From: Armatimonadota bacterium
Lineage (GTDB): Bacteria > Armatimonadota > Chthonomonadetes > Chthonomonadales > Chthonomonadaceae
Length of the DNA stretch: 64,000 bases
Direction: 5' to 3'
Assembly: GCA_028871815.1 (NCBI GenBank)
Contig: JAGWMJ010000004.1
Span: forward strand, 1-64,000
Shown here: piece by piece, positions 1-64,000 of the stretch
Numbering within the stretch: the first letter of the stretch is position 1
How the letters are laid out: every line of letters starts with the position of its first letter
Notes under the pieces: generated by a model
Seen by the model: the letters and a program-made list of their open reading frames with translations, nothing else
Databases searched by the model: none
What the model was told of the DNA's origin: nothing
Position numbers and translations under genes: made by a program

Positions 1-428
1 GCGGGGTACTCGCCGTTGCGCCGGAGCAGGTCGTTACCTATGGTGTACGCGGCAGTAAAGGTGCTCCCCTGCGTTTCCGTTACCGGCGCGCCGCCGGCGT
101 ACTGCGTGGAGGTGGTGGTGCCGGAGGCAGTTCGGCTCACGCGCCGGCCGAGGGCGTCGTAGCCGAAACCGGTCACCGCCGTACCCTGCGTAATCGACTT
201 GAGTTGCCCGTCGTAATCGAAGGCGAGGGTGTATGCCGTACCGGCCAGCGTGCGGCCGGTCTGCTCGCCGTTGGCGTTGTACGAATAGCTGTTCGCGAAT
301 CCGCCGCTGGTCGACGTAAGCTCGTCGTCGTTATCCATCGTGAAGCTTGTAGAGGTGCTTCCCACCGTTTCGCCGGTGCGGTTTCCTACCGGATCCACGG
401 TATACGAAATCGAGACCAAAGTGATCAT
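1..428 (-). CDS. RHS/YD-repeat protein, C-terminal fragment, runs off the left edge
   Basis: The reverse strand reads open from an ATG at 428 to the window edge. The translation is a run of YD-type repeats: DPVGNRTGET, YNANGEQTGRTL, FDYDGQLKSI and FGYDALGRRVSRT, then a GNDLLRRNGEYP segment typical of the end of the RHS core. RHS proteins are large secreted or surface polymorphic toxins or wall proteins. Here the frame opens directly inside a repeat, with an in-frame TAG just before the ATG and no signal peptide. The visible piece therefore looks like a detached tail or a truncated gene rather than an intact one. The variable C-terminal toxin tip would lie outside the window. Confidence 0.7.
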   Translation of the reverse strand, partial: MITLVSISYTVDPVGNRTGETVGSTSTSFTMDNDDELTSTSGGFANSYSYNANGEQTGRTLAGTAYTLAFDYDGQLKSITQGTAVTGFGYDALGRRVSRTASGTTTSTQYAGGAPVTETQGSTFTAAYTIGNDLLRRNGEYP

Positions 429-985
429 GATCTAACAGACAAAGCCTGTCAAGGATTATACAGACTTTGCTTGAAAATGTTCGCACACACGCGGCATTTA
501 ATAACGTTAAGCGAGTTTTTTGGTCCGGAAAGTTCCATTCGGGCGACGTTTTTTGGATTCTTTTTTAGTTTGAGAGCGGAACGGCGCCGCAGTGAGCGCC
601 GGAGCCCGAGCCATCAACTTTTTATCCTTTGGCTTCACTCAGGGCAGGTCCCTCGGCTTAGCTCGGAATGACGACACCAGGATTGGCTGCCGGTGGTCGT
701 GCCGTCGTGCTGTAACCGCCAAACACGCAGCAGGAATATCGGGCCTTCTGGACGTCGGATCCGTGTTTGCGGTTTCATATTGCCAAAAGTCAGATACGTG
801 CGTGGCGCAGCGAGCCTGGAAGTGCGCGACTTCCGCGGCGCGGCCGCCCTCAGCGCCGAAGCACCACGTGGGCAGGAAGCGCAGCAACTGCCGTCGAACC
901 GGAAGCAAGATACGGCAAATCACCGCGGCTGCAAGACCGGCCGCCAGATGCCGCACACAATTCCATGGAGACGAGGACGGGCAGA
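429..985. other. Intergenic region, no convincing gene
   Basis: About 430-580 is clearly poorer in GC than the rest and holds a TATAAT on the minus strand (455-460) facing the RHS fragment, with only a poor -35 match. Around 645-680 lies a CCCTCGGCTTAGCTCGGAAT segment. It resembles, from memory, a dispersed intergenic element seen in several phyla (TCATTCCGAGC...GCCGAGGGA on the other strand). Small open frames here have no ribosome-binding site and no recognisable product. Confidence 0.4.
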
Positions 986-2023
986 ATGCCGAAGAAGAAG
1001 ATCCGGGTTGGTGTGATCGGTTGCGGTAGTATCGCGATTCACCGCCATGCGCCCGAATATGCCGCGAACCCGGAGGTCGAACTGGTTGCGTTTGCCGATA
1101 TCGTGCCGGAGCGTTCGAAAGCCCTGGCAGCGCGGTATGGCGGCAAGGATTTTGCGCGCTGGGAAGATTTGCTGTCGGTGAAAGGACTCGACGCTGTCAG
1201 CGTCTGCCTGCCGAACTATCTTCATGCGCCGGTGACAATCGCGGCTCTCAAGGCGGAAAAGCATACGCTGTGTGAAAAGCCGATGGCAACCTCCGACAAG
1301 GAGGCCCGGGAGATGATGTCGGCGGCATCGCGCGCCGGCAAGTTCCTGATGATCGGACACAATCAGCGACTGGCTTCGCTGCATGTGAAAGCCAGGGAGT
1401 TGGTGGCAGCCGGCGTCATCGGCCGGGTGCTCACTTTCCGCACAGCGTTCTCGCATCCTGGCCCGGAAGGATGGAGCATCGACGGCGCCACGAGCTGGTT
1501 TTACGATAAGAAGCGCGCGTTCGTGGGCGCCATGGGTGATCTCGGCGTTCACAAGGCAGACCTCATACGCTGGCTGCTCGGCGAAGAGATCGTTGAGGCG
1601 GCCTCGTTCGTAGAGCATCTGCACAAGCCGATGGGGGACGTGGATGACAATGCGGTGTGCCTGCTGCGATCCGCGAGCGGCGCCATTGGCACACTGGTTT
1701 GCTCATGGACCCACAATCCGGGCGAAGACAACGCCACCACGCTTTTTGGGAGCCTCGGAATCATGCGCATCGGTTCCGATCCGCGCTTCAGCGTGGTGGT
1801 GGAACTGGCGAGTGGCGAGAAGCAGTGCTACGAAACCGGAAAGCTGCAGACGAACGAATCGGGCGGACAGAGCGATTCCGGCGTTATCCGCCAGTTTATC
1901 ACCGCGATTGCAACCAATACGCCACCGGCGATTGACGGTGAAGAGGGTCGGCGCGCCCTGGCGATCATTCTGGCCTGCCTGGAATCGGCAAAAACCAAAC
2001 GGTTTGCCGCAGTAAGCATCTGA
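986..2023 (+). CDS. Gfo/Idh/MocA family oxidoreductase
   Basis: A 345-residue NAD(P)-dependent dehydrogenase of the glucose-fructose oxidoreductase/inositol dehydrogenase family, probably acting on a sugar or cyclitol in the cytoplasm. The Rossmann start RVGVIGCGSIA lies at residues 6-16, followed by the family's CEKPMA motif with the conserved lysine near residue 96, then the alpha/beta C-terminal substrate domain (DLGVHKADLIRWL supplies the usual Asp/His pair). The start at 986 is preferred over longer frames because GAGGA lies 8 bases upstream and the Rossmann strand follows at once. The substrate cannot be read from sequence. It is one of three such proteins in the window and stands alone in its transcription unit. 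Confidence 0.93.
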   Translation: MPKKKIRVGVIGCGSIAIHRHAPEYAANPEVELVAFADIVPERSKALAARYGGKDFARWEDLLSVKGLDAVSVCLPNYLHAPVTIAALKAEKHTLCEKPMATSDKEAREMMSAASRAGKFLMIGHNQRLASLHVKARELVAAGVIGRVLTFRTAFSHPGPEGWSIDGATSWFYDKKRAFVGAMGDLGVHKADLIRWLLGEEIVEAASFVEHLHKPMGDVDDNAVCLLRSASGAIGTLVCSWTHNPGEDNATTLFGSLGIMRIGSDPRFSVVVELASGEKQCYETGKLQTNESGGQSDSGVIRQFITAIATNTPPAIDGEEGRRALAIILACLESAKTKRFAAVSI

Positions 2024-2065
2024 ATACGTGCTCGCCCTGGCCGGCGCGTGTCGATTCGCCAATTC

Positions 2066-3052
2066 TCAAATCGGCCGGCACTCTACGACGAAGTAACGCG
2101 GAGGCTGTTGTGCGGCGGCCAGCACCTCAAGACCGGCGCGGCCGGCAATGGTCTGCAACTCGGTCAAGGTGCGATGCTTGCCGCCGGCCAACACCATTTC
2201 CGGAGATAATGGCCGCGATGCCTCGTACGCGTCGATCCCGGCAAGGATGATAACGCGACCGCGTGGCCGCGCCGCCTCAGCGCACCGGGTGAGGATCGCG
2301 ACGGCCTCCGCATCGGGCCAGTCGTTGATCACGTTCTTCAGGAGATAGAGGTCGGCGCCACCCGGCAGCGGATCGAAGAAGCTTTGCCCGATCGTTGATA
2401 CCCGGGCCGCCACACCGGCGGAACCGAAAGCCGCCTCCGCGCGCGCAACGGTTCGTGGCAGGTCTACCAGCGTTCCGGTCAATGCCGGATGAACGCGGAG
2501 AAGCTCGGCGAGGAAAACGCCGGTACCACCGCCTACATCCACCACCGTGTGAACGCCCTCCCAGCCTCCCTGCGGCTGAAACGCCACGCTGGGGGTACCG
2601 TGCCCTATCTGCCCGATCAGGTCATCGAAGCTTGCGGCGAGAGCGGGGTGGGCGTCCAGGTCTTCCCAGAACGGCAGGCCGAACATCTCCGCGTAGCCTG
2701 GCGCGCCTGTACGGACGTACGTGGGCATGGTGCCCCACGCATAGGCCATACGGCCGCCGATACCGCCAAGATCCATGCCAATGCGCCGTGCTGGCTCCAT
2801 CAGCGCTCGTGCGGCTTCGTTCAGGCTGAAGCAGCCGGGTGACGGCTCCTCAAACACGCCTTTGGCAACGAGCCAACTGAGCATTCGGTTGAGCGCTTCG
2901 GCGTCGCAGCCCACCGCGCGCGCGATGCCGTCGATCCCGGTGACCCCGCCAGCGATATGCTCAGCGATTCGAAGCGTTACCGCCGTATGAATGCACCACG
3001 GCGTACAGAGATCGCCAAGAGCGTCAATATCGGCTGGAGCGTCGTCGGGCAC
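2066..3052 (-). CDS. SAM-dependent O-methyltransferase (winged-helix dimerisation type)
   Basis: A 328-residue class I methyltransferase of the plant/bacterial O-methyltransferase type. Residues 1-90 form the winged-helix dimerisation domain that selects small aromatic or polyketide-like substrates. The SAM site follows, with VVDVGGGTG near residue 170, the acidic LVDLP strand and the family signature LKNVINDWPDAEAV near 240. The start is a GTG with TAAGGA seven bases upstream. The gene converges on the Gfo/Idh gene with about 40 bases between them. No secondary-metabolite cluster surrounds it, so the substrate is open. Confidence 0.88.
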   Translation of the reverse strand: MPDDAPADIDALGDLCTPWCIHTAVTLRIAEHIAGGVTGIDGIARAVGCDAEALNRMLSWLVAKGVFEEPSPGCFSLNEAARALMEPARRIGMDLGGIGGRMAYAWGTMPTYVRTGAPGYAEMFGLPFWEDLDAHPALAASFDDLIGQIGHGTPSVAFQPQGGWEGVHTVVDVGGGTGVFLAELLRVHPALTGTLVDLPRTVARAEAAFGSAGVAARVSTIGQSFFDPLPGGADLYLLKNVINDWPDAEAVAILTRCAEAARPRGRVIILAGIDAYEASRPLSPEMVLAGGKHRTLTELQTIAGRAGLEVLAAAQQPPRYFVVECRPI

Positions 3053-3181
3053 AGGTGCATCCTTAGGTCGGCCGGGGCGCCCGCTCCGACGTCCCGTATA
3101 GGCGTGAGCCTTGTCCAGATCACGTCGGCGGTGATGAATAGTACTCCTCCGGGCCCGGATTTCGCTGATCTGGAGTTGAAC

Positions 3182-3643
3182 TTACTGAGATAGCAGCTGC
3201 CGATGCAGGCGTGGCAGCAGGAGGGCGAGGATCGCGCCACTCGCTGCTCCGACTGCGGCGAAGAATACGGGGGCGAGGATCACCGTTATGAGGGGCTTGG
3301 CCGTTCCGAGATTCCCGTGCGCCGCGTTCAGATTGATAATGATAAGGGTCCATGGCAGGAGGAAGAGGAGCAGCGCGCCAGGATACCAGATCGCGAGCCG
3401 GGTCGCCGCGGCCAAGGGGCGCCGTTCGCGCCAGCCGACCGCCGGACCCGCGACGGCGCCAAATAGCGCGCCAATGATGAAATCCTGCGAAATGGCGTAC
3501 GAGCTGACAAGGCCAGTGAGCACGACGAGGGCGGTGATGCCCGCGCAGACGGCGCCGGAGGTTATTGCGCCAACCACGCTGTCGAGCGCGATCGTTTGCA
3601 TTCGAAGCCGCACTGTGCCTGTTGCCGGCGGTGGCTCTTTCAA
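3182..3643 (-). CDS. Small four-helix membrane protein
   Basis: A 153-residue protein with four hydrophobic segments (about residues 27-48, 53-72, 83-104 and 118-143) and short charged loops (GWRERRP, PRLHRQLL at the C-terminus). I recognise no family. It sits 14 bases after a second four-helix membrane protein read in the same direction (3658-4116), and a third of the same layout lies at 5267-5770. The three may be diverged paralogues. A role in membrane or surface biology is only suggested by the prepilin gene upstream in the same run. Confidence 0.75.
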   Translation of the reverse strand: MKEPPPATGTVRLRMQTIALDSVVGAITSGAVCAGITALVVLTGLVSSYAISQDFIIGALFGAVAGPAVGWRERRPLAAATRLAIWYPGALLLFLLPWTLIIINLNAAHGNLGTAKPLITVILAPVFFAAVGAASGAILALLLPRLHRQLLSQ

Positions 3644-3657
3644 CTGTGCTCCTCCGC

Positions 3658-4116
3658 TTATCCGAGCGCGCCGGAGATCGGGGGAGCGGACTCAATTGCC
3701 GCGTCCGTCGCAATAGGGTGCAGCCTCACGATAAGGAGGGCGGTCAATATGCCTGAGGCTATCGCCAGGGCTGCTGCGGCGACGAGCGGGCGGATCCATG
3801 CCGCATTGTCCGTGGCCGTGGCGTGATGCCGCCATGCCAGAAATGCCATCCACGCCACCAGGACGAGCAAGTCGGCCCACGAAGCGAGCAATGCGAACTT
3901 GAACGGCGCGCACGGCCGCCAGAAGTACGCGACGCCTAAGAGGCCGCCCGAGGCCGAACCGATGCCGGCCGATTGCGCGAACGCGAAGTGGCTGTACACG
4001 CCCGCGCCGAACAGCAAGTCGGTAATCGCCAGCCATGCCACGACGCAACATACGGCCCCAGCGGCGGCGGAGGATGCGGCACGGATCAGGCTGCGGCCCG
4101 GAACTGCCGCCGCCAT
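3658..4116 (-). CDS. Small four-helix membrane protein, coupled to the upstream prepilin
   Basis: A 152-residue protein with four predicted membrane helices. I place the start at the ATG at 4116. It comes directly after the prepilin stop (4121-4123), with GGAG about ten bases upstream, so the two are probably one transcript with coupled translation. The longer open frame to 4191 begins with an Arg-rich stretch that overlaps the prepilin and is unlikely. The helix layout matches the neighbour at 3182-3643. The function is unknown. Confidence 0.75.
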   Translation of the reverse strand: MAAAVPGRSLIRAASSAAAGAVCCVVAWLAITDLLFGAGVYSHFAFAQSAGIGSASGGLLGVAYFWRPCAPFKFALLASWADLLVLVAWMAFLAWRHHATATDNAAWIRPLVAAAALAIASGILTALLIVRLHPIATDAAIESAPPISGALG

Positions 4117-4120
4117 ACCG

Positions 4121-4753
4121 CTAAGGCTCCGCCGGCGGCGCGGCCTCGCCCGGTGACCACGCGAGGAGCCACCAGGTCTCGAGCTTTGCATGTGGGTAGT
4201 GAATGTTCAAGCTTATCACCGATCCATCCATCTCAAGCCGGAGCGTGCGGCCTGAGTACTCCGGGTAAAGCGAGGGCCACGGTCGGCCGGGAAAGGGCAC
4301 ACCATGCAGTCGGTCGTCAACATAGCCGGCGCGTAGGCCCAGTGATACGAGTTCGGCCCACTGCGCGTCGGTGAACGATCCCGGGAAGTAGTCGTACGAT
4401 TGCGGCCACTTCCATTGGGCCGGCGGCATGTTATTGCGGCCCCAGTTCCACCACGCATAGTTGCCTGTGAAGTCGTCGGGACACATCAGGATCTTTGGCG
4501 ATCGCAGGTAACCGGGCATCATCCGCTGGAGATCGACAGGTCGCTGGTTATCATAGTCGCCGAGGTACATGCGAAATGCCAGGTCGATCTGATGGAGGTT
4601 CGAGAGGCACACGGCTTGTCGGCCCCGCTCTCGCGCAGCCGACAGCGCCGGGATGAGCACGCCTGCGAGTAACGCTATGATACCGATAACCACGAGCAGC
4701 TCCACCAAAGTGAAGCCTCCGCGCCGCCGGATTCCGGTCAATTCAGGTTGCAT
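4121..4753 (-). CDS. Prepilin-type N-terminal cleavage/methylation protein
   Basis: A 210-residue pilin/pseudopilin-like protein. After a short basic leader (MQPELTGIRRRGG) comes the prepilin peptidase site GGFTLVELLVVIG with the Glu at mature position 5 and a hydrophobic helix to about residue 40. The CLSNLHQIDLAFRMYLGDYD segment that follows is typical of the short pilin-like proteins abundant in Planctomycetes and Armatimonadota. No classical H-X9-DG tail is visible. I chose the ATG at 4753 because the leader length fits; longer frames add implausible Arg-rich sequence. A TATATT lies 7 bases before the ATG with no ribosome-binding site, so the mRNA may be leaderless. It probably forms or decorates a type II secretion or type IV pilus-like fibre. 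Confidence 0.88.
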   Translation of the reverse strand: MQPELTGIRRRGGFTLVELLVVIGIIALLAGVLIPALSAARERGRQAVCLSNLHQIDLAFRMYLGDYDNQRPVDLQRMMPGYLRSPKILMCPDDFTGNYAWWNWGRNNMPPAQWKWPQSYDYFPGSFTDAQWAELVSLGLRAGYVDDRLHGVPFPGRPWPSLYPEYSGRTLRLEMDGSVISLNIHYPHAKLETWWLLAWSPGEAAPPAEP

Positions 4754-5266
4754 GGGGGGCAATATAACAGCCCGCGTCGGTACCGTCGCAGCCGGTGGCC
4801 GATTGCGCCGCCTGCGGCTCACGCAGGCCGTAGAGGAAAACGATGCCGCAAATCCGCGAGACTCTGAAGCAGACGCCATGGTTATTGCGATGACCCGTAT
4901 CGGTCCAAGGCACGAACCATTCCGCCGGATCGTTACGGCTCTGGAGTTATACGGTGCGTGCGATCCCGTGACTGCATACGCGAGTATAACCGAATGGACG
5001 CACCTCCTCCGACAGCTGTCAACGCGTGCGGCAAAAAAAGGCGGCATACAGCCGACTGGTCCGTCCACCTTACAGCATCGTGCCTGACAGGCAGCCTTGC
5101 GGGATGCGAAGCAAGGCGCATTATTCTGCTGCCGCGGCCGCCGACCGCCTTCATGCCGGCCGTGACCAGGGCAGAAATACTGGCAAAGATGACCGTGCGA
5201 GTGGCCGAACGGCGAGGCGATTGCCAGCTCGGAGTTGGGCTATGCCGTCAATTCAGAAGCGCCCGT
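4754..5266. other. Intergenic region, no gene seen
   Basis: About 510 bases between the prepilin start and the end of the next minus-strand gene. Open frames in all directions are rich in Arg/Ser/Ala, lack ribosome-binding sites and match nothing I recognise. It presumably carries the promoter of the prepilin operon and the 3' end of the upstream transcript. Confidence 0.5.
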
Positions 5267-5770
5267 CTACGAGCTCTCTGTTCCGGGCCCGGACGCCGCC
5301 GGCGGTTCAGCCGGCGGCTGGAATGCGGGCTTTCGGAACGCAGCCATGATCATTGGAACCAGCAGCCCGGCGAACAGTCCACCAACGGCCAGAGCGGCGA
5401 TGCAGCTGGCGGCCGATTCGCTGTTGTACGCCATCGTATGGTCGATGCTGGCGTACACAGCGGTCTGGTTATAACTGATCACGGCCAGCGGAACCAGCAC
5501 GACTGCGGCGGCGACGGCGAATCCAATGGCGGAGACGATGGCCCCCTTTAGCGGGCTGGTTGAGCGGCTGGCCAGAAAGTAGCCGGCCAGCAGCCCGAGG
5601 CCGGCGCCGCCGGCAAGCAGCTGGTTGGTGCCCAGAAACTCCGGTACGTTGGCCTTCAGCATTCCCATGGCTGCACCCATGGTAGCGCCGGCCGATATGA
5701 TTATCCCGGCAACAATGCCGACGAGGAGTGCGGCGGAGCCGGGCGCTCCGCCCGATTTGGTTACTGCCAT
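5267..5770 (-). CDS. Small four-helix membrane protein
   Basis: A 167-residue protein starting MAVTKSGG, with AAAGG about ten bases before the ATG. It has four glycine/alanine-rich membrane helices (about residues 14-38, 49-66, 76-99 and 121-145) and a Pro/Ala-rich cytoplasmic tail. No family is recognised. It shares size and helix layout with 3182-3643 and 3658-4116. It is downstream of the oxidoreductase at 5896-6936 but separated from it by two strong inverted repeats, so it is probably transcribed separately or by read-through. Confidence 0.75.
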   Translation of the reverse strand: MAVTKSGGAPGSAALLVGIVAGIIISAGATMGAAMGMLKANVPEFLGTNQLLAGGAGLGLLAGYFLASRSTSPLKGAIVSAIGFAVAAAVVLVPLAVISYNQTAVYASIDHTMAYNSESAASCIAALAVGGLFAGLLVPMIMAAFRKPAFQPPAEPPAASGPGTESS

Positions 5771-5797
5771 ATTTGGACGACCTTTCACGGGCAAACC

Positions 5798-5828
5798 CAC
5801 CTCTCCAAAGCGGGCGGCTGGAGAGGTG
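5798..5828. repeat. Inverted repeat upstream of the membrane protein
   Basis: CACCTCTCC (5798-5806) and GGAGAGGTG (5820-5828) form a perfect 9-bp stem. It lies in the presumed 5' leader of the gene at 5267-5770 and could be an operator or an mRNA structure that hides the start region. Confidence 0.45.
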
Positions 5829-5845
5829 AGCGTGCCGCGAACTGC

Positions 5846-5885
5846 AGCTGCTTCACCGGGCGTGTCGCCACCCGGCGAAGCAGCT
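5846..5885 (-). terminator. Hairpin downstream of the Gfo/Idh gene, probable terminator
   Basis: AGCTGCTTC (5846-5854) pairs with GAAGCAGCT (5877-5885). An inner CCGGG/CCCGG stem follows after one mismatch, with a 10-base loop. It begins 11 bases after the stop of the minus-strand oxidoreductase. There is no U-tract, so termination is inferred from position and stem strength. Confidence 0.5.
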
Positions 5886-5895
5886 CACGCGGAGT

Positions 5896-6936
5896 TTAGT
5901 ACCGTACGGTAACCGGCGCCTTCTTGTCGAAGCTCTCGTTAGCGGCCAGCGCCAGCAGCGTGGTTCGTACGCCATCGGCATGCGAACATCGTATGCCGGC
6001 GGTATCGCCCGATTTCACGGCATCGATGAACGCGCGATCCTCCACCGGGAAGATATCCTCGGTGCTCGGCAGGTCTTCTTCCCCGCCTTCGCCTTCCCGA
6101 TAGATCCGGACGCTGTGGCCCCAATCGGTGAATCGCGCACTGTGGTGGCTCGCCCAGATATTCAGGAAGACTCCACCGCCGCCGGCGCCGGCGCCGCAGC
6201 AAGACATGATGTTGCCGACAGCGCCCGACTCGAACTTCATGGCAACCACCATCGCGTCTTCCAGGTCGTAAGCCGGAATGATGTTCGGCCGCCTGGTATT
6301 CCAGCCATTGGCGCCGTATGCAAACACTTCCTGAACCTCACCCATCAGGTATCTGGCAAGGTCCACCGTGTGGATCACCTGCTCCACAAACTGGCCTCCG
6401 CTTCTGCTCTTGATTGGCCACCAGAGGCCAATAGGCTGGCTGGCAAAGTAGTCGCCCTCCTTGCGAAGGGGCGGACCACCGACCCACGCGCCATCCAGCA
6501 GCATGCCGGGGTCGTCTTTCAGCAGTCCGCGGACACGGTTGACCGATTTGCGATAGCGGTTCATGAATCCGGCGGAGGTGATCAGTCCGCTTGCCTTTAC
6601 CTCCTCGGCAAGTTTGCGCAGATCATCGGGATCGATGCCGAGCGGCTTTTCCACCAGGAACGGAACGCCGGCCGCGAGGCAGGCTCGCTCCGGCGCGCCG
6701 TGCGCATAGGTGGGAATCATGATGTAGGCCGCATCGAGCTTTTCGGCGGCGAACATTTTGGCCGCGTCGTCGTATGCTGCGCCGCCATACTTCTCTACAT
6801 ACTTTTCGGCGCGCTCCACGATGACATCACAGAACGCCGCCAACTGCACATCTTCAAACTTGGAGAGGCCGGCTTCGTGTGCATGAGATATTCCGCCGCA
6901 CCCGATAAAGCCGACGCGTAGCTTTCCTTCAGACAT
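5896..6936 (-). CDS. Gfo/Idh/MocA family oxidoreductase
   Basis: A 346-residue NAD(P)-dependent oxidoreductase. RVGFIGCGGISHAH at residues 7-20 is the dinucleotide-binding loop. VEKPLGIDPDDL near residue 95 holds the conserved EKP lysine, and a long insertion before the C-terminal sheet contains GAGAGGGGVF. It is of the same family as the protein at 986-2023 but clearly different in sequence, so not a recent duplicate. The start is the only ATG before the Rossmann strand. Family members oxidise or reduce sugars, inositols or biliverdin; the substrate is unknown here. Confidence 0.92.
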   Translation of the reverse strand: MSEGKLRVGFIGCGGISHAHEAGLSKFEDVQLAAFCDVIVERAEKYVEKYGGAAYDDAAKMFAAEKLDAAYIMIPTYAHGAPERACLAAGVPFLVEKPLGIDPDDLRKLAEEVKASGLITSAGFMNRYRKSVNRVRGLLKDDPGMLLDGAWVGGPPLRKEGDYFASQPIGLWWPIKSRSGGQFVEQVIHTVDLARYLMGEVQEVFAYGANGWNTRRPNIIPAYDLEDAMVVAMKFESGAVGNIMSCCGAGAGGGGVFLNIWASHHSARFTDWGHSVRIYREGEGGEEDLPSTEDIFPVEDRAFIDAVKSGDTAGIRCSHADGVRTTLLALAANESFDKKAPVTVRY

Positions 6937-7088
6937 AACGGTTCTCGTCCCCCTCGGTGGGTTGTTGTGCCGGGTTCACCCGGAGTTCGCAACTGTTCCC
7001 GTTTAGTTTGTGCGCCGGCTTGCCGAACTCCTGCCCGGGCGCAGCGCGTAGATAGCACGCTCGCTGGCATGCATGCCGCACCGTGCGG

Positions 7089-7937
7089 CTATCCCCAGGG
7101 ATAGTGCGTTGTAGCAAGTAACAGCCACGCCATAGCCGCACCGGCCAGGCTGGCGGCCAGATTGACGACGTCGTTGGTGACCGGGCGGAATCCATGAACC
7201 GGTTTCTGGCCGGCAGCCGCGGGTCCGTCGCGGGGTGCGTAGTCGTCTTCACCCGCATACTGCGCCTGAAGACCTGCTCCGAGGATGCTGTCGGCCATGC
7301 TGCCGAGGAAGCCTGCCCACACCACCACCAGGATTTCGCCCGGCTGCAGCCGCCATACGAAGGCGACGCCTGCCGGGATCAACGCAGCGCCGACCAGGCC
7401 GGCCAGCGTGCCTGGCGTTGAGACCGCGCCGGATACCCCGGGTGCGACCTTGCGCCACGAAGTCAGCAGGCGCGGAACGCCGCCCAGCAGGCGACCAACC
7501 TCAGTGCTCCACGTATCGGCGGTTACGGTGGCCAGCGCCGCAAGATATAGCATCAGTAGCTCGCGGCTTCGGTACCACGGCCACTCATGCGCCTTTGCGG
7601 CGAAGAGCACGACGAGCGCAGCCGCCACGCCGCCATTTGCCCATACCTGCCGGGCACGCCGCGGGCCCTTACCGGCATTGCAAACGTTGGCTTTGCCGAT
7701 CCTGGATAGTATCGTTCCGGTCGCCAGAAACACCAGGAGAGGAATCGCGAATGCAGGGCCACCAATGCCAAACACGATGCAGCCAACGGCAAACGCGGAA
7801 GTCGCGCCTCCCACCGTCAGCGCCTTCAGCGCCCATGCGGCAAACGCAACGGCAGCGGAGGCGCATATCGCCACGGCAACCGGCGGCTGATGCAAGAGGA
7901 AGGGTATGTGGGCTTCGGGTCTCAACGGCTCACCCAC
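7089..7937 (-). CDS. DUF92 family membrane protein
   Basis: A 282-residue integral membrane protein of the DUF92/TIGR00297 family, whose plant member is linked to phytyl-phosphate metabolism. The diagnostic GGATSAFAVGCIVFGIGG near residue 43 and DTWSTEVGRLLGG in the middle are present, with about six helices. The start is a GTG at 7937 with GGAGGG six bases upstream. It overlaps the end of the DNA glycosylase gene by 16 bases, which points to coupled translation. In bacteria the biochemical role is unsettled; a CDP-alcohol or isoprenoid-phosphate kinase role has been suggested for relatives. Confidence 0.85.
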   Translation of the reverse strand: MGEPLRPEAHIPFLLHQPPVAVAICASAAVAFAAWALKALTVGGATSAFAVGCIVFGIGGPAFAIPLLVFLATGTILSRIGKANVCNAGKGPRRARQVWANGGVAAALVVLFAAKAHEWPWYRSRELLMLYLAALATVTADTWSTEVGRLLGGVPRLLTSWRKVAPGVSGAVSTPGTLAGLVGAALIPAGVAFVWRLQPGEILVVVWAGFLGSMADSILGAGLQAQYAGEDDYAPRDGPAAAGQKPVHGFRPVTNDVVNLAASLAGAAMAWLLLATTHYPWG

Positions 7938-8602
7938 CGATCGCCCTCCAGGGTGTACCGCCATGGTCTTGCAGCAGCCCCCGGGTGACCGATTCCAATG
8001 CGGCGCGAGGCGATAACAGCTCCTGTCGAACCGGTCGATCCTGCAGGCGGTGTGATCCAGAGGGATCTCGAATCGCAGAGATCGACGCCGTCGTGCGAAC
8101 GATCGATCCCCATCGCCTGGCAGAGCCGGCCAGGACCGCAAGCCACCTGCCGCATGAGGTCGGTCCGGCGTCCAGCGCCGGCGTCGCAGCCCTGCATGCC
8201 GGTTATGCCACGGCGCGCCGCCATAATCTCCACACCGATCAAAGATTCCACGGAGCGAATCAGCACCGCGCCGGCTGTTCCGTCCAGTCCGGTTACGGCG
8301 TTCAGGCAGTGGTGGATGCCGTAGATCAGATAGACGTAGGCCCTGCCGGGTGGCCCGAACATGCTGCCGTTCCTCGCTGTCTTGCCCCGGTAGGCGTGGC
8401 TGGCCGGATCATCCGGCATGTAGGCTTCCGTTTCCGATATGCGGCCGCATGTGATTACGCTGCCGGCACGGCTCCAGAGCAGGCCGTTCAAAAGTCTCGG
8501 TGCAACCTGTGTGGCATCGGGCAGGTAGAACTCGGCCGGCAGCGCTGCGAAGGATTCCGGAACAGCGATAGCCGGCTGGCGAGATGGTTCAGCGAGTTTC
8601 AT
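7922..8602 (-). CDS. DNA-3-methyladenine glycosylase (AAG/MPG type)
   Basis: A 226-residue AAG-type glycosylase that flips out and removes alkylated or deaminated purines. The family motifs run in order: LNGLLW, RISETEAYMPDDPASHAYRG (catalytic Glu within TEAY), RNGSMFGPPGRAYVYLIYGI (DNA-intercalating loop and Tyr), ACGPGRLCQAMGI and RIGIG. The start MKLAEPS at 8602 gives the usual length; an in-frame extension to 8665 is possible but lacks a ribosome-binding site. It is followed by DUF92 with an overlapping start. Confidence 0.93.
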   Translation of the reverse strand: MKLAEPSRQPAIAVPESFAALPAEFYLPDATQVAPRLLNGLLWSRAGSVITCGRISETEAYMPDDPASHAYRGKTARNGSMFGPPGRAYVYLIYGIHHCLNAVTGLDGTAGAVLIRSVESLIGVEIMAARRGITGMQGCDAGAGRRTDLMRQVACGPGRLCQAMGIDRSHDGVDLCDSRSLWITPPAGSTGSTGAVIASRRIGIGHPGAAARPWRYTLEGDRWVSR

Positions 8603-8664
8603 CCGGTTGGTTTTACGCTTTGGCGGGCCATATCGGCTCAGAGCGGCCAGCCTGCAGTCGCACA

Positions 8665-9729
8665 TTATACGGCGATGTAGTAGAACGCTAGAGCAACGAC
8701 GACCCAGGTGGCGAGCAGTTGTGCGCCTTCCAGCCAGTGGCTTTTGCCGTCCATCGATATCAAGACGGCGATCACCGCTGAGGCGGTAAGTGCCACGAGC
8801 TCAAATGGACTGAACAGAACGGTGATCGGATGTCCCAGTGTGCCGCTCAGCAGTATTATCACCGGTATGGCTAGCATAGCGATCTGGGTACTGGAAGAGA
8901 CGGCGATGTTCAGGCTGACTTCGATCCGGTTTTGAAGCGCCATCAGGATGGCGGTGCTGTGCTCTGCGGCGTTGCCAATGATCGGGATCACGATCACGCC
9001 GATAAAGAGCCGGCTCAGGCGCCATCGCGCAGCCACCGGCTCGATGCCCGCCACCAGCAGCTCGCTCTCCATGGCGATGAACACCGTGGCCGCCGCAAGC
9101 GTAAGCGCAGCCATCGAGCGCGGCCACACAGCCGCCTCATGTCTGTTGTTGAGGTCACCGCGAAACAGGTCTTCATGCGTATAGAGCGAGAAAACCAGGC
9201 CTCCGATGTACACCAGCAGCAGCACGACCGCGATGCCGGTGCTGAGGTGGGCAACCCGCGGATTGGAGACCAGCTCGCTGATGCCGTGAAGGTTGCGAAC
9301 GAACAGGGCCGGCACCAGCAGACCTACTACAGCCATACCCAGCATGGTGGCATGCGCCAGGGCTACATCCACGCTGAACCGCTGCACCTTGTGGCGTATT
9401 CCGCCAAGAAATACGGAGAGTCCCAGCACCAGCAGGATATTGCCGATGATGGAGCCGATGAGCGACGCCTTCACCACTTCGACTTCGCCGGCATGCACGG
9501 CCACCATGGCGAATATGATCTCGGTGGCATTGCCGAATGTCGCCGTCAGTAATCCGCCAACACCCGGTCCATACCGAAGAGCCAGTTCGTTGGTCGCGCG
9601 TCCCAAAAAGCCCGCCAGTGGTATAACTGCAAGGCAGGCTGTGGCAAATACCCAGGGTGCGGGAGCGTTCAGCACGTGCAGCGCCAGGCTGATGGGTACA
9701 AACACCAGCATGACGGCCATAAGGCGCAT
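8665..9729 (-). CDS. Ca2+/H+ antiporter (CaCA family)
   Basis: A 354-residue, 11-helix cation/proton exchanger of the CAX type that exports calcium using the proton gradient. The two signature alpha-repeats are present: GNATEIIFAM near residue 65 and GNAAEHSTAI near residue 250, each with the essential acidic residue. The acidic region between halves is short (YTHEDLFRGD). The start ATG at 9729 has GGGAGA seven bases upstream. The gene is divergent from the Mog-LarC fusion with 99 bases between starts, and the next gene downstream is the glycosylase. Confidence 0.93.
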   Translation of the reverse strand: MRLMAVMLVFVPISLALHVLNAPAPWVFATACLAVIPLAGFLGRATNELALRYGPGVGGLLTATFGNATEIIFAMVAVHAGEVEVVKASLIGSIIGNILLVLGLSVFLGGIRHKVQRFSVDVALAHATMLGMAVVGLLVPALFVRNLHGISELVSNPRVAHLSTGIAVVLLLVYIGGLVFSLYTHEDLFRGDLNNRHEAAVWPRSMAALTLAAATVFIAMESELLVAGIEPVAARWRLSRLFIGVIVIPIIGNAAEHSTAILMALQNRIEVSLNIAVSSSTQIAMLAIPVIILLSGTLGHPITVLFSPFELVALTASAVIAVLISMDGKSHWLEGAQLLATWVVVALAFYYIAV

Positions 9730-9828
9730 CGAGCGATCTCCCAGTGGCCGCAGAATCTTCCGGGCTTTTCGACGTAGGCCGGTGGACTTCCTGCCGCAGC
9801 GGCTTCGGAGGGTGCGCGAAAGGCAAGC

Positions 9829-10782
9829 TTGAAGGCAGCAGTGCTGACGGTGAGTGACCGCTGTTCCAGCGGCGCGATGGAGGATTTGAGCGGAGCCCTG
9901 GCAGCCGGGCTGCTGGCCGCGGAAGGCTTCGATCCGGTTTTGCGCGCCTGCGTCGCGGATGATGCGGCCGCGATTGCGGCACAACTGATCGCTTTTTGCG
10001 CTGACGATGCCGCGCTGGTTCTCACGACGGGAGGAACGGGCATGGCGCCGCGAGATGTGACGCCTGAAGCCACACGGACGGTGCTGGAACGCGAGGCGCC
10101 GGGAGTTGCGGAGCTTCTCCGCTGGCGCGCCATGGCGCAGTTTCCGCGGGCTGTTCTATCACGCGGTCTGGCCGGCACGCGGGGCGGCACGTTGATCGTC
10201 AACCTGCCCGGAAGTCCTGGTGGCGTGCAGGATGGCGTCAAGGAGCTTTTACCGCATCTTGGGCATCTGCTTGCGCTGCTCCGCGGCGAGCCAACCGAGC
10301 ATTCGGCCCCGGAGTCGGCAGACCCGCCAGCCGTGGTGACGCAGCTGGAAGCGAACATCGACGACATGTCGCCGGAGCTTTACGATGTAGCTCTGGAGCG
10401 CATCGCCGCGGCGGGCGCGCTTGAGACGTTTCTGACGCCCGTGATCATGAAGAAGTGCCGGCCGGCCGTGCTGCTTACCGCCCTTGCGCCGCCGGAGCGG
10501 GCGGCGGCGGTGGCAAAAGCCATCCTGCGGGAAACTACCACATTCGGCGTGCGTTGGTCGGTGCGGCAGCGGTTTGTGCTCCGGCGTTCGTGGAGGACGG
10601 TTACCACGCCATACGGGGCTATACGGATCAAGCTGGGCGAAGCGGCAGATGGCAGCATTACAGCTTCGCCGGAGTTCGAGGACGTGAAGGCGGCTGCGGC
10701 GGCAACCGGCGCCCCTGCGGCGGCGATATTGCAAGCGGCGACTTCCGCGTATGCTGCCGAAGTGACGGCTGAAGCGCCGTAA
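9829..10782 (+). CDS. MogA/MoaB domain fused to LarC C-terminal domain
   Basis: A 317-residue two-domain protein. Residues 1-155 are a MogA/MoaB molybdopterin-adenylyltransferase fold: start MKAAVLTVSDRCSSG, the MPT/ATP loop TTGGTGMAPRDVTPE at 66-80 and LPGSPGGVQDG at 126-136. Residues 171-310 match the C-terminal part of LarC, the CTP-dependent nickel-inserting enzyme of the nickel-pincer nucleotide pathway: EANIDDMSPELYDVALERI, the MKKCRP segment, RETTTFGVR and the EFEDVKAAA tail. The N-terminal LarC domain and LarB/LarE are absent from the window. The start is a TTG with AAAGG five bases upstream. Both domain families transfer a nucleotide onto a sulfur cofactor before metal insertion, so a shared metal-cofactor role is plausible but unproven. 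Confidence 0.88.
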   Translation: MKAAVLTVSDRCSSGAMEDLSGALAAGLLAAEGFDPVLRACVADDAAAIAAQLIAFCADDAALVLTTGGTGMAPRDVTPEATRTVLEREAPGVAELLRWRAMAQFPRAVLSRGLAGTRGGTLIVNLPGSPGGVQDGVKELLPHLGHLLALLRGEPTEHSAPESADPPAVVTQLEANIDDMSPELYDVALERIAAAGALETFLTPVIMKKCRPAVLLTALAPPERAAAVAKAILRETTTFGVRWSVRQRFVLRRSWRTVTTPYGAIRIKLGEAADGSITASPEFEDVKAAAAATGAPAAAILQAATSAYAAEVTAEAP

Positions 10783-10808
10783 CGATGGTTTCAGAGCCGA
10801 CAGGGCGT

Positions 10809-10837
10809 TTGACAAAGGCTATCGGCTTGGCTATACT
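10809..10837 (+). promoter_or_regulatory. Sigma70-type promoter for the ROK kinase
   Basis: TTGACA (10809-10814), a 17-base spacer and TATACT (10832-10837), matching consensus at 6/6 and 5/6. Transcription would start near 10844, leaving a leader of about 50 bases before the TTG start at 10895. Confidence 0.75.
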
Positions 10838-10894
10838 CGCGGGGCACTGACATTGACAGGCGCGCGGCGACGGGAGCCGCGGGGAGGGGTGGCG

Positions 10895-11908
10895 TTGCAG
10901 GCCAGAAAAGGCGCGGAGTATGTGGTCGGAGTTGACCTCGGTGGCACCAACGTGCGCGCTGCCGTTCTGGATCGCACCGAGAATACGTTGGGGCGCCAGG
11001 AGATGGCATCGGACGCCAAGGCGGGCGTTGAGCGGACTGTTGGGCAGATCGCCGCGTGCATTCAAGGCGCGGTTCGATCCTCCGGACTGGCCCTGGAGCA
11101 GATCGGCGCTATCGGCATGGCTGTGCCGGGCCACATCGATTCTCCCGCTGGTGTAATCCGCTGGGCGCCAAACTTCGGCGACAATCTCGGGGGCAGCTAC
11201 GCCCCCTACAAAAACGTTCCGCTTCGCCGTTTGGTGGAGGAGGCGCTTGGCGTCGCGATGGTTATGGATAACGACGCCAATGTAGCCGCGCTCGGAGAGT
11301 TTCGTTTCGGCGCCGGCCGCGGCACGCACCATCTCGTGATGTTCACTCTGGGCACCGGCGTCGGCGGCGGTGTTATCATCGACGGTCTGGTGCTGCGTGG
11401 CGCAACGGGTGGCGCCGCCGAAATCGGCCACATCATTATCGCCGACGGTGTTGGCGGCAGCGCCAACGGTGCGCACGGCCGGCTGGAGTCGCTGGCGGGT
11501 CGCGACGCGATCATCGAGCGGGCCGCGCTTGCCATGGAATCGGGGCGCGAAACGCTGCTGTGGGAGCATGTGGAGAGCACCGACGCGCTTCAGATCGTAC
11601 TAACCCCAAAGGCAATCGACGATGCGGCCGAGAAGGGTGACGCGATGGCCGCAGAAGTGATGCGCGAGACCGGCCACTTCGTAGGGCTCGGCATAGCCAG
11701 CATGGTGAACGTGTTCAACCCAGACGTGGTGGTGCTTGGCGGGCAGATATCCAACTCCGAGGTTTTGTTTCAGGCGGCGAAGCGAACGGCGCGCGCCAGC
11801 GCCGTGGGATCACTGTTCGGCTCCGCGCGGGTAGTCCGCGCCGAACTTGGCGACAATGCCGGCATCATGGGCGCGGCGGAACTTGCGTGGCGTGAGGTCA
11901 ACGCCTGA
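10895..11908 (+). CDS. ROK family sugar kinase, glucokinase-like
   Basis: A 337-residue ROK protein. The ATP-binding phosphate-1 loop GVDLGGTNVRAAV is at the N-terminus, the catalytic DNDANVAALGE in the middle, and LGTGVGGGVI is the phosphate-2 loop. A GHIIIAD segment replaces the more common GH-x-x-CxCG zinc motif, so the structural zinc site appears lost. It most likely phosphorylates glucose or another hexose. No N-terminal helix-turn-helix is present, so it is not a repressor. The TTG start at 10895 is chosen because GGGGAGGGG lies 5 bases upstream and the promoter at 10809-10837 leaves room for a leader; GTG at 10889 and TTG at 10853 are alternatives. Confidence 0.88.
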   Translation: MQARKGAEYVVGVDLGGTNVRAAVLDRTENTLGRQEMASDAKAGVERTVGQIAACIQGAVRSSGLALEQIGAIGMAVPGHIDSPAGVIRWAPNFGDNLGGSYAPYKNVPLRRLVEEALGVAMVMDNDANVAALGEFRFGAGRGTHHLVMFTLGTGVGGGVIIDGLVLRGATGGAAEIGHIIIADGVGGSANGAHGRLESLAGRDAIIERAALAMESGRETLLWEHVESTDALQIVLTPKAIDDAAEKGDAMAAEVMRETGHFVGLGIASMVNVFNPDVVVLGGQISNSEVLFQAAKRTARASAVGSLFGSARVVRAELGDNAGIMGAAELAWREVNA

Positions 11909-12375
11909 TGCCGCACATTGATCACTCCGTGGAGATTGAGGCGCCTGTAGCCCATGTTTTCGCCACTGCCCGGGATGTTGAAGCATTTCCGGCCTACATG
12001 GCCGACCTGAAGTCCCTCACCGTGATCGAACGTTCGGAGGATGGCGCACGCACCGTCACCGAGTGGGTGGGCATGATCCGCGAATTCAACATGACGGTGA
12101 AGTGGGTGCAGGAAGATTTATGGGATGAATCGCGAGGCTGCGATACATTCCGCATGCTGAAGGGTGATATGGACAGCATGTCGGGCAAGTGGCAATTCAC
12201 GTCGCTTTCACCAAGCCGCACGCGTTTCGATTCCAGCCTGGACTACGAGTACAACGTGCCGCTGATCGGCGCCATGGTAAAGAGCCTCATCCGTAAAAAA
12301 ATGGCCGAGAACCTGAGCGCGACGATGGAAGCTATTCAGCGCAAGTCCGAGGCGACGCGGCCCGTTATCGAATAG
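11908..12375 (+). CDS. SRPBCC (START-like) ligand-binding protein
   Basis: A 155-residue helix-grip fold protein of the polyketide cyclase/coenzyme Q-binding type. The opening IDHSVEIEAPVAHVFATARD followed by FPAYMADLKSLTVIERSEDG is the usual N-terminal strand and helix, and the long C-terminal amphipathic helix (KSLIRKKMAENLSATMEAI) closes the cavity. The ATG overlaps the stop of the ROK gene (TGATG), so the two are co-translated. The ligand is unknown; relatives bind quinones, lipids or hydrophobic intermediates. Confidence 0.85.
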   Translation: MPHIDHSVEIEAPVAHVFATARDVEAFPAYMADLKSLTVIERSEDGARTVTEWVGMIREFNMTVKWVQEDLWDESRGCDTFRMLKGDMDSMSGKWQFTSLSPSRTRFDSSLDYEYNVPLIGAMVKSLIRKKMAENLSATMEAIQRKSEATRPVIE

Positions 12376-12403
12376 TTGTTGTAGGGCTAGGTTGCGCCGC
12401 CAG

Positions 12404-13063
12404 CTAGAGCAGCGGCGCCTGGCTCAGCGCGGCCGTCGCTCCCGCTTCCAGTTCCGCCGTCGGACGAACCAGTTCATCGCGGTCAGCGCGTTCCAGAGCG
12501 CTTCGCGACGGCCGAAGCAGCGTGTGGACGGCATGCACTCCCGGGCGCAGCAGGCTGGTTTGCGGCTCAATCGATGCGATGGCGGCTCGCAATGCGCCGA
12601 TAAAACCGATACCACGCACAGTCTCAAGGCGGCGAAGAAGCGGCAGCGCTCTGCGGTCGCCCAACTTTCCCAGCGCCTGCACAATCTCCTCGGCAACATC
12701 ACGCCAACCGGGTCGCTGCGCTTCAACATACTGGTCAAGTGCGCGCATCAACACCGGCACCGCAGTAGGGTCGTTCGCCATTCCAAGCCGCGACGCAGCG
12801 TCAATGACGAACGGCCCGTAGTCACCCAGCAATTGCGGTGTCAACTCGCTGACGAGGTCCGAACAGCGCCGCTCGGCACGTTTCTGGGTATGGCGCGTCC
12901 ACCAGATGACGAGCAAGAGAGCAAGCGCGCCGGCAGCGCCGCCGAGCGCGAACACGGCTGCCAGCAGTAGAAGGCGCCCGGAACCCAGTGCGCCATCCGA
13001 AAGGCCGGCAAGCAGACAGGCCGCCACGACCAGGATCGCATTACGGGCAAGAAATCGTCTCAA
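12404..13063 (-). CDS. Membrane-anchored HEAT-repeat protein
   Basis: A 219-residue protein with two N-terminal membrane helices (residues 8-27 and 33-54) followed by a basic WTRHTQKRAERR stretch. The soluble region contains HEAT-like helical pairs (TAVPVLMRALDQYV, VAEEIVQALGKLGDRRALP). These repeats usually mediate protein-protein contacts. It converges on the SRPBCC gene and is divergent from DinB. No specific function can be assigned. Confidence 0.75.
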   Translation of the reverse strand: MRRFLARNAILVVAACLLAGLSDGALGSGRLLLLAAVFALGGAAGALALLLVIWWTRHTQKRAERRCSDLVSELTPQLLGDYGPFVIDAASRLGMANDPTAVPVLMRALDQYVEAQRPGWRDVAEEIVQALGKLGDRRALPLLRRLETVRGIGFIGALRAAIASIEPQTSLLRPGVHAVHTLLRPSRSALERADRDELVRPTAELEAGATAALSQAPLL

Positions 13064-13168
13064 GCTGGGTGCACTGTTTCCAACGCAGGATTCGGCAGGG
13101 CTATAGTATGCTCTTACTTCACCGTCAGGCTGCGAGTTCCTTCATTTGACGCACAAGGAGGCCGACGA

Positions 13169-13648
13169 ATGCCATTTCATCTGAGTGACGTTGTACGGGG
13201 CGTGAGGAGTTCGCGCAAATACTTCCTGCGCCATCTTGATGGGCTTACGCCCGCTCAATGGTCATGGAAGCCGTATCCGGCGTGCAAAAGTGTGGTAGAG
13301 ACGCTGGCGCACCTGGTGACGGACGATTCTGCCTATCTGCAATCGCTGCAAACCGGCGTCGAACCCACGTACGAGGCGCTTGAGGTAGCGGAGCGCGATC
13401 CTGGGCGCCTGCTCCAGATGCTGCAGGAATCGCACGAAACGCTCCTTGCCTACATTGAGGAGAAGTACGCCGATGCGCCGCTGGACAGCACCGTAACGGC
13501 CTGGGGTTCCCCGCTGCCGTTGGGCAGCGCAGTGGCCCACATTTCGTCGGAAGATTTCTATCACGCTGGTCAGATCGCGTTCATCCGCATGGCTACCGAT
13601 CCGGACTGGGACTACTATACAGCCGTGTACGGTGAGCATTCCGAATAG
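13169..13648 (+). CDS. DinB/YfiT-like metal-dependent protein
   Basis: A 159-residue four-helix bundle of the DinB superfamily. It has the usual metal-binding histidine pattern: H in ETLAHLVTDD near residue 48 and HAGQIAFIR near residue 132. Members are thiol (bacillithiol or mycothiol)-dependent transferases or damage-inducible proteins; the substrate cannot be read. AAGGAGG lies eight bases before the ATG, and a TATAGT (13102-13107) may be the -10 element. A second DinB protein is at 43038. Confidence 0.85.
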   Translation: MPFHLSDVVRGVRSSRKYFLRHLDGLTPAQWSWKPYPACKSVVETLAHLVTDDSAYLQSLQTGVEPTYEALEVAERDPGRLLQMLQESHETLLAYIEEKYADAPLDSTVTAWGSPLPLGSAVAHISSEDFYHAGQIAFIRMATDPDWDYYTAVYGEHSE

Positions 13649-13931
13649 CCGGTTCCCCGGAAGCCAAACGGAGTGCACGGAGCCGGGCTGAGCCGGCAGG
13701 TGCGGTCATCCGGCGCGCTCAAAGAGCCGGCATGGACGGAGCTCGGAGTGAGACATTCGGCGCCTTTACCTGCGGAGCACGCGGCGCCACGTAGAGTTGA
13801 GCTGGGACGGCCGTAGCGTTTTCCCCTGCAGCGTAGTGGGCACGGAAAACGGATGGCGGCATAACGTATCGAGGTCCAGAGGCCACCACCAGGCGGCACG
13901 GGCTGTTTCAGACCGTTTCGGTTCAGGAGTT

Positions 13932-14717
13932 ATGGAATTGGCGGCGATGGTTACAACGGAAGCCGACCAGAACGGGGCATGGCGGGTCCCGTCGCCACCC
14001 GGGTGGCGCGAAGCCCTCGGTTTCGCGCACGCTCTCGGCGCTGGAACAGGCGCTCGATCCCCGAACCTGACTCTGGCGGCCGCAGTTCAGGCGGTGTGCG
14101 GCCTTTTGCCCGGCGCACAGATGCCGGAGCCTGACGAGTTGGCGTGGACCCGGGAGGTTGGCGGGCGGCCCTCGGGAATTCTGTACGGCTCGCTACGGGC
14201 ATCCTCGATCGCTGCGGGTTACGATCCGGCATGGCTTCAGGTATCTAATACGCACGAACGCGGCATCGAGATGGTGGCAGCTACATTCGATTGCAAAGTG
14301 GCTGGGATCGGCATCGACCTTGTCCAACTGAGCCGAATGCGCCGTCATGGGCCGCCGCAGCTCCTTCAAATGGCGCGCCGGTTCATGAGCGCGGACGCCT
14401 ACGAAGAGTTCACTGTCGGATCCGCGGGCGGCTCCTCGAGCGATGCTCCGGAGCGTGTGGCAGCGGGTTTCGCACTGATGGAAGCCACCTCGAAGGCGCT
14501 TGGCGCCGGGCTGCGGATGGGGCTGGGAGTGGGCGGACCGCTAAGCGTGAGGATGCAAAGCATCGGTGTGACGGATCCGTTTGGGGCGTGCTCCATTGCG
14601 GTCCTCGGCGATGCTCGTGACCGGCTGGAGTTGTTGGGTTGTGACCAACTTACAGGCGCCTGCTCGAACGATGGTGAACTGGTATGCGCCTGTGTGGCTG
14701 CGTGCCGCTCCGGTTGA
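13932..14717 (+). CDS. 4'-phosphopantetheinyl transferase family protein
   Basis: A 261-residue protein of the 4'-PPTase superfamily, which activates acyl-carrier or peptidyl-carrier proteins with the CoA arm. Evidence: QVSNTHERGIEMVAA (the S-H/N-x-x motif), GIGIDLVQLSRM with the magnesium-binding Asp, RFMSADAYEEF and ALMEATSKALGAGLRMGL, which corresponds to the WSxKEAxxKAxGxG motif. The Trp and the first Lys of that motif are replaced, so activity should be tested. AGGAG lies close to ATG 13932; ATG 13947 is an alternative start. The stop overlaps the promoter of the next unit. Confidence 0.8.
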   Translation: MELAAMVTTEADQNGAWRVPSPPGWREALGFAHALGAGTGARSPNLTLAAAVQAVCGLLPGAQMPEPDELAWTREVGGRPSGILYGSLRASSIAAGYDPAWLQVSNTHERGIEMVAATFDCKVAGIGIDLVQLSRMRRHGPPQLLQMARRFMSADAYEEFTVGSAGGSSSDAPERVAAGFALMEATSKALGAGLRMGLGVGGPLSVRMQSIGVTDPFGACSIAVLGDARDRLELLGCDQLTGACSNDGELVCACVAACRSG

Positions 14718-14742
14718 CACCGGCGGTGTCGCGGGCTATACT
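14714..14742 (+). promoter_or_regulatory. Sigma70-type promoter of the ACT-lysC unit
   Basis: TTGACA (14714-14719), a 17-base spacer and TATACT (14737-14742). The -35 element overlaps the stop codon of the PPTase gene. The predicted transcription start near 14749 gives a leader of about 60 bases. Confidence 0.75.
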
Positions 14743-14810
14743 GCTTGCGCAATAATGCACAAACTTCCGTCGATGGCCCGGCGGGCATGGCTCCCGAATG
14801 GAATCAGCGA

Positions 14811-15347
14811 ATGAGTACCCGAACGGCGATTGATTCGCACGACGTCGCCTTCGAGCGGGAGCGCGGTGTAGTTGCCGTTGAGGTAACGCGGCAGGTTTGC
14901 CATGCCGTGATTGATGTTGGTGACGGGGACGACCGGCCGACCCGGATTCTGAACACATTCCAGACACTGGCGACCGCTCACGTCCCGGTCTTCCTGATCA
15001 AGCTGCACCGTACGGCGGTAACCCTGGGATTGGCCGGCCTGGATGCGGAGCGAGCCGAAGCTGCCATTGCGTCCGGTGGCATGCAGGTCAGACTGCGGTG
15101 CGACCTGGCGCTGATTGTGGTGCGCGCCAGCTCCATGCGCGACCTTTCCGGCATCATGTCGCAGATTGCCGACGCACTCTTTGTGGTTGGCGCTCATATG
15201 CTGGCGACCGGCGACTCACACAGTACGGTGCAGTGCATCATCGAAGACGATCGCGCCAACGCCGTGGCGCAGGAACTCGCGACCGTTTTCGGGCTTGAGC
15301 CTTCCGGGATTGTTCAGCGGCCATTGCCCGAGGCGCCGAAATCGTGA
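14811..15347 (+). CDS. ACT-domain protein, aspartokinase-regulator-like
   Basis: A 178-residue protein resembling the C-terminal tandem ACT region of aspartate kinase without the catalytic domain. The second half (VVRASSMRDLSGIMSQIADA then GAHMLATGDSHSTVQCIIED) follows the beta-alpha-beta pattern and length of the aspartokinase ACT2 domain. The first half (HVPVFLIKLHRTAVTLGLAG) resembles ACT1. Its stop overlaps the GTG of lysC by three bases, so the products are made together. A likely role is allosteric control of the kinase by lysine or threonine, analogous to the separate beta subunit of Bacillus aspartokinase II. That parallel is inference. Confidence 0.75.
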   Translation: MSTRTAIDSHDVAFERERGVVAVEVTRQVCHAVIDVGDGDDRPTRILNTFQTLATAHVPVFLIKLHRTAVTLGLAGLDAERAEAAIASGGMQVRLRCDLALIVVRASSMRDLSGIMSQIADALFVVGAHMLATGDSHSTVQCIIEDDRANAVAQELATVFGLEPSGIVQRPLPEAPKS

Positions 15348-16726
15348 AGATCCTGGTTCAAAAGTTCGGCGGCACGTCCCTCGATTCACAGGAGCACCGC
15401 GAAATGGCGGTGCGCAAGGTAATCCAGGCCCAGCAGGCGGGCCATGCCTCGGTCGTAGTTGTTTCAGCCATTGGACGTTCCGGCGCTCCGTACGCTACCG
15501 ATTCGCTGATCGGATTCCTTGAGGCTGTGGACCCTCAGGCGCCGATGCCACCGCGTGAACTGGATGTGATGATGGGCTGCGGAGAGATCATCTCTGCGGC
15601 CGTTTTCGCGCGCGCCCTGCAGGCGTCGGGCATCAAGGCATCGGCCTTGACGGGTGGTCAGGCCGGCATCATTACCGATGAGGTTTACGGCAACGCCCGC
15701 ATCCGCGAGATCCGAACGCAGCACCTTCTATCGCTTCTGCGGAAGGGAATCACGCCGGTGGTATGCGGGTTTCAGGGCGCAACGGATCACTCCGAAGAGG
15801 ACGAATCGTGGTCGCTCACTACCCTTGGGCGCGGCGGCAGCGATACCACCGCCACGGCGCTTGGCGCAGCTCTCAAGGCAACTGCCGTTGAGATCTATAC
15901 CGACGTGGATGGCGTGAAGTCGGCCGATCCCGATCTGGTTCCAGATGCGCGCACGCTGGACGTTTGCAGCTACGAAGAGGTGGCCGAGATCGCGCATCAG
16001 GGCGCCCGCGTGGTTCACCCAAGGGCGGTTGAGATCGCGATGGATCACCGGATGCCGCTCTGGGTGAAGGGGACGTTCACGGAATCGCCGGGCACGCGCA
16101 TTGAATCGATTCCGAATCGCGGCGCCGGCGCGCCGCGCGTTACCGGCGTAACGCATACCGGCAAGATCGTGTTCATTCGGCTGGAGATCGGCGAAACAGT
16201 TCACAAGGCGAGCGTGGAGCGCGAAGTCTATCGGATGATGTCTCGCGCCGGCGTCAACATCCACTACGTCACATTTGGGCCTAACGCCCTTTCGTTTGGC
16301 GTGCCGCGCGACAAGTTTCCAATTGCGCGTGACTTGCTGGACGGCATGGTGGTTCCTGTACCGTACGAAGCGCCGGATTCCAGCGGAAAGGTTGCCGCGT
16401 TCTTCATTTTCAAGTTTTCTGAGGGGCTGGATCTTGCTTACAGCGTCCAGCGCCCGCTATTGCGAGCGATGGAGAGCAAGATCGACGTGGTAGACGTACC
16501 CGGGGCCGTGTTTGAGAACTGCACGACGGTCTCGGTGGTAACTTCCGGCCACCGCAGAGTGCCGGGTATTATGGCGGGAGTTTTCGAGACGCTGGCGGGC
16601 GCCGGCGTAGCCGTCTATCAGACGGCGGACTCCGAGATGTCGGTGTCGTTTCTCGTGCCGGAAAGTGACGCGGAGCGAGCGGTTCGGCTGCTGCACGCCC
16701 GCTTCTGTCAGACTACAGCGGCATAG
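15344..16726 (+). CDS. lysC: Aspartate kinase
   Basis: A 460-residue aspartokinase catalysing the first step from aspartate to lysine, threonine, methionine and diaminopimelate. The kinase domain has KFGGTS at residues 7-12, MMGCGEIISAA, TLGRGGSDTTAT and the EIYTDVDGVKSADP segment. Two ACT domains form the C-terminus (VSVVTSGHRRVPGI is the second). The length and N-terminal style resemble Bacillus DapG-type enzymes. GTG start; the 3-base overlap with the preceding ACT gene indicates translational coupling. Confidence 0.95.
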   Translation: MKILVQKFGGTSLDSQEHREMAVRKVIQAQQAGHASVVVVSAIGRSGAPYATDSLIGFLEAVDPQAPMPPRELDVMMGCGEIISAAVFARALQASGIKASALTGGQAGIITDEVYGNARIREIRTQHLLSLLRKGITPVVCGFQGATDHSEEDESWSLTTLGRGGSDTTATALGAALKATAVEIYTDVDGVKSADPDLVPDARTLDVCSYEEVAEIAHQGARVVHPRAVEIAMDHRMPLWVKGTFTESPGTRIESIPNRGAGAPRVTGVTHTGKIVFIRLEIGETVHKASVEREVYRMMSRAGVNIHYVTFGPNALSFGVPRDKFPIARDLLDGMVVPVPYEAPDSSGKVAAFFIFKFSEGLDLAYSVQRPLLRAMESKIDVVDVPGAVFENCTTVSVVTSGHRRVPGIMAGVFETLAGAGVAVYQTADSEMSVSFLVPESDAERAVRLLHARFCQTTAA

Positions 16727-16738
16727 CTGAACCAGGTC

Positions 16739-17074
16739 ATGGAAAAGCCGGACGACAAGCTGGCGGAGGAAAAAAAAGCGTGGGACGTAGCGCCGGATGC
16801 GCCGATTGTGCCAAAATTCACGGTCTCACTTCCACCGCGGCCCGTGGAGCCCGAAACGCTGGCCGCTGGACAGCGTCAGGCTTCCAATACGGCGCTGGCG
16901 CTCTCGGCGGTTTCGGCGTTCGTCGCTCCAATTATCGTTCTGGTGGTTGCCGGCTGGCTTCTCGACCTCAAGCTGCGGCACACAACGTACTGGTTCTCGC
17001 TGCTGGGCGCGGTGCTCGGACTGGTGGTGGGCATCAGTTCGCTGGTGCGCACGCTTCAAAAGCTTAACTCATGA
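16739..17074 (+). CDS. atpZ: AtpZ/AtpI-like ATP synthase accessory protein
   Basis: A 111-residue protein with a charged N-terminal half and two membrane helices (about residues 50-76 and 81-103). The layout and position at the head of an ATP synthase operon match AtpZ-type proteins, which assist c-ring assembly and have been proposed to carry Mg2+/Ca2+. It starts 12 bases after lysC, so transcription may continue from the lysine gene. Its stop overlaps the next ATG by 4 bases. Confidence 0.75.
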   Translation: MEKPDDKLAEEKKAWDVAPDAPIVPKFTVSLPPRPVEPETLAAGQRQASNTALALSAVSAFVAPIIVLVVAGWLLDLKLRHTTYWFSLLGAVLGLVVGISSLVRTLQKLNS

Positions 17075-17583
17075 CCGGTATTCGCACGACCAACTTCATC
17101 GCCACCGCAGGCGCGCGTCCCAAGCAGGGTTCACTCGGTATAACGCTGTGCGTCAGCGGCGCGGTGGCTTTGGCGACGTCGCTGCTGCTGGTTGTGCTCA
17201 ATCTGCGCCCGGCCGCCTGGGCGTTTGCTGGTGGCTCGCTGCTATCGCTCCTCAGCGCCGGCTCGATCACGCTCTCGGTTCCGTTTGCGCTCCGCGGAAG
17301 ATCACTCCGGAGGACACGCCGCGTGCTGTTGGCGCTGCTCATTGCAAAAGTACCGATCTTTGGGGTGATTCTGGCCGTGGCGGCAGCGCACGCCGGCGCC
17401 GACCTGCCATTTATTGTGGTCGGTATCGGCCTCGTACCATTTGCGTTTACTGCCGTGGCGCTCACACAGGCGGCGCAATCCTCCAGAGCGAAGCGCTCGA
17501 CAGCAACTGTTCACCGGCTTGCGGAAGCCACAGCGGGAATGCAGTTTACCGCCGAGTACAGCGGCGAGACGGAAGGGAGATAG
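17071..17583 (+). CDS. atpI: AtpI-like four-helix membrane protein
   Basis: A 170-residue protein with four membrane helices and a basic loop between the second and third helix (RGRSLRRTRR), the arrangement of AtpI. AtpI helps to assemble the c-ring of the F0 sector. Sequence similarity is weak and the call rests mainly on topology, its 4-base overlap with the AtpZ-like gene and its place before atpB. The soluble C-terminal tail of about 40 residues is longer than usual. Confidence 0.65.
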   Translation: MTGIRTTNFIATAGARPKQGSLGITLCVSGAVALATSLLLVVLNLRPAAWAFAGGSLLSLLSAGSITLSVPFALRGRSLRRTRRVLLALLIAKVPIFGVILAVAAAHAGADLPFIVVGIGLVPFAFTAVALTQAAQSSRAKRSTATVHRLAEATAGMQFTAEYSGETEGR

Positions 17584-17587
17584 CGGG

Positions 17588-18433
17588 TTGCCGAACGGCT
17601 CGCAGCATACTGCCTCAAACAGCCGGTTGATTCACCTGCCTTCCGGCGCAGCCTTTCAGCTGGCGCAGGGCGGTGCGCCTTCCGGCGTCAGCGCCGACGC
17701 ACCAGCCCAAACGGCAGGATCGCGCGAGCAGCCGTTCAAGCCGGGCGACATGGCCGATCCAAGAGCGTTGCTCTGGGATAGTGGACTGATTGCTGTCGGG
17801 ATGATTGTTTTCGCGCTGCTTGCAAAACGGAACATGCAGGCTGTGCCGCGAGGGCTTCAGAATGTCGGCGAGTTCATCGCGGAGGGCCTGAACAGGTTTG
17901 CCGTGCAGACTATTGGCCCGGGCGGGGAGCGGTACACGCCGCTGGTGGGCACCATCTTCATCTACGTGTTGTTGATGAACCTGTTCAGTGCGATGCCCTT
18001 CGTACACGCGCCCACGGCGAACCTCACGTTTACGCTTGCCCTGGGCGTGGTGGTGTTTGTGTACGTGCAGTTTGTGGGCATCCGGTCGAATGGCCCGGTG
18101 GGTTATGTGAAGCACTTTCTCGGACCAATCTGGTGGGTGGCGCCCCTCCTGGGTCCGATTGAACTGGTTTCGGAGCTGGTCAAGCCCTTTACGCTGGCCC
18201 TCCGACTTTTCGGCAACATCTTCGGCGAGGATGTTATCATCCTCATTCTGGCTTCCATGGCGTCCGGCAGCATCATCGGACGATTCATCCCGCTGCAGTT
18301 TCCAGTACTCATTCTCTCTCTTCTGACCGATGTGGTCCAGGCGCTGGTATTCACCATCCTCACCTGCATCTACATCCAGCTGATGACCGGGCACGGCAGT
18401 AACGAGCATGAGGCGGCTCACGCCGCTCATTAG
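17588..18433 (+). CDS. atpB: ATP synthase F0 subunit a
   Basis: A 281-residue subunit a, the stator half-channel of F0. The essential arginine lies in LALRLFGNIFGED; the preceding GPIELVSELVKPF and the following LLTDVVQALVFTILTCIYI helix are typical. About 55 residues precede the first helix, longer than in many homologues. The start is a TTG at 17588 with GGGAGA seven bases upstream, right after the AtpI-like stop. The C-terminal GHGSNEHEAAHAAH tail is His-rich. Confidence 0.93.
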   Translation: MPNGSQHTASNSRLIHLPSGAAFQLAQGGAPSGVSADAPAQTAGSREQPFKPGDMADPRALLWDSGLIAVGMIVFALLAKRNMQAVPRGLQNVGEFIAEGLNRFAVQTIGPGGERYTPLVGTIFIYVLLMNLFSAMPFVHAPTANLTFTLALGVVVFVYVQFVGIRSNGPVGYVKHFLGPIWWVAPLLGPIELVSELVKPFTLALRLFGNIFGEDVIILILASMASGSIIGRFIPLQFPVLILSLLTDVVQALVFTILTCIYIQLMTGHGSNEHEAAHAAH

Positions 18434-18483
18434 TGCCCTTCCGGTCGGATCTCGTTCGAGATATATCGAAAGGAACAGATACA

Positions 18484-18771
18484 ATGGTCTATTTTATGGC
18501 TCTGGCGCTGGCCGTCGGCTTCGGCGTCCCCGTTGCCGTACTCTCTGCCGCGCTCGGCCAGGGTAAGGCGGCGGCCGCCGCTCTGGAGGGTATGGCCAGG
18601 CAGCCGGAGCAGACCGGCAACCTGCAGATCAATATGATCATCGCGCTCGCGTTTATCGAGTCCCTCGTGATCTTCTCACTGTTGGTCTTTCTGATGATGC
18701 GCGGCAATCTGCCTGATACCGGCAAGGTGATGTCGGCCGTTCAGTCGGCTGCAACGTCGCTGGCCAAGTAG
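18484..18771 (+). CDS. atpE: ATP synthase F0 subunit c
   Basis: A 95-residue two-helix c subunit. The polar loop is ARQPEQTGN and the ion-binding carboxylate is the Glu in IALAFIESLVIF on the second helix. The first helix has GQGKAAAAALEGMARQPE, so a Gln sits at the position used for cation coordination in Na+-type rings, and Ser follows the Glu. The Thr and Tyr of the full sodium motif are Leu and Phe here. AAAGGA lies nine bases before the ATG; the longer frame from 18433 is not needed. Confidence 0.95.
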   Translation: MVYFMALALAVGFGVPVAVLSAALGQGKAAAAALEGMARQPEQTGNLQINMIIALAFIESLVIFSLLVFLMMRGNLPDTGKVMSAVQSAATSLAK

Positions 18772-18823
18772 TCATAGCGGTGCGGGCGCGTGTGGCCCGC
18801 ACCCAGGCCTCCATTTCCATATC

Positions 18824-19345
18824 ATGAACTCCATGCTGCAGAGCCTGAAGTTTGATCCGGTGGTCTTCCTGGCGCAGATCGTCATCTTCATTGCGCTTGT
18901 TGTTATCATGCGTTTCGTATTTTGGGAGCCGATGCTCGCGAACATTTCGAAACGCGATCGCGACGTAGACGATGCCTACCGACAACGCGATGCTCTGGAA
19001 GCGGATATGCACGCCCTCCGGGATGACTATCAGCGGCGCATGGCGGCTGTGGAGGCGGAGGCGCGCACGCGCATTCAGGAGTCGATCAAGGATGCGCAGG
19101 CACAGCGCGAGCTGCTTCTGAACGAGGCACGTGAGCAGGCCGAGGAGGTGATACGTCAGGGTATCGCCTCTATCGACGCCGAGCGTGCAGCCGTGCTTGC
19201 CGGCATGACCGATCAAATAGCTGCGGTTGCCGCCACTGCCGCCGCAAACGCGCTGGGTGGCGGCGCCACGGAAGTTCTGCTGCGCCGCGAGCTCAAGCCG
19301 ATCGTTGCGCAGGCAACCGGCGGCGGAACGGAACGGTCCGCATGA
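18824..19345 (+). CDS. atpF: ATP synthase F0 subunit b
   Basis: A 173-residue b subunit forming part of the peripheral stalk. It has one N-terminal membrane helix (FLAQIVIFIALVVIMRFVF) followed by WEPMLANISKRDRDVDDA and a long charged right-handed coiled coil rich in Glu, Ala and Arg to residue 150. It is one of two b-type genes in tandem. The ATG is 52 bases after atpE. Confidence 0.92.
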   Translation: MNSMLQSLKFDPVVFLAQIVIFIALVVIMRFVFWEPMLANISKRDRDVDDAYRQRDALEADMHALRDDYQRRMAAVEAEARTRIQESIKDAQAQRELLLNEAREQAEEVIRQGIASIDAERAAVLAGMTDQIAAVAATAAANALGGGATEVLLRRELKPIVAQATGGGTERSA

Positions 19346-19382
19346 ACGCTGTCCTTCTCAAAGCGAGCGCGAGGCGACCAGC

Positions 19383-19916
19383 GTGATTCCCGAATTTCAC
19401 CTTGGGCCGTTTGCCAACGAATACCCGCCCTCACTCTGGGCGATTATTGTCGGATTCGCCATCATCGCGTTCGCCTTCGTCCGGTTCGTCCTGCCCAGGC
19501 TGAAGGTGCTGCTGAGCGACCGGACGGAGCGCATCGAACAGGCGCAGAAGCTGCTTGAGAAGGCGATGGCCGATCTCCAGTCGCAGCACGACCTGTATGC
19601 CGCGCGCATTGCCAACATCGAGTCCGAAGCGATGGCAGCCAGCGAGCGCGCTGTGCAAGAGGCAAAGGCGGCGCACGACGAGTTGCTGGCGGAAGCTCGG
19701 ACGATGGTGGATGCCATGCTGGCCCGAGCGAAGGCCGAGATTACCCGTGAAGAGGCCCGTACACGCATCGAGTTGCGTCGCGATGTCGTGCGGATCGCGA
19801 TGGATTCGGCGGAAGCCGGCATCCGCGCTCACGCCAGCGAGACTGCGCACTCCTCGCTGATCGATGACTTCATCGGCGCGGTGCAGCAGCCTGCGGCCGG
19901 TGGAGGCAGTCACTGA
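19383..19916 (+). CDS. ATP synthase F0 subunit b' (second b-type)
   Basis: A 177-residue second stalk subunit: membrane helix LWAIIVGFAIIAFAFVRFVL, then PRLKVLLSDRTERIEQAQKLL and a coiled coil. Together with atpF it probably forms a b/b' heterodimer, the arrangement known from cyanobacteria and phototrophic proteobacteria. The GTG start at 19383 has GAGG eight bases upstream; the longer open frame overlaps the end of atpF. Its stop overlaps atpH (TGATG). Confidence 0.88.
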   Translation: MIPEFHLGPFANEYPPSLWAIIVGFAIIAFAFVRFVLPRLKVLLSDRTERIEQAQKLLEKAMADLQSQHDLYAARIANIESEAMAASERAVQEAKAAHDELLAEARTMVDAMLARAKAEITREEARTRIELRRDVVRIAMDSAEAGIRAHASETAHSSLIDDFIGAVQQPAAGGGSH

Positions 19917-20470
19917 TGGCGACGATCGATTTTCGCGTTGCGCGACGGTACGCATCCGCGGTGTTCGCTGCCGCATCGAAAGCCCGCAAGGTGGACGCCG
20001 TGACCAGCGACCTGGCACAGTTCAGCGCTCTGGTCGGTGGCTCGGCGAGTCTGCAGAGCCTGTGGCGATCGCCTTTAATTCCGGCCTCCAGCAAAGAAGC
20101 GGCCGTGGTTGCCGCACTGAAGGGCAAGTGCGAAACGCTCACAGTGTCGCTGCTCACACTGTTGATCGCCAAGAGTCGCGAGGAGATGCTGCCCGGCGTG
20201 GTGACGGAACTTCAGCGGCTTGCGGATGCCGCAAAGGGTGTTGTGCGGGCTGAGGCCGTGTTTGCGCTGCCGCCGACGCCGGATCAGATAGGACGCTTGC
20301 GGCGCAGCCTGGAGCTGCGTACCGGGCAGCGGGTTGAGCTGACGGTGGATACCGAGCCGGCCGTGCTGGGCGGCGTTCTGGTGAGGCTGCAGGATACGCT
20401 TATCGATGGAACCGTGCGCGGCTCGTTGGAGCGGATGCGCGACCACCTGCTTGCCGAGGCGCAATCTTAG
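19916..20470 (+). CDS. atpH: ATP synthase F1 subunit delta
   Basis: A 184-residue delta (OSCP-type) subunit that joins the b stalk to the top of F1. The N-terminal six-helix domain opens with ARRYASAVFAAA; the C-terminal conserved segment LGGVLVRLQDTLIDGTVRGS is diagnostic. Length and position are normal. Confidence 0.93.
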   Translation: MATIDFRVARRYASAVFAAASKARKVDAVTSDLAQFSALVGGSASLQSLWRSPLIPASSKEAAVVAALKGKCETLTVSLLTLLIAKSREEMLPGVVTELQRLADAAKGVVRAEAVFALPPTPDQIGRLRRSLELRTGQRVELTVDTEPAVLGGVLVRLQDTLIDGTVRGSLERMRDHLLAEAQS

Positions 20471-20516
20471 AGGCCCAACCGGCCGCATATGATGGGAGAC
20501 TGAGGACTACATCCTT

Positions 20517-22208
20517 ATGGCTATTCGACCCGAAGAGATAACTGGGATCCTTGAACGTGAGTTGGGCGGCCTCTCCGGCCACCTCAATGAGGTGGGCGTT
20601 GGCACCGTTTTGCAGGTGGGCGACGGAATCGCCCGCATCTACGGGCTGCAGGACTGTATGGTGTCGGAGCTGCTCGAGTTTCTCGACAGCCGCGGCAATC
20701 CCGTATTGGACAGCAATGGTGCGCCGGTCCGCGCCATCGCACTGAACCTTGAAGAGGATAATGTCGGCGCGGTTGTACTTGGGCCGATTGAGCAGATCAA
20801 GGAAGGCACGGTCGTCAAGCGAACGTCGCGCATCGTGGAGGTGCCTGTCGGCGAGAAGATGCTCGGGCGCGTTGTGAGCGCACTGGGGGACCCGCTGGAT
20901 GGCGGCGGACCGATTGTCACTACTGAAACCGCGTTTATCGAGGCGCGCGCGCCCGGAGTTGTCGACCGCCAGCCGGTCAAGGAGCCGCTACAGACCGGCC
21001 TCAAGGCTATCGATGCGCTGGTGCCAATCGGACGCGGACAGCGCGAGCTGATTATCGGCGACCGCGGAACCGGCAAAACAGCAATTGCGCTTGACGCTAT
21101 AATCAACCAAAAGGGCGGCGACGTCATCTGCATCTACGTGGCGATCGGGCAAAAGGCCACGACGGTCGGCAACGTGAAGCTGGCGTTGGAGGCCAATGGC
21201 GCCATGGCCTACACGATCATCGTGTCGGCTGCCGCCTCAGATCCGGCGCCTATGCAGTACATCGCCCCGTACACCGGGTGCGCCATCGGTGAGTTCTTTC
21301 GCAACCAGGGTAAACACGCTCTGGTGATCTACGACGACCTGTCCAAGCATGCGGTTGCCTACCGGCAGGTTTCCCTGCTGCTGCGCCGGCCGCCAGGTCG
21401 CGAGGCCTATCCCGGTGATGTCTTCTACCTGCACAGCCGCCTGCTGGAGCGAGCGGCAAAGGTGCGTGAGGACTACGTGATTGTAGCCAGGGATGCCGCG
21501 GCAGAGACCAGCACCGGCGTGGACGGCAAGGTCTACGAAGGCGGAGACGGGTCGAAGGAAGCGAAGAAGGCGGCAGCAGCGCTGCCGAATGCGGCAGAGG
21601 TAGAAGTCCGCCGCGTGCCGGGTACCGGCGGCACGCTCACCGCCCTGCCAATCATCGAGACCCTGGCCTCCGACGTATCGGCCTACATCCCGACCAATGT
21701 CATCTCGATTACCGACGGCCAGATATTCCTGGAGCCGGATCTCTTCTTTGCCGGTGTGCGTCCGGCGATCAACGTGGGTATCTCCGTCAGCCGCGTTGGC
21801 CGCTCCGCGCAGGTAAACGGTATGAAGAAGGTTGCCGGAAGGATGCGGCTCGATTTGGCGCAGTATCGGGAGGTGCAGGCGTTTTCACAGTTCGCGTCGA
21901 ACCTGGATAAAGCCACACGCGATCAATTGGACCGCGGCGCGAGACTGGTCGAGTTGCTCAAACAGCCGCAGTTTGAGCCAATGCCGGTGGAAAAGATGAT
22001 TACCATCATCTTTGCCGGTTACCACGGCGACCTGGACGACATTCCGGTTGCCGACGTTCAGCGATTCGAACAGGAGTTCCACCCGTGGCTGGCAGAGAAC
22101 TATCCAGACGTGATCGAAAAGATTCGACATTCACTGGACGTGGACGAACCTACGGAAGCGACTCTGATCAAGGCACTGGCTGCGTTCAAGGCGCAGTTTC
22201 AGCGATAA
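20517..22208 (+). CDS. atpA: ATP synthase F1 subunit alpha, with large insertions
   Basis: A 563-residue alpha subunit, against about 500-510 usually. P-loop GDRGTGKT at 181-188, [16 protein letters not shown] at 269-283 and the arginine-finger region [14 protein letters not shown] at 420-433 are intact, so it should be functional. Two insertions stand out. About 12 residues lie after LLEF (residues 56-73, [15 protein letters not shown]). About 48 residues lie between LLERAAK (309-315) and GGTLTALP (371-378), where most enzymes have only 6-8 residues. The insert has no stop or change of frame. Other core segments are conventional. Confidence 0.96.
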
Positions 22209-22239
22209 GACTGTAGAGCCGGAGCCGCCGGAGGCCGCA

Positions 22240-23778
22240 ATGAAACAGTCAAAACAAAGTTCGGCACTTGCTCTCCTGGTCACCGCAGCGGCTGCCGCTC
22301 TCTGCCCCACCGGCTCCCGAGCGCAGGTCTCCACCCGCACCTGGTACGGCTATGGGCGTGGGCCGCAGCACCAGGCGCAATCACGCGTTGGAGGGCAGGC
22401 GCTAGCTTCAATTCTGTGGCAGAAACAGATCGATCTTTCGGTGACCTCCGGCAGCGGTGAGCTGCTGATCCACTACGGATCCGTGATGATAACGCACCAG
22501 AACACCGTGGTGACGCCGATCAAAACGACCTCCGCCGGTGACTTTGAGGTGGAGGGGCTCGCCGGCGCTACTGGCGCCACACAGTGGACCGTAACCAGCG
22601 ATTGGGTTCCGCCACCCCACGATTGGTACCCCGTATTCGGCCCGGTTCTGGCTCCGAATGGCCGCGTGTACTACCCGGGCGCCGGCGGTACGGTGCAGTA
22701 CCGCGACCGGGCCGACCAACCCAATACGGCGCCGACCGGGCGCATCGCGTTTTTCGGTAATGCCGCATATGCCGCGGATCCCACCGACTTCAACAACAAC
22801 GTCTTCATCAACACGCCGCTCACACTCGATTCCGCCGGGGATCTCTACTTCGGCTTTGAGGTCACAGGAACCAACCCGGCAAACCTGGTGAGCGGCTTGG
22901 CGCGAATTGCACCCGATGGACGCGGCTCGTATGTTTCCGCCGTCACGCTGTCGGGCGACACCAGCATGACCAAGACGCAGGATAACTGCACGCCGGCCGT
23001 GTCGCTGGATGGCAGAACCGTCTACGTGGCTGTTAACAACACTACCGGCACTAACGCCTGGGGCAACGGTTACATCTGTTCCTGCGATAGCGTGACGCTC
23101 GCTCCGATCCACCATACGTACCTCCTGGATCCGAAGAGCGGCGACGCCGGTATTGTCATCGACGACAGTACAGCATCACCGCTGATCGGTCCGGACGGCG
23201 ACGTCTACATTGGCATCCTCGAGAACCCGTTCCCGGAGAACAACGACCGGGGCTGGCTGATCCACCTCGACGCCAACCTCACACTCAAAGGTGCGCCCGG
23301 GGCATTTGGCTGGGACGACACGCCCTCAATCGTACCTTCGACCATGGTGCCTGCGTACAAGGGCACGTCGTCGTATCTGCTGATGTGCAAATACAACAAC
23401 TATGTGGGTATCGGCACCGGCAATGGTGATGACAAGATCGCTGTACTGGATCCCAACGCAACCGAGACCGATCCCGTAAGCGGCTGGACGACGATGAACG
23501 AAGTGATGACGGATGACCAGCAGCTTCCCAGCCCGGCCGGCGGAGTGCACGAGTGGTGCATCAACTCTGCCGCGATCGACCCGGTTACAAAGGCGATATT
23601 CGCCAACTGTGAGGATGGCCATATCTATCGTTGGGATATGACCACCGGGACGCTGACGCAGACCATCGGCCTGACCAGCGGAATCGGCGAGGCATACACC
23701 TGCACGGTTATCGGCCCGGATGGCAAGGTCTACGCGCTCAACGACGCAATTCTATTCGCCTGCGGCACCGCTCCGTAG
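22240..23778 (+). CDS. Secreted beta-propeller-like protein inside the ATP synthase operon
   Basis: A 512-residue protein with a signal peptide (MKQSKQSSALALLVTAAAAA..., cleavage near SRAQ at 27-30). The rest is all-beta with repeated motifs such as LAPNGRVYYPG, VSLDGRTVYVAV, IGPDGDVYIGI and IGPDGKVYALN. These are characteristic of PQQ-like/WD-type propeller blades that usually bind a cofactor or polymer outside the cell. It lies 31 bases after atpA with its own GGAGG ribosome-binding site and 50 bases before the next gene. Nothing known links such a protein to ATP synthase. Confidence 0.8.
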   Translation: MKQSKQSSALALLVTAAAAALCPTGSRAQVSTRTWYGYGRGPQHQAQSRVGGQALASILWQKQIDLSVTSGSGELLIHYGSVMITHQNTVVTPIKTTSAGDFEVEGLAGATGATQWTVTSDWVPPPHDWYPVFGPVLAPNGRVYYPGAGGTVQYRDRADQPNTAPTGRIAFFGNAAYAADPTDFNNNVFINTPLTLDSAGDLYFGFEVTGTNPANLVSGLARIAPDGRGSYVSAVTLSGDTSMTKTQDNCTPAVSLDGRTVYVAVNNTTGTNAWGNGYICSCDSVTLAPIHHTYLLDPKSGDAGIVIDDSTASPLIGPDGDVYIGILENPFPENNDRGWLIHLDANLTLKGAPGAFGWDDTPSIVPSTMVPAYKGTSSYLLMCKYNNYVGIGTGNGDDKIAVLDPNATETDPVSGWTTMNEVMTDDQQLPSPAGGVHEWCINSAAIDPVTKAIFANCEDGHIYRWDMTTGTLTQTIGLTSGIGEAYTCTVIGPDGKVYALNDAILFACGTAP

Positions 23779-23828
23779 AGGTATCGGCCTTGGCCCTGTC
23801 CTTGCGGGCAGGGTAAGCCGAACGCGCC

Positions 23829-25901
23829 ATGCCGCCAGAACAGCCCACTCAGGACCCCAAGCAGCAGCTGGCGGAGGCTATCCGACAGCTGAGCGTGGCG
23901 TTCCATGAGGTCAAGGAGCGCGTGGTAGTTGCGGTGATGCGCCGCAATCGCCTCCAGGACCAGGTGACGGCCGCCAAACGCGTTCTTGAGGATCGGCAGG
24001 CGAAGCGCCGAACCTCTGAGCAGCTCAACGACCCGCAACTGCTCAAGGACCTGGATGCCGATATCAAAAGCCGCCAGCAGGAACTCGATGGCCTGAACAG
24101 GATGCTGGTGCAGGCTGAGGTTGAAGCCGATACCGCCAAGACCGCGCTCCCGGTGGAGCAGGGCCGGCTTCTGGAACAACTGCGCGAGATGAAAGCCCGG
24201 TTTGGCGAGGCTATTCATCAGAAGATTACCAACAGTGGCTGGCCAACTGCGGCCGACGAACTGCTGGACCGGGCATTTTCCAAATCCCGTGAGATACAGC
24301 ACGAGGCCGCGGCCCGTGAAGAAGCCTCAGCCGCGGCCGCTGGGCAAGCGCGAACCGTCCAACCGGTCTCTCGCATCGAGATGCCGTCGGAGTCGACGCT
24401 GGACGAGATGTTGAGCGCCCTCGAGGCGAAGGTGCGTGGCGATGTGCCGGCCGAGGCGCTGGACGGGCCGGCAGCGCAGCCGGCATCGGCGCCGCCCGTT
24501 GCCCCGCCGGTGACAGAGGCGACCCCACCGGCGGTTCCGGCTTTGGCGCCGCCGGCTGTGCCGGGCATACCGGTGGTGCAGTCGACATCGGCGCCGGTGA
24601 TAGCGCCGGCCGTTATTCGAAAGGAAATCGATATGGATTCAAACCGGCGTGTGCGTGTAGCCGGCATCGGCACAGGTGGCATCTATCGCGGCGCCCATTT
24701 GCCCGCCTATCCGCACATTCCACACGCGCAGCTCGTTGCCTTGTGCGATCCGGATCCTGAGGCGCAGAAACTGGCGCTGGCGCGGCACCACAGCGTGTTT
24801 GAGGCAAAGATCAAAGAGCTGCGAGAGCGCAAGGAGACCGAAGCGGCCGACCTGTTGGAGCGCGACCGCGATGCCGTTCAGGTGCGCTCTGATATCAGCG
24901 AGGTGATCGCTCAAGACAACGTGGACCTGGTGGATATCTGCACGCAACCCTTTTTGCACGCGCCACTCTCCATCCAAGCCCTGAACGCCGGCCTCAACGT
25001 GATGTGTGAAAAGCCACTCTCACGCAGCTGGCTGGAATCGAAGCGACTGCTGGCTGCCGTTGAGCGGTCCGGCCGATTCTATCAGCACAATGAGAACTGG
25101 CTATGGGATCCGGACTACTACAGCGCCATGAAACTCGTGCGCAGCGGCGCCATCGGTGAGCCGCTGCTGATGTTCTTTGCCACCGCTCACGGTGGACCGG
25201 AAGGGAATGGCAAGTTCTGGAACAGTGAGTTTGGCGGAGGCGGCTCACTGCTGGATAACGGGATCCACGCGATCGGCGCTGCCTGGTACATCGCCGGGAT
25301 GAGCCGGCGGCCAAAGTTAGTGAAAGCGGCCGACCCGTTCGGCATGCAAATCCGAATGCCCCATCGGATCATCGACGGCCGGTTTCAGCAGGTGCGCGTG
25401 GAGGACGATGCGCATATTCTTATCCGGTTTGAGGACCCCAACACAGGCGCCTGGACGAGTGCCCACGTGGAGGGTTCATGGTCCGAGCGCGACTCGCCGG
25501 ATACCGTGATCATCGGCACCACCGGCAAAATCCGGTTCGAATCGAACGAAAACGGTCGATTCGCCGTGGTGGTGGATGCCTGGGACCGCGATCAGCGCCG
25601 TTTGTTCGTCAGTGGCCCAACATGGCAGCACTGGCCCAGCAGCTTCTACGGCGAAATCCTCAACATGGTGGAGTGCGTTCGCAATGGCGTACCGTCGATC
25701 TCCACTGCAAGCTTCGGCGCGGAGTGCTCTGCTATTGTGGGCTGCTCGTACCTCTCTCAAAAGGAGGGGCGGCGCGCCGTGAGCCTGGATGAGTTCAAGG
25801 CTTTTGCCGAGGGTATTGAGTCCAGATATCCCGGAGACGCGAAAGCGGCCGACGACGCGCTGGTGGATGCACTGCTCTCAGCCGTACGGCCACAGGACTG
25901 A
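23829..25901 (+). CDS. Coiled-coil / Gfo-Idh-MocA oxidoreductase fusion
   Basis: A 690-residue continuous frame with three parts. Residues 1-165 are a charged coiled coil with a distant PspA-like look (VVVAVMRRNRLQDQVTAAKR). Residues 170-265 are a Pro/Ala-rich linker. From residue 269 a complete Gfo/Idh/MocA oxidoreductase follows: RVRVAGIGTGGIYRG, CEKPLSRSW and the C-terminal sheet domain. That part carries an unusual charged helix (KIKELRERKETEAADLLERD). An ATG at 24633, exactly where the enzyme begins, has a strong ribosome-binding site, so the enzyme may also be made alone. The stop is 3 bases before atpG, whose ribosome-binding site lies inside this gene. Confidence 0.85.
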   Translation: MPPEQPTQDPKQQLAEAIRQLSVAFHEVKERVVVAVMRRNRLQDQVTAAKRVLEDRQAKRRTSEQLNDPQLLKDLDADIKSRQQELDGLNRMLVQAEVEADTAKTALPVEQGRLLEQLREMKARFGEAIHQKITNSGWPTAADELLDRAFSKSREIQHEAAAREEASAAAAGQARTVQPVSRIEMPSESTLDEMLSALEAKVRGDVPAEALDGPAAQPASAPPVAPPVTEATPPAVPALAPPAVPGIPVVQSTSAPVIAPAVIRKEIDMDSNRRVRVAGIGTGGIYRGAHLPAYPHIPHAQLVALCDPDPEAQKLALARHHSVFEAKIKELRERKETEAADLLERDRDAVQVRSDISEVIAQDNVDLVDICTQPFLHAPLSIQALNAGLNVMCEKPLSRSWLESKRLLAAVERSGRFYQHNENWLWDPDYYSAMKLVRSGAIGEPLLMFFATAHGGPEGNGKFWNSEFGGGGSLLDNGIHAIGAAWYIAGMSRRPKLVKAADPFGMQIRMPHRIIDGRFQQVRVEDDAHILIRFEDPNTGAWTSAHVEGSWSERDSPDTVIIGTTGKIRFESNENGRFAVVVDAWDRDQRRLFVSGPTWQHWPSSFYGEILNMVECVRNGVPSISTASFGAECSAIVGCSYLSQKEGRRAVSLDEFKAFAEGIESRYPGDAKAADDALVDALLSAVRPQD
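24620..24635 (+). promoter_or_regulatory. Internal ribosome-binding site and ATG within the fusion gene
   Basis: AAAGGA (24620-24625), a 7-base spacer and an in-frame ATG (24633-24635) that starts the oxidoreductase domain. The spacing and strength match the ordinary gene starts in this window, so internal initiation is likely. Confidence 0.6.
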
Positions 25902-25904
25902 CTT

Positions 25905-26777
25905 ATGGCGACTATTCGGCAGATCCGGCAGCGCATCCGCGTTGCGAAGAACATTGAGCAGATCACGCGGGCGATGAAAATGGTGGCCGCGGCCCGCCTG
26001 AAACGCGCGCAAGATCGCGTTCAGCAGGCCAGGCCCTACGCCCAGTCGATGCGGGAAATGATGACCGGGCTTGCGCGGAGCGCGGGAAGCGACGTAACGC
26101 ACCCGCTGCTTGAGGTGCGTGAACCGGGCAACGTGGGCTTTCTGATCATCACGTCGGACCGGGGGCTTGCAGGCTCATACAACTCGGCGCTGCTTCGCCG
26201 CGCTACCGAGCTGCTCAACGGGTACGACCGATCTCAACTCAAGCTCTATCTGATGGGGCGAAAGGGAATACAGTTCCTCACGCCGCGCGGCTACGCTATC
26301 GAGCACACTTTTCCGATAAATGCCACGGCTCCCACCTATTCGGAAGCCCGTGATGTGATGCGCGTCATCGAGGCCGACTTCAAGAACGGGACGATCGACC
26401 GGCTGGTTCTGGTCTACACGCGTTTCGTTACGGCAATGACTCAACGCCCCACCGATTTGCTGCTGCTTCCGGTTCAGCCCGACGCGCTGGAGGGTGCCGC
26501 GGGAACCGCCGCCGCTGAGGACTATATCTATGAGCCAACTGCGGAGCAGCTTCTGCAGTCGCTGATACCGAGGTATGTAGAGGGCCAGATCTTTCAGGCG
26601 CTGCTGGAGGCCGTAGCCAGCGAGCATGGCGCCCGTATGACGGCCATGAGTTCCGCCACAGATAACGCCGGCAAAATGATTACCAACCTGACGCTCGGCC
26701 TGAACCGGGCCCGCCAGGCCGGCATAACGCGAGAGATTTCTGAGATTGTTGGCGGGGCGGAGGCGCTGAAGGGCTAG
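25905..26777 (+). CDS. atpG: ATP synthase F1 subunit gamma
   Basis: A 290-residue gamma subunit, the central rotor shaft. N-terminal helix IRQRIRVAKNIEQITRAMKM, TSDRGLAGSYNSALLR, and the C-terminal helix with ARMTAMSSATDNAGKMI and LNRARQAGITREISEIVGG are the diagnostic segments. It is separated from atpA by two unrelated genes and is followed by dapF rather than by atpD. AGGA lies seven bases before the ATG. Confidence 0.96.
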   Translation: MATIRQIRQRIRVAKNIEQITRAMKMVAAARLKRAQDRVQQARPYAQSMREMMTGLARSAGSDVTHPLLEVREPGNVGFLIITSDRGLAGSYNSALLRRATELLNGYDRSQLKLYLMGRKGIQFLTPRGYAIEHTFPINATAPTYSEARDVMRVIEADFKNGTIDRLVLVYTRFVTAMTQRPTDLLLLPVQPDALEGAAGTAAAEDYIYEPTAEQLLQSLIPRYVEGQIFQALLEAVASEHGARMTAMSSATDNAGKMITNLTLGLNRARQAGITREISEIVGGAEALKG

Positions 26778-26804
26778 CCCGGGCGCCGTGGCTCTATAAA
26801 TCGA

Positions 26805-27695
26805 ATGGATGCCGAGCTGCGATTTGTAAAGATGCAGGGCGTCGGCAACGACTTTGTGCTGATCGACGCTCGCGTCGCTCCAGCCGCCGACTGGCCGGCA
26901 CTGGCCGTGGAACTGTGCCGTCGCCGATTCTCGGTAGGCGCGGACGGTCTGCTGGTTGTGGATCGTTCCGAGGTTGCCGATGCCATGATGCGCATGTACA
27001 ACCCGGATGGCTCACCAGACGTTTGCGGCAATGGAATGCGGTGCGTGGCGCGATGGCTCACCGAGAGTTGCGGCTACACCGCACCGGCACTAGCGCTGGA
27101 AACGTTTAATGGCGTCCACCAGATTACTGTTGAACCGGACGCCGCCGGCCGATCAGCCGGTTTTACCGTGAACATGGGCCCGCCTGCGCTGCACCCGAAT
27201 GCCATCCCGATGGTTGCCCCCGGCGATACAGTCTGTGACTTTCCGCTGGAGCTTGCCGACGCGCCAAACGGATTCTCACGCTTGCCGGTTACGTGCGTTT
27301 CCACGGGATCGACCCATGCAGTCACGTTTGCGCCATTGCCCGGTTCGGACCTGGAGTTCGAGCGTATTGCATCCTGCGTGGAGCACCACCACCGGTTTCC
27401 AGAGCGCACCAGTTTGATGTGGGCCAGGCAGGCGGAGGATGGTGCGCTTGCGATCCGCATCTGGGAGCGTGGGGCGGGAGAAACACTGGGCTGTGGAACC
27501 GGCGCGTGCGCCACAGCCGTGGCCGCGGTGATGCACGGAACTGCGCAGCGCGATTCGCCGGTGCGGGTCCGAAGCGCCGGTGGCGAGCTGGTGGTAACCT
27601 GGCAGAGCGACGGTGACATACTCATGAGCGGCCCTGCCGAGATCGTATATTCCGGTTCATGGGCCGGCGACAGCACGGCGGAGGTAATGGCATGA
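26805..27695 (+). CDS. dapF: Diaminopimelate epimerase
   Basis: A 296-residue epimerase converting LL- to meso-diaminopimelate for lysine and peptidoglycan. The two catalytic cysteines lie in DVCGNGMRC (near residue 73) and in ETLGCGTGACA (near 229). FVKMQGVGNDFVLID opens the first half-domain. The stop overlaps the next ATG (ATGA). Its presence indicates meso-DAP-type metabolism. It sits directly after atpG and may be co-transcribed with the ATP synthase genes. Confidence 0.95.
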   Translation: MDAELRFVKMQGVGNDFVLIDARVAPAADWPALAVELCRRRFSVGADGLLVVDRSEVADAMMRMYNPDGSPDVCGNGMRCVARWLTESCGYTAPALALETFNGVHQITVEPDAAGRSAGFTVNMGPPALHPNAIPMVAPGDTVCDFPLELADAPNGFSRLPVTCVSTGSTHAVTFAPLPGSDLEFERIASCVEHHHRFPERTSLMWARQAEDGALAIRIWERGAGETLGCGTGACATAVAAVMHGTAQRDSPVRVRSAGGELVVTWQSDGDILMSGPAEIVYSGSWAGDSTAEVMA

Positions 27696-27955
27696 AGGCG
27701 GTATTTGAAGGCATGCGGCCCGGCGAGCCGATGATGAAGGATGAAGATGGGCGGCGGATAGCCGTAACGCTGCGGCTGGTGCCGGAAACGCCGGACGAGG
27801 TTGCCGAGCTGAAAAAGTTCTGCACCCTCACTGAGGCGTTTACTTTTGTTATCGACGAGGAGTTTCGCTTCAATCAGGCGCACATTGCGCCGGTGTATGG
27901 CGAGCGCCTCTACCCGGTAGTAGCCCGTCGCGCGTCGCTGTTGGAAGACCTTTGA
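27692..27955 (+). CDS. Small protein coupled to dapF
   Basis: An 87-residue acidic, soluble protein starting MKAVFEGMRPGEP at 27692, with 4-base overlaps to both dapF upstream and the GHL10-type gene downstream. No family is recognised. The composition (LRLVPETPDEVAELKKF) suggests a small alpha/beta fold. Translational coupling on both sides implies dosage linkage with DapF. Confidence 0.7.
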   Translation: MKAVFEGMRPGEPMMKDEDGRRIAVTLRLVPETPDEVAELKKFCTLTEAFTFVIDEEFRFNQAHIAPVYGERLYPVVARRASLLEDL

Positions 27956-29727
27956 CGCGACTATCACTTGCTCTATTTGCCGCAGTACTGTGTGCATCGG
28001 CGCCACAGGCTTGTAGCGGCCAGTCGGTTACCGACCTGGCGCGTGGCGTATCGGCCGGCCTGGGCTTACAGGGCCGTGTGATGTGGGTGGATGGTACGGC
28101 CAACCTTTTTCGCACCGACCCGGCCAGTCCCGGGGGGTACCGCAACTACACGACCACCGAGGCCGGTGTGGCGCATGTGGTGGCAGAGTGCAAGGCGGCG
28201 CACGTAAACACGCTGGTGGTGGATGTGAAGCCGCTAGCGGGCGAGGTGCTTTACAACAGCCGGATTGCACCGCGCATGACGCAGTGGCTGGGTAGACCGG
28301 TCCCCGATTTTGACGTGCTGGCGGCATTTGTCAAACTGGGTCACGCTGCCGGTATGGCCGTGGATGCTTCGGTGAACATCCTCAGCGAGGGGCACAAGTA
28401 CTTCAGTGTGGGACCGGCCTATTCCCACCCGGAATGGCAGAGCATGGTCTACACCGTGGACCGCGGATTGATCGCGGCGAATGGCTCACGCCTGAAGCTG
28501 CGCGTTCCGAACGAGCCGACAAACCCTGCTCGGCCCGTTGTAGTCTCGGATACCACGACGATTCTCGGCGAAGAGGGCCCGAATGCCATGGTTGGTCTGG
28601 AGACGCCGGAGCGGCAACAGACCGATGTAACTGCTCAATCCGCCATGCAGCCCGGCGCCCAGTTGAACGTTGTGATGGATGCGCAAAACCGTGTGGATGG
28701 CGTGGTGGACAGCGCTCTCCTGGGCGATGACCCTCTGGTTGCGCCCGATGGCGGCCACATTGTGCCGGTAACCCGGCCGGGTGACGTGGCCTGGGTATCG
28801 CGGAACGTTCATCCGGGCGATCCGATGCGATTCGATGTGGAAACTGCGATTGTGCCGATATCTCAGGCTCCGAGCGAAAAGGTGGCCGATTTCGTGAACC
28901 CGCTCATTCCCGCGGTGAGGAGCTACGAGTTGGGGATGGTACGCGAGATTGCGCAGAACTATGCGGTCGACGGCATCGTTGTGGACCGCTTGAGGTACAG
29001 CAATCTTTACAATGACTTCAGTCCGGTGACGCGAGCGGCATTCGAGGCGTGGTTAGGTCGGCCGGTATCGCAGTGGCCGGAGGATGTGTATTCGTTTTCA
29101 TCTGTACCCGGCAACCCGATAGTGCGCGGACCACTTTTCAAGCAGTGGCTGCAGTTTCGGGCACACGTGATTCAGGGCTTCGTGGCCGACCTTGCCCAGA
29201 CGGTGCACACGGCGCGCCCCGGGGCCTCGTTGGGTACCTACGTGGGATCGTGGTATCCGGATTACTACCAGGTTGGCGTGAACTGGGGTAGCCCGCGAAC
29301 GGCGCTCCGGTACCCGTGGTTCACGGCCGCCTACCCGGAAACCGGATATGCCGAGTACTTCAACTGGGTCTCAACCGGATGCTACTACCCGGTGGCCACG
29401 CCATCGGAAGCCCAGCGACTGGGGCGCAGCCAGGGCGCCACTGTGGAAGCGGCGGCGCGACTTTCGAGCAATGCCGTGGCAGACGGGGCATGGGTTTACG
29501 CAGGCATCTTTGCCAAGGATTACAAGGGTCACCCCGGCGAGTTTGTTCGGGCGCTGAACGCGGCGGCCACGCAAAGCGAAGGCTGGATGGTTTTTGATCT
29601 CTCTTACATCGACCGGTACCACTGGTGGCCGCTGCTCGACGCTGCATCCGGCGCCGATGTATCGCCGCCGGACCGCACAAGCGGCCTCTTGAGCAAAGTG
29701 CGATCCATTCGTGATGGCGCCGGGTGA
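27952..29727 (+). CDS. Secreted family-10-like glycosidase (GHL10/DUF187 type)
   Basis: A 591-residue exported protein. Residues 1-24 are a signal peptide ending near CSGQS. A TIM-barrel glycosidase-like domain follows: GVAHVVAECKAAHVNTLVVD, then VKPLAGEVLYNSRIAP, LAAFVKLGHAAGMAVDASVN and the DGIVVDRLRYSN segment that carries the putative catalytic Asp. Near the C-terminus WVYAGIFAKDYKGHPGE continues the barrel. Relatives (YngK/DUF187) act on cell-wall or extracellular glycans. The start is a TTG that overlaps the preceding stop. It probably processes peptidoglycan together with the next gene. Confidence 0.8.
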   Translation: MTRLSLALFAAVLCASAPQACSGQSVTDLARGVSAGLGLQGRVMWVDGTANLFRTDPASPGGYRNYTTTEAGVAHVVAECKAAHVNTLVVDVKPLAGEVLYNSRIAPRMTQWLGRPVPDFDVLAAFVKLGHAAGMAVDASVNILSEGHKYFSVGPAYSHPEWQSMVYTVDRGLIAANGSRLKLRVPNEPTNPARPVVVSDTTTILGEEGPNAMVGLETPERQQTDVTAQSAMQPGAQLNVVMDAQNRVDGVVDSALLGDDPLVAPDGGHIVPVTRPGDVAWVSRNVHPGDPMRFDVETAIVPISQAPSEKVADFVNPLIPAVRSYELGMVREIAQNYAVDGIVVDRLRYSNLYNDFSPVTRAAFEAWLGRPVSQWPEDVYSFSSVPGNPIVRGPLFKQWLQFRAHVIQGFVADLAQTVHTARPGASLGTYVGSWYPDYYQVGVNWGSPRTALRYPWFTAAYPETGYAEYFNWVSTGCYYPVATPSEAQRLGRSQGATVEAAARLSSNAVADGAWVYAGIFAKDYKGHPGEFVRALNAAATQSEGWMVFDLSYIDRYHWWPLLDAASGADVSPPDRTSGLLSKVRSIRDGAG

Positions 29728-30967
29728 ATCGGGCGGCGGGCGCCGCTTCAGCCGACGCGGGCTTCTTGGCGCAGCATGCGCCTGGCTGCCGGCACGCGCG
29801 GCCGCAACAGGCACAGTACTGCCCGGCCTGGAAGTGGCTCGCCAAATGGACTTCCGTGACCTGGCGGGAAGTTCGATCGGGCTGATTACCAATCCCACCG
29901 GCATAGCACCCGACGGCGCCAGTGGCATCGACCTGCTTGCGAAAGCGTCCAATGTGCATCTGAAGGCGCTGTTTGGGCCCGAACACGGCCTGCGTGGAAC
30001 AGCCGGCGCCGGTGCAGCCGTGAAGAACGGACGCGACGTTCGTACAGGCCTCCCAATCTACTCTCTTTACGGCGTAACGCGAAGGCCTTCGCCGGAGATG
30101 TTGAAGGGTATTGACACCATTGTTTACGACATTCAGGACGTTGGGTCGCGTTCCTACACCTTCATCAGCACAATGGGTTTGGCCATGCAGACCGCCGCGC
30201 AACACCGCCTTCGCTTTGTGGTGCTGGACCGGCCATCGCCTGCGGGCGCCAATCGGATCGAGGGAAACATACCGGGCCCGCAGTACCACAGCTTTGTAGG
30301 CAGTTACCCGATACCGTACTGCTACGGCCTTACCGTTGGCGAACTCGCCCGGATGATCAACGGGAGTGGGTGGATGGGCGACCCCTGTCACCTGCAGGTG
30401 ATCCCGATGGAGGGTTACAACCGGCGGATGTTCTGGCGCGATACCCATCTACCGTGGCGCCCCACTAGCCCGCACATCCCAACGCCGGAGGCCGCGTGGG
30501 GCTACGCGGCCACCGGCATCATGGGCGAGTTACCCGGGTTGAGCATCGGGATCGATACGCCGGATGAGTTTCTGGTTGCCGGCCGCAGCGATATCGACTC
30601 GACGCGTTTTGCAGACGCTCTCAATGCCAGGGCTCTGCCTGGCGTACGCTTCCTGCCGTTTCAGTGGCGCGTTCCCGGATCCGGCAGCGGCGCTGTGGAC
30701 TGCGGAGTTCGAATCAGGATTGATGACCCGGCATCGGCGCAGTTGACGCGCATCAACTTTGAGCTGATGGTAACCGCACGGCGTTTAGTCCCGCATATCG
30801 CATTTTTCGCCAGAGCCGATCAGGAGCGGATGTTTGACATGGTTTGTGGCACCGACGTGGTTCGCCGCCGCTTCCAGGCCGGGGCAGACTCGGCGGAAAT
30901 ATGGGCTGCCTGGAATACAGCTTCATCCTTCGCGGCTCAGCGCAAGCCGTGGCTTCTTTATGCTTAG
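29714..30967 (+). CDS. Exo-beta-N-acetylmuramidase NamZ-like (DUF1343)
   Basis: A 417-residue protein of the DUF1343 family, whose Bacillus member NamZ releases terminal MurNAc from peptidoglycan. The N-terminus carries a twin-arginine-like signal (RRFSRRGLLGAACAWLPARA). Family motifs include GLITNPTGI, KALFGPEHGLRG, LPIYSLYG, DTIVYDIQDVGSRSYTFIST, LDRPSP and HIPTPEAAWGY. ATG 29714 overlaps the end of the GHL10-type gene by 14 bases. Together with dapF this suggests a peptidoglycan turnover unit. Confidence 0.9.
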   Translation: MAPGESGGGRRFSRRGLLGAACAWLPARAAATGTVLPGLEVARQMDFRDLAGSSIGLITNPTGIAPDGASGIDLLAKASNVHLKALFGPEHGLRGTAGAGAAVKNGRDVRTGLPIYSLYGVTRRPSPEMLKGIDTIVYDIQDVGSRSYTFISTMGLAMQTAAQHRLRFVVLDRPSPAGANRIEGNIPGPQYHSFVGSYPIPYCYGLTVGELARMINGSGWMGDPCHLQVIPMEGYNRRMFWRDTHLPWRPTSPHIPTPEAAWGYAATGIMGELPGLSIGIDTPDEFLVAGRSDIDSTRFADALNARALPGVRFLPFQWRVPGSGSGAVDCGVRIRIDDPASAQLTRINFELMVTARRLVPHIAFFARADQERMFDMVCGTDVVRRRFQAGADSAEIWAAWNTASSFAAQRKPWLLYA

Positions 30968-31039
30968 CTGCGCCGGACGCGGGCGATTTGTTCACTTCGG
31001 CTTCAAACTCTGAGGGCGAAAAAAGCCTCACCACTGGCC

Positions 31040-31068
31040 TTGACATCCGGCGCCGGGTAACGTATCAT
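31040..31068 (+). promoter_or_regulatory. Near-consensus sigma70 promoter of the candidate RNA
   Basis: TTGACA (31040-31045, 6/6), a 17-base spacer and TATCAT (31063-31068, 5/6). The start of transcription would be near 31075. No convincing gene follows on this strand. Confidence 0.75.
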
Positions 31069-31074
31069 GACCCG

Positions 31075-31477
31075 GAACGTAGAAAGAGGTGGGTGCTCGG
31101 AACGCGGAGCGGTCTGCGGACCGTGGGCCGCGGAACCTAATAATCTGGATAGCCCGGAGGTTCAAGATGGACGAAAACACGATAGTCATCTTGAGGTTGC
31201 CGCGCTGGAAAGGGAGGTAGGGTATAACGCCACCGGACAGTTTTGGATGGGCCAGACGCTGACGCGACAAAGGCAGTAGGATCGCAACCCACCGCATAGA
31301 CTGGTTATGCGGAGTGCGAGCGAAACGCTAAAGCGCGGCGTAAAAGCGCAAACTGTAAGACCATATCCGCCTCAGTGTCGTTCGCCGGTGATGATGGCGC
31401 CCCGGGTTGGGGATGCCCAGCAGCCGGCGGGGCCAATAGAATTCAACAAGCCTTCCGCAATTGCGGAGGGCTTGTTG
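31075..31477 (+). ncRNA. Candidate stand-alone structured RNA, about 400 nt
   Basis: The interval between a strong promoter and a 15-bp hairpin contains no credible protein gene but many strong stems. These include CGCGG/CCGCG enclosing GGTC-TGCG-GACC near 31100-31132, GAACCT/AGGTTC (about 31133-31163), CAAGATG/CATCTTG (about 31163-31193), and CGCA/TGCG stacked on CCGCATA/TATGCGG (about 31283-31318). A 17-codon frame with GGAGG six bases before its ATG (31167-31220) lies inside, and could be chance or a small peptide. I looked for landmarks of RNase P RNA, tmRNA, SRP RNA, 5S and the common riboswitches and saw none. Both ends are estimates. Confidence 0.5.
31444..31477. terminator. Strong 15-bp hairpin, probable bidirectional terminator
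   Basis: CAACAAGCCTTCCGC (31444-31458), loop AATT, GCGGAGGGCTTGTTG (31463-31477): 15 pairs with a single G-U. It lies between the plus-strand candidate RNA and the 3' end of the minus-strand gene at 31516. It can serve both, although neither side has a long U-tract. Confidence 0.75.
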
Positions 31478-31515
31478 CTGTGTGAGCCAACATCAATTCA
31501 AATCTCGCTCCGTGG

Positions 31516-31824
31516 TCACGAGCCGATTCGCTTCCGTGCCGGCCGGCTTGCTGCTCGCACCAACTCCTCGGGCTGCGAAGTGGCCGCGGCGCCCGCGGCG
31601 GGACGCAACAGCATATCGGAGCTTGCGTCGTGCGCGCCCGTCCAGAGGTGGTCGGGATCCGGATAGAACGAGATGACCGGCTGCGGCGCCGTGCTGCGCG
31701 AATTCAGCGCCGCCACCAACCAGCCGCCGGGTACCGGCGACCTCCATACATTCAGCCGGTATGTGTGCGCACGTGGCAAGCCGGTTTCCACTAAATCCTG
31801 CGGACCCAGGAACTGCCACTTCAT
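31516..31824 (-). CDS. Small protein of unknown function
   Basis: A 102-residue soluble protein with GGAGG seven bases before the ATG, which supports expression. The N-terminal half (MKWQFLGPQDLVETGLPRAH, then VPGGWLVAALNSRS, FYPDPDHLW) has regular strand-like spacing and several Trp/Pro residues; the last 30 residues are low complexity. No family is recognised. It ends facing the candidate RNA. Confidence 0.65.
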   Translation of the reverse strand: MKWQFLGPQDLVETGLPRAHTYRLNVWRSPVPGGWLVAALNSRSTAPQPVISFYPDPDHLWTGAHDASSDMLLRPAAGAAATSQPEELVRAASRPARKRIGS

Positions 31825-32195
31825 GCGTTTGCCTCCGGCAATAGCGACGTGTTGGTTTGGCGGCTGGTTTCGGCGAGGCAGCGTTGACCGCAGGCGAGGT
31901 GCAATGTCACGCCCGCCGCATCGGTTCGTTCCTACCTATAGCCGGCGGACCAATGGCGGTTGGACCGTGCGAGGATCCGCCCGGCGAGGAATTGAACAGC
32001 GTGGTGTCGGCGGACGGTCTGCGGGGCGCTGCAGACCGTTACGGCGGCAACGCGATGCGGGGAGGCCGAGGCGGATCGGCCTCCCCGCGCATGGCGCTCG
32101 GCCCCGCCGCTCCACCAAAACGGACCGCGGCGGGGCCATCATTTGCCGCCTGCGATCCGTTACGCCTCGATGAACGCGATTCCTGCCGAAGGAAG
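31825..32195. other. Intergenic region with two strong inverted repeats
   Basis: No gene is seen in these 370 bases. GGGGAGGCCGA (32059-32069) and TCGGCCTCCCC (32076-32086) form an 11-bp stem. GGCCCCGCCG (32100-32109) and CGGCGGGGCC (32128-32137) form a 10-bp stem. Both lie downstream of accA and probably end that transcript. Confidence 0.55.
32100..32137 (-). terminator. Probable accDA terminator hairpin
   Basis: A perfect 10-bp GC-only stem with an 18-base loop, about 60 bases after the accA stop on the minus strand. No U-tract is present, so the role is inferred from position. Confidence 0.4.
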
Positions 32196-33200
32196 TCAGG
32201 CCGGCGGATCGATTTCAGACTCGGTCCAGCGACCCATCGCCCGGAACTTTGCGTACCGCATCGCGGGCAGGTCAGACGGTTGGACTGCGAACAACTCCTT
32301 CAGGCGTCGCTCAAGCGCTTCGCCCAGCGTGTCGGCAGCTCCCTGAGGATCGCGGTGCGCACCTCCAAGTGGCTCGGGAATCACTTCATCCACCAGGCCG
32401 TATGCCATGGCATCCGCAGCCGTTAGATGCAGCGCGGCGGCAGCCTCGGCCGCGCGTCCACGGTCGTTCCAGAGTATTGCCGCGCAACCTTCGGGTGGGA
32501 TCACCGAGTACACGGCGTGCTGCAGCATCAGGACGCGGTCGCCAAGAGCGATGCCAAGTGCGCCGCCGCTGCCGCCCTCACCGATGACAGCTACCACGAT
32601 TGGAGTCTGCAGAGTAGACATTTCGCGCAGCGAAACCGCAATGGTTGTGCTTATGCCTTCCTCTTCAGCCATCAGGTTGGCTTCGGCGGCCGGAGTATCC
32701 ACCAGCGTGATGATAGGACGCCTGAACTTCTCCGCCAGCTGCATCAGGCGCAGCGCTTTCCGAAATCCGGCTGGACGTGCGCTGCCGAAGTTACGCAGCT
32801 GCCGTTCGCGCAGGTCTCTGCCCTTCTGGTGCCCGATAACAACCACAGGTGCGCCGCGAAACCTGGCAAGCCCGCCCACGATCGCCTGGTCGTCGGCATT
32901 TGTTCTATCGCCGCGCAGCTCCACGAAGTCGGTGAACAACAATCGGATATAGTCCAGCGAGTATGGCCTGTCGCGATGGCGAGCCATCTGGACTTCGTCC
33001 CACGGCGTGAGTTGCTCAAAAATCTGCTGCAGCATCTCGCGCCGGCGCTCTTCAACGCGGGCGATCTCTGCGTCGACGTCCGTGCCCTGTGCAGCAGCAT
33101 TGTTCCGCGCTTCCGGGTCGCTGGCGACGCGCTTCAACTCGGCGATCAGGTCGTCCAGCTCGGCGATCGGCTGCTCAAACTCGAGCGGGTTACTAGCCAT
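32196..33200 (-). CDS. accA: Acetyl-CoA carboxylase carboxyltransferase subunit alpha
   Basis: A 334-residue AccA, half of the carboxyltransferase making malonyl-CoA for fatty-acid synthesis. An N-terminal coiled coil (FEQPIAELDDLIAELKRV) precedes the crotonase-like core with RPYSLDYIRLLF, RGDRTNADDQAIVGGLAR, DTPAAEANLMAEEEG, GEGGSGGALGIALGDRVLM and VIPPEGCAAILW. The ATG at 33200 lies within the last codons of accD, an 8-base overlap that ensures equal production of the two partners. Confidence 0.96.
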   Translation of the reverse strand: MASNPLEFEQPIAELDDLIAELKRVASDPEARNNAAAQGTDVDAEIARVEERRREMLQQIFEQLTPWDEVQMARHRDRPYSLDYIRLLFTDFVELRGDRTNADDQAIVGGLARFRGAPVVVIGHQKGRDLRERQLRNFGSARPAGFRKALRLMQLAEKFRRPIITLVDTPAAEANLMAEEEGISTTIAVSLREMSTLQTPIVVAVIGEGGSGGALGIALGDRVLMLQHAVYSVIPPEGCAAILWNDRGRAAEAAAALHLTAADAMAYGLVDEVIPEPLGGAHRDPQGAADTLGEALERRLKELFAVQPSDLPAMRYAKFRAMGRWTESEIDPPA

Positions 33201-34038
33201 CTGGAGCGGCTTCCGTAAGGAGCGCGAGCACTGTTGCAAGAGTGGCGCGAAGCTCTTTCCGCGGCACGATGCGGTCGATCATCCCACACCGGCTTTGAAA
33301 GTCGGGACGCTGAAAGTCTGGCGGCAGCTTCACGCCAACATCCTGGTTACCCACCCGAAGCCCAGCAAAGCCGATCACGGCGCCCGGCTCGGCAAAGATG
33401 ATGTCGCCTAGCGAAGCATACGACGCGTAGACACCGGCGGTGGTGGGGTCGGTAAGCACCACAATGTACGGAACACGCGCCCGGGCCAGTTTGGCTACCG
33501 CTGCGCTGGTCTTCGCCATCTGCATCAGTGAATGCAGACCCTCCTGCATCCGCGCACCGCCAGATGCTGTAAAGAGCACCACCGGCTTGTGGTTGTCGGC
33601 GCCACGCTCCATCGCGCGCACCAGTTTCTCTCCGGCCACGCCGCCCATCGAGCCGCCCATGAACGCAAAGTCTGAGGCTCCGGCGATCACGGGGATCCCC
33701 TCGATCTCGCCCACGCCCGTGACGATGCCGTCGTTGAGGCCCGTTCGTTCGGCTCCGCGCGCCAGCTTGGAGGCGTAGTCTGGGAAGGCGAGGGTATCAA
33801 CCGAGCGCAACCCGGCGTCCGTTTCGGTAAAGGTGCCCTCATCCAGCGTCATTCCCAGGCGTTCGTACGCTGGAAGCCTGTAATGATAATCACACTTTGG
33901 ACAAACGCGAAGATTTCGCTCGATGTCCTTCGTGAAGACGATGTCGTCACACGAAGGACATTTGGTCCAAAGACCTTCCGGCACCGAGACATCGGACGTC
34001 CGTCCCGGATCGCGGTGAAACCATCGCTTGTGATTCAT
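33193..34038 (-). CDS. accD: Acetyl-CoA carboxylase carboxyltransferase subunit beta
   Basis: A 281-residue AccD. The N-terminal zinc ribbon has CPSCDD and CPKCDY, followed by the carboxyltransferase core (GGSMGGVAGEKLVRAMERG, FTASGGARMQEGLHSLMQMA, PTTAGVYASYASLGD, GFAGLRV). It binds AccA to form the active alpha2beta2 transferase. It is divergent from pheA, with a shared 120-base upstream region. The biotin ligase birA lies 19 kb away in the same window. Confidence 0.96.
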   Translation of the reverse strand: MNHKRWFHRDPGRTSDVSVPEGLWTKCPSCDDIVFTKDIERNLRVCPKCDYHYRLPAYERLGMTLDEGTFTETDAGLRSVDTLAFPDYASKLARGAERTGLNDGIVTGVGEIEGIPVIAGASDFAFMGGSMGGVAGEKLVRAMERGADNHKPVVLFTASGGARMQEGLHSLMQMAKTSAAVAKLARARVPYIVVLTDPTTAGVYASYASLGDIIFAEPGAVIGFAGLRVGNQDVGVKLPPDFQRPDFQSRCGMIDRIVPRKELRATLATVLALLTEAAPDG

Positions 34039-34116
34039 AGGGCGGGCCTTGTGCGCTCGCTAGGCGGTATCAGCCGGTTTGGTGCGCAGGAAACGCCCGC
34101 CTCTGCGGGGAAATTA

Positions 34117-34144
34117 CGCCGTACCGACTCTTGCCGGTACGGCG
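34117..34144. repeat. Inverted repeat between accD and pheA
   Basis: CGCCGTACC (34117-34125) and GGTACGGCG (34136-34144) form a perfect 9-bp stem in the shared upstream region, 17 bases before the pheA ATG. It may be a binding site or a leader structure for pheA. Confidence 0.4.
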
Positions 34145-34161
34145 CAGGAAAGTGACTAGCG

Positions 34162-35226
34162 ATGAGTTTGCCGGAATGGCGCAAAGAGATAGATCAGATA
34201 GACAGCCAGATGCTGGTACTGGTGAATCAGCGGGCCGACCTGGCTCGCCGGATTGGAGCCGCCAAAACCCGGAGCCGCGCACACTATTTTACCCCGGAAC
34301 GGGAACAGGCGATTTTCAAGCGGATCGTCGAGCGCAATGGCGGTCCGCTGGATACACCGGCCATCCGTGCGATATTCCGTGAGATCATCTCAGCATGCCG
34401 GGCGCTTGAGAAGCCGATCTCCTCCGCGTACCTGGGACCGGAAGGCACGAACAGCCAGGCGGCCTGCATCACCAAATTCGGCAGTTCCTCGCTTCAGATA
34501 CCGGTAGGCTCTATCGCCGAGGTCTTTGCCGCCGTTGAGCGCAACACGTGCGATTACGGCATCGTACCGGTGGAGAACTCGTGGGCCGGCGTGGTGCCGG
34601 AAACGCTTGACACGTTTCTTAACTCCAACCTCCGGGTTGTTTCCGAGGTGTACGAGCCGATCGTGAACAATCTGTTGACGCACTGTGAAAAGCTGGAGGA
34701 TGTGCGCCGCCTCTATACACATTTTCAGCCTCTTGCTCAGTGCCGTCAGTGGCTGCGCAACCACCTTCCGGGCGTGGAGGAGGTTGAAGCTTCCAGTACG
34801 GCACGGGCTGCGGAACTTGCCGCCGGCGACCGCGAGAGCGCCGCGATTGCCAATGCTCTGGCGGCCGAACGGTACAACGTTCCGGTACTGTGTGAACACA
34901 TTGAGGACAATCCGCAGCACCGAACGCGGTTCCTGGTACTCGGCTATAACGAGCCTGAGCGCAGCGGGCGCGACAAAACCTCGCTGATGTTTTCGGTTCA
35001 CAATCGCGCCGGCGAACTGGTTCACGCGTTGAACGCATTTGAAAAGTACGACGTAAACCTCACGATGATCGAGTCGCGGCCCACAAAAACCGCTGCCTGG
35101 CAGTATGTGTTTTATGTGGATGCTCAGGGCCACGTGCAGGATAAAGGCGTGGCGGATGCGATCAATCTCCTGAAGCAGCACAGCCTCTTTGTGCGCGTAT
35201 TGGGTTCGTATCCCGAGTCGGTTTGA
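34162..35226 (+). CDS. pheA: Bifunctional chorismate mutase / prephenate dehydratase (P-protein)
   Basis: A 354-residue enzyme making phenylpyruvate from chorismate. Residues 1-85 are an AroQ-type chorismate mutase ([27 protein letters not shown]). Residues 88-265 are the prephenate dehydratase with [13 protein letters not shown] and the catalytic TRFLVLG. The C-terminal ACT domain contains ESRPTK, the phenylalanine-binding motif that gives feedback inhibition. All three parts are complete. AGGAAAG precedes the ATG. Confidence 0.96.
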
Positions 35227-35391
35227 GCCGGCATCGGGGCGGCTTGAGCGCTGGAATGTGGTAATACGCCGGCACTGCCACCTCGTCCCAGAGCGGAACC
35301 GCCTGGCTGCGGGCTCGCGGCTTCTGTAACGCCCTGTTCGCGCGGCGCACTATCGCTCTTTCGTCCCGGCCAGTTCCACCGGGTTCCGGAA

Positions 35392-35474
35392 TGCCCAGAG
35401 CGGGACTCGAACCCGCATGCCCGTAAGGGCCGGGGTTTTTAAGACCCCTGTGTCTACCGTTCCACCATCCGGGC
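35392..35474 (-). tRNA. tRNA-Leu (anticodon TAA)
   Basis: On the minus strand GCCCGGA (35474-35468) pairs with TCTGGGC (35399-35393) as a 7-bp acceptor stem with one G-U pair. The anticodon stem GGGGT/ACCCC encloses CTTAAAA, giving TAA. A long variable arm (GCCC-TTAC-GGGC) and a T-arm GCGGG-TTCGAGT-CCCGC follow. The 83-nt length and class II variable arm fit leucine. CCA is not encoded. Confidence 0.95.
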
Positions 35475-35755
35475 ACGTACACCGTCAACCTGTGTCCGCC
35501 CTCGCGCAACGCTCCCTCCCGAGCCGGCGCACCGTGAGCGGGTTTCACTCCTCAACTTAGTTTAGACCGATTCCTGTCGATCCTTCTGTCAGGGAGACCG
35601 GAGCTCACGCCTCTCGAATGTGGCGTTGGCCTGTGACCGATGGACCGTGCGGCGGCACACGAAGCGCCGCGTTCATCCACCGTCCGAGACGGCGTGCTGG
35701 AGAGAAATTGAGCCGGTGAACTCCCACGACTCCCAGCTCGCGCTTCATCTCGCCT
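35475..35755. other. Intergenic region, nothing recognised
   Basis: About 280 bases between tRNA-Leu and the secreted protein gene. Open frames are short and lack start signals. The segment nearest the tRNA (35540-35590) is less GC-rich and may hold the tRNA promoter. Confidence 0.4.
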
Positions 35756-36712
35756 CTACGGGCTGGCGGCCTGTCGCTGCGTTGGATTTCCGCTGCTGCC
35801 AATGGGTCCGGCCGCCGGATTCGGCGGGACGGGATTCTCCACGACCACGAGATCCCTTCGGCGGGTCACAACGGCGCCGGCGTTGTCCAGGCCTTGCGCT
35901 TCCACCACGTGCTCTCCATTGGTTGCTGCCGTGGTATCCCATCTGTAGATGAACGGCGCTGCGTTCTGTGCCGACACCGACTGGCCGTCGATTGCGAACA
36001 TAACGGCCGCCAGTTCGTGGCGAGGATCCGACGGCAGGTTGGCGTGGATGGTCAGCGTGCCGTGAACCACGGGGTATCCTGCCACCTTTGCGCGCTGTTC
36101 TGCCGAACTGGCATACCGATCCGCCACCGCGGTCAGCCGAGCCGCGTCCGCGACGGCGGCAGGCGTCGAACCCGGCGGAGGGCACTCAACAACCAGCTGG
36201 TCACCGGTGCCGGGAGTGTACGGATCCGGTATAGGAATGACGTGGCCGTCTCGCTGCAGCTCGACGCTGCTGCCGGCCGGCGGCATCAGGCTGCCGAACA
36301 GGCTGTGCCGCGCGGGCAGGTTCGTGATGATGCTGGCGTTCTGACTCTCGGAGTGAAGCGCGCTTTCACGGGCTAGCTTCATCGAATCTTCGCCGGGCAG
36401 CAGGTAAAACGCATACTGGTGACCGATACAGACGGCTCCGCCAAACCGACCGGAGCGCGACAATACGCCGACGCCATGGGCGGCCTTGTCTACCACCGTG
36501 GCATTGGCCGGGCGCATCACGCGCCCAATAAGCCTCCAGTGTTCGCCGCCGTCGGAACTGGCTTCGATAGCGCCGAAGAGCGAGTTATGGATGCGGATTC
36601 GCAGCGCTGGAAGCGGCGTTTTGGTCGCCGTCTGCGCCGCGGCTGCCGCTGCGCCGGCAATCGCAAGGCCGGCCAAAGCAACGGCGGTGCACCGAAAGCT
36701 AACCGCGCGCAT
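35756..36712 (-). CDS. Secreted protein with Ig-like C-terminal domain
   Basis: A 318-residue exported protein. Signal peptide MRAVSFRCTAVALAGLAIAG with cleavage near AAAAAAQT. The middle carries VELQRDGHVIPIPDPYTPGT and VVHGTLTIHANLPSDPRH. The part from about residue 235 (VMFAIDGQSVSAQNAAPF, RWDTTAATNGEHVVEAQ, DNAGAVV) has the pattern of a bacterial Ig-like domain. The start overlaps the end of radC by 14 bases. The function is unknown; surface adhesion or polymer binding is possible. Confidence 0.75.
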   Translation of the reverse strand: MRAVSFRCTAVALAGLAIAGAAAAAAQTATKTPLPALRIRIHNSLFGAIEASSDGGEHWRLIGRVMRPANATVVDKAAHGVGVLSRSGRFGGAVCIGHQYAFYLLPGEDSMKLARESALHSESQNASIITNLPARHSLFGSLMPPAGSSVELQRDGHVIPIPDPYTPGTGDQLVVECPPPGSTPAAVADAARLTAVADRYASSAEQRAKVAGYPVVHGTLTIHANLPSDPRHELAAVMFAIDGQSVSAQNAAPFIYRWDTTAATNGEHVVEAQGLDNAGAVVTRRRDLVVVENPVPPNPAAGPIGSSGNPTQRQAASP

Positions 36713-37445
36713 TGGCCCAGATATCGGTGGTGGCGCGCAGGCTTGTGTACCTGTTATGCCCGATGACTACGTGGTCGTTCAGCGGTATATCCAGAATTTG
36801 GCCGGCCTGAACAAGTCGGCGCGTAACGTCGAGGTCTGCCTTGCTGGGCGCTGGATCGCCGCTCGGGTGATTATGCGCCACGATCAGCGACGAGGCCTTC
36901 AGTGAAACGGCCAGGTGAAACACCTCGCGGGCATCCACCAGGCTGGCGTTAACGGTGCCCCGCGTAAGCGCCTGGCGGCGGATCAGTTGATTCTTCGTAT
37001 CCAGGGCGAGCGCCACGAACACCTCTTGCCGTTCATCGCGCATCGTTGTCCACAATAGGTCGTACACTCCCTGTGGATTGTTGATAAGCTGCGCCGATGA
37101 GGCGTGGGCTTCGTAGAGTCTTTTACCGAGTTCAATGCCGGCGGCGATCTGTACGGCCTTGCTCTTGCCCACGCCGTGTATCGCCTCCATTTCGGCTACT
37201 GATGCTCCGGCGAGGCCTTTTATGCCGCCAAACTGCTGCAGAAGATCCTCGGCAAGTTCCAGGGCGGATCGGCCTTTGAGCCCGGTCCTGAGCTGGATGG
37301 CGAGCAGTTCACGCAGCGCCAGATCGTGCGGGCCATAGGTCTCGAGGCGCTCTCGCGGTCGCTCCTGCGCGTCCATCTCCTGAATCCGCCTTGAAGCGCG
37401 CTCCATCGTCAAGCCTGCCGGCATGCTGCTGGCGCTGCCTGTCAT
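36699..37445 (-). CDS. radC: RadC-like JAB-domain protein
   Basis: A 248-residue RadC/YicR family protein. The N-terminal helix-hairpin-helix region (GIKGLAGASVAEMEAIHGVG) precedes a JAMM metalloprotease-like domain with VAHNHPSGDPAPSKAD, the zinc motif H-x-H-x(7)-D. Historically called a DNA repair protein, its true role is unsettled. The start MTGSASS at 37445 has GGGAAG upstream; the longer frame to 37511 is less likely. Confidence 0.92.
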   Translation of the reverse strand: MTGSASSMPAGLTMERASRRIQEMDAQERPRERLETYGPHDLALRELLAIQLRTGLKGRSALELAEDLLQQFGGIKGLAGASVAEMEAIHGVGKSKAVQIAAGIELGKRLYEAHASSAQLINNPQGVYDLLWTTMRDERQEVFVALALDTKNQLIRRQALTRGTVNASLVDAREVFHLAVSLKASSLIVAHNHPSGDPAPSKADLDVTRRLVQAGQILDIPLNDHVVIGHNRYTSLRATTDIWANARG

Positions 37446-37558
37446 CTTACTTCCCTGCTTTCGCCCGGCCCGCGTCCGTTGGATATAATAACATACTTGC
37501 GCGGGCGCCATGGAAGCGGAACCGGCGCGAGCGGATTGATCCGGACCGAGGCAGCGGC

Positions 37559-38272
37559 ATGTACCTTCCCGACAGCGATGGAGTTGAAACGAGTTCCGGT
37601 GAGCTGCCGGAGCTACCGGAGCTGCCGGAATTACCGGAGCTGCCGCCCCGCGTTCCGCCCCTGCCGCCCCAGGTACCGCCGATGCCTCCTGCGCTTCCGG
37701 CGCTGTCGACCACGGCCAGGCAGCGACGGCGTCACGCGGCCGCTGCTCCGAACCTGGTTATCCGCCGCTGTCTGCTCTGTGGGAGCGCAATGAGCGCCGC
37801 TCGGTCTACGTGCCAAGTTTGTGGCGCGCCATATGGGTATGTGGCGAACGCGGCCGACGAGACGGCCTCCACATGGCTGCCCGCCTCGGCGCCGGCCGAT
37901 GGTGTATCCGTTGCGCGTGAGGCGCGAGCTCCGCGGTTTCAATGGGCGGGCCTCACGCTTTCGCCGCTCTGGGGGCTCAGCCATCGGGTTTGGTGGTACT
38001 TTATTGCTGTTCTGGCGCCTTTTGCCGCCGCAGTAGTCGCTGGGCAGCGCTACCGTACGCTGCTGGTAACGGTCGGCATCTTCACCTATCTGGCGTTGGC
38101 TCTGGTGCTTGCATGCGCCGGCAGTTCGATCTCACGCCGCAGCGAGAGATTTGCTTCGATCGCGGAGTGGATTGCGGCGGAGCGCGCCTGGTCCGTGTGG
38201 GGTTTGGCGGTGGCGATCGCCGTCGTGTGTACACTGGCTGGTTTGGCACTATCGGCCGTGCTGCTCAGTTAG
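37559..38272 (+). CDS. Zinc-ribbon membrane protein with Leu-Pro-Glu repeats
   Basis: A 237-residue protein. Residues 15-55 are a tandem LPE/LPP run (LPELPELPELPELPP, then VPPLPPQVPPMPP). A CLLCGS...CQVCGAPY zinc ribbon follows near residues 77-100, and three membrane helices lie in the C-terminal half. Zinc ribbon plus membrane helices is a common layout for small bacterial membrane proteins of unknown role. GAGG lies seven bases before the ATG. The repeat is encoded by near-identical 9-base units, so its length may vary between strains. Confidence 0.7.
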   Translation: MYLPDSDGVETSSGELPELPELPELPELPPRVPPLPPQVPPMPPALPALSTTARQRRRHAAAAPNLVIRRCLLCGSAMSAARSTCQVCGAPYGYVANAADETASTWLPASAPADGVSVAREARAPRFQWAGLTLSPLWGLSHRVWWYFIAVLAPFAAAVVAGQRYRTLLVTVGIFTYLALALVLACAGSSISRRSERFASIAEWIAAERAWSVWGLAVAIAVVCTLAGLALSAVLLS

Positions 38273-38325
38273 GCGCGCACCGGCCGAGAACCTGAAAGGC
38301 TCCGCAGAAGGAGGGGATACCGGCA

Positions 38326-39522
38326 ATGAAGGTTTCGGTACGCGCGCGCAATACGCTGCCCTCGCCAACGCTTGGCATAACAGCCCGGGCGAAAGCGTTG
38401 GCGGCACAGGGCGTGGACGTGATCGATTTCGGCGCCGGCGAACCCGATTTTGATACTCCCGCACATATTCGCGCTGCCGCTATTGAAGCCATTGAACAAG
38501 GCTTCACGCGCTACACGCCCAGTGCAGGCGCACCCGCATTGCGGCAGGCGGTGTGCCAGTCATTTCTTCGCGATTATGGTTTGCAGTATCGCCCGGAGCA
38601 GGTGCTGGTTGGTGTGGGCGCCAAACACGTACTGTTCAACCTGATGCAGGCGCTGCTCGACCCTGGCGACGAGGTGATTATTCCATCGCCGTACTGGGTG
38701 AGCTATCCGGAACAGGTCAAGCTGGCCGGTGGCGTGCCGGTAGCGCTTTGCGGCGAGCCCGAGGCCGGATACATGCCGTCCACCGACGGAGTCAAGGCGG
38801 CACTCACGCCGCGGACGCGGGCGATCATCCTGAATTCGCCGGGCAATCCGACCGGCGCTGTAGCGTCCAGAAGGCGTGTCAAGGAGCTGGTTTCGCTGGC
38901 GATCAAGCACGACCTTGTGATCATCAGCGACGAGATCTACGCAAAGCTTATCTACGATGATAATGAGCATGTAAGCCCGGCCGGTCTCGGCGCCGAAGCG
39001 TACGCCCGCACCGTCACGGTCAACGGCTGCTCCAAAACGTGGGCCATGACCGGCTGGCGTATCGGCTACTGCGGGGCCGCCGACACCGAGTTGATTTCCG
39101 CCATGAGCCGTATGCAGGATCAATCAACATCCAACCCGGCGTCGATATCGCAAAAGGCGGCACTGGCAGCGCTTACCGGTCCGCAGGAGTGTGTAGAGGA
39201 GATGCGCCTGGCCTTTGAAGAGAGGCGCAACCGGATTGTGGAGCTGCTGAACGCCATACCGGGTATCCGCTGCCCAATGCCCGGCGGCGCGTTTTACGCA
39301 TTTCCGGACGTGAGCGGCCTGATCGGGCTCGGCGCCGACAATGTTACGATCGATGGAGCCGACTCTCTGGCAGCGTACCTGCTGGACGCCGTGCAGGTTG
39401 CGGTGGTGCCCGGCGCCGGATTCGGCGCGCCGGGAAACATCCGCATCTCTTACGCCACCTCCATACCGGTAATTGAAGCCGGGCTGGAACGGATGCAAGA
39501 TGCCATCTGCCGGCTGCGCTGA
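38326..39522 (+). CDS. Class I/II aminotransferase, aspartate-type
   Basis: A 398-residue PLP-dependent aminotransferase of the AspC/AspB group. VIDFGAGEPDFDTP at residues 32-45, LNSPGNPTGAVAS (PLP Asn), SDEIYAKLIYD (PLP Asp/Tyr) and NGCSKTWAMTGWRIGY with the Schiff-base lysine are all present. It probably makes aspartate from oxaloacetate and may also transaminate aromatic or methylthio-oxo acids. It ends 6 bases before rnc and precedes the methylthioadenosine salvage genes, which makes a link to methionine salvage possible. Confidence 0.93.
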   Translation: MKVSVRARNTLPSPTLGITARAKALAAQGVDVIDFGAGEPDFDTPAHIRAAAIEAIEQGFTRYTPSAGAPALRQAVCQSFLRDYGLQYRPEQVLVGVGAKHVLFNLMQALLDPGDEVIIPSPYWVSYPEQVKLAGGVPVALCGEPEAGYMPSTDGVKAALTPRTRAIILNSPGNPTGAVASRRRVKELVSLAIKHDLVIISDEIYAKLIYDDNEHVSPAGLGAEAYARTVTVNGCSKTWAMTGWRIGYCGAADTELISAMSRMQDQSTSNPASISQKAALAALTGPQECVEEMRLAFEERRNRIVELLNAIPGIRCPMPGGAFYAFPDVSGLIGLGADNVTIDGADSLAAYLLDAVQVAVVPGAGFGAPGNIRISYATSIPVIEAGLERMQDAICRLR

Positions 39523-39528
39523 CAGGGC

Positions 39529-40353
39529 ATGACACGCAGCGACGCGCAGCCGCAGCGCGATCCGACACAGCTCGCCGATCTGGAAGAGCGCCTTGGCGTA
39601 AGCTTCCGCCGCATCGATCTGCTGCGCCACGCGCTGCGCCATCGTTCCGCATCGTTGGCGCCGAACGAACCGAGCAATGAGCGCCTCGAGTTCCTCGGCG
39701 ACGCGATAATCGGCATGGTGGTGAGCCACGAGTTGTTCCGGAGTGACCCATCGCTCAGTGAAGGCGGCCTGGCCAAATCCAAATCGTTTGTGGTCAGCAA
39801 GCCGGCGCTGGCCGCGGCCGCCCGTCAGCTGGGTTTGAGCGCTTTTGTTCAGATGAGCGCAACCGATGCAGCTGCTGGGGGATGTGAGCGCGACTCGGTG
39901 CTTGCAGATACGTTTGAGGCTGTAATTGCAGCCGTCTACCTGGATCGCGGAATAACGGCAGCACGCCGAACCATCCGGTTGTGGCTTGGCGCTGCGATGG
40001 ACGGGGCGCTTGCCGGCGGAATCGGCTGTGACTATAAGAGCGCACTGCAGGAGATGGTGCAGGCGCGGCTTCGGCATGCGCCGGTATACCGCACCTCACC
40101 CTCCGGCGTGGTGCACAAGCAGGTGTTTGACGCGGAAGTGCTGGTCAACCACTGCATGGTGGGCGCCGGCACCGGCTCTTCAAAACGGGCGGCACAGCAG
40201 GCAGCTGCGCGTGCCGCACTCAGCCGGATAGAGGCGGATGGATGGCCGGAAGGCGTCGTTGACGTCGAGCCGCAGGCCAGCAGCGCAAACGGTGAGCGTG
40301 GAACGCCTCCGGGCGCGTTACCAGTTGTGCAGGAGGACGCAGTTGACGCTTGA
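39529..40353 (+). CDS. rnc: Ribonuclease III
   Basis: A 274-residue double-strand-specific RNase. The signature NERLEFLGDAIIGMV carries the catalytic acids, ADTFEAVIAAVYLD the second pair, and the dsRNA-binding domain runs from DYKSALQEMVQARLRHAPVY to SSKRAAQQAAARAAL. The tail of about 40 residues is longer than usual and low in complexity. Its end overlaps the start of mtnP. Confidence 0.95.
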   Translation: MTRSDAQPQRDPTQLADLEERLGVSFRRIDLLRHALRHRSASLAPNEPSNERLEFLGDAIIGMVVSHELFRSDPSLSEGGLAKSKSFVVSKPALAAAARQLGLSAFVQMSATDAAAGGCERDSVLADTFEAVIAAVYLDRGITAARRTIRLWLGAAMDGALAGGIGCDYKSALQEMVQARLRHAPVYRTSPSGVVHKQVFDAEVLVNHCMVGAGTGSSKRAAQQAAARAALSRIEADGWPEGVVDVEPQASSANGERGTPPGALPVVQEDAVDA

Positions 40354-41158
40354 GGCGCGTGCCGATATCGGCGTTATCGGCGGCAGTGGCTTCTATTCAC
40401 TGCTCGACGATGTGCATGAAATACCGGTAAGCACTCCCTACGGCCCGCCGAGCGACAGCCTGTTCATTGCCGAGGTAGGTGGCCGCGGCGTCGCATTTCT
40501 ACCGCGGCATGGAAGGTCTCATACAATTCCTCCCCACCAGATCAACTACCGGGCCAACATCTGGGCGATGCATCAGGCCGGAGTGCGGTATCTCATCAGT
40601 CCCTGTGCGGCCGGGAGCTTGCAGAAGCATATCAAGCCGGAGGACTTTGTGGTGTGCGATCAGTTTGTGGATCGCACTCGCGGACGGAAGGATACATTCT
40701 TCGATGGTCCTGAGGTGGCCCATGTCAGCGCGGCAGAGCCCTACTGCCCCCACCTGCGCAAGTTGGCGGTAGCAGTGACAGAGGCGCACAACATCTGCGT
40801 TCATCCGCGAGGAACCGTGGTGGTTGTCCAGGGGCCGCGCTTCTCGACGCGCGCCGAAAGTCAGTGGTTTACTCGCGCAGGCTGGGAGGTGATCAGTATG
40901 ACGCAATACCCTGAGAGCTACCTGGCCCTTGAGCTCGGAATAGCGCCCGTGAACATCAGCCTGATCACGGATTACGACGTGGGCCTGGTTGCCGATGGCG
41001 AGGTCCCTGCAGTGACCGCCTCGGACGTGATGGCGGTGTTTAAGAGGAACTCGGATCGGATCCGGGGCGTTGTCCTGGACCTGATTCGGAGGATCCCGCC
41101 CGATCTCGACAGCCCGTGCCACCACCTCGCCGCGGTTGCCAAGGTAGGTGAAGCGTGA
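40343..41158 (+). CDS. mtnP: S-methyl-5'-thioadenosine phosphorylase
   Basis: A 271-residue MTAP-type phosphorylase that cleaves methylthioadenosine to adenine and methylthioribose-1-phosphate. Motifs: GVIGGSGFYSLLDD, LPRHGRSHTIPPHQINYRAN, GPRFSTRAES and ISMTQYPES. The start is a TTG at 40343 with GGAGG six bases upstream, inside the last codons of rnc (11-base overlap). It is followed directly by mtnA and apt, which use its two products. Confidence 0.93.
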   Translation: MTLEARADIGVIGGSGFYSLLDDVHEIPVSTPYGPPSDSLFIAEVGGRGVAFLPRHGRSHTIPPHQINYRANIWAMHQAGVRYLISPCAAGSLQKHIKPEDFVVCDQFVDRTRGRKDTFFDGPEVAHVSAAEPYCPHLRKLAVAVTEAHNICVHPRGTVVVVQGPRFSTRAESQWFTRAGWEVISMTQYPESYLALELGIAPVNISLITDYDVGLVADGEVPAVTASDVMAVFKRNSDRIRGVVLDLIRRIPPDLDSPCHHLAAVAKVGEA

Positions 41159-42225
41159 TGGGTTCCCAAGGTCTGCCGCCCACAGTGGCCTGGCGAAATG
41201 GCGCGGCCTGGCTGATCGATCAACGCATTCTGCCGGGTGAACTCAAAGTGATTCCGATCCACTCCGCCGCAGAGATGGCCGACGCCATCTCGTCGATGGT
41301 AGTGCGCGGCGCGCCGGCGATCGGCTGCTGTGCGGCACTTGGCTTGCTGATGACAGCCGCCTCCCACGCAAGCTGCGGACGTCCGGAATTCGACGCGGCG
41401 ATCGATGCCGATGCGGCGCTGCTAAAGCGGTCACGCCCAACCGCTGTCAATTTGGGATGGGCAGTCGACAAACTGCTGGCCACGGCGGCTGACGTGAATG
41501 GAGGCCCGCTTGCAGCGTTCGCGGCGATGGAAGCGTGCGCAATACAGATGCTTGAGGAGGATGTGGCCGCCAATTGCAGTATGGGTCGGCATGGCGCAGC
41601 CCTACTGCCGCAGTCGGGCGGAGTGCTGACGCACTGTAACGCCGGAGCGCTTGCCACGGTTGGGTATGGCACGGCTCTTGGCGTGATCCGCGCAGCTGTA
41701 GAGCAGGGCAAAAGCATCCGCGTCTTTGCCGATGAGACGCGCCCACGGCTGCAGGGCATGCGCCTCACCGCCTGGGAACTGGCGCAAGACGGCATCCCGG
41801 TCACCGTTCTCGCGGATGGCGCTGCGGCATCGCTGATGCGCAGCGGATGCGTGGATTGCGTTGTTGTTGGCGCCGACCGCATCGCCGCCAACGGTGACAC
41901 GGCAAATAAGGTCGGCACCTACTCGGTGGCCATCAGCGCGGCTCGGCATGCACTGCCATTCTATGTAGCGGCGCCGCTCTCTACGTTCGATCTTGCGTTG
42001 AGGGATGGCCTTGAGATACCGATTGAGCAGCGTGACTCATCCGAAGTTAGCCATGTAGAAGGGGTGCAGTTGGCGCCCAACGGCGTGGATGTCTGGAACC
42101 CCGCGTTTGACGTGACGCCGGCCGAGCTGATCACGGCCTTCATCACCGAGCTTGGGGTTCTGCGGCCGCCGTACCACGCATCGATCGCCGGGGCGTTCCG
42201 CGCAGCTGGAAGGAGGCAGCCATGA
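41158..42225 (+). CDS. mtnA: Methylthioribose-1-phosphate isomerase
   Basis: A 355-residue isomerase of the eIF2B-related family that turns methylthioribose-1-phosphate into the ribulose form. VVRGAPAIGCCAALGL, the catalytic CNAGALATVGYG and VVGADRIAANGDTANKVGTY with the active-site Asp are present. The ATG overlaps the mtnP stop (TGATG). It overlaps apt by 4 bases. Confidence 0.95.
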   Translation: MGSQGLPPTVAWRNGAAWLIDQRILPGELKVIPIHSAAEMADAISSMVVRGAPAIGCCAALGLLMTAASHASCGRPEFDAAIDADAALLKRSRPTAVNLGWAVDKLLATAADVNGGPLAAFAAMEACAIQMLEEDVAANCSMGRHGAALLPQSGGVLTHCNAGALATVGYGTALGVIRAAVEQGKSIRVFADETRPRLQGMRLTAWELAQDGIPVTVLADGAAASLMRSGCVDCVVVGADRIAANGDTANKVGTYSVAISAARHALPFYVAAPLSTFDLALRDGLEIPIEQRDSSEVSHVEGVQLAPNGVDVWNPAFDVTPAELITAFITELGVLRPPYHASIAGAFRAAGRRQP

Positions 42226-42746
42226 AGCCGTTACGAGCAGCAAGCCTTATCCGCGACATACCCGATTTTCCAAAACCCGGAATACTGTTCAAAGACATCA
42301 CCCCGGTCCTCGCCGATCCCGATGCCTTTCGGGAGGTGACTCAGGCGATGACGGCGTGGGCGGCCGGCCAGCGCGTGGACGCCGTCGCGGCCATCGAGGC
42401 GCGAGGGTTTCTCTTCGGCGGTCCCGTGGCGCTCAGCCTGGATGTGCCGCTGATTCCGGTGCGAAAACCGGGAAAGCTTCCGCATTCTACGATTGCGGAA
42501 GAGTATCTATTGGAGTACGGTTCCAACACGGTTGAGATGCACCGCGATGCCGTGGCGGCTGGCCAGCGCGTGCTGGTCATCGACGACCTGCTGGCCACGG
42601 GCGGAACGGCGGGCGCAGTCGGGAGTCTGCTCCGCCAGCTGGGCGCAGAGGTGGCCGGTTACGCATTTTTCATCGAATTGATGTTCCTGAACGGTCGGCA
42701 GACTCTTGCGCCGGCGGAAGTGCTGTCGCTGGTGAAGATCGAGTAA
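42222..42746 (+). CDS. apt: Adenine phosphoribosyltransferase
   Basis: A 174-residue Apt that converts adenine and PRPP to AMP, thereby recycling the adenine released by MtnP. FPKPGILFKDITPVLADPDAF is the N-terminal signature and VLVIDDLLATGGTAGAV the PRPP loop. Overlap with mtnA (ATGA) confirms a mtnP-mtnA-apt unit. Confidence 0.95.
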   Translation: MKPLRAASLIRDIPDFPKPGILFKDITPVLADPDAFREVTQAMTAWAAGQRVDAVAAIEARGFLFGGPVALSLDVPLIPVRKPGKLPHSTIAEEYLLEYGSNTVEMHRDAVAAGQRVLVIDDLLATGGTAGAVGSLLRQLGAEVAGYAFFIELMFLNGRQTLAPAEVLSLVKIE

Positions 42747-43037
42747 ACGCTTGCCGGCAGTTGCAAGATCCACTTGGGTTTCTGCTTGCGGAAACCACTC
42801 AGGGCGGTACCGGAGTAACTGCAAGATATCAAACACATAACGCGATCTACATGGTGGCGCGGTAAGATGGGCCGGGGATCGCGCATTGGCTGGCGTGGAG
42901 AGCGGCGCAGCCTCCGTACGTGGCTTGGTTCTAACCATTTAGCGCTCGGCAGTGCCCGGCCGTGATCCGGCGCCTGTGACGTTGGACAAGTGCGACGGTC
43001 GGCGGTCGTTCGCCGATAGAATAGAGGAGATAGACGC

Positions 43038-43505
43038 ATGGCTTCGGTAGTGGAAATGATGGCGACAATGAATGACGACGTAGCCGGCACGCTCCGTCGG
43101 CACCTGCTTGCGATGCCGGCAGAGAAGCAGGTATGGAAGCCGCTGGACTGCGGCCGCTCCGCGCTCGACCAGGTGCAGGAGTGCATTGGAGTGAACGCGT
43201 GGATCGCACAGTCACTGCGTGAATGCGCGCTTCAGACGATGTCGGACGACTGGCTGGATTCTGTGCGCGCAGAATATGACACGCCCGAGAAGGCGGCCCA
43301 GGGGTTGGCCGACGGGACTGCCGAGCTCGTTGCCGCGATGCGCGCCTTGCCGGCGGATCGGCACAGCGACATGGTGCCGTTACCGTGGGAAGAAAAGCCA
43401 TCCGCCTTTGTGGACCTCATGGCGATTCCATACTGGAACATGGTCTATCACCTGGGACAGGTGAGCTACATCCAGACGCTGTATGGCGACAAGGCCCACC
43501 ATTAG
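43038..43505 (+). CDS. DinB-like four-helix protein
   Basis: A 155-residue DinB superfamily protein. VVEMMATMNDDVAGTLRRHL opens the bundle and YHLGQVSYIQTLYGD near the end carries the usual C-terminal histidine. The central histidine of the classical metal site (NAWIAQ here) appears replaced, so metal binding is doubtful. GAGGAG lies about ten bases before the ATG. It is distinct from the DinB protein at 13169. Confidence 0.8.
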   Translation: MASVVEMMATMNDDVAGTLRRHLLAMPAEKQVWKPLDCGRSALDQVQECIGVNAWIAQSLRECALQTMSDDWLDSVRAEYDTPEKAAQGLADGTAELVAAMRALPADRHSDMVPLPWEEKPSAFVDLMAIPYWNMVYHLGQVSYIQTLYGDKAHH

Positions 43506-43535
43506 ACGGCATGGCCACGCTGCGTCATAAACCGG

Positions 43536-43577
43536 ATCTGCCGCATCTCCGAGCGTGCGCTCCGAGGTGCGGCAGAT
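43536..43577. terminator. 42-base near-perfect inverted repeat after the DinB gene
   Basis: ATCTGCCGCA (43536-43545) pairs with TGCGGCAGAT (43568-43577). The inner part continues as CTC/GAG, one mismatch and GAGCG/CGCTC around a TG loop, nearly 19 bp in all. It lies 30 bases after the stop and probably terminates transcription, without a U-tract. Confidence 0.55.
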
Positions 43578-43924
43578 GGGTTGGTGGATCAATGCTATTC
43601 GATTGTCGATATTTGGTTTTGCGCGCTATTTGGTTTTCGCCGCTATGCAGTTATCTCTATTAAGTTGAAGCGCATCCCATGGGCCTGCGCTTACCAGACC
43701 TGGTCGGCGTCGCGGCCCCCGTGCAACGGCGCAAGTTGCGCCCGCCTCCCGCTGCTCCAGGCCGCGATGCTCCGGCGTAAATCCCCGGTACCAAACGGTT
43801 ACAATGACGCAGGCGCGCTGGACATGGTTCCATTATATGGAGTATTTCACACGCCTTTAGCCGGCTACGCCGGGCGAACTATGCCAACGTGCGAATGCTG
43901 CCTTGCCGGCACGGAGATACGCGT
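43578..43924. other. Intergenic region, lower GC, no gene seen
   Basis: About 350 bases before the deacetylase-like gene. It includes a short direct repeat (TATTTGGTTTT near 43612 and 43628) in an AT-richer stretch (43600-43670) and a TATATGG near 43836. An open frame here (43581-43928) is Cys/Trp/Arg rich and unlikely to be real. Confidence 0.45.
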
Positions 43925-45055
43925 GTGACTGCACCATTTCTGTACAGTTCGGACCTGCTGGCGTACGATATGGGGCCGCACCATCCGTTGCGCCCGGAGC
44001 GGACCGGCGAGACACTGCAGCTGCTTACCGACTTTGGAGTCACGGCTCAGTACCTGCAGATCGTCGCCCCAGCGGAGGAGTCGGAATACGAGATTCGAGC
44101 CGTGCATGCAGCGGACTACGTAGACGCAGTGCAGCGTGCGAGCGAGGGGCGGCCGGACTCTTCTCTCCGTCGATTCGGCCTGGGAACGGGCGATAATCCG
44201 ATCTTTAACGGCATGTACGAGGCGGCGGCGCTCTGCTGCGGCGCTGCCGCGTCCGCCGCACAGTACGTGGTGAACGGCGCCGACCTGGCATTCAGCTTCT
44301 CAGGCGGTCTGCACCACGCTCATTTCGACTGCGCCGCCGGGTTTTGTGTGTTCAACGACCCTGCTTTCGCCATAAACGCGCTAAAGGAGCGGTTTGAGCG
44401 GGTTGCCTATGTGGATATCGATGTCCACCATGGCGATGGGGTGCAGGAGCTTTTCTACCACCGGTCCGATGTGCTTACGCTGAGCATCCATCAGGACGGA
44501 AGAACTCTGTTTCCCGGCACGGGCTCCGTTGCGGGGATGGGAACCGGCGCCGGGCAGGGTTTCAGCGTGAACCTGCCCGTTGCCCCGTTTACCGAGGATG
44601 GCGTATGGCTGGATGTGTGGCGGCGGGCCGGCATACCGATACTGCAGGCATTTCGGCCGGATGCAATTGTTCTGCAGTTGGGAGCCGACGCCCACCGTGA
44701 CGATCCGCTGGCGAACGTGATGCTGACCACGCGTGGATGGCTGCAGGCCGTTACCGATGTGCGGGAGATTGGTGTACCCATTGTTGCCCTGGGCGGTGGT
44801 GGCTACAACCGAAACACCGTACCACGCATGTGGACGCTTGCCACGGCGGAGTTGCTCCGCGTGGAGCTGCCAAACGCCGTGCCGGAAACGAGCCCGCTGC
44901 GGAAGCGAATGCCGTTTTTGCACGACGCCCCGGAGACGGATCACCCGCAGTGGGAGAGCGAAACAAGCGTGGACCGGACGAAACGCGCCGCCTCAGAGGT
45001 CATCAGCGAGATTCGACGCCGGGTTTTCCCGCTACACGGCATACCGGCTACGTAA
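43925..45055 (+). CDS. Histone deacetylase superfamily protein (AcuC-like)
   Basis: A 376-residue zinc-dependent deacylase. Family motifs: HHPLRPERT near the N-terminus, SGGLHHAHFDCAAGFCVFND (active-site His pair), YVDIDVHHGDGVQELF (zinc-binding Asp/His), SIHQDGRTLFPGTG and LQLGADAHRDDPL (second zinc Asp). Bacterial relatives act on acetyl-CoA synthetase (AcuC), acetylpolyamines or other acyl-lysines. The GTG at 43925 has GGAGA seven bases upstream. A sequence-level choice between AcuC and polyamine deacetylase is not possible. Confidence 0.92.
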   Translation: MTAPFLYSSDLLAYDMGPHHPLRPERTGETLQLLTDFGVTAQYLQIVAPAEESEYEIRAVHAADYVDAVQRASEGRPDSSLRRFGLGTGDNPIFNGMYEAAALCCGAAASAAQYVVNGADLAFSFSGGLHHAHFDCAAGFCVFNDPAFAINALKERFERVAYVDIDVHHGDGVQELFYHRSDVLTLSIHQDGRTLFPGTGSVAGMGTGAGQGFSVNLPVAPFTEDGVWLDVWRRAGIPILQAFRPDAIVLQLGADAHRDDPLANVMLTTRGWLQAVTDVREIGVPIVALGGGGYNRNTVPRMWTLATAELLRVELPNAVPETSPLRKRMPFLHDAPETDHPQWESETSVDRTKRAASEVISEIRRRVFPLHGIPAT

Positions 45056-45116
45056 CAGAGCACCGCTCGCGAAAACTCTCTGCGGCCGGCGTTGCCCGGC
45101 GAGGCGCCTGGACCGC

Positions 45117-45377
45117 ATGGGCCTGCATTTTGGCGCGCCAGGTGTCGATTCACTCTGCGGGCCGCCGATCCGCTCGCACATTGACCACGTGGCGCAGCAG
45201 CCCCACCTGCCGTTTGTGGGCTGGTCGCAGCCTCTGTGGCTCAAACGTTACCCGGACCTCACTGAAACCCCTCTAGGAGGTGCCCCAGATACAGCGCAGC
45301 CGCGCACGACCGGCTCCTTCGTGAGCGTTCCTGCTGGGTCCGTTGGGCCGTCATGCTTCTGGCGCGTCAAACGTTGA
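45117..45377 (+). CDS. Possible small protein
   Basis: An 86-codon frame, MGLHFGAPGVDSLCGPPIRS then HLPFVGWSQPLWLKRYPDL. Codon third positions are GC-rich and the first 50 residues look protein-like, but the ribosome-binding site is poor and the last 30 residues are low complexity. It overlaps the 3' end of the convergent CDF gene. It could be a decayed fragment. Confidence 0.25.
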   Translation: MGLHFGAPGVDSLCGPPIRSHIDHVAQQPHLPFVGWSQPLWLKRYPDLTETPLGGAPDTAQPRTTGSFVSVPAGSVGPSCFWRVKR

Positions 45378-45959
45378 GAGATGCTCGGCTTTCGCGACTC
45401 GAAACACCTTGACGGCGCTATCAGCATTAAGCGCCATTATGCCTATTCCAACAACAAAGTCGGGCCAGGGAGAACTGAACGCCAGTGTCACCAAGCCGGC
45501 ACAAATGATAGCGAGATTGGCCATCACATCGTTCCGCGCTGAAAGGAAGGCTGCCCTGGTAAGGCTGCCCGAATGATGTCGAATCTTCGCCAGCTGGAGT
45601 GCGCAAAAGAGGTTTACGAGTAAAGCGCCAAGGCCAACCGCGCCCAGGCTCGCCGCGGCCGGCACGGTTGGATGGTAGAACTTCCGGATAGCGGTCCACA
45701 ATGTCATAGCGCCTGGGACCAGCAGAATTCCAGCGAGCGCCATGCCCAGCCGGGCGCGGGCGCGGACCGACCAGGTGAGTCCGAGCAGGATGAGGCAGTT
45801 GATCGCGGTGTCTTCCAGAAAATCGACCGAGTCGGCAAAGAGCGACACCGAGCCTTGCCGAAATGCCACGCTCGACTCAATGAAGAAGTAGCCAAAGTTT
45901 ACAAGAGCAATAAGAACTATAGTCCGTCTTAGGCCTATGGCATGGTCGTGGCGGCTCAT
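45351..45959 (-). CDS. Cation diffusion facilitator-type transporter, membrane domain only
   Basis: A 202-residue protein with five to six membrane helices and the CDF pattern: SLFADSVDFLEDTAINCLIL with two acidic metal ligands in helix 2, and ARNDVMANLAIICAGLV with the ND/D motif in helix 5. CDF proteins export Zn2+, Co2+, Fe2+ or Mn2+ against protons. The usual cytoplasmic C-terminal domain of about 80 residues is missing, and the second helix reads DxxED rather than HxxxD. The start MSRHDHAIG at 45959 is preferred; an ATG lies at 45989. Confidence 0.8.
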   Translation of the reverse strand: MSRHDHAIGLRRTIVLIALVNFGYFFIESSVAFRQGSVSLFADSVDFLEDTAINCLILLGLTWSVRARARLGMALAGILLVPGAMTLWTAIRKFYHPTVPAAASLGAVGLGALLVNLFCALQLAKIRHHSGSLTRAAFLSARNDVMANLAIICAGLVTLAFSSPWPDFVVGIGIMALNADSAVKVFRVAKAEHLSTFDAPEA

Positions 45960-45989
45960 TCGTTGGCCGTGCCCGCTGGAGATTGGCAT

Positions 45990-46204
45990 TGGCCTCTCCC
46001 TGGAGGAGCGGCCTCTGGATCGCCGCGAAAGACCGGAACAGTACCGATGATGGTTCCTGCCTCAACAGCGGCTGGCGGGTGGGGGCCGGTGTCTCCTCGG
46101 CTCATCACCGGCAGGCCTGTGAGGCCGGCCAGAGGAAGCGCACGCTGCTGTTCGATGATGTGCGCCAACACCGGGGTGGCACTTCGGCCCGGACGCCCTG
46201 GCAA
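45990..46204. other. Intergenic region, nothing recognised
   Basis: About 215 bases between the CDF start and the antitoxin remnant. The open frame of the remnant continues through here without stops, but the composition (Pro/Gly/Ala) no longer resembles any family. Confidence 0.35.
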
Positions 46205-46429
46205 TGCCACTTTCAATCCGACTTCGCGCCAGCGCGCTGCGAGCGGGCGAACCTCATGACCATCTCGAAATGGAACTGCTCGCCAGACCTCATAGGGCAG
46301 TAGGGTGCCGATCTTGTGGAAGCTCAATGCCGAAAGTAGACCGACGACCGCTTTTGACTGCCTGGACACGGCTTCCGAAAGGCCATGCGTGGCGGTGAAC
46401 TCGCAGCCAGTTCGTCTGTAACGGCCTCC
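46205..46429 (-). pseudogene. AbiEi-like antitoxin/regulator remnant
   Basis: The minus-strand frame contains GRYRRTGCEFTATHGLSEAV and, 10 residues on, VVGLLSALSFHKIGTLLPYE then VWRAVPF. This closely follows the core of AbiEi-type type IV antitoxins (the LLSALxFHxIGTQxPxEVWxA pattern). The N-terminal winged helix is not recognisable, similarity ends after VPF, there is no start codon or ribosome-binding site at a sensible position, and the frame runs into the tRNA-Val. No AbiEii toxin gene is nearby. It is best read as a decayed gene left beside a tRNA integration site. Confidence 0.5.
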
Positions 46430-46536
46430 GGCCGTTCGTGTTCTGGCACTGGCGGCAAGGAGCCCCTGCAGGCGACGTGGAGGTAGCGGATCGTCCGGGC
46501 TTCGGTGTCTTACATGCGAAGTCCGGATTGAAAGCC

Positions 46537-46612
<76 letters not shown>

Positions 46613-46658
46613 ATAACGGTACGGTTATGGCATAAACGGTTGGAATTGGCAACCACGG

Positions 46659-47813
46659 TCAACCCGTCGAGCAGGCATCGCCGCCTCGATAGATGCGCGG
46701 CACGCGGCCGGTTATGCCGGTGGTGATTGTGTGCTCGGGCAAGCCGGATGCCGCTGCCAGCCCGGTCACCGTAACCTGCAATTCACCACTCGTACCGATG
46801 CAGACGCATACGTCACTGCACTCCACGGCCGGCACGTCGGTAACATCCACCATCAACTGATCCATGCATATCCGGCCCAGGATGGGCGCGACCTGGCCGC
46901 GAACCAGCAAGTGGCCCTTGCTCGAGAGTCCGATCGGATAGCCGTCCCCGTAACCCACCTGTACCGTGGCAACTTGCGACGCACGCCTTAATGTGAACGT
47001 GGCGTCGTAGCTGATCGTACTGCCCGCGGGAAGATGCCGGATGGCAGCGATACGGGCATACCACGTGAGCGCCGGCCGAACGGCTATGCGGAGCTTTGGT
47101 TGAGCGGGCGAGTTTGGGATGATTCCATAGACCAGCAGTCCGGTTCGCACCAGATTGCAGCCGGCGGCGCCGAGCGCCAGGACGCCGGCGCTGTTGCAGA
47201 TATGCCTCCAAGCGATGGCGGCGCCGCGTGCCTCAAGCTCCGACAAAGCCGCGCGGTAACTTGCCAATTGGGCCATGGTGAGCGCGTCATCTCCACCGGC
47301 CGCGGCGAAGTGACTGGCAAGGCCCTGTACATCGAGCCCGGCGGCAACGCACGCGTCGTAGGCGTCAATCACCTCTGTCGGTAGAGCGCCGCTGCGGCCC
47401 ATGCCGGTGTCAACCTCCAGGTGAACTCGCGTTCCCTGGCGACCAGTAGACAGTGACCGAAGGGGTGAGCCTGTGCCGACCAGCGGTGTAATACCCGCCG
47501 CGGCGATGGCGCCGGCCTCGTGCGCGCGGAATGGAGCAAGGAGGCAGATGCGGACCGCCGGAGCCAGTTTGCGCAGCGAGATTGCCTCGCGGGAAGTTGC
47601 CACGCCGAGCCAGGTAGCGCCGCCGAGTAGAGCAGCCTTGGCGGCATGCTCCATACCGTGCCCGTACGCGTCGGCCTTCACCACCGCCATCACTTCGGCC
47701 GGCGCGACGGCCGCGCACAGCGAACGAACGTTGGCGCTGATTGTATCAAGGTCGATCTCGACCCACGTCCGAATGTCGCGTAAGGCGATGCGAGAGCTAT
47801 CTTCGTGATTCAT
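46659..47813 (-). CDS. alr: Alanine racemase
   Basis: A 384-residue PLP enzyme that supplies D-alanine for peptidoglycan. AVVKADAYGHGMEHAA carries the PLP lysine, HLEVDTGMGRSG and HICNSAGVL are cofactor contacts, and the second catalytic residue (Tyr) lies in VGYGDGYPIGLSSKG. CMDQLMVDVTDVP is the C-terminal domain motif. The start MNHEDSS at 47813 fits the family; the ribosome-binding site is weak. Confidence 0.95.
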   Translation of the reverse strand: MNHEDSSRIALRDIRTWVEIDLDTISANVRSLCAAVAPAEVMAVVKADAYGHGMEHAAKAALLGGATWLGVATSREAISLRKLAPAVRICLLAPFRAHEAGAIAAAGITPLVGTGSPLRSLSTGRQGTRVHLEVDTGMGRSGALPTEVIDAYDACVAAGLDVQGLASHFAAAGGDDALTMAQLASYRAALSELEARGAAIAWRHICNSAGVLALGAAGCNLVRTGLLVYGIIPNSPAQPKLRIAVRPALTWYARIAAIRHLPAGSTISYDATFTLRRASQVATVQVGYGDGYPIGLSSKGHLLVRGQVAPILGRICMDQLMVDVTDVPAVECSDVCVCIGTSGELQVTVTGLAAASGLPEHTITTGITGRVPRIYRGGDACSTG

Positions 47814-47960
47814 GAGAAAAGAGTGCGTAACCCACACCATCCGATCACGTCTAGAGATATAGCAGCTCGATTAGGGGTAACCCTTCGCTCTCCATCGCCC
47901 GGGCATAAGCGGCTTTGCCGTCGGTGCCTGGAGGATTGGAAGCACCGCTGGCCCGGGGCG

Positions 47961-48734
47961 TTATTCACGTTCCGGCCGGCGGTTTTCTTTTTTGTCGGGC
48001 TCCGCTCCCGGTGCGGACTGGTGTGCGGCGTTCATGGCCCGCTGCATGGCCTCCGCCATCGCGCTGGGAGGTGGCGCCGCTGCTGCGGCCGCATCCATGA
48101 CTGCACGCCACTCTCTGTCTTTCGGATCATCGTACTCACCGATCCGCGATTCCGGATCAAGCCAGTTGGCGGGCAACGGCTGGTGAGCCAGAGCCATGGC
48201 TTCCACCTCCGCTGCCGGCGGCCAAATCACTCCGAGTGGTGTATCAAGTTCCGTACACTCCACTGTTGGCACTTCGCCGGCGCAAACCTCAACAACCCTC
48301 TCTGCTGCGTACACGACCCGCTTCACGATCCTGCTCCAGCCTCCGTGTTCCAGAAGGGCTGCAGCAAGTCCCAGCTGCTTGAGGCCGGCGCCGGCGGCCA
48401 TCGCCTGTTCGGTGGTCAGCTTTATCTCGAAGATGCATAACTCACCGGGAGCCGTTATGCTAACTGCGTCGAGTTCACGGTAGAGTGGGCCGAACCGACC
48501 ATTGGCCAAGCGCTGCTGCCATTGGATGATCCGCTCTGGCGACAGCGTCAGCCTTTCTGCGAGCCAGGCGCGAATCGCGGCTTCGGCCAAACCGCCCAGC
48601 GCTTCTCCGGCCGCGCGCCGTCCCCACCGGCCGACCCGGCGTTGGCGGATTGCGGCCAGGAAATCGCGGAAGCCAGGGTCGTCCGGGGCGACCAGTCGCA
48701 CGTCTCGCACGCTCGGGGGTATTGGTGGCTGCAT
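47961..48734 (-). CDS. Putative PD-(D/E)XK-fold protein
   Basis: A 257-residue soluble protein. FGPLYRELDAVSITAPGELC followed by IFEIKLTTEQAMAAG has the order D...E-x-K that marks PD-(D/E)XK nuclease-like folds, with a helix before it (GLAEAAIRAWLAERL) and after it. This suggests a nuclease or nucleic-acid-binding role, but the fold call is from motif spacing alone. The last 60 residues are Ala/Pro/Glu-rich. It is alone between alr and the potassium permease. Confidence 0.55.
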   Translation of the reverse strand: MQPPIPPSVRDVRLVAPDDPGFRDFLAAIRQRRVGRWGRRAAGEALGGLAEAAIRAWLAERLTLSPERIIQWQQRLANGRFGPLYRELDAVSITAPGELCIFEIKLTTEQAMAAGAGLKQLGLAAALLEHGGWSRIVKRVVYAAERVVEVCAGEVPTVECTELDTPLGVIWPPAAEVEAMALAHQPLPANWLDPESRIGEYDDPKDREWRAVMDAAAAAAPPPSAMAEAMQRAMNAAHQSAPGAEPDKKENRRPERE

Positions 48735-48858
48735 AGAAGGTGGTCGCGCCGTCCGTGCTCTGGGTGAACTTACCGCTACCCGATTTCAATGCACGCAAGC
48801 GCAAAACTGCCTGTGGTGGCAAAATACGTCGTAATTCTGCCACCAGCGCACACACAGG

Positions 48859-49025
48859 TATACTGAACGCCGGTTCGGGCTACGCTTTCCGGCGGCTTGA
48901 AAGCCGGGTTGCCGAAGGGTTGGCGGTATGCCCGCGCTTCGAGGCCGCAGAGAGGCCCGGCCGAATTCCGCCTGCAGGATCCGCTTCGGGCACTGGCCCA
49001 GCCACGGCCCACCGCACCTTCCTTT
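48859..49025 (+). promoter_or_regulatory. -10 element and long structured leader of the KimA-like gene
   Basis: TATACT (48859-48864) is a good -10; the -35 is weak. A start near 48871 would give a leader of about 155 bases, GC-rich, with repeated GCCGG/CCGGC blocks. KimA genes of Firmicutes are often controlled by the c-di-AMP (ydaO) riboswitch. I looked for its conserved GGGTGAATC and GACAGCTAACC blocks and did not see them, so the type of control is open. Confidence 0.4.
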
Positions 49026-51005
49026 ATGGGTTTCTACAAGCTGCACCGGCGATTGCGCCGCTTTGTTTTCGGTTCCCCGATCTCCAGCCAGCACATGGAG
49101 CACACGCTGCTCTCCAAGTTGCTGGCGCTACCGGTATTCTCATCGGATGCCATTTCGTCGGTAGCGTACGCCACACAGCAGATCGTTCTGGTGCTGGGTG
49201 CGGCCGGGCTCTGGATGAGCCAGCAGCGGGTGCAGTACACCCACTTCACCATGCTCATCACCGGCAGCATTGTGCTGTTGTTGACGATTGTGGTGATGTC
49301 GTACTGGCAGACCATATTTGGATACCCGAGCGGTGGCGGAAGTTACATCGTATCCAAGGACAATTTGGGCGCCTTTCCCGGTCTCATTGCTGCCGCCGCC
49401 CTTTTGATCGACTATGTGCTTACGGTATCGGTATCCATTGCGTCCGGGGTTCAGAATCTGGAAAGCGTGCCGCTCTTCCGCGTCTTCGGAGTGCAGGAGC
49501 ACCTGGTGCTCTACTGCATGCTTGCCATTTTGCTGCTGGTGGTGGCAAACCTCCGTGGCGTTAAGGAATCGGGCAAGCTTTTTGCCGCGCCCACCTACAT
49601 CTTTGTGTTCATGTGCTACCTGATGATCGGCTTTGGCCTGCTTGGCCCCATGATCGGATGGCACTTCCACATGCAGTACGTGAACCAGACTGTGCCCGAT
49701 GCTCTGAAGCGCTCGGCGCAGACCGTAGGAGTGCTGCTTCTGCTGAGAGCGTTTGCCAACGGTTGTTCCGCCATGACCGGCACGGAAGCTGTGAGCAACG
49801 GGATACCGGCATTTCGGGTGCCGAAGTCCCGGAACGCAGCGTTTACGCTTGTAGCGATGGGTGCTATATTAGGATCCATATTCCTCGGCGTCTCGTGGCT
49901 CGCCGTGCGCCTCCACGTGGTCTACTGGGAGATGGGCAGCAGCCACACGGCTCCGGCGGTTATCGACCAGATCAGCGGAGCCGTCTTCGGAAAGACCGGC
50001 GGCTGGTCGTGGGCCTACCTCACCACACAGGTATTCACCGCTTTGGTGTTGGTTCTTGCCGCCAACACCAGTTTTGCCGATTTCCCACGCCTGGCCAGCA
50101 TTCTGGCGCGCGATCGCTACGTGCCCAAGCAGTTGGCAAACCTCGGTGACAAGCTGGTGTTCAACAATGGCGTGGTGATGCTTGGCCTGTTCGCCGCACT
50201 GCTTATTCTACTCAAGGGCGGCAGCGTCGACCAGCTCATACCGCTGTATGCAGTGGGCGTCTTCTGCGCCTTTACGCTGTCGCAAAGCGGAATGGTGGTC
50301 CATTGGTACCATCAACGCGGAAGCGGTTGGGCGCGCAAGCTCGTGATCAACGGATTAGGCGCTATTGCCACATTTGTGGTACTACTGGATATTGGTTTCG
50401 AGAAGTTTCTTGACGGCGCATGGATGGTGATTCTGGTTGGCGCCGTACTCGTTTTCATCTTTCGCAAGATTCATGCGCACTATACGGAGATGGCGCAGCT
50501 GCTCGAGACACCGGCGGTGCTGGATACCACGCCGCCCGACAATCTGGTACTGATTCTTATCTCCGGTATCCACCGCGGTACGCTCAATGCCCTTGCTTAT
50601 GGCAGATCGATCTCGCAGAATTGCCGTGCTGTAACCATCGAACTGGATCCGGAACAATCGCGCGCGTTGCGCGACCGTTGGGAGGAGATGGGCGGCGATA
50701 TTCCGCTGGTGGTGCTCAATTCGCAATACCGGTCGATAATCGGCCCGATTTTGGAGTACATCCATTCGGAACAAGAGGCGGAGCCTAATCGTATCATCAC
50801 CGTCGTGATCCCCGAGTTTGTGACCACGCGGTGGTGGCACCACTTGCTGCACGGGAATACGGGCTTTATCCTGAAGCTGGCTCTATTGGGCAATACAAAC
50901 GTCGTTGTAACCAACGTGCGGTACCAGCTTGGGGCCACGGCGCGTGTAGCTCCAGCGGCCACCAAAGGGTCAATGCATTCAGACGGATCGAGTGAACCAC
51001 GATGA
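49026..51005 (+). CDS. KimA-type APC-family potassium/amino-acid permease
   Basis: A 659-residue membrane protein with 12 helices and a soluble C-terminal domain of about 160 residues. SSDAISSVAYATQQ in helix 1 and LLIDYVLTVSVSIASG in helix 3 keep the Asp and Asp-Tyr used for K+ binding in KimA. The MTGTEAVSNGIPAFRVPKS loop and FADFPRLASILARDRYVP are diagnostic for this APC branch. The C-terminal part (NLVLILISGIHRGTLNALAY) resembles a USP-like regulatory domain. It probably takes up K+ with protons. The ATG at 49026 gives the normal N-terminus; there is no strong ribosome-binding site. It overlaps the next gene by 4 bases. Confidence 0.88.
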   Translation: MGFYKLHRRLRRFVFGSPISSQHMEHTLLSKLLALPVFSSDAISSVAYATQQIVLVLGAAGLWMSQQRVQYTHFTMLITGSIVLLLTIVVMSYWQTIFGYPSGGGSYIVSKDNLGAFPGLIAAAALLIDYVLTVSVSIASGVQNLESVPLFRVFGVQEHLVLYCMLAILLLVVANLRGVKESGKLFAAPTYIFVFMCYLMIGFGLLGPMIGWHFHMQYVNQTVPDALKRSAQTVGVLLLLRAFANGCSAMTGTEAVSNGIPAFRVPKSRNAAFTLVAMGAILGSIFLGVSWLAVRLHVVYWEMGSSHTAPAVIDQISGAVFGKTGGWSWAYLTTQVFTALVLVLAANTSFADFPRLASILARDRYVPKQLANLGDKLVFNNGVVMLGLFAALLILLKGGSVDQLIPLYAVGVFCAFTLSQSGMVVHWYHQRGSGWARKLVINGLGAIATFVVLLDIGFEKFLDGAWMVILVGAVLVFIFRKIHAHYTEMAQLLETPAVLDTTPPDNLVLILISGIHRGTLNALAYGRSISQNCRAVTIELDPEQSRALRDRWEEMGGDIPLVVLNSQYRSIIGPILEYIHSEQEAEPNRIITVVIPEFVTTRWWHHLLHGNTGFILKLALLGNTNVVVTNVRYQLGATARVAPAATKGSMHSDGSSEPR

Positions 51006-51829
51006 TCATCGAGTCTCGGGCGGATGTCCTTCAGCTTACCGGCAAGCTGCACAAGGATGAGTGGCCGACCATCCGGACGGCGGCGAGGCTGCTGCTGCGC
51101 GAGCACCCTGCCGGCGTCATCATTGATTGCAACGGCCTTACCGACGTATCGAAGGATGGCGCCGCCACCTTTTTGAATGCCATAGAGGATATCGCGCAGC
51201 AGCACACCCGCATCGTAGTGGTGGGCATCCCCGAGCGGGCCCGCGAAGTCTGCCGAGGTGTTCCGGGTGTGCGCTCTCAGATGCCGGTGGCGGAAACGCT
51301 TCAGGAGGCGCGCGAGTCACTGCATGTGCTGGATCGCGTGGCGCGCTCCAAAGCGCGCGAAGCGCCGGCCACGCAGGGAGCGGTACTGGTTCCCCTGATG
51401 AGCGGTATCGCGCTGGAATATGGCGCCGAGCTAGGCTCGCGGATTGCGGCATCCAGCCGCGCATTGGTGCGGCTCGTCTACCTGTTGGAAGTTGCGCGAC
51501 ACCTGCCGTTAAGCGCTCCACTCGCGGCTCAGGAGAAGGAGGCGCTCGCCAGCCTTAACGCCGCAGTTGGCTTGGCGGCGCGGTACAAAGCCAACACCTC
51601 GTCGGCAATCGAGCGGGTTCGCGACCCGGTCGAGTGGTTGGTAAAGCGCCTGCACGATGGCGATATCGGCACCGTGGTGATTGGCGCGCAGCAGATGCCG
51701 GCGCCTGGGGAAGCCCGGGATAAGTTTCACGGATTCGTAGACGCGCTGATCCAGCGCGCCCCGTGCGAGGTGGTGGTGGGGCGCGGCATCGATCCTGGGG
51801 CGACGGTTAGCCATGAAACACCAGATTGA
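51002..51829 (+). CDS. STAS-USP two-domain protein coupled to the permease
   Basis: A 275-residue soluble protein. Residues 1-108 look like a STAS domain (VLQLTGKLHKDEW, GVIIDCNGLTDVSKDGAATF), with a Ser near the position phosphorylated in anti-sigma antagonists. Residues 120-265 follow a universal stress protein pattern (AVLVPLMSGIALEYGAELG ... DGDIGTVVIGAQQMPAPGEA ... APCEVVVGRG), with a degenerate nucleotide loop. The ATGA overlap with the permease suggests it regulates transport, possibly in response to a nucleotide. It overlaps nadC by 17 bases. Confidence 0.7.
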   Translation: MIIESRADVLQLTGKLHKDEWPTIRTAARLLLREHPAGVIIDCNGLTDVSKDGAATFLNAIEDIAQQHTRIVVVGIPERAREVCRGVPGVRSQMPVAETLQEARESLHVLDRVARSKAREAPATQGAVLVPLMSGIALEYGAELGSRIAASSRALVRLVYLLEVARHLPLSAPLAAQEKEALASLNAAVGLAARYKANTSSAIERVRDPVEWLVKRLHDGDIGTVVIGAQQMPAPGEARDKFHGFVDALIQRAPCEVVVGRGIDPGATVSHETPD

Positions 51830-52679
51830 CGGCGATTTCGGCCTGCCGGAATGTGGGGACACAATCCGCCACGCGCTCCGCGAGGACGTTGGATGGGCGG
51901 ATATCACGTCGCTCTTCACGGTACCGGAGGATGCTGCCGCTACTGCGGTGATCACCGCAAAGGAGCCCGGAGTGGTTGCCGGGCTCGGGGTGGCCGCGGC
52001 CGTCTTCGAGGCCGTTGATAGCGATATAGCGTTTCTGGCATCACTGGAAGAAGGTGCGGTGTTTGAATCCGGCGCGGCGCTGTGTACGGTGGCCGGGCGA
52101 GCCCGCTCATTGCTCTCCGGGGAGCGCGTTGCGCTCAACTTTTTGCAGCGGCTGAGCGGAATCGCCACGCTTACCCGTGCCTTCGTGGACCGCATCGGCG
52201 GGTCGGATGCTCGAATCGTGGATACGCGCAAAACGGCGCCGGGACTGCGAGCACTCGAAAAATACGCCGTTCGGGTGGGTGGTGGGTTCAACCATCGCAT
52301 GGGCCTCTTTGACGCAGTGTTGATCAAAGAGAACCACATCTCGGCGGCCGGTGGTATAGCCGCGGCCGTCGCAGCTGCGTATCAACGCGCTTCGCACGTG
52401 GTGACCGTAACGGTAGAGTGCAGGACGCTGGATCAGGTACGGCAAGCCGTGGAGGCCGACGTGGACATCGTGCTGCTCGACAACATGTCACCCGATACGA
52501 TGCGTGAGGCAGTAGAGACGTATCCCGACGTTTCCATGGAAGCCAGCGGGGGCGTCTCGTTGGACAACGTGGCGGATATCGCGGCTACCGGTGTCCGTAT
52601 CATCTCCGTGGGCGCGCTGACGCACTCCTCTCGCGCCCTCGACCTCTCGATGATCCTGAGCCTCCAGCATGCTGGTTGA
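51813..52679 (+). CDS. nadC: Nicotinate-nucleotide pyrophosphorylase (carboxylating)
   Basis: A 288-residue quinolinate phosphoribosyltransferase of de novo NAD synthesis. LREDVGWADITSLFT, ALNFLQRLSGIATLT, VDTRKTAPGLRALEKYAVRVGG, LIKENHI and VEVE-type strand TVECRTLDQV, DIVLLDNMSP and MEASGGVSLDNV are the ordered motifs. nadA/nadB are not in the window. It overlaps birA by 11 bases. Confidence 0.96.
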   Translation: MKHQIDGDFGLPECGDTIRHALREDVGWADITSLFTVPEDAAATAVITAKEPGVVAGLGVAAAVFEAVDSDIAFLASLEEGAVFESGAALCTVAGRARSLLSGERVALNFLQRLSGIATLTRAFVDRIGGSDARIVDTRKTAPGLRALEKYAVRVGGGFNHRMGLFDAVLIKENHISAAGGIAAAVAAAYQRASHVVTVTVECRTLDQVRQAVEADVDIVLLDNMSPDTMREAVETYPDVSMEASGGVSLDNVADIAATGVRIISVGALTHSSRALDLSMILSLQHAG

Positions 52680-53457
52680 GACCGTGGAAAGCGCTCCGTC
52701 GACGATGGACGCAGCGCGAGACCGGCTGCTGAATGGACGGGTGCACATCTCCGACAGCGGGCGAACTGCGCCAGCCGGGATCATGGCGCACTGGCAAACT
52801 GGCGGACGCGGCCAGCAGGGCCGCTTCTGGTTCTCGGCGCCGGAGGAGAGCCTGGCCATCACGCTGTACATGGCAGCGCCGGAAGGCTGCCATTTGATAC
52901 CGGTTGCCGCGTCCCTGGCTGTGGGGGTGGCTGCGGCTAAAGCAATCGGCGCGCTTACCACCCGAACCGGCTGCCCCATCGCTCAGGGGGAGCTGGGCCT
53001 TCGCTGGCCGAACGACATCATGCTCCGAGGCAGGAAGCTGGCCGGGATTCTGGTGGAGCGGATCGCATTGGATCGTGGCGCGGTTGCGCTTGCAGGAATC
53101 GGCGTCAATGTAAACGTGAGCAGTTTCCCGGATAGCCTGGCCGGCTCGGCAATTTCGCTGCTCTCTGCGGGTTTCACCGGCATTTCGCCGGCCGTGCTCG
53201 CTATGTATCTGGCCGAGGAGCTGGAAGCATGGAGGCGCTTGCTGTTTTCGCAGGGTACCGCCCCGATTGTGGCTGAGTGGCGTACTATGGATTGCTGCAA
53301 GAATACTCCGTTCACGTTTCTTTTGGATGGAGCGCAGGCCCGCGGAACAGCTGCCGGTATCGAGGATGACGGCAAGCTGCGACTGCGGCTGGATGATGGG
53401 CGCTTCGTCGCCACCGTGTCGGCCACGCATGTGCAAGCGTGCGTTGGGGCTGCCTGA
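52669..53457 (+). CDS. birA: Biotin-[acetyl-CoA-carboxylase] ligase, monofunctional
   Basis: A 262-residue group I biotin protein ligase that biotinylates AccB. GGRGQQGRFWFS is the biotin/ATP loop (usually GRGRRGR), LRWPNDIMLRGRKLAGILVE the second, and AGIGVNVN the third. No N-terminal helix-turn-helix, so it is not a repressor. The last 45 residues form the usual SH3-like C-terminal domain. It supports the accDA genes elsewhere in the window. Confidence 0.93.
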   Translation: MLVETVESAPSTMDAARDRLLNGRVHISDSGRTAPAGIMAHWQTGGRGQQGRFWFSAPEESLAITLYMAAPEGCHLIPVAASLAVGVAAAKAIGALTTRTGCPIAQGELGLRWPNDIMLRGRKLAGILVERIALDRGAVALAGIGVNVNVSSFPDSLAGSAISLLSAGFTGISPAVLAMYLAEELEAWRRLLFSQGTAPIVAEWRTMDCCKNTPFTFLLDGAQARGTAAGIEDDGKLRLRLDDGRFVATVSATHVQACVGAA

Positions 53458-53507
53458 ACTCAGTCACGCCGGGTTGTGGGAATCGTACTTCCAACTACCG
53501 CTGCCTT

Positions 53508-53554
53508 TACGGCAGACCGCCCGGTAAACCTTGAATCTGGGAGAGTCTGCCGTA
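53508..53554. repeat. Perfect inverted repeat downstream of birA
   Basis: TACGGCAGAC (53508-53517) and GTCTGCCGTA (53545-53554) are exact inverse copies with 27 bases between. They lie 50 bases after the birA stop and 190 bases before the prepilin gene. It may be a terminator or a binding site. Confidence 0.4.
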
Positions 53555-53741
53555 CCATGACACCACCGCTGCAGCCGCACTTGCATCTCGACGCCACCCC
53601 GATATGCCGAACATCGCCGCCGGGCGCCGGCACCGAAACGCACGGCACACCCTGGAGAAGGAATAGGCTGCCGACTTACCGAAATCGTAACGTGGCATCG
53701 GCGGTATCCGGCAACGACCGCGGCCGGGCGGAAGAGCATCC

Positions 53742-54452
53742 ATGGTTCGATTGCGTTACTTTGACCGCTTCGCTCGTCACCGCGACCGGCGGCGGGGGTT
53801 CACCTTGATTGAGCTTCTCGTTGTCATTGCCATTATTGCCATATTGGCGGCGCTGCTCTTTCCGGTATTTGCGGCGGCCCGTGCGGCTGCTCGCAAGACC
53901 GTATGCCTCAGCAACATGCACCAGTGTGGGCTGGCTTTTGCCATGTACTCCAGCGATTACGACGAACTCTATCCCTACGCCGTGGATCCTGCCGATCGCG
54001 AGACGCCTCAGATATGGAACGCCTACCCGGCATTCAAAGCGCAGATTCCGACGCTGCCGTGGCTTACGGACGTGCTCTACCCCTACACCAAATCACACGA
54101 GGTGTTTCACTGCCCAAGCGACTCGGGTATATACATTGAGGACTTTACCCATCAGTTGCTGAACGCCGAGCCGTCGTGCTTCCAATTGTACGGAACCAGC
54201 TACCTGTATCGGACCGAGATCGCGGTACTACATGCTGGTGATGCAAGTTTTCAGACCCCTTCCGACCTGAACGTCTATATGGATGGCTCCGGCATTTGGC
54301 ACGGCAGTGGCGAGTCGGATCAGCAGATCGGCCTTCAAAACTACGGAGATGGCTGGCTGCTGGGCAGGCGGTACAATGTACTTCACGGCGACGGCCACGT
54401 GAAGTCTCTGACCTTTAGGCAGCTCCAAACTGAGTGGAATACGCCCCTTTAA
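53742..54452 (+). CDS. Prepilin-type N-terminal cleavage/methylation protein with H-X9-DG-like tail
   Basis: A 236-residue prepilin. The leader ends in RDRRRG and is followed by [20 protein letters not shown] with Glu at +5 of the mature protein. [20 protein letters not shown] is the family continuation. Near the end, [13 protein letters not shown] is the HxDGH-type tail found in the planctomycete/armatimonad pilin-like group. It is related in plan to the protein at 4121-4753 but has a complete tail. GGAAG lies seven bases upstream. Confidence 0.9.
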
Positions 54453-54458
54453 ATTATC

Positions 54459-55838
54459 ATGACCAGCTCCAGACCTTCCGGCTCAACCGGGCGTTCATCG
54501 CGCCCACCGCGTTCGCAAGAGGCCGCCGACCCGCGGTCCGAGAGCGGCGCGCATTCCGATGTTCCTCCGCTAAGCTCCGCGGATGCGTTTGAGCAGTACT
54601 GCCGCAACGTGCACGCGCGGCTGGCTCAGCGGGCGTCCCGGCGGCGCGAGTTTCTGCAGGCGGCGTACGAGCGTCTGACACACCTGCTGCGCGCGGCGCA
54701 GGCAGTTGGCGATGATGGTCTCGTCGGTGAAGTGTTGGAGATGCGGTCCGCCGCTGCCGAAATGCTGGCGGCCGCGCTCGGCCAGCCCGAACTTGTCTCG
54801 TTAGCCAGCGACGACGGCACGGAATCGCTTGAGATGGAGGCGCCGGTACGCCAGCGAACGACGCCGGTGTCGCAGTCGGGCAGCCTGGCGCCGAAGGCGG
54901 TGCTGCGCCCACATCGGACAGGGTCGCAGGCCGGTCCGTCGCAATCGCGATCCGAACCCCGCCAGGAGCCGCGCTCCGAACCACGCTTGGAGCTCACCCC
55001 GGAGGAGCTTGAGGCTGCCGTTTCGCGCGTTCAGGTAGAGGCGGCTGAGTGGCGTAAGCAGCTCTCCGGCGTTGCGACGTTGGCCGGACCGGAGCTGCTC
55101 CGGCTCCGGGCCGTGGCTTGCCGTGCACGGCGGTACGCTACCGAAAACGATCCCGACCTGGCTGCCCGGGCAGCGTCTGCCGTTGCCGACATCATAGACC
55201 TGCTCAAGCAGGTCGGCGATGAAGACTACACGATCGCCACCGATCCCGAGGTCTATGCCGAGTCGTTCCAGTGGAATGAGGCGGCGACGCGCTATGAGGA
55301 TATGGCGTATGCGCAGGAGGTGTTTGATTGGTGGATGAGCCATCGCGATCAGGTGGCTCATGCGGACGCACAGCCACTAGCCGAGGCTCTGGCGGCAACA
55401 CAGCAGCGCTTTAACCGCCTTCTGTTCCGAATCGGCGCGTATGATCCCTACCAGCAGCGGATGTTCGACGCGCTGCGCACATGGGCTCGCACAACGCCTT
55501 GCTACCTGTTCAGCCTCCGGCCAAAGGTGCCGCTTGGCGAATTGACCGAACGGGCCGGCCAGCTCAAGCCTGCTTATGAGCGGGCACAGGAGCTGCTGGG
55601 CACCGCCACGCCAGGCGCAACCAGCGAGGCGCAGCCGGTCGAAACAGCTTCAGAAGCCGAAGAGGCGGCGCCAAAAGCTACCGTTCGACCGCGGCGTGCG
55701 CCGCGGGCAAAAGCTGCCGCAGCTCCGGCTCAAGACGAGTCCCAACCTGCGGAGGAGCCGCCGGCCGAGCCTGAGGCGCCGATTCAGGCTGAGATTGAGG
55801 AAGAGGAGCCTGAGAGCTCTTCCGAAGATAACTGGTAA
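54459..55838 (+). CDS. Low-complexity protein with a helical core, unknown
   Basis: A 459-residue protein 6 bases after the prepilin. Residues 1-40 and 120-180 are Ser/Arg/Pro/Glu-rich and probably disordered. Residues 45-110 and 185-395 are mostly helical (ELTPEELEAAVSRVQVEAAE as a start, FQWNEAATRYEDMAYAQEV, QQRFNRLLFRIGAYDPYQQR), and the last 65 residues are acidic low complexity (EIEEEEPESSSEDNW). No family is recognised. The coupling to the prepilin gene is the only functional clue. Confidence 0.8.
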   Translation: MTSSRPSGSTGRSSRPPRSQEAADPRSESGAHSDVPPLSSADAFEQYCRNVHARLAQRASRRREFLQAAYERLTHLLRAAQAVGDDGLVGEVLEMRSAAAEMLAAALGQPELVSLASDDGTESLEMEAPVRQRTTPVSQSGSLAPKAVLRPHRTGSQAGPSQSRSEPRQEPRSEPRLELTPEELEAAVSRVQVEAAEWRKQLSGVATLAGPELLRLRAVACRARRYATENDPDLAARAASAVADIIDLLKQVGDEDYTIATDPEVYAESFQWNEAATRYEDMAYAQEVFDWWMSHRDQVAHADAQPLAEALAATQQRFNRLLFRIGAYDPYQQRMFDALRTWARTTPCYLFSLRPKVPLGELTERAGQLKPAYERAQELLGTATPGATSEAQPVETASEAEEAAPKATVRPRRAPRAKAAAAPAQDESQPAEEPPAEPEAPIQAEIEEEEPESSSEDNW

Positions 55839-56122
55839 AGGCATGCGCTGATAGGCGGTTTGCGGGCGCCGAGTGGCAGACCAAAGTTCCGCGCCGCGCA
55901 CGTGCATTTGTCAGGCAGGGGGGCGGCACGGCGCCAGATGGATGCGCATGGACCCACCTGGGCAGGTCGCGATTACCTTTGCATCTCCTCACTCGACGCT
56001 GAGCGTTACGACCACGAGCCTCACAAAGCACGGATCGATCGGCATCGCCAGGCCGTCGGCAACCGTGAGTCCCGGCCACAGGCGGCAGACTCGCGGCCGG
56101 ATGTGATCAGCCGACCACCCGC
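55839..56122. other. Intergenic region between convergent genes, nothing recognised
   Basis: About 280 bases between two converging genes. Open frames are present on the plus strand but lack start signals and family features. Confidence 0.4.
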
Positions 56123-57193
56123 TCAGGCTTCAACGCCGCCCGGCGCCGCCACCGAGCCAACAGCCAGCAGGTAGGCGTGCGCCAAAGCCGCCAACCGCTC
56201 CGGCGCATCGGCATGCATTATCTCGAAACCGTGCGAGTTCTCCACGGGCATGCCCAGCGTAACAGGCCGTGCAACCAACCCGCGGGCCGCCGCGCAGGAT
56301 GCGTCACTGCCGCCGCGTGAGAGGTACTGCCAGTGAATGTCGATACCGGCCCGGCTGGCGCACCGCTCGATAATCGCGCCGTCCTGGGCCTCCATTGCGG
56401 CGTACCCGTCGCGCACCCACACAACCGGGTTAGAATCGACGCCGAACTGGGCTTCCGGCGTAATGGGGGCTATTTCCAGCGCTACGCAGATGTCGCAATG
56501 AAGACGTGTAAGCAGATACTGTGCGCCGTCACCGCCCACTTCTTCCGACGCGGTGGCCGCAAAAACGAGTCGTCCGGCGGCCGGCGCCTCTCGCAGACGA
56601 TTCAGCAGAAGCAGCCAGGACACCAAATCTGCGCGGTCGTCGAGGAAACAGGATGCCACGCACCCCGCGAACTCCGTAACCGAACGTCTGGATGGGCCCA
56701 GCACCACGCGCAGCCCGGGTCGTACTCCCAGTTCGACGAGCTGTCCGTGAGTTCGGCCGGTGAACAGCCAGACGCGGTCCCAGGTGAGTGGATTCCTGCG
56801 TGCGTGCTCAGCCGGGCTGTCCTCGGCATTTGTGTGGATGCTTCCAAACGAGAGGATGGCATCTATCGGCCCTTGTGGCGCCAGGATCTGCACCGGTCCC
56901 TCGCCCCACTTCCATGGATAGGCGCCGCCGGTGGCGGCCACCTTCAACGTTCCATCGTCCTCAACGCGCGTCACCATCAGCGCGATCTCGTCCAGATGCG
57001 CCGTCACAAGGATGGTAGGGCCCACTGACCCCGGCGGCGAGACATCCACCAGAAGGTTGCCTTTTGCATCGCAGCGAGAATCGAAGCCGAGTTCAGCAAC
57101 CTGCGCAGAGATCCATCCGCGCACAGCCTCTTCCTCGCCGGGCGGGCCGGGTAATGCAACCAGTTCCTTCAGCCAGGCGAGCGGTTGACTCAT
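56123..57193 (-). CDS. M42 family metallopeptidase
   Basis: A 356-residue aminopeptidase of the M42 (glutamyl aminopeptidase/endoglucanase M) family, a cytosolic, usually dodecameric cobalt/zinc enzyme. Metal and catalytic motifs: VTAHLDEIALMV (His/Asp), ASCFLDDRADL (bridging Asp), ATASEEVGGDGA (catalytic Glu-Glu), ALEIAP and the final PVENSHGFEIMH. The mid insertion (GSIHTNAEDSPAEHARRNPL) is standard. It is divergent from the sigma factor. Confidence 0.92.
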   Translation of the reverse strand: MSQPLAWLKELVALPGPPGEEEAVRGWISAQVAELGFDSRCDAKGNLLVDVSPPGSVGPTILVTAHLDEIALMVTRVEDDGTLKVAATGGAYPWKWGEGPVQILAPQGPIDAILSFGSIHTNAEDSPAEHARRNPLTWDRVWLFTGRTHGQLVELGVRPGLRVVLGPSRRSVTEFAGCVASCFLDDRADLVSWLLLLNRLREAPAAGRLVFAATASEEVGGDGAQYLLTRLHCDICVALEIAPITPEAQFGVDSNPVVWVRDGYAAMEAQDGAIIERCASRAGIDIHWQYLSRGGSDASCAAARGLVARPVTLGMPVENSHGFEIMHADAPERLAALAHAYLLAVGSVAAPGGVEA

Positions 57194-57278
57194 CGGCGCC
57201 TCAGTCGCGGCAATCCAGCGCCGATGCCGCGGTTTTTCTCAAAGCGGGCAATTTCTTCCGGCAAATTACGCAGTTCCC

Positions 57279-57307
57279 TTGTAATAGGCTTATCAGTTCA
57301 GTATAAT
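57279..57307 (+). promoter_or_regulatory. Promoter of the SigH-like gene
   Basis: TTGTAA (57279-57284), a 17-base spacer and a perfect TATAAT (57302-57307). Predicted start near 57314, so the leader before the sigma gene is about 140 bases, long enough for post-transcriptional control. Confidence 0.7.
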
Positions 57308-57452
57308 ACCGGCCAGCACTCCATTCACCACACACTTGTAGGCGCATTTCATCCAGGTCAGCCGCCAGTGTTCCTCCGTTGGCGCCGCTGAATTGTTCCA
57401 ATCTCTGTGATGGCGCGCACCTGCTATGTCTGTGGCTGCAAGAGGTTCCAGA

Positions 57453-58139
57453 GTGATCGTTGAACTTCATTCACATGCCTCGACGGTTCATGTCAAGTTC
57501 ACGGATCTTGCTGACCGTGACGTGGTAGAACGAGCACAGCGAGGCGACGAATCCGCCTCCGAATTCCTGCTGTACAAGTACCGGAACCTGGTGCGGACCA
57601 AGGTGAAATCGTACTTCCTTGTCGGCGCGGAAAAGGAGGATCTGCTGCAGGTGGGCATGATCGGCTTGTGGCAGGCGATCATCGACTTTCGCAGCGACAA
57701 GGCGATCTCGTTTCCCGCGTTTGCCAAGGTCTGCATTCAACGGCACATCATCACAGCGATCAAGACCGCTACCCGCCAGAAACAGATGCCGCTGAACACC
57801 TCGCTGTCGCTGGAAAGTTCCAACGACGACACCGGAACCGATTGGAACCTGTCGGACATCATCCCCTGCACCGAATCGCAGGACCCTGAAGACTTGTTGA
57901 TTGAAGGCGAGGATACGCGGGTTCTGCACGAAATGCTGCAGCAGATGCTATCCGAATTCGAGTGGCGGGTGCTGGCCGGGTACCAACTGGGCAAGTCGTA
58001 TCGCGAGATTGCCGACGAACTGCGCTGCAAAACCAAGTCTGTGGATAATGCTCTGGCGCGCATCAAACGCAAGGTGTCCACGGTACCGCTCGGCTTCGCC
58101 GATCTCAGCCAGCTGCTGAGTCCCGTCGGATTGCATTAA
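57453..58139 (+). CDS. SigH-like alternative sigma factor
   Basis: A 228-residue sigma70-family factor of the SigH (Spo0H) group. Region 2 has VVERAQRGDESASEFLLYKY, RTKVKSYFLVGAEKEDLLQV and GMIGLWQAIIDFR; ITAIKTATRQKQMPLNTSLS links to region 4, where WRVLAGYQLGKSYREIADEL is the helix-turn-helix. No sporulation genes are visible, so a role in stationary phase or competence-like states is possible. The GTG at 57453 has AAGAGG seven bases upstream; an ATG at 57426 would add nine residues without a ribosome-binding site. Confidence 0.9.
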   Translation: MIVELHSHASTVHVKFTDLADRDVVERAQRGDESASEFLLYKYRNLVRTKVKSYFLVGAEKEDLLQVGMIGLWQAIIDFRSDKAISFPAFAKVCIQRHIITAIKTATRQKQMPLNTSLSLESSNDDTGTDWNLSDIIPCTESQDPEDLLIEGEDTRVLHEMLQQMLSEFEWRVLAGYQLGKSYREIADELRCKTKSVDNALARIKRKVSTVPLGFADLSQLLSPVGLH

Positions 58140-58169
58140 CCCCCTCTGCACCCCGCTCGGGCCCATTTG

Positions 58170-58496
58170 ATGGAAGAGGAGTACGACGACGAAGAGTTGA
58201 CCGCGGGCGCGCAGGCGCCTTTCGACGAAGAGGCGCTGGTGGACGAGGTGTTGGGCACAAATCCTCGTGCGGCAGAGATTGCCGGCTGGCGTGAGGTGCT
58301 GGAACAGCGCCTTGCCGGATTGCAGACCGAGTTGGCGCAGGCACTCGACGCTTCGGCCCAAAAGCTGTGGCGCCGCAGGATATCCGAACTTCGGGGCCAA
58401 ATCGCCATCGCCGCGCAGGAAGAAGCCATCTCACGGTTTGTGGAGAACAGCGTGCGCGTTGCATTGCATAGGCCCGATGGCGACGGGCTGAATTAA
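58170..58496 (+). CDS. Small acidic helical protein after sigH
   Basis: A 108-residue protein starting MEEEYDDEELTAGAQ, strongly acidic for 30 residues, then two long helices (WREVLEQRLAGLQTELAQAL and KLWRRRISELRGQIAIAAQ). No family is recognised. It begins 30 bases after the sigma factor, on the same strand. An anti-sigma or RNA-polymerase-binding role is only a suggestion from location and charge. Confidence 0.6.
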   Translation: MEEEYDDEELTAGAQAPFDEEALVDEVLGTNPRAAEIAGWREVLEQRLAGLQTELAQALDASAQKLWRRRISELRGQIAIAAQEEAISRFVENSVRVALHRPDGDGLN

Positions 58497-58816
58497 GCCG
58501 GCCGAGGGTGCAAGCCGGTAGCTGCAATTGTTCACGCCATCGCTTCGACGGCGGCCAGCGTGGTCGAGTTGCCGTGACCCTCAGCGCCGTCAGGTCGCCG
58601 AATCCGTTCGTTCACGTGCGGCTTGGCACGCTCGGGCGCACGCTGAGGTTACCATAACGGTTAGCCGGCGCGCACCCGCTGGTGAGCTCCGGACGCGCGT
58701 GGACGTGCTGAGGCGTAGCGGCCGCGTCGCGCTCGTCGTTCCGGTCTATGCATGCGTGAACTGAAGAGCGGCCGCGGGCCTTCGTGTGGGACAGCCGCTG
58801 TGCGTTGCCGCCCCCG
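58497..58816. other. Intergenic region between convergent genes, nothing recognised
   Basis: About 320 bases between the small acidic gene and the recD2 stop. No gene, tRNA or strong terminator is visible; the plus-strand frame at 58528-58764 has no start signals. Confidence 0.45.
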
Positions 58817-61069
58817 TCATCCCACGCCAACCATCTCGGGATAGCGGCGCACGCGTTCCGCCAGCATCGTAAACCGTTCGGTAACGTCGGCGTTTCGCAC
58901 CGCGCGTGAGATGGCCCGCTTGTTGCCGACAAGCACGCACAGCTTTCGTGCCCTCGTCAGCCCGGTATAGAGCAGGTTTCGCTGCAGCATCACGTAGTGG
59001 CTGCTGTGGATGACCAGGATCACCGCGGGATATTCACTGCCCTGGCTTTTGTGAATGCTGAGAGCATACGCCAGCTGAAGGTCACCACAATCGGCGAACA
59101 GATACTCTACAGGCCTATCGTTGAACTGCACCGACAATGAGCGGCGTTCCGCGTCGATGCCGACGATCGTGCCGATATCGCCGTTGAACACGCCTTTGTC
59201 GTAGTTGTTCACGGTTTGGATTACGCGGTCGCCGGCGCGGAACGTGCGTGTGCCGAGCCCAAGCTCCAGCCGGTCCGACGCGGGCGGATTGAGCGCCTGC
59301 TGAAGCTGCGCGTTCAGATGGGCCACACCCAAATCTCCTCGGTGCATCGCCGAAAGTACCTGTATCTCCTCACGTGCGAAACCGAGGTTCGGGAGAGAAG
59401 TGCGCGCAAGCGCCACAACCTGCTCCGGCCCCTCTTCCGCCTCATCCACCTCAACCCATACGCAGTTGTTCTCGGCCCGGTCGCGCGGCGCCACCAGCAC
59501 GGGAAACTCACCCTGACGCACGCGGTGGGCATTGGTTACGATCAGGCTGCGGGCCGCCTGACGAAAGACGTGTGTGAGCTGAACCGAGGCGATTCTGCCG
59601 CACGACAGCAGATCTGCCAGTACGTTTCCCGGACCAACCGATGGCAGTTGATCGGCATCGCCGACCAGCACAATCTGCGCGGTGCGCGGAATCGCCTTCA
59701 TAAGGCTGGTCGCCAACTCGGTATCCAGCATGGAAACCTCGTCCACAATCACAGCGTCGCAGGCGATCGGATGCTCTTCATCTCGCAGAAAACCGAATGT
59801 GGCCGGATCGAACTTTAGCGCCATGTGGATGGTCTGTGCGTGCCGGTGTGTCACCTCCTGGAGCCGTCGCGCGGCCCGACCTGTGGGTGACAGCAGAACC
59901 ACCTTTTTGTGTTGTGCCTCGAGCGCCGCGGCCACCAGGTTGGTTACGGTGGTTTTTCCGGTGCCCGGCCCTCCTGTGATAATCGTGATGGGATGCTGGA
60001 GCGTCAACGCCACGGCATCGTGCTGCTCCGCCGATAGCTCGATTCCCATCCTGGCCGTCTGCCGGGCCAGCCAGGCATCCAGCTTCTCACGAGAGATCGT
60101 CCTGGTAGGCGCCTCCAGCAGGCGCCGGCCGAACTCAGCGGCCAGGCTGGTCTCGGCCGCAAACAGCAGTGGATGGTAGACCGCGCGGAGTGCGCCATCC
60201 ACCCGTCCGATTGCCGACACAACCACCTCATTCCTGTCGATGAGATCGCGCAGCGGCGGGCTGACGGCCGCAACCTCCAAACCCAGGAGGGCGGCAGCAT
60301 CCATCGCCAGTTTGGGTTCCGGCAGAAACAGGTGTCCGTCGTTGGTCGCTTCGGAGAGCGTGTAGAGCAGGCCGGCCGCTATCCGATCCGGACTGTCTGG
60401 CGGCATACCCATTTTTCGCGCAATGGTGTCGGCCGTCTTAAACCCGATGCCGCGGATGTCGCGGGCCAGAACGAATGGATTCCGTGTCACCACGGAGATC
60501 GATGATGTGCCGTACTGGCGGAATATCCGAACCGCCAGCGCGGGCGACACCTCATACTCCTGCAGGAAGAGCATCAGTTCGCGAATTTCACGCTGCTCCG
60601 CCCACGCGCTGAGGATGCTTTCGGCGCGTGCCGCGCCCACGCCCTCCACTTCGGTAAGCCGGTCCGGTTCGTTCTCAATCACATCCAGCGTGTCAACACC
60701 AAACCGCGCGACCAACCGTTTTGCCATCACCTGGCCGACACCGTGGATCAAGCCGGACCCCAGGTACCTCTCAATGGCGAAAACGGTGGAGGGGCGCACC
60801 AACCGGTAAGAGTCAACTGAGAACTGCTGCCCGTAATCCTTGTGCGATGTCCATCGGCCGTCGCACTCCACCGACTCACCGATCACAGGGTTCTGAAAAG
60901 TGCCGACCACCGTAACCAGGTCATTTCTGCCCGGAACCGCCAGCTTGCATACGGTAAAGCCGGTATCTTCGGAATGGAAGGTGACGCGCTCGATGGTTCC
61001 GGTCAGCGAAGCTGTGCCGGCTGCGCCGGAAGGCGCCTCGATCGGTATTCGCGTCTGTCGTGCTCGCAT
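58817..61069 (-). CDS. recD2: RecD2-type ATP-dependent DNA helicase
   Basis: A 750-residue SF1B 5'-3' helicase of the RecD2 type, which acts in repair without RecBC. The N-terminal OB-like domain (SLTGTIERVTFHSEDTGFTV) is followed by helix-hairpin-helix pairs (GLIHGVGQVMAKRLV, TEVEGVGAARAESILSAW, IRGIGFKTADTIARKMG). The motor has Walker A TGGPGTGKTTVTN, Walker B VIVDEVSMLD, VGDADQLPSVGPG, HVFRQ and the C-terminal SIHKSQGSEYPAVI and YTGLTRARKL. It lies 6 bases after the DHDPS-like gene, in one transcript. Confidence 0.95.
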   Translation of the reverse strand: MRARQTRIPIEAPSGAAGTASLTGTIERVTFHSEDTGFTVCKLAVPGRNDLVTVVGTFQNPVIGESVECDGRWTSHKDYGQQFSVDSYRLVRPSTVFAIERYLGSGLIHGVGQVMAKRLVARFGVDTLDVIENEPDRLTEVEGVGAARAESILSAWAEQREIRELMLFLQEYEVSPALAVRIFRQYGTSSISVVTRNPFVLARDIRGIGFKTADTIARKMGMPPDSPDRIAAGLLYTLSEATNDGHLFLPEPKLAMDAAALLGLEVAAVSPPLRDLIDRNEVVVSAIGRVDGALRAVYHPLLFAAETSLAAEFGRRLLEAPTRTISREKLDAWLARQTARMGIELSAEQHDAVALTLQHPITIITGGPGTGKTTVTNLVAAALEAQHKKVVLLSPTGRAARRLQEVTHRHAQTIHMALKFDPATFGFLRDEEHPIACDAVIVDEVSMLDTELATSLMKAIPRTAQIVLVGDADQLPSVGPGNVLADLLSCGRIASVQLTHVFRQAARSLIVTNAHRVRQGEFPVLVAPRDRAENNCVWVEVDEAEEGPEQVVALARTSLPNLGFAREEIQVLSAMHRGDLGVAHLNAQLQQALNPPASDRLELGLGTRTFRAGDRVIQTVNNYDKGVFNGDIGTIVGIDAERRSLSVQFNDRPVEYLFADCGDLQLAYALSIHKSQGSEYPAVILVIHSSHYVMLQRNLLYTGLTRARKLCVLVGNKRAISRAVRNADVTERFTMLAERVRRYPEMVGVG

Positions 61070-61075
61070 CGTGGG

Positions 61076-62077
61076 TCAGTCAGCCGAAAGCCAGGGCGCA
61101 ACCAGCCGCTGGATATCGACCGCGGCTCGGCTCACTCTATCCGGATCGGCAGGCGCCGCACCATTCCGATCAAACGGTTCAAAGGCGCCTCCACGCGTCA
61201 TCATCACCTGTTTCCACAAAACCGTATGGTCGTGGCCGGCGCCCACGCGGAGCGCGGCGGCAACATCTGCCTCGGCGCGGCGCGCTCCCTCCAGATCACC
61301 CGCTCGGAAGCGTTCCGCCAGGCCGCGCAGTATCCATGGCCACATATTGCAGCCTTCACCGATTACACCACAGGCGCCCTGCTGCAGCGCTTTCAGATAG
61401 TAGGTCTCATCTCCCGCGATGAGAGAAAACGAGCTGCCGCGAGTGGAATCGGCGAGCGGGACGAAAACGTCATCGCTGGAGGTCGAAACCTTCATGCCGG
61501 CGATCCGTGGAAGCTCCAGCAGCCGCGACAACAGAGCGGTGGTCATCCGATTTTCGGCCCGGATAGAACCAGGCTGGTAGATCACCAAAGGGATATTCGT
61601 AGCATCATGGACGGAACGGAAGTAGCGGTAGTAGGCATCTTCCGTCGTCTCGCCTTCCCGCGGTGTGTAGGCCTCAGGCATCACGTGCACAGCGGCTTGT
61701 ATGCCCAGATGCTCCATCTTCTGCGTAAGGCGCACAGCCTGCTCAAGGTATCGCTCCGGAACGCATGCCGGCCCGCCGCGCGCGATCTTATCGGTCCGTA
61801 TGCCTGATGCCCCGGCGATTACATTGACTCGCCCGTTGGCGGCTGCAAGGGTTGTTTCGGCCAGTATCACGGCCTCGGTGGCGGTGAAGCTGTACATCTG
61901 GCCCATGCCGCTCCGCGCAAAGATCGTGTTGACTGCTCCAGTACGCGCCAGGTAGTCCACCATGCCGTGGATACCGGGCAGGCTCAGTTGGCCGGAGCGG
62001 TCCACAGGCGTGAACATCGGGGCGATAACGCCGGTGAGAAACTCCGGGTGGTGCATGCGGTCGGCTACTTCGGGCAT
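61076..62077 (-). CDS. Dihydrodipicolinate synthase/N-acetylneuraminate lyase family protein
   Basis: A 333-residue class I aldolase-like TIM barrel. GVIAPMFTPVDRSGQLSLPG opens the barrel, LVIYQPGS contains the catalytic Tyr, and IAGMKVSTSSDD the Schiff-base lysine. The third motif (GTG-type loop, usually GTTGE) reads RSGMGQMYSFTATE, so substrate choice differs from true DapA. Likely substrates are sugar acids or similar keto acids. It cannot be called dapA with confidence, although other lysine genes are in the window. Confidence 0.88.
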   Translation of the reverse strand: MPEVADRMHHPEFLTGVIAPMFTPVDRSGQLSLPGIHGMVDYLARTGAVNTIFARSGMGQMYSFTATEAVILAETTLAAANGRVNVIAGASGIRTDKIARGGPACVPERYLEQAVRLTQKMEHLGIQAAVHVMPEAYTPREGETTEDAYYRYFRSVHDATNIPLVIYQPGSIRAENRMTTALLSRLLELPRIAGMKVSTSSDDVFVPLADSTRGSSFSLIAGDETYYLKALQQGACGVIGEGCNMWPWILRGLAERFRAGDLEGARRAEADVAAALRVGAGHDHTVLWKQVMMTRGGAFEPFDRNGAAPADPDRVSRAAVDIQRLVAPWLSAD

Positions 62078-62114
62078 CGGCTCAATCCCTCGCCAGCGTG
62101 CGCGGGCGGTATGC

Positions 62115-62120
62115 TATACT
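62115..62120 (+). promoter_or_regulatory. -10 element of lepA
   Basis: TATACT with a predicted transcription start about 10 bases before the lepA ATG. The -35 is poor. GAGGA (62121-62125) lies 12 bases from the ATG, so the leader would be very short. Confidence 0.45.
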
Positions 62121-62137
62121 GAGGACCTAACGCTTCC

Positions 62138-63949
62138 ATGAGTCACAATTCTCCGCAGGCCGGTATCCGGAACTTTTGCATTATCGCGCACGTGGATCAT
62201 GGCAAGTCCACTCTTGCCGACCGGCTTCTGGAGACGACCAACACCATTAGCCAGCGCGCTATGCAGGCGCAGATGCTGGATACGATGGATTTGGAGCGCG
62301 AGCGCGGCATCACCATCAAGATGACTGCGGTACGGCTGCGTTATACCGCGCTTGACGGCCTGGAATACCAGTTCAACCTCATCGACACGCCGGGTCACGT
62401 AGATTTTACGTATGAGGTTTCACGCTCTTTGGCAGCCTGCGAGGGTGCCCTGCTGGTTGTGGATGCCGCGCAGGGAGTTGAGGCGCAAACCCTCGCGAAC
62501 GTGAATCTTGCGTATCAGCATCATCTAGCCCTTATTCCGGTCATCAACAAGATAGACCTGCCTGCCGCAGACCCGGAGCGCGTTCGGGAAGAGATCGAGA
62601 ACGTGCTGACGCTCGACGCGTCCGATGCCATACTCGCCAGCGCCAAACAGGGTGTGGGAATCCCCGAGATCCTAGAAGCGATTGTGCACCGCATTCCGCC
62701 TCCATCCGGGAATCCGGTTGCGCCCCTTCGCGCCCTGATCTTCGACAGCAAGTTCGATGCCTATCTGGGTGTCGTGTGCTACGTCCGTGTGGTCGATGGC
62801 GCCCTGGAGACGGGACAGCGTATTCGCTTCGCCGCATCCGGCGCCGAGTTTGAGGTTGACGAGGTGGGAACGTTTGCTCCGGAGCGAGTGATCGGCCGGC
62901 GCATCAATACCGGCGAGGTTGGCTTTGTGGCTGCCGGAGTCAAGACGATCGGCGATGCCCAGGTGGGTGACACGATCACGGAGGCCGGAAATCGCGACGT
63001 GCAGCCGCTGCCCGGCTACCGCACGGCAAAGCCCATGGTGTTTTGCGGCCTCTACCCCGTGGATGGCGCCGATTACCCAGACCTGAAGGAGGCGCTGCAG
63101 AGACTGCAGTTGAATGACGCTGCGCTCTCATTCGAGCCGGAAACTTCCGCCGCACTGGGTTTCGGCTATCGCTGCGGCTTCCTGGGACTTCTGCACATGG
63201 AGATTGTGCAGGAGCGGCTGGAGCGCGAGTTTGAGTTAGCGCTCATAGCAACATCGCCATCCGTGATCTACCGAATCTATCGCACCGATCAGAAGGTGCT
63301 GGAGATCGACAATCCGGCGCACTTTCCGAATCCCACCGGGATCACGCGGCTCGAGGAGCCGTTCGTGGCGGCGACGATACTGATGCCCAAGGAGTATGTG
63401 GGCACGATTATGGATCTTTGCCGCGATCGCCGCGGCGTATTCAAAAAGATGGAGTATCCCGCCACGGACCGCGTGATGTTGAGCTACGAACTCCCGATGG
63501 CCGAGATACTGATGGACTTCTTTGATCAACTGAAGTCGAGAACTCGCGGCTACGCCTCGTTTGATTATGAGCCGGCGGAGTATCTGGAATCGAACCTGGT
63601 GAAGATCGACATCCTGCTTAACGGGGAGCCCGTGGATGCGCTTTCGTTTATCACCCATCGTGACAAGGCGTACGGGCGCGGGCGGCAGTTTGCTGAGAAG
63701 TTGCGCGAGGTGGTGCCGCGCCAGCAGTTCGAGGTGCGGATACAGGCCGCAATCGGCGGCAAGGTGATAGCCGCCGAAACGGTCAAGCCCTTCCGCAAAA
63801 ACGTGATTGCAAAGTGTTACGGCGGTGACATTACGCGTAAGCGCAAGCTGATGGAGAAGCAGAAAGAGGGCAAGAAGCGGATGAAGCAGGTAGGCAGCAT
63901 CGAGATTCCGCAGGAGGCCTTCCTGAGTGTGCTGAAGATCGGCGGCTGA
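62138..63949 (+). CDS. lepA: Elongation factor 4 (LepA)
   Basis: A 603-residue ribosomal GTPase that helps ribosome assembly and mobilises stalled ribosomes. G1 [16 protein letters not shown]2 RERGITI, G3 [20 protein letters not shown] and G4 NKIDLP are intact. LepA-specific features include [14 protein letters not shown]-type sequence ([20 protein letters not shown]) and the C-terminal domain with [20 protein letters not shown] and [20 protein letters not shown]. Full length for the family. Confidence 0.97.
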
Positions 63950-63977
63950 CTGGCTGCGACCGTAAGAGAGAACGGTG

Positions 63978-64000
63978 ATGATTCGCAAAAGTGAGACGAT
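63978..64000 (+). CDS. Possible start of a further gene, cut by the window edge
   Basis: An ATG at 63978 (GTG at 63975) preceded by AGAGAGAA and followed by MIRKSET until the edge. Too short to identify; it may be the next gene after lepA. Confidence 0.25.

Follow-up and report, generated by a model that had tools for sequence, protein, structure and literature searches.

LarC is canonically one chain, and in L. plantarum it is made as LarC1 plus a frameshift product. The enzyme cytidinylylates the phosphate of a thiocarboxylated precursor, inserts nickel and removes CMP (PMC11796402), and Mog proteins carry out molybdopterin adenylylation ahead of metal insertion (PMC3896444). The preliminary description of the present locus had drawn an analogy between the two, each placing a nucleotide on a sulfur-containing cofactor just before metal insertion, and this analogy agrees with both published accounts. 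The Mg-binding aspartate of Mog proteins is Asp515 in Cnx1G and Asp56 in PfuMoaB (PMC3896444). Mog is also found tethered to another cofactor-biosynthesis enzyme, as in MoaC-MoaB/MogA (PRK03604), gephyrin and Cnx1 (Mog-MoeA). In these known fusions, the partner belongs to the same molybdenum-cofactor (Moco) pathway, whereas in the protein described here the partner, LarC2, comes from the nickel-pincer pathway. Tethering of Mog is a known kind of event; a partner from a different cofactor pathway appears to be new, and a literature search found no description of a Mog-LarC protein or a Mog-LarC2 architecture.

The gene is located in the window, which is the whole 64,000-nucleotide stretch of DNA that was analysed. 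The window's genome (G000) is 3.68 Mb and 98% complete, and its family (f1) was represented by 17 genomes. The features of the locus are given below; the Mog residue numbers Asp49 and Asp82 are those of E. coli MogA.

9829..10782, + strand: Mog-LarC2 fusion gene, 317 aa, TTG start at 9829, TAA at 10780-10782
9819..9823, + strand: probable ribosome-binding site AAAGG, 5 bp ahead of the TTG, read from the sequence
9829..10296, + strand: MogA/MoaB domain, residues 1-156, with GGTG, the Asp49 and Asp82 equivalents, RDVTPE and LPGS
10297..10335, + strand: linker of 13 residues (14-38 in relatives), sequence not conserved
10336..10746, + strand: LarC2 domain, residues 170-306 (NF052512 match at 10336-10689)

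The frame is uninterrupted and open end to end over its 317 residues, and both domains score above Pfam or NCBIfam cut-offs, as the originally claimed MogA/MoaB-LarC2 fusion predicts. Pfam returned MoCF_biosynth (PF00994) at residues 4-145 (E 2.4e-29, 102 bits against a cut-off of 26.6) and Ni_insertion (PF01969, E 6.7e-43). In NCBIfam, the LarC2 similarity was confirmed by nickel_LarC2 (NF052512, residues 170-287, 139 bits against a cut-off of 50), and the Mog domain matched TIGR00177 (109 bits against 85.35). The Mog domain missed the equivalog cut-offs of PRK09417 (116 vs 158 bits) and moaB_proteo (86 vs 222.4 bits), two models that describe narrower groups. Among PDB structures, the Mog half matched MoaB/MogA proteins, such as MoaB (2is8, 6e-34), and the other half matched LarC (12bi, 4e-28) and LarC2 (6bwo, 2e-22). 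A weak match (E 0.007) was also noted between 10333-10782 and MK0293 of Methanopyrus (3c19), a protein of solved structure that is possibly LarC2-like and free-standing.

Like E. coli MogA, Cnx1G and PfuMoaB, the N-terminal domain (residues 1-156) has GGTG, the Mg-binding Asp and Asp82. Asp49 of E. coli MogA aligns with the Mg-binding Asp of Cnx1G and PfuMoaB. Asp49 and Asp82, whose equivalents are both present in the window protein, are presumably catalytic residues in the E. coli enzyme. Unlike MogA/MoaB, the window protein has an additional C-terminal LarC2 domain; free MogA proteins of the order stop at an EPVDH-type motif; the fusions share this motif, after which a variable linker leads into LarC2. 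The LarC2 motifs known from LarC of L. plantarum and Moorella (PDB 12bi, 6bwo) are conserved (EANIDDMSPE, MKKCRP, ETTTFGVR, TPYG and SPEFEDVK), and LarC1 is likewise encoded in the genome. The difference from those LarC proteins is that LarC1 and LarC2 are separate genes here, with LarC2 fused to Mog.

The same fusion is encoded in all 17 genomes of the family, one of which is a single contig; thus, it is not a sequencing error. None of the three findings that would have told against the preliminary description (a stop or frameshift between the domains, absence from related genomes, or no LarC2 similarity in a profile search) was made. LarC matches were compared in 61 genomes: LarC2 was apart from LarC1 in 17/17 family members, and full-length LarC was found, wherever LarC was present, in the order's two other families and among the remaining genomes sampled from the phylum. 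When 251 genomes of the phylum were scanned for LarC2, 157 had the domain. Among the matches listed, the fusion was present in none of the approximately 140 LarC2-bearing genomes outside the family, and the LarC2 frames of those genomes had the size of full-length LarC, except for seven cut by contig ends. A further exception, a 373-aa LarC2 frame in G130, is without Mog. Additional LarC splits were considered in G177, G185, G132, G088, G064, G168 and G210 and were rejected, their short LarC2 frames being cut by contig ends. A scan of 85,000 species employed six short peptide patterns, which distant fusions could escape; the fusion was in none of the 80 best-matching loci kept, nor in the other loci fetched from outside the family. 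Stand-alone LarC2 frames were observed outside the family at L071:7953-8420 (156 aa) and L106:7815-8447 (211 aa); therefore, the family is not alone in having a split LarC.

In trees, LarC1 of the family forms one clade (support 0.999) beside LarCs of the same phylum, and named Armatimonadetes LarC1s interleave with LarC1s of the same phylum. The LarC2 tree from FastTree, which is short and noisy, has the window LarC2 straying to Armatimonadetes and WS1 sequences. A foreign source for the window LarC2 was considered and set aside, as a clade uniting the family was not rejected (p-AU 0.84). The Mog tree is poorly resolved and did not recover the fused Mogs as one clade. The simplest history consists of one fission and one fusion. 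In this scheme, LarC would have been split at its natural LarC1/LarC2 boundary in a single origin at the base of the family, and LarC2 would have been attached precisely where the resident MogA ends. Linkers of 13-38 aa, not conserved in sequence across the fusions, would suit a loose tether. Where it could be measured, in three pairs from a single genus, dN/dS was 0.05-0.12 in both halves, which are under strong purifying selection there; most of the remaining pairs had saturated dS. The fusion gene adjoins no molybdenum or nickel gene. Of its neighbours, only a cation-exchanger-like gene and some unrelated ones recur, in a minority of relatives. An Rfam search of the window detected no Moco or nickel riboswitch near the gene; the only matches were two minus-strand tRNA genes (35392-35474 and 46540-46612).

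The preliminary description had correctly placed LarB, LarE and LarC1 outside the window, yet all three are encoded elsewhere in the genome. LarC1 is a separate gene (C2:184374-185099, 278 aa, TIGR00299 188 bits against a cut-off of 90), and LarE and LarB are adjacent in an operon (C1:697625-699210; 303 and 294 bits, both over their cut-offs). The fusion supplies the only LarC2 in the genome. A nickel-pincer nucleotide (NPN) isomerase of group 22 is encoded at C2:226680-227993 (= L193:6660-8015; NF052515, 437 bits against a cut-off of 400); it was found with a profile built from LarA-like proteins of order mates and was then named by NCBIfam. With LarC1, LarE-LarB and this isomerase elsewhere in the genome, the nickel-pincer pathway is therefore complete as judged from gene content. 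Classical LarA (PF09861) had no match in this genome or in some others of the family. The idea that the family is LarA-less in the manner of cyanobacteria was rejected, because PF09861 misses the NPN isomerase that the order-mate profile and NF052515 find. A PDB search with the order-mate profile gave only chance matches to repeat proteins. In the alignment of the order mates' isomerases, two His residues 65 apart and a Lys and a His 16 apart are invariant. The latter spacing is close to that of Lys184/His200, which we take to be the corresponding second pair of LarA. The former is close to that of the LarA His108/His174 pair (PMC11770544).

Free-standing LarC1 was detected in 15/17 family members; the two without a match, G003 and G004, are draft genomes. 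Fourteen whole copies end soon past the conserved PNLLR region, after the LarC1 domain; the remaining copy (G007) has its 5' end cut by a contig end. In all 15 genomes with both parts, LarC1 and LarC2 are separate genes, either on different contigs or far apart. At L172:4937-6738, LarC1 lies 5 bp upstream of a gene of the ornithine cyclodeaminase/mu-crystallin family.

Moco genes were also sought. The window's genome encodes MoaA (359 bits against a cut-off of 284), MoeA (recognised by its Pfam domains) and one molybdoenzyme of the xanthine-oxidase family (MoCoBD_1/2), so that larB, larE, a separate LarC1, moaA and moeA, the genes suggested for checking at the outset, are all present. By these marker genes, in a search that covered MoaA, MoeA, MoCF_biosynth domains and molybdoenzymes of this type, the organism would both make and use Moco. 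The only other MoCF_biosynth domains in the genome belong to MoeA and CinA; therefore, the fusion is its only MogA. Within the family, G010 gave no match for MoeA, nor did the drafts G015 and G016 for MoaA. Two order mates (G027 and G030) have MoaA and MoeA, and no MogA-type domain was found in them; perhaps they synthesize Moco without Mog. In another order mate, Mog occurs between moaA and moeA in a 326-aa frame (G024:C55, L190) whose N-terminal half is MoaC-like, probably a MoaC-Mog fusion.

The early description had suggested that a new type of metal cofactor may be made, or loaded, by the fusion. Consistent with this idea are the lack of a published Mog-LarC2 protein in the literature searched and the missing PF09861 LarA in some members of the family; however, the marker genes of both standard pathways are present, and a known group-22 NPN isomerase was found in the window's genome and in most family members searched. 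The proposal is thus unsupported, and we consider it extremely improbable.

One member of the family (G002) has a single-contig genome that is 99% complete, with the fusion at L145:5944-6969. No MoaA, MoeA or MoCoBD_1 enzyme (xanthine-oxidase type) was found in it, the search for molybdoenzymes covering the xanthine-oxidase type. Its Mog domain carries D82A and T84A, RDVTPE has become RASAPE and LPG has become LPF; the other 16 members keep Asp49, GGTG, Asp82 and RDxTPE. The mean identity of the G002 protein to the family is 43% for Mog, 59% for LarC2 and 65% for LarC1, the latter two still being among the best conserved. Elsewhere in the family, Mog is usually 2-9 points more conserved than LarC2 (G008, at -4, is a mild exception). 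In the Mog tree, the end branch of G002 is 2.28 long, against a median of 0.37. LarB, LarE, LarC1 and the group-22 isomerase are kept. Because Mog has decayed in this genome while LarC1 and LarC2 are intact, Mog catalysis tracks Moco and not nickel-pincer synthesis, a pattern to be expected of a Mog activity that serves Moco only.

These observations bear on a second early suggestion, that the Mog domain provides a nucleotidyl step in nickel-pincer synthesis. Its substrate or ligand would be the pincer nucleotide, or else an intermediate of LarC, which it would adenylylate or hold; LarC2 would complete the insertion, and Moco would be made otherwise. The covalent tether is kept in 17/17 genomes, the Mog and LarC reactions are chemically analogous (PMC11796402, PMC3896444), and the Mog fold persists in G002 without Moco genes. 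On the other hand, LarC needs no Mog elsewhere, genomes with MoaA, MoeA and molybdoenzymes have no MogA other than the fusion, and G002, albeit as one genome, argues against a required Mog step, having lost Asp82 and RDxTPE with LarB, LarE, LarC1 and LarC2 intact. The suggestion is accordingly unsupported, and recruitment of this kind seems very unlikely.

The Mog domain of G002 remains full-length, with its fold retained despite the decay, and that fold could matter to LarC2. The two halves of the fusion may be catalytically independent, with the Mog trimer acting as a scaffold that gives LarC2 its oligomeric state following the split of LarC. MoaB/MogA proteins form trimers and hexamers (PMC3896444), and whole LarC has four PDB entries, with a mean of six chains; the catalytically damaged, yet full-length, Mog of G002 would also fit. 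Against a scaffold, the linkers are variable in length and sequence, and retention in G002 may reflect only a recent loss of Moco. A scaffolding role is tentatively possible, though somewhat doubtful; it is compatible with the explanation that we prefer and would add to it.

In that preferred explanation, the fusion is a bifunctional enzyme that activates cofactors for two separate pathways, and its single origin lay in the splitting of LarC and the attachment of LarC2 to MogA. We regard it as likely, in view of the domains, gene content, phylogenetic spread, selection on both halves and Mog decay with Moco loss described above. Both catalytic activities are predicted from sequence. The N-terminal domain, as the sole MogA, would adenylylate molybdopterin, and the separate MoeA would then insert molybdate. 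The C-terminal domain would be the CTP-using half of LarC, partnered with the separately encoded LarC1. The product delivered by the LarE-LarB operon would be the substrate of LarC1 and LarC2, which would place nickel into the pincer nucleotide for use by the group-22 isomerase. LarC1 and Mog-LarC2 would have to assemble in trans, perhaps on the Mog trimer. A more elaborate version, in which the trimer nucleates a Mog-LarC2/LarC1 complex that shares or co-regulates the nucleotide activation of both sulfur cofactors, is rather unlikely.

Several consequences follow for the study of these pathways. Lineages called LarA-less on the basis of Pfam alone may hold a group-22 isomerase. With its apparently catalytically inactive Mog, G002 provides natural material for probing a structural role of this domain. 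The naturally split LarC of this family has separable LarC1 and LarC2, so that CTP use and metal binding can be directly tested against one another. The family carries a clade-wide natural fusion of two metal-cofactor pathways that had no known contact in the literature searched; if the coupling of their activation steps were true, it would be the first direct link between Moco and the nickel-pincer nucleotide.
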